33,170 nucleotides of DNA, from positions 1-33,170 of the forward strand of contig CAJAQT010000056.1 in NCBI GenBank assembly GCA_903944165.1, read 5' to 3'. The position numbers and the translations under genes are program-made. The notes beneath the pieces were generated by a model. The model searched no databases. It was not told the origin of the DNA and worked only from the letters and a program-made list of their open reading frames with translations. The DNA is from an uncultured Methylococcaceae bacterium (lineage in GTDB: Bacteria > Pseudomonadota > Gammaproteobacteria > Methylococcales > Methylomonadaceae). Of this stretch, positions 1 to 33,170 are shown piece by piece (position 1 is the stretch's first letter; each line of letters begins with the position of its first letter).

Positions 1-5
1 AGCCG

Positions 6-320
6 CTACATTCTGATTACCTGTTTAACTAAACTCATTATGTACTCAATGTCATCGTCATTTGTGACTTGTATTTCATAATCACCATTTCCATGATGAC
101 CTATATCTGCAACATTCTTTGCAAGTCCTTTTGTATCTTCATATCGTCCCATATTTTGCATTAATGCAAAATTTAATCGCTTTTTTCTGCAACGTAAAAT
201 CAATTAGATTTTTGCCTTTTTTAAATTCAATTCAAAAACTCGCTGTATTTCACGCTCAAGCTGAAAAGCAACTTCAACGACTTCAGTTAGTATATTATTT
301 TGATTTTTGTAAATTGGCAT
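6..320 (-). pseudogene. Degraded DUF5655-domain protein gene: N-terminal piece joined to C-terminal DUF5655 piece, with frame breaks
   Basis: Minus-strand reading gives three segments. Starting at ATG 320: MPIYKNQNNILTEVVEVAFQLEREIQRVFELNLKKAKI*. In another frame: GKNLIDFTLQKKAIKFCINAKYGTI*. In the ORF-track frame: EDTKGLAKNVADIGHHGNGDYEIQVTNDDDIEYIMSLVKQVIRM*. The DP/TKGLAxxVxxIGHxGNGDYE motif is recognised as DUF5655. Confidence 0.7.
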
Positions 321-528
321 GTGAATTAGAAATAATTTATTTTATTGAACACACGCGAATTGTAACGCAGATACGACAGAATAAACTCAATTATCCACGC
401 CAAGATCTCTCCACCTCAGCAAAGCTATGCGTTTTTTTTCCACTATCCAGATAACGTTGATAAGCTCTGTCTGCTCTACAAAAATACAAAACTGAGACTG
501 CAATGAATTACCGCCCCGCCACCCCAAC

Positions 529-957
529 TTAGCCCACCCGCTCAACAATAAACACTGTCCCTTGCACTGCGATTACTTTTACTTTTTCGGTGCTGGGACA
601 GTCTTCGCCTTGTACTTTCCAAAGCGAATCATCTACTTTTATTTTGCCCTGACCATTTACAATTGGCTCATGTAAACTGAATACGCGACCAACGTACTGG
701 CGGCCGCGTTGATTTAATAAGGGATGATCTGAGTGTATTGGGTAGCGTTGATTAAGTTTTCGCCACAAAAATATGCTGAGTAAACTTAATGCTGCCATGA
801 TAAAAACTTGGTTTTCAAGCGTTAAATCTGTAAACACCAGCATCATAATGCCGGTAAGTGCTGCGGCAAACGCCATCCATAAGAAGAAAAACCCTGCGGT
901 GACGACTTCGCATACCAATAAAACCAAGGCGATAACCCACCAATACCAAAAAATCAT
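529..957 (-). CDS. NfeD-like membrane protein (C-terminal OB fold)
   Basis: 142 aa: N-terminal TM segments, then VGRVFSLHEPIVNGQGKIKVDDSLWKVQGEDCP typical of NfeD; adjacent to an SPFH gene. Confidence 0.85.
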   Translation of the reverse strand: MIFWYWWVIALVLLVCEVVTAGFFFLWMAFAAALTGIMMLVFTDLTLENQVFIMAALSLLSIFLWRKLNQRYPIHSDHPLLNQRGRQYVGRVFSLHEPIVNGQGKIKVDDSLWKVQGEDCPSTEKVKVIAVQGTVFIVERVG

Positions 958-958
958 G

Positions 959-1912
959 TTACGCCTCGTGGAATGGTGTCACTTTTTTTGCCTGCCCGTG
1001 CTGCGCTGAGGTATCTTTGATTAATTCACTAATACCGCCTAACGCGCCAATAACCGAGGAGGCTTCTAAGGGCATAAAAATAAGCTTACTGTTATCTGCT
1101 GACGCAATGTCTTTTAAGGCTTCAATGTATTTTTGTGCCACAAAATACTGGATGGCATTAAGGTCGCCTTGGCTTATCGCTTCTGACACCATGGCGGTGG
1201 CTTTGGCTTCTGCCTCTGCCAAACGTTCTCTGGCATCGGCATCTCTAAAAGCCGATTGTTTGCGCCCCTCTGCTTCTAAAATAGCCGCTTGCTGAGCACC
1301 TTCAGCGCGTAATATTTCGGATTGACGCGCACCTTCGGCTTCTAATATCGAGGCGCGTTTTAAGCGCTCTGCTTTCATTTGTCGGCCCATTGCCTCCACT
1401 AAATCTTTAGGCGGGGCAATGTCTTTAATTTCAATACGGGTGACTTTAATTCCCCAGGGCGTCGTGGCATCATCTACCACCATAAGCAATCTAGCGTTAA
1501 TGTCATCACGTCGTGATAAGAGTTCATCCAAGTCCATTGAACCCATTACGGTACGAATGTTGGTCATCACTAAATTTAAGATTGCCCAATCGAGCTTACT
1601 GACTTCGTAGGCGGCTTTGGCGGCATCCATAACTTGATAAAACACCACACCATCCACGGTTACCATGGCATTATCACGAGTGATGACTTCTTGGGAAGGC
1701 ACATCCATGACTTGTTCCATCATGATTAATTTTCTGCCAATTTGATCGATAACAGGAAAAATAATGTTTAAGCCTGGTTTTAAGGTATTGGTGTATTTAC
1801 CAAACCGTTCAACTGTATATTCCATGCCTTGTGGCACAGATTTAACACCCATAACAATTAATACTATGGCAAATACCATTAACATTAGTACAAATATACC
1901 AAAACTACTCAT
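959..1912 (-). CDS. qmcA: SPFH/Band 7 (stomatin-like, QmcA-type) protein
   Basis: 317 aa: [31 protein letters not shown] and [30 protein letters not shown] repeats; paired with NfeD-like ORF. Confidence 0.88.
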
Positions 1913-2068
1913 GTCGACTCCTCATATAATTAACACTGGAAAAATCATTTACGCATCAGCTTTTAACACGCAGCGTGGGCTGAGCTTAACTTGAAGGTTT
2001 AGCTTAATTTACACAGCTTTTGTGTCACTATTCAGTCTACTTATACCAAAAGCTTTGATGACTGTGCA

Positions 2069-3970
2069 ATGCTGCTTGTGTACATCGACGTGTCCAGCTA
2101 CTTAGGTTTACTTTTTATGATTGCATCAGACGTTTACTTACGCCGTTATTTACGCTTACTAAGCAGCGTGTTTAGGTTGCTCGTAGCACTGTGCTCGCTG
2201 CCTTGTCTAGCAGCCGATCCTCAACCCTATGTTGTCAGTCTTAACAAAACAGGGGATAGTGCTATTGATCAAGCCCTAACCGAGGTTTCTACGTTAATTC
2301 GCTTAAACAAACAGGCGCCTGTGGGTGCCTTTGCCTTGGTGAGCCGTGCTCAAGGTGATCTTACACGGTTTAAAAAGGCCTTGCACAGCTTAGGCTATTA
2401 TCAGGCGCAACTGGAATTACGCATCGGTAAACGCGTTCTGACTGATCCAGGTATTTACGATGTGATTGATTTTTCACCCGCCAAGCCACCTATTCCCGTC
2501 GAGATTAGCATTACACTGGGGCCGCTTTTTCATCTTGGCCAGGTGCATATTGAAGGTGCCGTGCCCAAGGAAGCTGAGACGTGGCTGGCGCTTAAAGCCA
2601 ACCTGCCGGCACAAGCCAAGTACTTTCATGAGGCTGGCGAACGCTTACTTAACGCCCTGCATAATGAAGGTTATGCCTTAGCTACCGTGGCACCGCCGCG
2701 TGCTATGTTAGCTACGGCTACGCATACCGTTGAGATCAGCTATCGTGTTGAGACGGGCAAAAAATTACGCCTTGGTGCCATTACGTTTACTGGTCTACAT
2801 AGTGTCAATGCTGATTTTTTACGCAAACGCTTACTGATTGCCTCGGGTGATAGATACCAACCCCTCGCGATTGAGAAAACGCGCTTAGCATTGCTTGATA
2901 CCCAAGTATTTTCCAGTGTTCAAGTGCTTAGTGCAGATCAGCCTGACGCTGAGGGTAGATTACCCATAAGCTTTGTCATGACTGAACGTAAACCTAGATC
3001 CACCTCGATAGGCGCGGCATACTCAACTGATTTGGGCGGCAATCTGACCTCTACTTGGCAACACCATAATATTGCAGGCAACGCTGAGCAGCTTAATTTA
3101 ACCGCAGCCATCACACAACTTGGCGGCAATAGCAGCACGGGCATTGGCTATAATTTTAGTGCTAATTTTAGTAAACCTGAGTTTTTAACACGCCAGCAAC
3201 AGCTTAGTACAACCCTGAGTGCGGTTAAACAAAATCTTATTGCTTACCATCAAACTGCGTTTACGCTGGACACTTCCTTAAGTCGACAACTCACTACTTT
3301 TTGGCAAGCGAGTATCGCTGTTGCGCTTAAACAAGCACATATTACCCAAGCCGATACAGACGCAGATTACACCTTAATTAGCCTGCCCAGTACCCTTAAA
3401 TATCAAGGCACTAATCATTTGCTTGATCCTAGCCAAGGCAGCTTACTAAGCTTCTCAATTACCCCAATCCAAGCACTGACAGGTCAACAAACACTGCCGT
3501 TTGTTGTATTGCAGGCAACAGCGTCACATTATCTTGAGCTAAGCCAACATGGACGGCGTGTTATCGCTATGCGCGGCATGATTGGTAGCACACTGGGCGC
3601 AACTGTTCTTGATTTGCCTCCTGATGAACGCTTTTATGCTGGCGGTAGCACCACGGTGCGTGGTTATCAATACCAATCTATTGGCCCCCATTTTTTAGAC
3701 GGCACGCCACAAGGCGGTACGGCGCTCATTACTGGTACAGTTGAATTTAGACAACGCCTGTATAAAGATGTTGGTGGTGTACTGTTTGCAGACATTGGTC
3801 AAGTGAATAACACGGCTGCCTTTGTTTCTGGGGCATGGAAAATAGGCGCTGGCATAGGTGCACGTTATTACACCAAGTTTGGCCCGCTCCGCGTCGATGT
3901 TGCCTTACCTGTTAATGGGCAAACACATAATAACGTTGAACTTTACGTTGGTTTAGGGCAGGCGTTTTAA
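2069..3970 (+). CDS. tamA: TamA-like Omp85 family outer membrane assembly protein
   Basis: 633 aa, signal peptide (start may be the internal Met at 2117), POTRA-like repeats, C-terminal barrel with FYAGGSTTVRGYQYQSIGP motif; stop overlaps tamB start (TAATG). Confidence 0.88.
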   Translation: MLLVYIDVSSYLGLLFMIASDVYLRRYLRLLSSVFRLLVALCSLPCLAADPQPYVVSLNKTGDSAIDQALTEVSTLIRLNKQAPVGAFALVSRAQGDLTRFKKALHSLGYYQAQLELRIGKRVLTDPGIYDVIDFSPAKPPIPVEISITLGPLFHLGQVHIEGAVPKEAETWLALKANLPAQAKYFHEAGERLLNALHNEGYALATVAPPRAMLATATHTVEISYRVETGKKLRLGAITFTGLHSVNADFLRKRLLIASGDRYQPLAIEKTRLALLDTQVFSSVQVLSADQPDAEGRLPISFVMTERKPRSTSIGAAYSTDLGGNLTSTWQHHNIAGNAEQLNLTAAITQLGGNSSTGIGYNFSANFSKPEFLTRQQQLSTTLSAVKQNLIAYHQTAFTLDTSLSRQLTTFWQASIAVALKQAHITQADTDADYTLISLPSTLKYQGTNHLLDPSQGSLLSFSITPIQALTGQQTLPFVVLQATASHYLELSQHGRRVIAMRGMIGSTLGATVLDLPPDERFYAGGSTTVRGYQYQSIGPHFLDGTPQGGTALITGTVEFRQRLYKDVGGVLFADIGQVNNTAAFVSGAWKIGAGIGARYYTKFGPLRVDVALPVNGQTHNNVELYVGLGQAF

Positions 3971-6900
3971 TGAAAACAGTCACTGCATCGTTGCTGCGTA
4001 AACTATTTTTGCTGGTCAGTAGCATTCTGTGCCTCAGTATTTTACTGCTAGCTTATGTGTTGACCTCAGCCTCAGGATTACGCGTAGTTGAACATGCTGT
4101 AGCAAGCCTTAGCCCCCACCAACTTCGCCTCAACGGCGTACATAAGCACGGTTTCAGTCATATTGAAATTGATCACTTAACCTTATCTCAGCAACACGCA
4201 GTATGGCTTAGTATAGATAAACTGGTTCTCGACTGGTCACCCAGTGCCTTAAGACACGCTACATTACAGATTAATACTCTGACTGCGCAGTCTGTGGTGT
4301 TAACAAAGTTACCCACCTCAGAAAATACACAGACTGTCACACAACTAGCTTTACCCTTCGCCATTGTCTTAGCACGCCTTGAGATTGCCCAAGTAACGCT
4401 TGCCCAGCAACGCACTGCTCAGGCATTTACTCTTAACGTAACCGGATCGGGTGAATTAACGTCGGCAGAGCGTGCGCATGTTCAGCTATTTTTTACTCGT
4501 CTACACACTCAAGACACTTATGAATTGCTAGCGTCCCAACGCTCACAAGATATTGCTATTAAAATTTCTGCCCACGAAGCGGCACATGGCTTGCTTGCTT
4601 CTGTTGCACACCTAGACCTTGCACAACCGCTTAGTTTTCATGGGTCGTTAACAGGCCCATTAAATGCCGTGGACACTCACGTTACAATGGCCCTGGGGCC
4701 ACTCAGCGCAGAACTGCACGGGCGCATTAATATTTCAGAAAAACACAGTGCCTTAGCGTTTTCAGCACGCTCGACTGCGCTTCGCCCATGGTCAGAGCTT
4801 GCTTGGCAACAGCTTGATTTACACGGTGCAGTACACGGCAAATGGCCATATCTCAACGTGACCAGCCAGTTAACGATGACTGATCTAGCCCTTGCCCAAT
4901 ATCCATTAACTAACCTGAGCGTTACGGCACAGGGCGAACAAGGGCAACTTCAGCTTAATGCCCAAGCCAATACCACTACGCCCCTAGAACATAACAACAC
5001 CAATCTTGCCAGTATGCCGATAACGCTACACGCTGCACTTGATTTAACCAACACGCCAAGCACACTGTCTGCGCACCTTAATCATCCTTATCTGAAGGTT
5101 GCTGGCACTGCGCACCTCACCTCACCCTATCTGATGCACTGGGATGTCACCCTGCCTAATGTGCAACGCTTAACACAACAGACCCTGCTTCCGCTGTACG
5201 GCAGCGCGCAATTTACGGTCGACCTTAGTCAACAAGCAACGCTTACCCATATTGCTTTAGCAGGATCAACGCGACTTACCCGCGACGCCTTACCCACTAA
5301 ACTGCCGCCTGAGCTCAGTACAGTCTCTGCTACATTTAAGTTAGACAAGCAGCAACTTACCGAAGCGCAAGGCGTGCTGACAGGAAAGAATGTCACCGCA
5401 CAGTTTCGTCATTTCACTCAGGCGGGGCTGCATCATGCCGACTGGGAATGCTCAGTTGCTGATTTATCTCTACTTACTCCACAGGTGCAGGGTGCGCTGA
5501 AGCTGCGCGGTACGCTCTTGGGTGCGGTCGAGGCGTTACACTTAACAGCTGAGCTCCAAGGTAAATGGGCACCTAAGCATCAATCCTTACGCCCGATCAC
5601 GGCTCACCTTGCTATTCAGCAATTACTTAATGCCCCGCAGGGCAGTGTCACACTCAACAGTGTTTTGGATAATGCGCCGCTTGCACTCACGGCCAATCTT
5701 CATCAGGATAGCCAACACGCTTTACAACTACACTTAACTCACGCACAGTGGAAAAGTATTCATGCTCAAGGGCAAGGCTCTTTCACAGCCCAGTCACCTT
5801 TGCCAATCGGAAACTTTACCCTCACCATTAAGCAACTTGCAGATATGAATAGCATTGTTCCTTATCCACTGACTGGCGCAGCCACGCTGCATCTTAATAC
5901 CCGTGTAAACGGTAAACAGCACTTAGGCTATCTTGATGTTGTCGCCGATCAACTGAATATTACTGATACTCATATTGCACATGCTGAACTGCATAGCACC
6001 GTAACGGATTTACTGACTAAACCACAGCTCATTGGGGTGATAAATATCAAGCAATTAAGCGCGCCACAATTAACTGGTTCGGCGCAGCTTGATGTTAAGG
6101 GCGCGTGGCAAGCACTAATCTTATCACTGGCGGCTGACGTTACCCCTAACTCCGGCAAACAAACGCATATTACTAGCACGCTTGAACTTAATCCCAGCAT
6201 TCAACAAGCACGCTTAACCAGTCTACAGGCACGTTGGGATAAACAATCCCTTGTATTAAAGCAAGCCAGCACCCTTGATTATGCCCAAGGTCTAACACTC
6301 ACACCGTTGCAACTCCGTGCGGGTGATAGCTCCTTGACGCTTGCAGGTCAGCTTAGTCCACGCTTGAACATGAGTGCACAACTTGAGCGCTTGCCCGCCG
6401 AATTTTTAAGTATTTTCAATCCACGCCTGACACTGCACGGCCTAGTGTACGGTGACGCGCACTTTAACGAGGGCAGCTTAACAAATCCTCAAGGGCAAAT
6501 TAACTTACACGGCGAAAACTTACGCTGGGCCGCCATGGCTAAGCACAGTATGCCCGCCATAGCCTTCTCCAGTACAAGCCGCCTAAATGGCAGGTCTGCT
6601 CAGCTTGAATTACAACTTAACTCTGGCGCAAAAGCCCATCTGTCTGTTCGAGGTCAACTACCTTTAACGTCACAAGGAGACCTTGCCTTACACGCTCAAG
6701 GCACTATCGACTTAGCATTCACTGACCCGTACCTGATGGCAGAAGGGCGACGCTTACGTGGGCAAGTCAGCCTCGACAATCAGCTAACGGGCACACTACA
6801 GACTCCTCTTAGCAACGGTGTTTGGAGTATTAAACAGGCAGAAGTCAGGGATTATGCCTTAGGAAGCAATATTACAAAGATTAATGGACACGGACTTATT

Positions 6901-7968
6901 GCTCAAAATAAGCTGCATATTGAGCAGCTTGAAGGGCATGCGGGCACAGGCACAATCAACATCACGGGCACGCTTGAGCCCTTCACAACAGGCATTCCAG
7001 TGCAACTTGATCTACACGCACGCAAGGCGCGTCCTTTGGCAAATGATCAACTTACCGTGGTGCTTGATGCTGATCTCAGTATTAACGGGCACGCTAGCAC
7101 AGCACTGACCAGCACCGGCGCGATTAATCTTATTCGTGCTGACATTCGACTGCCTGAAGAGATGCCTTACGCGCTCGCTGAGCTAAACGTGGTGACCGAT
7201 CAGGCAGTTTTGCCTGCGCCCACAGCACCGATCATGCCACCTATTAAAGTCAATATTAACGTGCGTGCAGAACAAGGCATTTTTGTGCGAGGACGCGGCG
7301 TATATGCTGAGTTAAGTGGTGCCCTACACTTACAAGGCTCACTTGCCAAGCTTAATCCTGAAGGTCGCTTTAAACTACGCCAAGGTCAGTATTCTTTAGC
7401 AGGCAAGACCTTAGTATTTAGTGACGGCAGCATCGACTTTTCTAAAGGCGACCTCACCAATCCAAGCTTATATTTTGTTGCCTCCACACGCAGCGATACA
7501 ATCACTGCACAATTAACGATTAACGGCTCGGCTACTCAGCCCAGCATAAACTTAACCAGCTCGCCTGTTTTACCTCAAGATGAAATTCTTGCCAGAGTGC
7601 TATTTAACCAAAGCACCAGCAACCTAAGCGTAATGGAAATGGTGCAAATGGGCTCAGCATTAGCCTCGTTAACAGGGGTGCGGGGTAACTTAAACGATCC
7701 CCTTGAAGTTATGCGCAAAGGCTTACGCTTGGATCGTTTATCGATGGGCGGTAGCAATAATACTGTGGAAGCTGGACGTTATCTAATGCCTGGCGTGTAT
7801 GTGGGTGCCAAACAAGGTATCACTGGCACCGGAACGCAAGCAACGGTACAAATTGATGTAACAAAAGAACTTAAACTTGAAGCAAGCACCGGCACCGCTA
7901 CTCCCACGGGCAAAACCACCAGTACGCATAGCAATTCCCTTGGCATTCTTTATCAATTTGACTATTAA
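3970..7968 (+). CDS. tamB: TamB-like translocation and assembly module protein
   Basis: 1332 aa, N-terminal TM anchor, long beta-repeat body, C-terminal DUF490 features (DEILARVLFNQSTSNLSVMEMVQMGSALASL); translationally coupled to tamA. Confidence 0.9.
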   Translation: MKTVTASLLRKLFLLVSSILCLSILLLAYVLTSASGLRVVEHAVASLSPHQLRLNGVHKHGFSHIEIDHLTLSQQHAVWLSIDKLVLDWSPSALRHATLQINTLTAQSVVLTKLPTSENTQTVTQLALPFAIVLARLEIAQVTLAQQRTAQAFTLNVTGSGELTSAERAHVQLFFTRLHTQDTYELLASQRSQDIAIKISAHEAAHGLLASVAHLDLAQPLSFHGSLTGPLNAVDTHVTMALGPLSAELHGRINISEKHSALAFSARSTALRPWSELAWQQLDLHGAVHGKWPYLNVTSQLTMTDLALAQYPLTNLSVTAQGEQGQLQLNAQANTTTPLEHNNTNLASMPITLHAALDLTNTPSTLSAHLNHPYLKVAGTAHLTSPYLMHWDVTLPNVQRLTQQTLLPLYGSAQFTVDLSQQATLTHIALAGSTRLTRDALPTKLPPELSTVSATFKLDKQQLTEAQGVLTGKNVTAQFRHFTQAGLHHADWECSVADLSLLTPQVQGALKLRGTLLGAVEALHLTAELQGKWAPKHQSLRPITAHLAIQQLLNAPQGSVTLNSVLDNAPLALTANLHQDSQHALQLHLTHAQWKSIHAQGQGSFTAQSPLPIGNFTLTIKQLADMNSIVPYPLTGAATLHLNTRVNGKQHLGYLDVVADQLNITDTHIAHAELHSTVTDLLTKPQLIGVINIKQLSAPQLTGSAQLDVKGAWQALILSLAADVTPNSGKQTHITSTLELNPSIQQARLTSLQARWDKQSLVLKQASTLDYAQGLTLTPLQLRAGDSSLTLAGQLSPRLNMSAQLERLPAEFLSIFNPRLTLHGLVYGDAHFNEGSLTNPQGQINLHGENLRWAAMAKHSMPAIAFSSTSRLNGRSAQLELQLNSGAKAHLSVRGQLPLTSQGDLALHAQGTIDLAFTDPYLMAEGRRLRGQVSLDNQLTGTLQTPLSNGVWSIKQAEVRDYALGSNITKINGHGLIAQNKLHIEQLEGHAGTGTINITGTLEPFTTGIPVQLDLHARKARPLANDQLTVVLDADLSINGHASTALTSTGAINLIRADIRLPEEMPYALAELNVVTDQAVLPAPTAPIMPPIKVNINVRAEQGIFVRGRGVYAELSGALHLQGSLAKLNPEGRFKLRQGQYSLAGKTLVFSDGSIDFSKGDLTNPSLYFVASTRSDTITAQLTINGSATQPSINLTSSPVLPQDEILARVLFNQSTSNLSVMEMVQMGSALASLTGVRGNLNDPLEVMRKGLRLDRLSMGGSNNTVEAGRYLMPGVYVGAKQGITGTGTQATVQIDVTKELKLEASTGTATPTGKTTSTHSNSLGILYQFDY

Positions 7969-8032
7969 CACCACGCTAAGCCATGCCATTACGCTATAAT
8001 TTTACACCCTACTCATCACTGATTACGCACGC

Positions 8033-9193
8033 ATGAATCATATTGCTTTAAAAATGTTAATGGGCGATAAAGGCAAGTACCTTGGCATTATCATGGGCTT
8101 AACCTTTGCTTCACTTATTATGACTCAACAGCCAGCTATTTTTGTGGGTCTTATGGCGCGGTCTTACAGCTTTATCTCTGACGTTGCGCTACCTGACATT
8201 TGGGTAATGGACAGTAAAGTGCAATTTATTGATGACATTAAACCCATGCAGGAAACTGAACTGTATCGAGTACGGGGAATTTCTGGCGTGGATTGGGCGA
8301 TGCCTATGTACAAAGGCTTGTTAAAAGTACGCTTAGCAGATGGCGCATTTCAAACCTGTAATGTCATTGGTTTAGACGATGCCACGTTAATTGGTGGCCC
8401 CGCCACTATGCTAAAAGGAACACTGGCAGATTTACGCCAAAGTGATGCCGTTATTGTCGATATTGATGGCGCTAAAGATAAATTAAGCAAACCTTCGCCT
8501 AGCGCGGGACAAAAAAATATTCCCTTACAAATAGGCGATTCTTTAGAGCTTAATGATCATCGCGGCATTATTGTTGGCATTGCTAAAGTCACCCGCACCT
8601 TTCAATCACAACCTGTTATTTACACAACCTATTCTCGGGCTAAAACCTACGCACCACGGGAGCGACGAATACTTTCGTTTATTTTAGTAAAAGCCAAACC
8701 TAACCAAGATCCTTATCAATTAATTGAACGTATCAAAGCCACTACTGGCTTGGCAGCCTATACTCAGCAAGGCTTTAAAGAATTAACCTACAATTATTTT
8801 ATGAAAAATACGGGAATTCCTATCAATTTCGGTATCACTATTACGCTAGGCTTTATTATTGGCACAGCCATCGCTGGACAAACATTTTACAATTTCACCT
8901 TAGAAAACCTTCGTCAATTTGGCGTACTTAAAGCCATGGGTGCCAGCAATGCACAATTATTAAAAATGATTTTATTGCAGGCAGTGTTAGTGGGCAGTAT
9001 TGGTTATGGACTAGGCGTAGGCTTGGCGGCTTTATTTGGTTTTGCTATGCGTTATTCTATTATGGCGTTTAAACTGCCTTGGCAATTATTGGTTTTTAGT
9101 GGTTTAGGTGTAGGATTTATTTGCATCATTGCAGCATTAATTAGTATTTTAAAAGTTATTCGCTTAGAACCCGCCATCGTTTTTAAAAATTAA
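8033..9193 (+). CDS. ABC transporter permease, FtsX-like/DevC-type
   Basis: 386 aa: N-terminal TM segment, large soluble domain, three C-terminal TM helices with QFGVLKAMGASNAQLLKMILLQA motif; followed by ABC ATPase. Confidence 0.85.
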   Translation: MNHIALKMLMGDKGKYLGIIMGLTFASLIMTQQPAIFVGLMARSYSFISDVALPDIWVMDSKVQFIDDIKPMQETELYRVRGISGVDWAMPMYKGLLKVRLADGAFQTCNVIGLDDATLIGGPATMLKGTLADLRQSDAVIVDIDGAKDKLSKPSPSAGQKNIPLQIGDSLELNDHRGIIVGIAKVTRTFQSQPVIYTTYSRAKTYAPRERRILSFILVKAKPNQDPYQLIERIKATTGLAAYTQQGFKELTYNYFMKNTGIPINFGITITLGFIIGTAIAGQTFYNFTLENLRQFGVLKAMGASNAQLLKMILLQAVLVGSIGYGLGVGLAALFGFAMRYSIMAFKLPWQLLVFSGLGVGFICIIAALISILKVIRLEPAIVFKN

Positions 9194-9196
9194 GCC

Positions 9197-9901
9197 ATGA
9201 ACTCAGCTATTTCTTGTCAAAATATTATTAAAACCTACAACACCGATGGACAAATCGTAACCGCCTTAAATGGTATCAATGTAGAAATTGGTTTAGGCGA
9301 ATTAATGATGTTAGTTGGTCCTTCTGGCTGTGGAAAGACGACCTTAATCTCAATTATTGCCGGCATCTTAAATCAGGATTCTGGACAATGTTTGCTATTT
9401 GGCGAAGATTTTCAAGCGCTAACAAACAAAGAACAATTACGTTTTCGAGCGCATAACATTGGCTTTGTCTTTCAAGCTTATAACTTGCTGCCCGCCCTTA
9501 ATGCCATTGAAAATGTCTCGGTACCGTTAATTATTAATGGCACCAAGCGTGCCATTGCTGAACAAAAAGCCAAAGAAATTTTGGAGCAAATGGGCTTAAG
9601 TGAGCGGATGAAAGCATTACCTGCACAATTATCTGGTGGTCAACAGCAGCGTGTTGCCATTGCACGAGCGCTCGTGCATTCGCCGCGTCTAATTGTCTGC
9701 GATGAACCCACCAGTGCGTTAGATCATAAAAGTGGGCACATCATTATGACTTTACTTAAAAGCATTGCCCTAAAACATGATCGTGCCTTAGTGATTGTTA
9801 CCCACGATGCACGTATTTTTAACTTTGCTGATCGTATTGCTGAAATGGATGATGGGCACATTATTAAAATTTCTACAACCACCGCAACAGAAACGAATTA
9901 A
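9197..9901 (+). CDS. ABC transporter ATP-binding protein (DevA/LolD-type)
   Basis: 234 aa: Walker A GPSGCGKTT, signature LSGGQQQRVAIARAL, Walker B LIVCDEPTSALD, H-loop VTHD. Confidence 0.95.
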   Translation: MNSAISCQNIIKTYNTDGQIVTALNGINVEIGLGELMMLVGPSGCGKTTLISIIAGILNQDSGQCLLFGEDFQALTNKEQLRFRAHNIGFVFQAYNLLPALNAIENVSVPLIINGTKRAIAEQKAKEILEQMGLSERMKALPAQLSGGQQQRVAIARALVHSPRLIVCDEPTSALDHKSGHIIMTLLKSIALKHDRALVIVTHDARIFNFADRIAEMDDGHIIKISTTTATETN

Positions 9902-9987
9902 TGTTTCTGCATACGTGTTTAAAATAAAAACATCAGGTGATAGCACATCCTTAAGTCATTTTTAACAGATAAACAGGTGTAGACACA

Positions 9988-10536
9988 ATGAATACTAAAC
10001 AACCAACTTATGATGATATTTTAAGACTTTTTCAAGAGACGGATCGTAAATTTCAAGAAATGAGCCGAGAAATTCAGGCAACTAGCCGAGAAGTTAAGGT
10101 TGTAAATGTATCGATTGGGAGGCTAGGTAATCGCTTGGGTGATTTTGTGGAAGAAATGGTGCGTCCAGCTGCCGTGCGCGTGTTTCGTGAACAAGGGATT
10201 GATGTTCATGAGGTACATCGCGGAGTAGAAGCGAATCGTGGTGGGGAAAATATTGAAATCGATTTGTTGGTGGTCAACACAACCAATGTCGTAGCAGTTG
10301 AGTGTAAAAGTATGCTAAGCATAGATGATGTAAATCAGCATTTGACTGCCTTGGCTAAGCTTAAAAAAATGTTGCCGACCTACGCTGAAAAAAAGGTGAT
10401 GGGCGCAGTAGCGGCGATGGTCTTGCCAGATAATGTTGCCCGTTATGCCTATCAACAGGGGCTGTTTGTGATTTCGCAATCAGGCGATTATTTGTTAATT
10501 CGTAATGACGCGAAATTTAAGCCTCATATTTGGTAG
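9988..10536 (+). CDS. DUF3782-like protein with N-terminal coiled coil and PD-(D/E)XK nuclease-type domain
   Basis: 182 aa: FQETDRKFQEMSREIQATSREV coiled coil; core EIDLLVVNTTNVVAVECKS matches D-xn-ExK. Confidence 0.75.
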   Translation: MNTKQPTYDDILRLFQETDRKFQEMSREIQATSREVKVVNVSIGRLGNRLGDFVEEMVRPAAVRVFREQGIDVHEVHRGVEANRGGENIEIDLLVVNTTNVVAVECKSMLSIDDVNQHLTALAKLKKMLPTYAEKKVMGAVAAMVLPDNVARYAYQQGLFVISQSGDYLLIRNDAKFKPHIW

Positions 10537-10613
10537 CCCTGTAGGTCGGTCACTGTCTGTATTAAGTGAGTAGCAACTTTTGTTAAAAAACTTTTACACG
10601 AACACTTGCATTG

Positions 10614-11669
10614 TTATTTACCAAAGTTAAGGTATTTATTACACGCATACGGAGCAACGCCTTCACATATTCCCCAAAACTTTCCTGAACCACCTTCTTT
10701 TGCAGCTTTCCATTGCTCTGAAAAAGCTTCAAAAACAACGCCGGTAACTTTTTTCTGAGCTAATTTCTTTAAGGTAGACTGCACAACTAAGGCTTGATTT
10801 TGTAAACTTGCCGTTGCACAACTACCTGCCCCGCCGCCCGTTTGAGCTGTCGTGTTGGCTGGCCAGCCAAATTCGGTAATAATCACTTCTTTCCCTGGAT
10901 TAGCACGCTGTACTTGTTCTAAACGTGCCAGATGAAAATCTGCGGCATGTTCTGCACTGACGCAGTCATGTAATGATGAATAAATATTTTCCCACCAAGG
11001 AAAAATATTAATGCCAATCCAATCCACTTGCTCTGAAAATGCAGTTTTCTGACAACTAACTGATCGATTGCACCATTCCCACCACGTATCAATCGTTGAA
11101 ATTGCTTGGCTTATTTTTGCTTCGCGTAAGGCATTTAAGCATCGGGTAATTTCTTTATCATACGCATAATCGCGGCGCGTTCTAACTTCAGAACCACAGC
11201 TCACTTTTATAATGGTATCTTTAAATTCACGCGCCAGATAAATCCCTTTAGAAATTGATTGTGTATTAACGATAGGATCATTATCAATCCATAAAATGGC
11301 AATGACTTTTATGTTGCGCTGCTGAGCCTCGTAAAAAATATCTTCCAAGCCACCAAGCACTCCGTAAGTCATAATGCAGCGAAACGGCGTTTGCTTAAGC
11401 ACATGATCTAATAATTTTCCTAATAATTGTTTGGATGGTTGCGCACCATAATCAGGGCTTAAATTATCCACATACGGACTAAATGCTAAACAGTGCATGG
11501 GCTTTTCAAGACTGCTGGGCACGTGGCTATTTTTTGCATTAACCGCACCAGAATATAGCCAAGCTACACTTATCAGCAAAAACAACAGTTGATTAACACC
11601 GAAACACTTTCTATTCTTGCATTGAATAAACATATAAAATTTAGTGATAGTCATGAGGTGATAGGGCAA
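10614..11669 (-). CDS. Secreted GH17-like (beta-1,3-glucanase type) glycoside hydrolase
   Basis: 351 aa: hydrophobic N-terminal segment, GSEVRTRRDY (acid/base region) and VIITEFGWPA (nucleophile region) typical of GH17. Confidence 0.75.
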   Translation of the reverse strand: MPYHLMTITKFYMFIQCKNRKCFGVNQLLFLLISVAWLYSGAVNAKNSHVPSSLEKPMHCLAFSPYVDNLSPDYGAQPSKQLLGKLLDHVLKQTPFRCIMTYGVLGGLEDIFYEAQQRNIKVIAILWIDNDPIVNTQSISKGIYLAREFKDTIIKVSCGSEVRTRRDYAYDKEITRCLNALREAKISQAISTIDTWWEWCNRSVSCQKTAFSEQVDWIGINIFPWWENIYSSLHDCVSAEHAADFHLARLEQVQRANPGKEVIITEFGWPANTTAQTGGGAGSCATASLQNQALVVQSTLKKLAQKKVTGVVFEAFSEQWKAAKEGGSGKFWGICEGVAPYACNKYLNFGK

Positions 11670-11725
11670 TAATTGATTATCTTTTTACTAAGTCAGGGAT
11701 GAACCAACGCCTAGACTAGGGTAGA

Positions 11726-11754
11726 ATGATAAGGCTGATGACATACATTAACAA
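11726..11754 (-). promoter_or_regulatory. Candidate sigma70 promoter of the GH17 gene
   Basis: On minus strand: TTGTTA (11754-11749), 17-nt spacer, TATCAT (11731-11726). Confidence 0.4.
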
Positions 11755-11784
11755 AGAAAATTGATATAAATTTACCTTTGTTAA
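11748..11784. promoter_or_regulatory. Perfect 9-bp inverted repeat, candidate operator in divergent promoter region
   Basis: TTAACAAAG (11748-11756), 19-nt AT-rich spacer, CTTTGTTAA (11776-11784). Confidence 0.45.
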
Positions 11785-11855
11785 ATTTATTTATCACGTC
11801 TACTGCAACGCTCATGCAGGATTTAATCATACCCTCTACTCACGACGGAACTAAA

Positions 11856-12257
11856 ATGAAAAAAATTTTATTATTAGCCACTACTGTATTTTTTTCTCAG
11901 GCACTTTTTGCTGCGACGGATCATTTTTACCTTAAAGAAGGTAATCATATACAACACATGAAAATCACTAAATTAAATGACGAAGTGATTGTTACTGCCG
12001 ATGTGGATTTTGAACCCAATGCAAATGAATCTAACGCTAAAGCATGTGCTGGTGATATTGCTGGTCAAGCAAAATTTATCTCAGAAAACGAATTATTGAT
12101 GAAAAAACATGCCGAGTCTGCCGCCAGTTATTGTGAACTCACTATCAATCTGACTAATACTGGTGCCACGGTGAAACAATCTGAAGGCTGTAACTATTTT
12201 GCTACGGGTATCTGCCACTTTTCAACGGCAAACAACGAGTTAAAAAAAGTTAATTAA
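11856..12257 (+). CDS. Small secreted Cys-rich hypothetical protein
   Basis: The ATG at 11856 (inside the 11778 ORF) gives the signal peptide MKKILLLATTVFFSQALFA; mature part has four cysteines (KACAG, SYCEL, EGCNYF, GICHF). Confidence 0.7.
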   Translation: MKKILLLATTVFFSQALFAATDHFYLKEGNHIQHMKITKLNDEVIVTADVDFEPNANESNAKACAGDIAGQAKFISENELLMKKHAESAASYCELTINLTNTGATVKQSEGCNYFATGICHFSTANNELKKVN

Positions 12258-12343
12258 AGCTGTGTTTTTCAGCAGTTACGGTAATGAATATAAAACAAAA
12301 TAGGCTTAGCGTTATTATCACTGACTTAAGCTTTTATGTATCT

Positions 12344-12489
12344 TATTTCCTTGCTGGTTTGAGACTCTCCTTTTAGGAAGATTTGTTTAAAATTGATAAC
12401 GATGCGTTAACTCGTTATTTAAGACTAAGCGCAGCAATCCCCACTGACAACTAGCCGCCGGCGAATGTGGTCAGCGGGGATTGAAACAT
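12344..12489 (+). repeat. Intergenic structured element, copy 1 of 2
   Basis: Shares TATTTCCTTGCTGGTTTGA, TTGAYAACGAKGCGTTA, TCGTTATT, CTAAGC, CAATCC, CGGCGAATGT, GGTCAGCG and GGATTRAAACAT blocks with 28690-28848; terminal stem CAATCCCC/GGGGATTG. Confidence 0.75.
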
Positions 12490-12541
12490 ATTTAAAACTA
12501 ACGTATCAGCTTAACTTTACCCGCATCTATTTATTACTGAA

Positions 12542-13771
12542 ATGCCTAAAAAAATTTTAATTGTTGATGACTCCCAAGAATTACGACAATTGGTCACAAT
12601 TGCACTCGATTTTCCTGACTTTGTTATTTTTCAAGCCGCTAATGCTAATGAAGCCCTAGCTGCAATGACCAAAAATAAACCTGATTTAATTGTTTTAGAC
12701 ATCATGATGCCTGGCACAATGGATGGTTTTCAATTATGCAAATATATTAAATCTAACTTACAAAGCAAATCAATAAAAGTGCTATTGCTTACTTCAAGGG
12801 CACAAGCCTCTGATATTAAAGAAAGCATTCAAGTTAAAGCTGATGGTTATGTAGTTAAACCTTTTACGCCGATGGTGTTACAAAACAAAATCTCTGAATT
12901 ACTTTTTGGTAGCGCAGATGCTATTGATTTTAAAAAACACAAAACCTCTTCAGCTGCTAATGAAAAAACCAACTCTTCTTTAGGTTTTGATTTCCCCCCA
13001 CGACCTACTAGCTTGATTGCTATCCAACAAGAAAGTAATAAAAAATATCCAGATATTAGTATTGTTGCGCATGAAATAGCGGCTGATATTACCCTTTCAG
13101 CCGCATTGCTAAAAACGGTTAATGCGCCTTTCTATGGCTTACAAAATAAAGTAACCTCGGTATCAGACGCAGTTAATCTAATCGGTTTAACACGAACTTT
13201 ACATCTAGTGACCGCAGTATCCATTCGTAAAAGCATAGAGTTACCCAGCAGCCTTGCTAATTTTTGGGATGACGCAACAAAATCTGCGGTGATGGCAGCA
13301 AGCATTGCTAAACACTTAGAAATGGATCCTAACTTAGCGTATTTAATGGGCTTATTTCATGACGCCGCAATTCCACTAATGGCTGTAAAATTTCCTGACT
13401 ATCTAACAAATCAACTCGAATTTCAAAATAGTACACAAGGTTTACATAACGCTGAACAAGCAAAATACAATATGAACCACGCTATGTTAGGTAGCTTGCT
13501 TGCCAGAACCTGGTACTTACCTCACCCCCTTATCGAGGCTATTCGCTTACACCATTCCGTCAATTTATTTTCGCTGGGCCTTGATAATGCAATTATTAAT
13601 CTCGTTACAGTGAATCTTGTTGCCGATAATATCGCTTATAAACTTAAAGGCGATATTGATAATATATACACAGAACTTGAGGAATCGATTCGTAAACATC
13701 TGGGTTTATTAGATAACACCAATTATCAATCGGTTATTGATACCGCCTTAGATTCGATTAATCAAGAATAA
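12542..13771 (+). CDS. Response regulator receiver domain plus HDOD domain protein
   Basis: 409 aa: REC (ILIVDDSQELRQL, LIVLDIMMPGTMDGF, KPF) then HDOD (AADITLSAALLKTVNAPFYG, MGLFHDAAIPLM, IRLHHS). Confidence 0.9.
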   Translation: MPKKILIVDDSQELRQLVTIALDFPDFVIFQAANANEALAAMTKNKPDLIVLDIMMPGTMDGFQLCKYIKSNLQSKSIKVLLLTSRAQASDIKESIQVKADGYVVKPFTPMVLQNKISELLFGSADAIDFKKHKTSSAANEKTNSSLGFDFPPRPTSLIAIQQESNKKYPDISIVAHEIAADITLSAALLKTVNAPFYGLQNKVTSVSDAVNLIGLTRTLHLVTAVSIRKSIELPSSLANFWDDATKSAVMAASIAKHLEMDPNLAYLMGLFHDAAIPLMAVKFPDYLTNQLEFQNSTQGLHNAEQAKYNMNHAMLGSLLARTWYLPHPLIEAIRLHHSVNLFSLGLDNAIINLVTVNLVADNIAYKLKGDIDNIYTELEESIRKHLGLLDNTNYQSVIDTALDSINQE

Positions 13772-13777
13772 CACGTG

Positions 13778-16033
13778 CTATTTTTGGCTAGCGTTAGCAT
13801 CAATAAGCTGGCCAAAACTAATACCTCCGTCGTTACTTGGTATCACTTCGTGAAGCAATACCTCAAAGCCCATGCATGTCAATTTGGCAACGACTTGCTC
13901 CGTTAATAAGCGATTCTGAAAAACACCGCCCGTTAAACCAACCTTGTGGACTGCACATGTTTTTCTAAGCAGTTGCGCCTGATCAACTAACATTGCCACT
14001 AAACTTGCATGAAACACTGAGCTCCGCGTGCTTGGGCTAAGCGACTGATTATTTAAATAAGAAATTAAATCCCCCCAATCACTTATCCACACACCAGCAG
14101 AATTATTACGTAAAGGTAGGGCTATTATTTCCTCTGTTGGCTGAGCGATAGCTTCAAATTGCATTGCGGCTTGACCTTCAAAATGTGCATAGTGACACAC
14201 ACCAGTTAATGCTGCGGCAGCATCAAATAAACGCCCCACTGAACTACTCAATGGACAATTTATCTTTTGCTGCCAAATTGAATGTAGCAACGATAAATCT
14301 ATTGGACACGTCTGCCAATCAATTCCCTGAGCCCAACTGACTGATGCCGCAGTGCGCCAAGGCTCTCGACTGGCTTGATTGCCGCCTAATAAATAAAACG
14401 GCTTAATTGATCCAACACGTCGCCACTTGCCTATTTCACCTAACAAGGTTTCGCCTCCCCAAGCACTGCCATCTTCACCATATCCCGTGCCATCCCATGC
14501 AAATACGATAGCAGTGCCATGCTCATGATGCTCGCCCATTAACGCTGACGCATGGGCATGATGATGCCACACCTGTTGCACCGGCAGTCCCTGTCGATGT
14601 GCCCAAAGCGTACTAAAATAATCAGGGTGAGCATCGCAAATAATCAATTCTGGGGTAATTTCGTACATACGTTGTAAATCGTTGATGCAATCTTCAAACA
14701 CCTGCTGACTACGCAATGATCCTAACTGCCCAATATGCGGTGAGATAATAATGCGCTCATCTACACCTAAGGCAATGGTGTTTTTTCCATCCGCCCCCAC
14801 GGCAAGCATTGGACATTTAAAAGCAAACGACATTTGATGTTCGATGGGCGCACTCCCTCTAGCTAAACGAAGTGGACGCATTTTTCCTGCAATTGACCGA
14901 AAAATCGAATCATCTGCCTGATGTAAAATAGGTCGATTATGATGTAAAAACGCATCTGCCACGTCACTTAACTGCGCTTCCACCTCAGTTGCTGAGATAC
15001 ATACCGGCTCATTGGAAATATTGGCAGAAGTTGCAATCAGTGGCTTAGCAAATGCCTCAGTGATTAAATAATGCACCGGGCTATAAGGCAAAAACACCCC
15101 TAATTCATTCATATTTGGAGCAATATTTTCGGGTAACATAAAATCTGAGCGCTTGTTAAGCAATACAATAGGCCGTATAGGCGAGGTTAAACAGACTTGC
15201 TCTGCGTACGTGAGTTGCACATAGCGCTCAATGAAATCAGTACCTAACGCCCCTAAACTGGGCATTAAGACCGCAAAGGGTTTAACTGGGCGATGTTTTC
15301 GTTCACGTAAACGAGCAATAACAGCGGTATCTGTTGCATCACAGAGCAAATGGTACCCGCCAATCCCCTTAACAGCGATGATCAAGCCCTGTTGTAAACT
15401 GGCAATACAGGCAGCCAAGCTATGCTCTACGGTGCAAGATGCAGTGCGCTCTTTGCTCACAAAAGACAGCGTTGGGCCACAGTCAGGACAGGCTAAGGGC
15501 TGTGCATGATAGCGTCGATCTAAGGGATTAGCGTATTCATCTTTACATGCTGCACATAATGGAAAATTCTGCATAGTGGTATTACAACGATCATAAGGCA
15601 ACCGCTCAATGATGCTATAACGTGGTCCACATTGTGTGCAATTGATGAAAGGATAACGATAACGCCGTTGTTCTGGACTGCGCATTTCAAGCAAACAATC
15701 TTGGCAAACATAATAATCTGGGGGAACATAGCCGTGCGTGGACTGCGCTTGAATACTCTCTTCAATACGAAAATCAAGGTAATGCAAGCATGGTTTCTGG
15801 CTTATCTGAAGTGGATTTGGTCTCGCCAGTGGCGGTGCTAATGCCAATAAATCAACGGCAAACGCTTCAAGCTCGTGCGTGTTGCCCTCAATCCAAAGCT
15901 CAACTAAGCTTGACCTATTGCGCACCCAGCCTGTTAACTGGTAGTGATGGGCAAGCCTGCTGACAAAAGGTCGAAACCCCACCCCCTGAACTCGCCCAGT
16001 AACGGTAATATGATAAGCCTTAGCTATCGACAT
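13778..16033 (-). CDS. hypF: Carbamoyltransferase HypF (hydrogenase maturation)
   Basis: 751 aa: N-terminal acylphosphatase domain VTGRVQGVGFRPFV, two CxxC zinc-finger pairs (CQDC..CTQC..CAAC..CPDC), YrdC-like domain, C-terminal HHHAHASALMGEH. Confidence 0.95.
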   Translation of the reverse strand: MSIAKAYHITVTGRVQGVGFRPFVSRLAHHYQLTGWVRNRSSLVELWIEGNTHELEAFAVDLLALAPPLARPNPLQISQKPCLHYLDFRIEESIQAQSTHGYVPPDYYVCQDCLLEMRSPEQRRYRYPFINCTQCGPRYSIIERLPYDRCNTTMQNFPLCAACKDEYANPLDRRYHAQPLACPDCGPTLSFVSKERTASCTVEHSLAACIASLQQGLIIAVKGIGGYHLLCDATDTAVIARLRERKHRPVKPFAVLMPSLGALGTDFIERYVQLTYAEQVCLTSPIRPIVLLNKRSDFMLPENIAPNMNELGVFLPYSPVHYLITEAFAKPLIATSANISNEPVCISATEVEAQLSDVADAFLHHNRPILHQADDSIFRSIAGKMRPLRLARGSAPIEHQMSFAFKCPMLAVGADGKNTIALGVDERIIISPHIGQLGSLRSQQVFEDCINDLQRMYEITPELIICDAHPDYFSTLWAHRQGLPVQQVWHHHAHASALMGEHHEHGTAIVFAWDGTGYGEDGSAWGGETLLGEIGKWRRVGSIKPFYLLGGNQASREPWRTAASVSWAQGIDWQTCPIDLSLLHSIWQQKINCPLSSSVGRLFDAAAALTGVCHYAHFEGQAAMQFEAIAQPTEEIIALPLRNNSAGVWISDWGDLISYLNNQSLSPSTRSSVFHASLVAMLVDQAQLLRKTCAVHKVGLTGGVFQNRLLTEQVVAKLTCMGFEVLLHEVIPSNDGGISFGQLIDANASQK

Positions 16034-16075
16034 AAACCACTTACCTTATGAGATTGTATTATTTCGCGGCTGTAA

Positions 16076-18233
<2,158 letters not shown>

Positions 18234-18344
18234 TCAATAAAAATATTTTTAGTCATTAAGGTCATCGATTAAATATATCCATTACACGTTAAATTAAATC
18301 GATAAAATAATTTCAAGGTGCTCTCTGTAGCTAATCGCCCAAAA

Positions 18345-18379
18345 CAAAAAAGCTCCGCCCTAAAGGGAGGAGCTTTTTT
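18345..18379 (-). terminator. Rho-independent terminator downstream of rpmA (possibly bidirectional)
   Basis: AAAAAAGCTCC(G)CCC-TAAA-GGG(A)GGAGCTTTTTT hairpin with A/T tracts. Confidence 0.85.
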
Positions 18380-18417
18380 GCATCAAGCTGAAGACTACTA
18401 AATTTGACAGTGGATAG

Positions 18418-18675
18418 TTAAGCAGCAACTACACTCACAAATTTACGATTTTTAGGCCCTTTCACTTGAAAAAGAACTTTACCTTCAGCCATTGCAAATA
18501 AAGTATGATCTTTTCCACACCCTACATTTAGACCTGCATGAAAATGGGTGCCGCGTTGACGAACGATAATATTACCCGCGTCAACATTTTCACCACCATA
18601 ACGCTTTACACCTAATCTCTTCGCGTTAGAATCGCGACCATTTCGTGTACTACCACCGGCTTTTTTGTGAGCCAT
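18418..18675 (-). CDS. rpmA: 50S ribosomal protein L27
   Basis: 85 aa: [31 protein letters not shown]. Confidence 0.98.
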
Positions 18676-18690
18676 TGTAAACTCCTAGAA

Positions 18691-19002
18691 TTAAGCTGAA
18701 ATACCAGTAATTTGGACTTCTGTATAATATTGACGATGCCCCATTTGTTTCATGTGGTGCTTACGTCTTCTAAATTTAATGATTTTAATTTTTTTGTGTC
18801 GACCTTGTGACATAACTGTTGCAGTCACTTTGCCGCCTTCGATAAAAGGCAAACCAATTTTGGTCTCATCATCGGTTTGAATCATGAGCACTTTATCAAA
18901 TTCGACAACATCCCCAGCACCTAATTCTAATTTTTCAATTTTTAAGGTACTCCCCTCTTCTACACGGTATTGTTTACCGCCAGTCTGAATTACAGCATAC
19001 AT
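18691..19002 (-). CDS. rplU: 50S ribosomal protein L21
   Basis: [25 protein letters not shown]; start set at the second ATG (19002) preceded by GGAG; ORF track extends to 19020. Confidence 0.96.
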
Positions 19003-19048
19003 CGGTGTAAGCTCCGTCAAGCATTAATCTATTTTAAGTTAACTGAGA

Positions 19049-19077
19049 ATTGTATTTTTAACTCTATATTGAGTCAA
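19049..19077 (-). promoter_or_regulatory. Candidate sigma70 promoter of rplU-rpmA
   Basis: On minus strand: TTGACT, 17-nt spacer, TACAAT. Confidence 0.6.
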
Positions 19078-19260
19078 CCTATAATTATTAGAATTACGCA
19101 ATAACGTATCATTATCCATAAAATATTTTGTCACCCACGCTTTTTATCACTTAATTTTATAGTAAAAATAGATTATCCCTTATAAAGCATCTAAATTTAT
19201 AAGCTATAATGACTCAGAAAAACGTAATCCCTTTGCCATTACTTTACTTTCGCACTTATT

Positions 19261-20253
19261 ATGACTGCACAACATCAACCATTAATTGATTTTAATGCCA
19301 TTAAGCATTTAACACACTCTGAAACTAAAGCGGTAGATCAACTCATCATCAATGAATTAAGCTCAGACGTTGTCTTAATCAATCAAATGGGACATTACAT
19401 CGTGGGTAATGGTGGTAAGCGATTACGTCCAATGCTATTGCTACTTGCAGCTAAAACTTTAGGTGATATTTCGCACAACCACCTGATCATGGCGGCTGTT
19501 ATTGAATTTATTCATACTGCTACCTTATTACACGATGATGTAGTTGATGAATCAGATCTAAGACGAGGTCAGCAATCAGCTAACGCCGTTTGGGGTAACG
19601 CGGCCAGTGTTTTAGTGGGCGATTATTTATATTCTCGCGCCTTTGAAATGATGGTTCGTACTGGCAATATGCGTGTTATGGAAATTCTTTCAAAAACCAC
19701 CACCGCCATTGCTGAAGGTGAAGTTTTACAGCTATTAAACTGCAATAATCCTGAAACTACTGAAGAAAAATATTTAGAAGTTATTGCTAGAAAAACGGCA
19801 ATATTATTTAGCGCGGCCACGCGCTTAAGCGCTGTTATTGCCAATGTTGATACGGCAATAGAAGAACAATTAGCCGATTATGGACAGCATCTTGGTATCG
19901 CCTTTCAATTAATCGACGATGCTCTTGACTACCAAGCCACTCAAGAAGATTTAGGGAAAAACTTAGGGGATGATCTTGCTGAAGGAAAACCAACCTTACC
20001 TTTAATTTATGCCATTAAAAACGGCACGCCCAGCGAAGCAGACATTATTATTAATGCGATTAAAACGGGAGACAAAGACGCCTTCCAAGAGGTCTACCGT
20101 GTTATTCAGCGCACCAAAGCCATTGATTACACCGAACACTGCGCCAACCAAGAAGCACAACAAGCCATTGCTTGCTTAGCCTGCCTTCCAGATTCTGAGT
20201 TTAAAGAAGCCTTAATTTTACTTGCCAAATTTTCAGTGCAACGCACTTACTAA
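19261..20253 (+). CDS. ispB: Octaprenyl/polyprenyl diphosphate synthase
   Basis: 330 aa: LLHDDVVDESDLRRG and LIDDALDYQ Asp-rich motifs, GGKRLRPML. Confidence 0.93.
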   Translation: MTAQHQPLIDFNAIKHLTHSETKAVDQLIINELSSDVVLINQMGHYIVGNGGKRLRPMLLLLAAKTLGDISHNHLIMAAVIEFIHTATLLHDDVVDESDLRRGQQSANAVWGNAASVLVGDYLYSRAFEMMVRTGNMRVMEILSKTTTAIAEGEVLQLLNCNNPETTEEKYLEVIARKTAILFSAATRLSAVIANVDTAIEEQLADYGQHLGIAFQLIDDALDYQATQEDLGKNLGDDLAEGKPTLPLIYAIKNGTPSEADIIINAIKTGDKDAFQEVYRVIQRTKAIDYTEHCANQEAQQAIACLACLPDSEFKEALILLAKFSVQRTY

Positions 20254-20283
20254 ACACACGCTAAAATCACTCGCAAAAAAAAT

Positions 20284-20320
20284 GGTGTAGGGTAATTAAT
20301 CACCCTACACCACCTTTTTT
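20284..20320. terminator. Terminator between convergent ispB and alkaline phosphatase genes
   Basis: GGTGTAGGGT-N8-ACCCTACACC perfect 10-bp stem followed by CTTTTTT; A-run on the other side. Confidence 0.85.
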
Positions 20321-20342
20321 AGCCGTAGTGACTACTTACCGC

Positions 20343-22325
20343 TTATTTACGACCTACTGCTGACATGATTTTGAAGAACACGTCAGTGTTATCAATAGTG
20401 CCTGTAAACAAAGAAGAATGAACACCATAAGCTGACAATGGAATATCACCACCAGTATGTACAGCAGATGTGCCCGCTACTTGACCAGTAATGAAATAAC
20501 CTGTTTCTTTATCACGCTCTGGACGCGCAACATTTGAATCATAGGTATTTATTTTTGGATAGGTGCTTAATGGCTCAACTGCGTTGTTTGGTTGTTGTGA
20601 ATCATTAATTGGACGTGCATTGGTACGCCAATCTTCATAACGATCCGCATTTCCACCGTAACCAATCAAAATACGTTTATCAACATTTGTTGTTTCTGGA
20701 TAACCATCGGCAGCGATTTTGTACGCTGGGAAAGCTGCATCATCGTAGTTACCAACGACTTCATCACGCATTGATGTGGTTGTAGGAAGTTTAGCTTGTA
20801 AATCTTTATCTGCTACTTTTGATGAACCAATAACAACTGCACCAGCACACTCGTGATCAGCCGTAACAATAACTAAGGTATCACCATTTTTTTCAGCAAA
20901 ATCTTTCGCTACTTGAATTGCATGATCAAATTCAATGGTATCAAGCATCATACGCTCGCTATCCATGTTATGTGCTTGCTTATCGATAGACGCAGCTTCA
21001 ACCATTAACACGAAACCATTTGGACTGTTTTTATCTAACACGTCGATAGCTTTAGTAGTCATTTCGTCTAACATTGGTTGATCTTCAAACCCATAGTCTT
21101 TAACCACCGCAGGATTACCACGACGACCATCAATTTTATCTAAGGCAACATTCATATTTGAGAAGGCAAATAAACCTAATAATTTTTCAGGTGTGCCCGC
21201 AGCATCTAAATCAGATTTAGTGGCAGCGTAAGACCAGCCAGCCGTTTGAAAATCGCCAATTAAATCACGTGCACTATCTAATGCACCTGTTGCAGATCCC
21301 CAACCAGAAACGATATCGGTAGGCAATACATAATCAGATTTATCAGCACGTGCTGAACCAGGCTGACCCGCAGCCAAGAACCATTTACGACCACCACCCA
21401 TTAATACTGACAAACCAGTTGATGATGAATCATCTAAAAACTGATCGGCAATACCCGTACCTGCGCCACGGTCTTGCGTATGAATTGCCATAGATGCTGG
21501 CGTTGCATCAAATACATCAGCAGTCGTTACGATACCCGTTTTTTTGCCTTGTTTACGCGCTAAAAATTCTGATAAATATTCAAAACGTGGGTTGTCAAAT
21601 TTATCAGCTGTATCGTCTGGCCATACACCTTCTTGGTTATTATTGGCTTTATTACCTGTGACATAATTTTGCATACCAGGGGCAGAATCAGTCACGATTG
21701 AATTCAATGACGCCGTCATAATCATGGCTGTAGACGGAAAGCTATCCATTGCCAATTTAGTATTAACTTTACCTTGTGAATAACCATTCAACATAATACG
21801 AGCCGCAGTACGTTGGCTGGCCCCCATACCGTCACCCAAGAAAAATATGACGTTTTTAACTGATTTTGCATTAGCTATCGGCGTGATAACCACTTCAAAC
21901 TCACCTGTTGCAGAAACCTGTGTGTTATCACTTTGCGTTGCTGTTGCTGTAAACGTATGAACACCTGGTTTAACAACGCTTACACCACGTACTGAAGCTG
22001 CAACTGCACCAGGAACTGTAGCAGTGATCACAGTAGCAGGAACGATACTAGCTTTGCTTGCAGAATATCTTAACGGCTTACCATCCATTGACCACTCAAC
22101 TTTAGTGATAGTTTGGCCGCTGTCAGGACGCACAGTTGCTTGAAGATCAAATAATTGACCTTGAATAAATCTTGCGATCATTGGAGCATGTTGACTACCG
22201 CTTGTTGCAAAAAATTGGCTTGGCGGTGTCAAACGAGTGATAGTTGGCGCTGCATTTGCTGTCATTGCACCTGCTGCTAATAACGCAGCAACAGACGTAG
22301 CAAGTAAAGATGTACGATTTTTCAT
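20343..22325 (-). CDS. Secreted alkaline phosphatase with N-terminal Ig-like/PKD-like domain
   Basis: 660 aa: signal peptide; NVIFFLGDGMGASQRTAARI, IVTDSAPGMQNYVTGNKAN, VTADHECAG motifs of the alkaline phosphatase superfamily. Confidence 0.9.
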   Translation of the reverse strand: MKNRTSLLATSVAALLAAGAMTANAAPTITRLTPPSQFFATSGSQHAPMIARFIQGQLFDLQATVRPDSGQTITKVEWSMDGKPLRYSASKASIVPATVITATVPGAVAASVRGVSVVKPGVHTFTATATQSDNTQVSATGEFEVVITPIANAKSVKNVIFFLGDGMGASQRTAARIMLNGYSQGKVNTKLAMDSFPSTAMIMTASLNSIVTDSAPGMQNYVTGNKANNNQEGVWPDDTADKFDNPRFEYLSEFLARKQGKKTGIVTTADVFDATPASMAIHTQDRGAGTGIADQFLDDSSSTGLSVLMGGGRKWFLAAGQPGSARADKSDYVLPTDIVSGWGSATGALDSARDLIGDFQTAGWSYAATKSDLDAAGTPEKLLGLFAFSNMNVALDKIDGRRGNPAVVKDYGFEDQPMLDEMTTKAIDVLDKNSPNGFVLMVEAASIDKQAHNMDSERMMLDTIEFDHAIQVAKDFAEKNGDTLVIVTADHECAGAVVIGSSKVADKDLQAKLPTTTSMRDEVVGNYDDAAFPAYKIAADGYPETTNVDKRILIGYGGNADRYEDWRTNARPINDSQQPNNAVEPLSTYPKINTYDSNVARPERDKETGYFITGQVAGTSAVHTGGDIPLSAYGVHSSLFTGTIDNTDVFFKIMSAVGRK

Positions 22326-22460
22326 TTATAAACTCCCGAAAATTTAAAATAATTAGCTTTCTTTTAAACATCCCTGCCCTAACCCATCCTTAATCTGAAG
22401 AGCTTTTGCGCGTCAGTTATTTATCTATGCTTATTTTTATATAAAAAAGACAATCACAGA

Positions 22461-22982
22461 TTAATCCAGCAATAAACGCGTATAAGACACGCGTCCACTT
22501 TGTTCTTGTTGATTACCTACCGAGAGGACACCCGTTAACTCCCATAATCCTGATCGGTATTCGAGCACTTTTTCAGCATCGCGTTGTGGCATGTGAACAT
22601 ATAAAGTCGCCGGCGGAAGATCATCTGCAGGACCATCTTCTTTTTCGGATAAACTAACGGGAATAGGTGCAAGCATAAACAACCCTTTAGCAGGTTCCTC
22701 TTCTTTGACCATAAAACCACTCACACGAACACGCTTACTATTTAAACTGAGTAACTTTTGTGAGGGCGCTAAACCTTTAGCGCCCACTGGGAAAAGATAA
22801 AATTCTTTCAAAGAAAGAGGAACGCCAGGCGAGGTATTTTGTGACGCTGCGGGAACAACTACAGATGAATTTAAAGCAGCTTGCTGTGGTGCTTGGCTAG
22901 CACACGCACCAAGAAACAGTGTTAATACAACAATATAAAAAATAAAACGGTGACTCCATCGAGTGCTCATACTATCTTCCAA
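22461..22982 (-). CDS. Putative lipoprotein of unknown function
   Basis: 173 aa: lipobox LFLGAC after hydrophobic N-terminus; no recognised domain. Confidence 0.7.
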   Translation of the reverse strand: MEDSMSTRWSHRFIFYIVVLTLFLGACASQAPQQAALNSSVVVPAASQNTSPGVPLSLKEFYLFPVGAKGLAPSQKLLSLNSKRVRVSGFMVKEEEPAKGLFMLAPIPVSLSEKEDGPADDLPPATLYVHMPQRDAEKVLEYRSGLWELTGVLSVGNQQEQSGRVSYTRLLLD

Positions 22983-23186
22983 GCAAAATAAAGAAAATAG
23001 TACACATAAAATATTTCATAACGATGAAACAGTGATTAATTAAGCCTGTATTAGCAGCACTTCTTATTATGACGGAGGACGAGTGTTTTGGTGGCTGCGC
23101 TAGACGTCATTCGACACGTGTCTTCTGGGTCTAGCTGAAGAATTCATGACAATAGGCATTCACTCTACCTTAACGACGACAAGGCT

Positions 23187-23459
23187 TTAGACGATTTTAA
23201 ACCCTTCAAGGACGTCATTTATTGGCGCCTCAAGTACTTCTACATTAGTCACGCGGGCGGTAATGGGCCCACGATGACACCATTTAATCAATTTATCTAG
23301 CTGACTTTGCTCCGCTTCAGCAATAATTTCTACACGTCCATCAGGCAAATTTCTGACCGTACCTTGAATAGCAAAATGCTTGGCTTTATTTTGCGTAAAC
23401 ATTCGAAAATAAACCCCTTGGACGCGTCCTGAAACCACTATTTTTACTCTACGTTGCAT
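23187..23459 (-). CDS. acyP: Acylphosphatase
   Basis: 90 aa: VVSGRVQGVYFRMFT and GTVRNLPDGRVEIIAEAE; overlaps rlmKL 3' end by 11 nt. Confidence 0.93.
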   Translation of the reverse strand: MQRRVKIVVSGRVQGVYFRMFTQNKAKHFAIQGTVRNLPDGRVEIIAEAEQSQLDKLIKWCHRGPITARVTNVEVLEAPINDVLEGFKIV

Positions 23460-25785
23460 GTTTTATTCTCCAACAATAATGAATTTTTGGATTACGACTA
23501 AAATCTTCTGGAATGGTTGCTGCGGTAATATCTTGAATAGTTACGCCAACCAAACTCGCCTCATCAAGCTTAAAACGTCTAAAATTAGTTGAAAAATACA
23601 GTACACCGTCAGACGCTAATAACTTTAAAGCATGCTTAATAAGAAAAACGTGCTGTTTTTGAATATCAAACACCTCATTCATTCGTTTTGAATTAGAAAA
23701 AGTTGGCGGATCCATAAAAATTACATCATAAACCTCATGCCCCCGTGTAGTCGCCATTTCTGCCAACCAGGTTAGACAATCAGCCTGAATAAACACATGC
23801 TCCCCACCACACTGATTTGCTGCTAAATTATTTTTTGCCCAGTGCAAATAGGTATTTGACATATCGACCGAAGTAGTCGATTTAGCCCCTCCCACTGCGG
23901 CATGAACAGTCGCACTGCCGGTGTAAGCAAATAAATTTAAAAACCGTTTATCTTTTGCTTGTTGCTGAATCATAAGACGAAGGGGACGATGATCTAAAAA
24001 TAACCCCGTATCTAAATAATCTTCAAAATTAACCAACAACCGACAACCCGCCTCTTCTACACAATAAAAACGCCCTTGTTCACCTTGCTTTTCATACTGC
24101 TCAATATGCCGCTGTTTACGACGTATTTTTAAAAAAACCTGTGCTGAATCAATGTTAAATACCTTAGGCAAAGCCGCTAAAATACTTGCTAAACGTTGAT
24201 TTGCCTTGTGTGCATCAATAGTTTTAGGCGGCTCATATTCCTGCACATTTAGCCACAACTGCTCACCATAATAGACATCGATTGCCACCGAATATTCGGG
24301 CAAATCTGCATCATAAACCCGATAACACTGGGTATGTGTGCGTTGCGCCCATTTCGCCATTTTTTTACAATTTTTGCTTAATCGATTAATAAAACTTAAG
24401 GTCTCTTGCTCGTGTGGCTTATTTTCCTCACCCTCGCTTGCCAGTGAAGGAATAGACGCGGCCTCTTCCTTAGCTAAATTTAGATCTGGTAAAGACGGCA
24501 ATCCTGGCTCCAGATTCTCGTGCTGCTCTATTGCTGATTTGGCGTCTGCCAGCAGATCAATTTGTTGCGCATACACTTGCTCAAGACGCTCGTCACTAGA
24601 AATGGCTTTAGGAATGAAAAAAGCCGATTCTTCAACCTTAAAACGCAATAATTTACATTCTAACGCCCCATTGAATAAGGTAATGGGCTTGTGCGAGCGA
24701 ATTCCCAAGCGAAAACCTAGCTCAGGTTGACTAATAATTAACCCTACTTGCCAGCCCTTAAACTGCGTTTTAAGTATTTCACCCATTTTTTTATACAGTG
24801 CTGAGGTTTCTTGCCAATCACCTAAACGCTCACCATAAGGTGGATTACAAACCAACAACCCTGCTGCCCACGAATTTGCTGGCGCAGCATCGTCAATATC
24901 TCGGCGTTCAAGATGAATCATATTATGCAAACCAGCATTACTTACATGCGTTTTAGCTGCACTTAACGCAACATTACTTTGATCAAAGCCAACAATTTTT
25001 GGGAGTCGCTGCATCCCAATGTGTTTACGTTGCTCTGCTTCATCTATTAACTGCTGCCAACAGTCAGCATCATGCTGCTTCCAGCCTAAAAAACCAAAAT
25101 AATCACGCAATAAACCTGGTGCGTAATCAGCGGCAATCAACGCAGCTTCAATGACTAGCGTTCCAGAACCACACATTGGATCAACTAGGCTAGCCCCCTC
25201 AGCCGCCAACGCTACCCAACCACAACGCAATAAGATAGCCGCAGCAAGATTTTCTTTGATGGGCGCATCAAGCGTGGTGCTGCGATAGCCGCGCTGATGC
25301 AAGCTGTGTCCTGATAAATCAATACTCACTTGGGCTTTATCACCGTCTAAATGCACATTAATGCGTACTTTTGGGGATTCTGTATCAATACTGGGGCGCA
25401 TAGAAAAACGACTGCGCATTTGATCAACTACGGCATCTTTTACTTTTAATGCACCAAAATGTGTATTGTTAATAACAACTGACCGTTTCGCGCTAAAGGC
25501 TACAGAAAAACTATCCTCAGGACCAAAATGCGCTGACCAATCAATCGCATAAATGCCCTCATACAACTCCTGCTGACTACGAACAGTAAAACTACTCAGC
25601 ACTAAAAACACCCGACTGGCCAGCCTCGACCATAAACACACACGATACGCTTGAGCTAAATCACCCTCAAAAGCCACGCCTGCAATGGTGGGTTTGATGT
25701 GCTTAGCGCCTAAACTTTGCAGTTCATCAGCAAGTAAATTTTCAAGCGCCTTGGGCGAACTGGCAAATAATGAGTAAATCGTCAT
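23449..25785 (-). CDS. rlmL: 23S rRNA (guanine) methyltransferase RlmKL (fused RlmL-RlmK)
   Basis: 778 aa: THUMP region, DPMCGSGTLVIEAAL, CNPPYGERLG; second MTase with NLFAYTGSATVHAA and FMDPPTFSNSKRM. Confidence 0.95.
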   Translation of the reverse strand: MTIYSLFASSPKALENLLADELQSLGAKHIKPTIAGVAFEGDLAQAYRVCLWSRLASRVFLVLSSFTVRSQQELYEGIYAIDWSAHFGPEDSFSVAFSAKRSVVINNTHFGALKVKDAVVDQMRSRFSMRPSIDTESPKVRINVHLDGDKAQVSIDLSGHSLHQRGYRSTTLDAPIKENLAAAILLRCGWVALAAEGASLVDPMCGSGTLVIEAALIAADYAPGLLRDYFGFLGWKQHDADCWQQLIDEAEQRKHIGMQRLPKIVGFDQSNVALSAAKTHVSNAGLHNMIHLERRDIDDAAPANSWAAGLLVCNPPYGERLGDWQETSALYKKMGEILKTQFKGWQVGLIISQPELGFRLGIRSHKPITLFNGALECKLLRFKVEESAFFIPKAISSDERLEQVYAQQIDLLADAKSAIEQHENLEPGLPSLPDLNLAKEEAASIPSLASEGEENKPHEQETLSFINRLSKNCKKMAKWAQRTHTQCYRVYDADLPEYSVAIDVYYGEQLWLNVQEYEPPKTIDAHKANQRLASILAALPKVFNIDSAQVFLKIRRKQRHIEQYEKQGEQGRFYCVEEAGCRLLVNFEDYLDTGLFLDHRPLRLMIQQQAKDKRFLNLFAYTGSATVHAAVGGAKSTTSVDMSNTYLHWAKNNLAANQCGGEHVFIQADCLTWLAEMATTRGHEVYDVIFMDPPTFSNSKRMNEVFDIQKQHVFLIKHALKLLASDGVLYFSTNFRRFKLDEASLVGVTIQDITAATIPEDFSRNPKIHYCWRIKHAT

Positions 25786-25814
25786 AACTACACTAAATCA
25801 ACAATAAGAAAACA

Positions 25815-25841
25815 AAAAAGCCTTGTATGAACAAGGCTTTT
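25815..25841 (-). terminator. Rho-independent terminator downstream of FKBP gene
   Basis: AAAAAGCCTTGT-ATGA-ACAAGGCTTTT perfect hairpin flanked by A/T runs. Confidence 0.85.
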
Positions 25842-25885
25842 GGGCTGATAAATCAGGTAAACAGCAACACTTGCGACCTAACAAA

Positions 25886-26368
25886 TTAATTAATTTTAAG
25901 CAATTCCACATCAAAAATTAACGCTGAATTTGGGCTGATTATTGGTCCTGCAGAACTTTCACCGTAGGCTAACTCTGAAGGGATATAAAAACGATATTTT
26001 GCTCCTTCTGTCATTAACTGAACACCTTCAGTCCAACCAGCAATAACATGATTTAAGGGAAAAGAGGTGGGCTCACCACGATCATAAGAGCTGTCAAACT
26101 TTTTACCGTCAATGGTTGTACCAAGGTAATGCACGGTAACATTGCTGGTTGCCGTTGGTTTTTGCTCGCCCTTACCTGGCGTTAAGATTTCATACTGCAA
26201 ACCTGAAGCAGTAGTGATAATTGAGGATTTTTTTCCATTTTCTGCCAAAAAAGCCACGCCAGCGGCTTGATTTTCTGCAGGAGAGGTAGCATTTGCCATC
26301 GAAAGCATAGTGATTCCTGTTAAAACAACAACAATAATTGAAAGAATGTGTATTTGAATTTTTTTCAC
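25886..26368 (-). CDS. FKBP-type peptidyl-prolyl cis-trans isomerase (exported)
   Basis: 160 aa: signal peptide, GLQYEILTPGKGEQPTATSNVTVHYLGTTIDGKKFDSSYDRGEPTSFPLNHVIAGWTEGVQLM-type FKBP core, LIFDVELL. Confidence 0.94.
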   Translation of the reverse strand: MKKIQIHILSIIVVVLTGITMLSMANATSPAENQAAGVAFLAENGKKSSIITTASGLQYEILTPGKGEQKPTATSNVTVHYLGTTIDGKKFDSSYDRGEPTSFPLNHVIAGWTEGVQLMTEGAKYRFYIPSELAYGESSAGPIISPNSALIFDVELLKIN

Positions 26369-26428
26369 GACGTCTCCATTAAAAAATTAAAAAGAAATTA
26401 GTTTACCAAAAATAATGAGGTTTCTTTG

Positions 26429-27031
26429 TTAGATTTTGCACTGATTTAACTGTTTTTGAAATTGTCTAGCTTGTTTAGCTACTTTTTCTGCAATTTTTAT
26501 TACCGTTATTTTCTTTATAAAGGTTCGGCTCTTAAAGCCACGGTGCCCTTCATGATAAGCAAGGTATAAGTTTTTAGCATCTGTTTTGGCAATATGTAAG
26601 GTAAGGTAGCTAACATGGCAGTACCAACCAATAAAATCAGCTGCATCATCAAATTCATCTCGCGCAGCCCCCCAGCTACCCGCCTGTTCTCGATACTGCT
26701 CCCAAGTATTATCAATTGCCTGAGCATAACCATACGCACTACTTTCTCTAAACCAAGGAATAATACCTAAAAGCCAGCGCCGTGGCGTTTTAGCATCCGC
26801 AACAAAATGAGATTCTTGATGCATAATCGCCATTAGCACAGGAATGGGCACCCCCCATTTTTGAGAAGCATGACGCGCTTGCTCGTACCATTCATCTTTT
26901 TCAATAAACGTGGCACATAAATTTTCAGCCTGTGAGGGCGGCAGCGACGCACACGCACTTAAAGCACAAACAAAACACACTAACAGACTTTTTTTCAACA
27001 CGCTTTCTACCCGTTGCATTGCATGAACCAA
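26429..27031 (-). CDS. SLT-family lytic transglycosylase-like lipoprotein
   Basis: 200 aa: lipobox ALSAC; IPVLMAIMHQESHF, SAYGYAQAIDNTWEQY, LAYHEGHRGF. Confidence 0.85.
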   Translation of the reverse strand: MVHAMQRVESVLKKSLLVCFVCALSACASLPPSQAENLCATFIEKDEWYEQARHASQKWGVPIPVLMAIMHQESHFVADAKTPRRWLLGIIPWFRESSAYGYAQAIDNTWEQYREQAGSWGAARDEFDDAADFIGWYCHVSYLTLHIAKTDAKNLYLAYHEGHRGFKSRTFIKKITVIKIAEKVAKQARQFQKQLNQCKI

Positions 27032-27453
27032 CTCATCGATAAAACTCAGCTACAATTGCCAAAAATCACTTCCCGCATAAACAAGAGGCTTCTCTAAGGT
27101 ACAAATACACCTCGATAATCGAGCCTCGCCCACATAAATACGTTTACAGCCGCGACTATTTATCCTAACTAATTTTATGAATAGCCACGGCTTACTCGCC
27201 CAAACACCCCGCTCAGCAGCGTCAATTATGCCGCTAAGCATTGCCCTATTTTACTCATAAAAAATACCATCTCATTGATTTTAAATACATCACTATGCTC
27301 AGCATTATGTTCAGCGAAAAACGTGGCGTGGCGACTTTTAATCATTATGATAGAATTCAGCGCGGTAATAAACACGTCACTGAGCCTGTAGACAAGGGCT
27401 TAAACCGTTAACAATAACGCTGAACTTTTTAAACCAACCCTAAACTAATTACT

Positions 27454-28683
27454 ATGAATAAACCTAAAAAAGTCGCCCTTCTTACTGCTGGTGGTTTAGC
27501 CCCTTGCTTAAGCTCTGCTATTGGCAGCCTCATTGAACGCTACACAGAAATAGACCCAACTATCGAAATCATCTGCTACCGTAGTGGGTACAAAGGCTTA
27601 CTATTAGGTGACTCGTACACCGTAACACCTGAAATCCGTGCACAAGCCAGTTTATTGCATGGCTTTGGTGGCTCACCAATTGGCAATAGTCGCGTTAAAT
27701 TAACCAATGTTAACGACTGCATAAAACGCGGCTTAGTGACTGAAGGTCAAGACCCACAAAAAGTGGCGGCAGATCAACTTATCAAAGACGGTGTTGATAT
27801 TTTACACACTATTGGTGGTGATGATACGAATACCGCCGCCGCTGATTTAGCCGCTTTTTTAGCGAATAATGATTACGGCCTAACTGTTATTGGTCTACCA
27901 AAAACTGTTGATAACGATGTCTTTCCTATCAAACAATCCTTAGGCGCTTGGACGGCTGCGGAACAAGGTGCGCGCTACTTCTGGAATGTTGTTGCAGAAA
28001 ATAATGCCAACCCACGCATGCTTATTGTTCATGAAGTTATGGGGCGTAACTGTGGCTGGTTAACCGCAGCAACCGCAGTTGAATACCGTAAATTATTAGC
28101 GAAAACCGCGTGGCTACCCGAACTAGGTTTAAGCCGTGACAGCTACGAAGTACACGGTGTATTTATTCCTGAAATGGCGATTGATCTTAATGCTGAAGCA
28201 ACACGGTTACGCGCAGTCATGGATACTGTCGATTGCGTAAATATTTTTGTTTCTGAAGGTGCGGGCGTTGAAGCGATTGTTGCTGAAATGCAAGCAAAAG
28301 GACAAGATGTGCCACGCGATGCGTTTGGTCATTTAAAATTAGATGCCATCAATCCTGGCAAATGGTTTGGCGAACAATTTGCGGCCATGATTGGCGCAGA
28401 AAAAACCTTAGTCCAAAAATCTGGCTACTTTGCCCGTGCCTCTGCGGCAAATAGTGATGACATTCGCTTAATAAAATCTTGTGCTGACTTAGCCGTAGAA
28501 TGCGCACTGCGCAGAGAATCAGGCGTGATTGGTCATGATGAAGATCAGCACGGCATCTTACGCGCAATTGAGTTTCCACGTATCAAAGGTGGCAAGCCAT
28601 TCGACCTTAATACCCCATGGTTTACAGACGTCTTAACCGACATTGGGCAAGCCAAAGGCAATAAAATTGACGTCAGTCATTAA
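27454..28683 (+). CDS. pfp: Pyrophosphate-type 6-phosphofructokinase
   Basis: 409 aa: TIGGDDTNTAAADL and GLPKTVDNDV (PPi-type GGDD and PKTxDND motifs), MGRNCGWLTA. Confidence 0.92.
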   Translation: MNKPKKVALLTAGGLAPCLSSAIGSLIERYTEIDPTIEIICYRSGYKGLLLGDSYTVTPEIRAQASLLHGFGGSPIGNSRVKLTNVNDCIKRGLVTEGQDPQKVAADQLIKDGVDILHTIGGDDTNTAAADLAAFLANNDYGLTVIGLPKTVDNDVFPIKQSLGAWTAAEQGARYFWNVVAENNANPRMLIVHEVMGRNCGWLTAATAVEYRKLLAKTAWLPELGLSRDSYEVHGVFIPEMAIDLNAEATRLRAVMDTVDCVNIFVSEGAGVEAIVAEMQAKGQDVPRDAFGHLKLDAINPGKWFGEQFAAMIGAEKTLVQKSGYFARASAANSDDIRLIKSCADLAVECALRRESGVIGHDEDQHGILRAIEFPRIKGGKPFDLNTPWFTDVLTDIGQAKGNKIDVSH

Positions 28684-28689
28684 CCTCTC

Positions 28690-28848
28690 TATTTCCTTGC
28701 TGGTTTGAAACCGCTCTCTTTAGGGGTTCGTTCAAAGTTGACAACGAGGCGTTAGCATCGTTATTCTCTCAGCTAAGCTCGTTGTTTACGGCGAGACAAT
28801 CCATCGGCGAATGTCGCGTGCGGATGCGGTCAGCGTGGATTAAAACAT
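28690..28848 (+). repeat. Intergenic structured element, copy 2 of 2
   Basis: Same ordered sequence blocks as 12344-12489; hairpins TTTGAA(28704-28709)/TTCAAA(28731-28736), ACAACGAG(28741-28748)/CTCGTTGT(28778-28785), AATCCA(28798-28803)/TGGATT(28836-28841). Confidence 0.75.
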
Positions 28849-28857
28849 TATTGAGTA

Positions 28858-28900
28858 GCGTGATGCCTAAGTAAGCACTTCGTCACCACGCACTCTTTTT
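28858..28900 (+). terminator. Weak candidate terminator after the repeat element
   Basis: GCGTGATG / CACCACGC stem with one mismatch, then ACTCTTTTT. Confidence 0.35.
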
Positions 28901-28990
28901 ATGCTCTGTATTACTGCTTTTGGTTAATGAATAATTCAAGCCACGACAGTGTAAGAGCACTTTTTAACGTTATGTACATCCGAGGAACCA

Positions 28991-29560
28991 ATGGCTATTT
29001 ATAGCACTAATGAATTTAAAGCTGGCCTAAAAGTCATGCTTGATAATGACCCTTGCGCAATTATCGACAATGAATTTGTCAAACCAGGCAAAGGACAGGC
29101 TTTTAATCGTGTCAAAATTAGAAACCTAAAAACTGGACGCGTCATTGAACGCACGTTTAAATCTGGCGAATCCTTAGAAGGTGCTGATGTTGTTGATGTC
29201 GAAATGCAATATCTTTACAACGATGGCGAGTTTAGACACTTTATGGTTCAAGATACTTTTGAACAATATCAAGCAGACAGCAAAATTGTTGGCGATGCCA
29301 ATTTATGGTTGAAAGATCAAGATTTTTGCACCATCACTTTATGGAACGACATGCCTTTAGCCGTCACCCCCGCTAATTTTGTTGAACTACAAATCATCGA
29401 AACCGACCCAGGCATTCGTGGTGATACCTCGGGCGGCGGCGGTAAACCAGCAAAACTTGAGACCGGTGCAGTGGTGCGCGTGCCTTTATTTGTTCAACAA
29501 GATGAAGTGATTAAAGTTGATACGCGTACAGCTGAATATATCTCACGAGTAAAAGACTAA
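28991..29560 (+). CDS. efp: Elongation factor P
   Basis: 189 aa: [23 protein letters not shown]; Lys34 (codon 29090-29092) at the EpmA target position. Confidence 0.97.
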
Positions 29561-29562
29561 GC

Positions 29563-30540
29563 GTGTCTAACTCTTGGCGACCAAGCTGTTCAACTGCGCA
29601 ATTACATCAACGAGCGCAGCTTTTTCAACAGATACGCGCGTTTTTTGCAGAACGCCAGGTGTTAGAAGTTGAGACACCATTACTTGGTAATCATTGCGGT
29701 ACCGATCCCCATTTGGATTTTTTTACCACAACCTATAACTCGCCGCCCACGCCGGCGACGTTATATTTGCAAACCTCGCCAGAGTTTGCCATGAAACGTT
29801 TAGTAGCCGCTGGCAGTGGTGATATTTATCAACTATGCAAAGCGTTTAGAAACAATGAATCAGGTCGTTTTCATAATCCCGAATTTACGCTACTTGAATG
29901 GTATCGCCTGGGCTTTACCCTCACGATGCTGATGGATGAGATTGACGAATTATTTGCACACGTGTTTCACCTTCACCCGCTAAATCCTAGCCAACGGCTA
30001 CGTTATCAGGACATTTTTTATCACTATACGCAACTAGATCCTTTGCACTTTTGTTATGCCAGCTATTGCGACTATGCACGCAGCCATAAAATAACCGAAG
30101 CAATATCCCTTTGCCAACACTCGCACAGCCTTTGGCTGGATTTTATTTTTAGTCATAAAGTACAGCCTCACCTAGGCAGCAATGCCTTATGTATGGTTTA
30201 TGATTATCCCGCATGTCAAGCTGCCTTAGCACGCCTTAACCCCTCTAACCCACGCTGTGCTGAACGCGTAGAACTCTTTATCAACGGCATTGAATTGGGC
30301 AATGGCTATTTTGAATTAACGCAAGCGCCTGAACAACGTCAACGCTTTGAACATGACCTACACTACCGACAAACATATAACTTACCAACGCTTACCCTTG
30401 ATGAACGCTTACTTGCAGCACTCCAAGCAGGTTTGCCCGACTGCTCAGGCATGGCTATTGGCATAGACCGCGTTTTAATGGTACTAACCAACACACACAG
30501 CCTTGATGACATATTAGCTTTTCCCGTCTCACGCGCTTAA
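29563..30540 (+). CDS. epmA: EF-P--(R)-beta-lysine ligase EpmA (GenX/PoxA)
   Basis: 325 aa class II LysRS-like catalytic core with no anticodon-binding domain: EVETPLLG, LYLQTSPEFAMKRL, IYQLCKAFRNNESGRFHNPEFTLLEWYR, GMAIGIDRVLM. Confidence 0.96.
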   Translation: MSNSWRPSCSTAQLHQRAQLFQQIRAFFAERQVLEVETPLLGNHCGTDPHLDFFTTTYNSPPTPATLYLQTSPEFAMKRLVAAGSGDIYQLCKAFRNNESGRFHNPEFTLLEWYRLGFTLTMLMDEIDELFAHVFHLHPLNPSQRLRYQDIFYHYTQLDPLHFCYASYCDYARSHKITEAISLCQHSHSLWLDFIFSHKVQPHLGSNALCMVYDYPACQAALARLNPSNPRCAERVELFINGIELGNGYFELTQAPEQRQRFEHDLHYRQTYNLPTLTLDERLLAALQAGLPDCSGMAIGIDRVLMVLTNTHSLDDILAFPVSRA

Positions 30541-30640
30541 ACTAAGCATTGAATCCAACATGACACATGCGCTATCGTTTAAAATAACATGATTAATTAC
30601 CCTAGGCTTTTGATAGGCAAATAATCAAAAATACTTACTG

Positions 30641-30649
30641 TGATATAAT
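30641..30649 (+). promoter_or_regulatory. Candidate extended -10 promoter element upstream of bamA
   Basis: TGATATAAT (TGnTATAAT) 65 nt upstream of bamA ATG; no good -35. Confidence 0.4.
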
Positions 30650-30713
30650 CGCAAGCGTTTATTATCTAAATTTATCATCCAACCTCTGATGTTTTATTTT
30701 TAACTGCTCACTC

Positions 30714-33032
30714 ATGAAGAAATCCAAAGCCCTATCTCAATGTTTATTGCTGTGTCTGCTTGGCTCACAGGCAGTTAAAGGAAGTGAAACGTTTATCGTC
30801 CATGATATTAAAATTAAAGGCTTACAACGCATTTCTGCAGGAACGGTCTACAATTATCTGCCCATTACCGTTGGCGAGTCTTTTGCACCTGAAAACGTTG
30901 CCCCAGCTATCAGAGCCCTTTTTAAAACAGGTTTTTTTAAAGATATTTCTTTAGAACAACAAGAATCAACCTTAATTCTTACCGTTCAAGAACGTCCTTC
31001 TATCGCTAAAATCATGTTTGAAGGCAATAAAGACTTAACCAAAGAAGACTTAAAAAAAGCTTTAGATAAAATCGGCTTATCAGAAGGTAAAACCTTTGAC
31101 AGACAAGTCCTTGATAAAGTAGAACAAGAGCTTAATCGTCAATACTTAAGCCACGGCAAATATGGCTTAAAAATAAAAACTGAGGTGTCACCGTTAACAC
31201 GTAATCGTGTGGGCATTAATATCACAATTTCTGAAGGTAAAGTTTCAAAAATAAAACAAATCAATGTCGTTGGTAACACCGTATTCGATGAAAAAACTTT
31301 ACTTGATAACATTGAGTTAAGCACCTCTAATTGGCTCTCGTTCTACACCAAAGATGACCAATACTCCAAACAAAAACTCTCTGCTGACTTAGAGTCACTG
31401 CGCTCGTATTATCTTGATCGGGGTTATATCAACTTCGCAATTGAATCGACCCAAGTTGCTATCACACCCGATAAAAAAGATATTTATGTCACCATTAATG
31501 TCAAAGAAGGCGATGTCTATTCACTCGATAAAGTAAAATTATCAGGTAACTTAATTGTTGCGCCTGAAGAATTAATCAAACTTGTTAGTGTTGGCCCAGG
31601 TGAGATTTTTTCCAGAAAAAACGCCACGCAAACCTCTAAAGCCATTTCAGATCGCTTAGGCGATGATGGTTATGCCTTTGCCAATGTCAACATGGTGCCA
31701 GAAATTCATGAATCCACAAAAACCGTTGATATGACGTTTTTTGTTGACCCTGGCAAACGTGCGTATGTGCATCACATTAATTTTAAAGGCAATACCAAAA
31801 CACGCGATGAAGTATTACGGCGCGAAATGCGTCAAATGGAATCCAGTTGGGCCTCAAGCTCAAAAATTGAACGCTCCAAAACACGCCTTGAACGCTTAGG
31901 ATATTTTGAATCTGTTAATATAGAAACACCTCCTGTTGTGGGCACCAATGATCAAATCGATGTGGATTATTCAATTGTTGAAAAGGCCTCTGGAAATTTA
32001 TCTGCTGGGGTGGGTTTTTCGCAAGTGCAAGGGATCGTCATTAATGCCAACGTCTCTCAAGATAATGTCTTTGGGTCGGGTAAACGAATTAATTTAGGCT
32101 TTAATAACAGTGATTATTTAACCAGTTACCAATTTGGCATGTTCAATCCCTATTTCACAAGCAATGGTGTCAGCATGGGCTACAACATGGGCTACACCAA
32201 ACGGAACGCCGGACAAATCAATATTGCCAACTACTCAACCAGCGTAATCAATGCGGGCATGGATTTTGGTATCCCCTTAAATGAATTTGATCAATTTCGC
32301 TTTGGCATTGATGGCAAACATACTGATTTAAGCACGACTACATTTTCTTCTACAAAAATCAGCAAATTCATTAGCACGCAAGGGAATAGTTTCTTAACCA
32401 TTTCCCCCACCTTAAACTGGACGCATGACACCTTAAATAAAAAAGTTTTTCCAAGCCAAGGTGGTCAACAACGTTTATCAGGGTCAATCACTGTGCCGGG
32501 CAGTGACTTAAACTATTTTAAAGTCAGCTATAAACATCAGTTGTATTTCCCTCTTGCCAAAGACTTTATCTTCAGGCTACAAGGCGAAGCTGCGTATGGC
32601 GATGGCTATGGTGATACCAAAGAATTACCGTTCTTTGAGAATTACTTTGCAGGGGGTACGGGTTCTGTGCGAGGTTTTAAAAACAATACCTTAGGGCCAC
32701 GAGATTCAAATTCTTATCCCTTAGGCGGTGCCAGTAAAATTATTGGTAACGCAGAATTGTTTTTCCCTGTGCCCTTTTTATCCGAGACCAAATCTGTGCG
32801 CTTAGGGACGTTTCTTGATGCTGGCTCGTTAAGTGAAAACTTATCGGTCAACGAAATGCGCTATTCTGCCGGTATTTCAGGGGAATGGCTTTCGCCTTTT
32901 GGGGCGCTATCCGTTAGTGCTGCCGTGCCACTTAATGCTGGCTCAACGGAATACGAAAAATCAACAGGCGAGACGGATGTTATCAAAGACCAAAAACAAC
33001 TATTTCAATTCAACTTTGGTCAAAATTTCTGA
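30714..33032 (+). CDS. bamA: Outer membrane protein assembly factor BamA
   Basis: 772 aa: signal peptide, five POTRA-like repeats (FIVHDIKIKGLQRISAGTVYNYLPITVGE...), barrel with FAGGTGSVRGFKNNTLGPRD and C-terminal F. Confidence 0.96.
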   Translation: MKKSKALSQCLLLCLLGSQAVKGSETFIVHDIKIKGLQRISAGTVYNYLPITVGESFAPENVAPAIRALFKTGFFKDISLEQQESTLILTVQERPSIAKIMFEGNKDLTKEDLKKALDKIGLSEGKTFDRQVLDKVEQELNRQYLSHGKYGLKIKTEVSPLTRNRVGINITISEGKVSKIKQINVVGNTVFDEKTLLDNIELSTSNWLSFYTKDDQYSKQKLSADLESLRSYYLDRGYINFAIESTQVAITPDKKDIYVTINVKEGDVYSLDKVKLSGNLIVAPEELIKLVSVGPGEIFSRKNATQTSKAISDRLGDDGYAFANVNMVPEIHESTKTVDMTFFVDPGKRAYVHHINFKGNTKTRDEVLRREMRQMESSWASSSKIERSKTRLERLGYFESVNIETPPVVGTNDQIDVDYSIVEKASGNLSAGVGFSQVQGIVINANVSQDNVFGSGKRINLGFNNSDYLTSYQFGMFNPYFTSNGVSMGYNMGYTKRNAGQINIANYSTSVINAGMDFGIPLNEFDQFRFGIDGKHTDLSTTTFSSTKISKFISTQGNSFLTISPTLNWTHDTLNKKVFPSQGGQQRLSGSITVPGSDLNYFKVSYKHQLYFPLAKDFIFRLQGEAAYGDGYGDTKELPFFENYFAGGTGSVRGFKNNTLGPRDSNSYPLGGASKIIGNAELFFPVPFLSETKSVRLGTFLDAGSLSENLSVNEMRYSAGISGEWLSPFGALSVSAAVPLNAGSTEYEKSTGETDVIKDQKQLFQFNFGQNF

Positions 33033-33130
33033 TAATTCCTTTAGATTGCAACACGTATCCCCTATAATTTTACCGCTTGATCAGTTTAAAAATTTCACTC
33101 ATTCTTAATAAATTGGAGATTAATTTAACC

Positions 33131-33170
33131 ATGAAAACAAAAATAGCTTTATTTATAGGACTATTGCTAT
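33131..33170 (+). CDS. Start of a secreted protein gene, probably Skp/OmpH (truncated by window end)
   Basis: ATGAAAACAAAAATAGCTTTATTTATAGGACTATTGCTA = MKTKIALFIGLLL; preceded by GGAG; position after bamA. Confidence 0.5.
   Translation, partial: MKTKIALFIGLLL

Follow-up and report, generated by a model that had tools for sequence, protein, structure and literature searches.

A repeat downstream of pfp represents an apparently undescribed mobile element family of methane-oxidising bacteria

The window analysed here is the whole stretch of 33,170 nucleotides from contig CAJAQT010000056.1 of an uncultured Methylococcaceae bacterium. A repeat (copy 2) lies between its genes pfp and efp, and a related repeat (copy 1) lies further upstream. 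A preliminary description of this DNA had placed the pfp stop at 28683 and TATTTCCTTGCTGGTTTGA, the first bases of copy 2, at 28690, and had drawn two pairings, ACAACGAG (28741-28748) with CTCGTTGT (28778-28785) and AACGA (28743-28747) with TCGTT (28758-28762). All of these positions are correct. The features are the following.

12342-12487, plus strand: copy 1 of the element, preceding a response-regulator gene (12542)
27454-28683, plus strand: pfp, PPi-dependent phosphofructokinase (NCBIfam E=3e-216)
28690-28848, plus strand (family orientation): copy 2 of the element (blastn, covariance model)
28690-28703, minus strand: left-end motif of copy 2, minus-strand reading CCAGCAAGGAAATA
28738-28767, plus strand: promoter-like TTGACA, 18 nt, TATTCT (10/12 match)
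28740-28766, plus strand: dyad between -35 and -10, in the family AACGATGC...GCATCGTT, damaged to AACGAGGC here
28741-28785, plus strand: stem ACAACGAG/CTCGTTGT of the preliminary description, copy-specific and not conserved
28778-28795, plus strand: hairpin H3, CTCGTTG/CGGCGAG with loop TTTA (fold, covariation)
28798-28841, plus strand: right-end hairpin, AATCCA (28798-28803)/TGGATT (28836-28841), with a diverged, shorter inner part in copy 2
28853-28900, plus strand: hairpin followed by T5, likely pfp terminator (folding z -2.1; shared with sister genome G008)
28991-29560, plus strand: efp, elongation factor P (ORF list, NCBIfam)

The repeat relation between the two copies, reported earlier from inspection, is real: blastn aligns copy 1 (12344-12419) with copy 2 at E=2e-11, far above chance, and a further member, located on a different contig, at E=1e-23. 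A family covariance model trained on 45 members, copy 2 included and copy 1 excluded, gives 82 bits for copy 2 and 32 bits for copy 1, with no other plausible full match in the window. The window has zero Rfam matches at the gathering score, and a literature search found no description of the element. Judged from its sequence, copy 2 is a worn, old member of a dispersed mobile family. The right-end stem of copy 1, AATCCCC/GGGGATT, is near-perfect with both sides changed relative to the family (inside ACTGAC...GTCAGC; z -3.1). At 11778-12257 the window also holds a 159-aa ORF without an NCBIfam match.

The element is about 145-195 bp long and occurs in Methylomonadaceae, a host family name inferred from the named carriers, and patchily in two distant gammaproteobacterial genomes. 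In its own genome blastn finds six places and other queries add C164 and C107, at least eight in all; single searches detect 5-6 copies each. The window copy as query recovers relatives from 5 of the 20 genomes searched in the genus, its own genome counted, and the consensus recovers them from 21 of 151 in the family. Among the named carriers are Methylobacter, Methylovulum, Methylocucumis oryzae Sn10-6, a Thiotrichaceae MAG and a marine gammaproteobacterial MAG. A model search of 369 gammaproteobacterial genomes gave matches in the window genome, G303 and G469 only, the latter two with 30-40 copies each. The copies of G303 are mostly 90-98% identical to the query and G112 has about 20 copies with >90% identity, so that movement was recent in both; the window genome carries old copies. 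The patchy host range suggests horizontal spread. The element was not matched in plasmids and phages; five pattern matches in viral contigs were chance hits without similarity to it. The contig-end matches in G144/G066 had suggested a right-end-only form, but they come from a single decayed copy whose gene context is repeated, or from a copy interrupted by an IS.

Younger copies start after TTCAT with CAAATTTCCTTGCTGG and end in GGATTGAAAC, usually followed by AT; the family consensus reads TTCAT/CAAATTTCCTTGCTGGTYTGAAACCTCC...GTGGATTGAAAC, again usually with AT next. The 84 distinct left flanks include 68 with TTCAT, and AT comes directly after the right end in 61 of 84 cases. Inspection of the ends (CAAATTTCC.../...GGATTGAAAC) revealed no terminal inverted repeats. 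The joined flanks of nine copies, most of them from G112, were run against relatives, and exact empty sites were found at five loci (hypC/hypD, feoA/feoB, L214, L228 and L264), four of them in several relatives each. TTCAT is already present in these empty sites, and the filled site equals the empty site plus element plus AT. In most copies, insertion is directly 3' of TTCAT and at most 2 bp (AT) remain beyond the element; the gained AT could be either duplicated target or the terminal bases of the element itself. The earlier idea of a mobile insert is supported by the empty sites, and that of a preferred insertion site by TTCAT, very often a gene start. Empty sites with target duplications had been named as the mark of a MITE; the sites are exact, but only the 2-bp AT is seen. 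At L220 and L271, which have no AT at the right, 11-13 bp of the right flank are gone; read on the gene strand, the lost bases, TAAGAGGTAAATG and GAGGAGCGTAC, are native Shine-Dalgarno regions. Element presence also differs among relatives at an SNF2-type gene.

At the pfp-efp locus, copy 2 ends in GGATTAAAAC at 28837-28846, then AT (copy 1 in GGGGATTGAAAC, then AT), and the left end it once had (TTCATC) has been lost or rearranged. Sister genome G008 lacks the element; its pfp stop is followed by 36 unrelated bases ending in GTTT. The sequence after these, CATTGTTGAGTAGC, agrees with the right flank of copy 2 (CATTATTGAGTAGC), and the unoccupied site reads TTTCAT/TGTTGAG, with a TTCAT target. 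The left flank is rearranged in the window genome, so this locus, taken by itself, falls short of a clean empty site. The left-end motif of copy 2 faces the 3' end of pfp and serves no start codon; elsewhere in the family the equivalent motif is a Shine-Dalgarno end abutting ATGAA.

TTCAT is commonly the reverse complement of the start context ATGAA. Among the 75 distinct copies with CAT at the left junction, 54 (72%) have a minus-strand gene that uses this CAT as its start codon, a start being counted if the ORF has >=60 codons. In the control, 72 of 230 intergenic TTCAT sites of the same loci are gene starts (31%, a figure that rests on an ORF-based gene mask, not on curated annotation); the enrichment has an odds ratio of 5.6 and p=1e-9. 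The genes started at junctions include dnaN, feoB, hypD, queA, hldE, dapC and nirB (names read from translations, no database). Read on the gene's strand, the abutting end gives CCAGCAAGGAAATTTG-ATG, in which a Shine-Dalgarno sequence stands at the usual distance from the ATG; it is of the strong AAGGA type in 50 of the 75 copies, moderate in 9 and weak or absent in 16. In the distant genomes G303 and G469 only 8 of 22 junctions are at start codons, without enrichment, so the ribosome-binding role may be confined to some lineages or be a side effect of how targets are chosen.

These counts could also come from a conventional MITE or dispersed repeat that prefers a short target, in which ribosome-binding site, promoter and RNA are incidental, ATGAA is a frequent start and intergenic insertion is tolerated. 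The high share of gene starts in the control and the missing enrichment in G303/G469 agree with this, and promoters are known in other bacterial MITEs (Correia elements, PMC4853749). The account is nevertheless unlikely: the Methylomonadaceae copies exceed the control strongly, most copies have a Shine-Dalgarno-like end, and the compensatory changes and one-sided G-U excess described below amount to selection on an RNA. The element is also set apart from classical MITEs, which have terminal inverted repeats and a multi-bp target duplication, by its missing terminal inverted repeats and the gain of at most 2 bp. The element shares with Correia elements that it is short, non-coding and dispersed, with promoter-like sequence; unlike them it has no terminal inverted repeats or TA duplication, and has a predicted oriented RNA gene and a ribosome-binding end. 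The Thiomargarita MITEs (hupL and dsrA families) of Beggiatoaceae are likewise dispersed mobile repeats in a gammaproteobacterium, but by their description they differ in carrying 10-bp direct plus 19-bp inverted repeats or TATAG ends (PMC4853749).

On the plus strand the family has a conserved promoter-like sequence, TTGACA-18-TATCCT, of which TTGACA and TAT..T are nearly invariant in 48 copies; for the 10/12 match of copy 2 about one is expected by chance in the stretch. In the more divergent L082 and L083 a TTGA-type -35 and a TACTAT-like box are kept and the palindrome between them is gone. A weakly conserved hairpin, H1, lies near the left end and a large covarying hairpin at the right end, where the right half fits two family-wide folds, one long hairpin or two hairpins with complementary loops. 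Compensatory changes occur in 22 of 41 proposed pairs; covariation is 0.237 against 0.166 in shuffled alignments, none of 500 shuffles reaches it, and slid controls are all lower. G-T far exceeds A-C cells on the plus strand in H3 (55:15), HP2 (56:8), the long inner (57:8) and the outer (24:7) parts, the exception being HP1 (31:37). The consensus folds at -14.5 kcal/mol on the plus strand versus -2.5 kcal/mol on the minus strand. With the G-T excess, this points to the plus strand as the one that probably acts as RNA. It is likely that an RNA is read into the right flank, because of the conserved promoter, the compensatory changes in the hairpins and the G-U excess; folding of single-stranded DNA is an alternative basis of the terminal hairpins.

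The two pairings of copy 2 had been read as mutually exclusive, and as either a possible switch-like fold or a result of divergence; a switch would here regulate pfp-efp. The 8-bp stem exists and is part of the predicted minimum-energy fold, but this fold is no better than shuffles (z -0.84), and the stem can form in one of 48 family members, copy 2 itself. It pairs the damaged left arm of the dyad with the left arm of H3, and is present because point changes turned AACGATGC into AACGAGGC in a worn copy. A switch is thus extremely improbable. A cis-acting regulatory leader, riboswitch-like or attenuator, that spread with its genes would agree with the strong structure and with the position in 5' UTRs and between co-directional genes (both flanking genes are directed toward the element's left in 48 of 81 copies). 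The adjoining genes (queA, feoB, hypD, dapC, hldE, nirB; read from translations) are unrelated in function, the empty sites are exact and the better-supported fold is opposite to the mRNA strand, which makes a leader very unlikely. The earlier suggestion of a 3'UTR-derived RNA is supported for the RNA, indirectly, through promoter, covariation and G-U excess, but not for its origin: the predicted RNA starts at a promoter of its own instead of being processed out of a 3'UTR. Since the hairpin at 28853-28900 also occurs in the element-free sister genome, the element sits between it and the pfp stop, and a transcript from the element's promoter would probably end before efp. Copy 2 would yield a short RNA that starts near 28775 and stops near 28900 at this terminator-like hairpin. 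The hairpin is absent from the list of a consensus terminator scan.

Among known systems, the IS200/IS605 family and its derived PATEs are similar in having no terminal inverted repeats and inserting 3' of a tetra- or pentanucleotide, here TTCAT. ISDra2 inserts 3' of TTGAT and IS608 of TTAC, and the TnpB reRNA runs from the right end into the flank (PMC7290912; PMC8612924). The element shares the insertion 3' of a fixed, pre-existing target and the subterminal hairpins at both ends, as well as a predicted right-end structured RNA reading into the flank as in ISDra2; promoter direction and fold would fit a TnpB reRNA with the flank as guide. It differs in having no tnpA or tnpB inside or linked, in the predicted internal promoter of its RNA, in the AT mostly present at the right, in a left end that can serve as a ribosome-binding site at start codons, and in reaching 30-40 copies per genome in some hosts. 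An autonomous Y1 relative sharing its ends was not found: 50 loci around Y1 matches (PF01797) in 14 genomes (G303 not among them) had no element ends, and G000 and G148 have element copies and no Y1 match. The element resembles IS200/IS605 and is not assigned to it. REP/REPIN sequences with TnpA-REP (RAYT) are also palindromic, non-autonomous, gammaproteobacterial and possibly moved by Y1 in trans; REPs are single short palindromes, whereas the element has 145-195 bp with a promoter-like sequence and a predicted RNA. Several weak Y1 matches in carrier genomes have RAYT-like length, and none of the Y1 loci examined is flanked by the element. The TnpB (PF07282) loci examined had no element ends; one TnpB neighbour, L237, was rejected on account of different ends. 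Partial copies in G112 and G303 were no autonomous form. Neither an autonomous copy nor a linked transposase was found among the Y1, TnpB and IS110 loci and the partial copies examined. The right end GTGGATTGAAAC resembles the end of a type I-C CRISPR repeat. A CRISPR link was discarded; Rfam CRISPR-repeat matches in related loci were all below threshold.

Site-specific recombination at a dinucleotide core, of the IS607 serine recombinase or IS110 bridge-RNA type, would treat AT as a 2-bp crossover core and the RNA as bridge-like. AT on both sides, the exact difference between filled and empty sites at five loci and the structured RNA speak for it. Specificity, however, is in the left flank only, with nothing conserved seen right of AT, and copies with TTCAT at the left and no AT at the right are common. 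No IS110 (PF01548) recombinase gene had related ends at the loci examined in six genomes. This mechanism is considered quite improbable.

The explanation preferred here, held with moderate confidence, is that copy 2 is an old, non-autonomous insertion of a family with a Shine-Dalgarno end and a flank-tailed RNA, moved by a TTCAT-recognising enzyme acting in trans. Insertions at start codons would be tolerated, or even favoured, since the element supplies a ribosome-binding site in place of the native one that it displaces. The promoter on the plus strand would drive a small RNA whose scaffold is fixed and whose 3' tail comes from the right flank, like the IS200/IS605 reRNA, and the enzyme would most simply be a Y1 (HUH) transposase. 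Against this explanation, AT is the right dinucleotide in only about half of the G303 copies read, a poor fit to a fixed right cleavage site. A start-codon-abutting ribosome-binding end joined with a promoter and a structured RNA is an unusual combination. If this explanation is right, a non-coding element escapes the usual cost of landing before a gene by bringing its own ribosome-binding site, and every insertion rewires the region where translation of a gene starts, bringing in a promoter and an antisense RNA as well. The element is abundant in some methanotrophs, and the exact empty sites in relatives are concrete loci for tests. A more speculative form, rather unlikely, sees a mobile 5' UTR in which TTCAT choice and ribosome-binding end co-evolved to home to start codons without silencing the gene, and in which the flank-tailed RNA guides a trans-acting nuclease or recombinase to keep or copy the element.

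Some variants were also observed. L004 and L014 are one insertion shared by G000 and G008 before a thioesterase-like gene; its H1 region is extended and TAAC flanks it left and right. At least one insertion is thus older than the split of these species. In the Methylovulum C21 lineage (L019, L036, L054) several copies have the same hairpin (GGCTGCTGGCTGCGGTAGC...) nested in them where the loop of H3 lies, which is a second small mobile repeat. In L056 a second left half, inverted, takes the place of the right half, so that ribosome-binding ends face outward on both sides. A separate, abundant palindromic repeat with a CAGACCTTCCAGGTTTTAAAAACCTGGAAGGTCT core is present at about 1714-1772 of L107 and in many g16 genomes, with many copies per genome.
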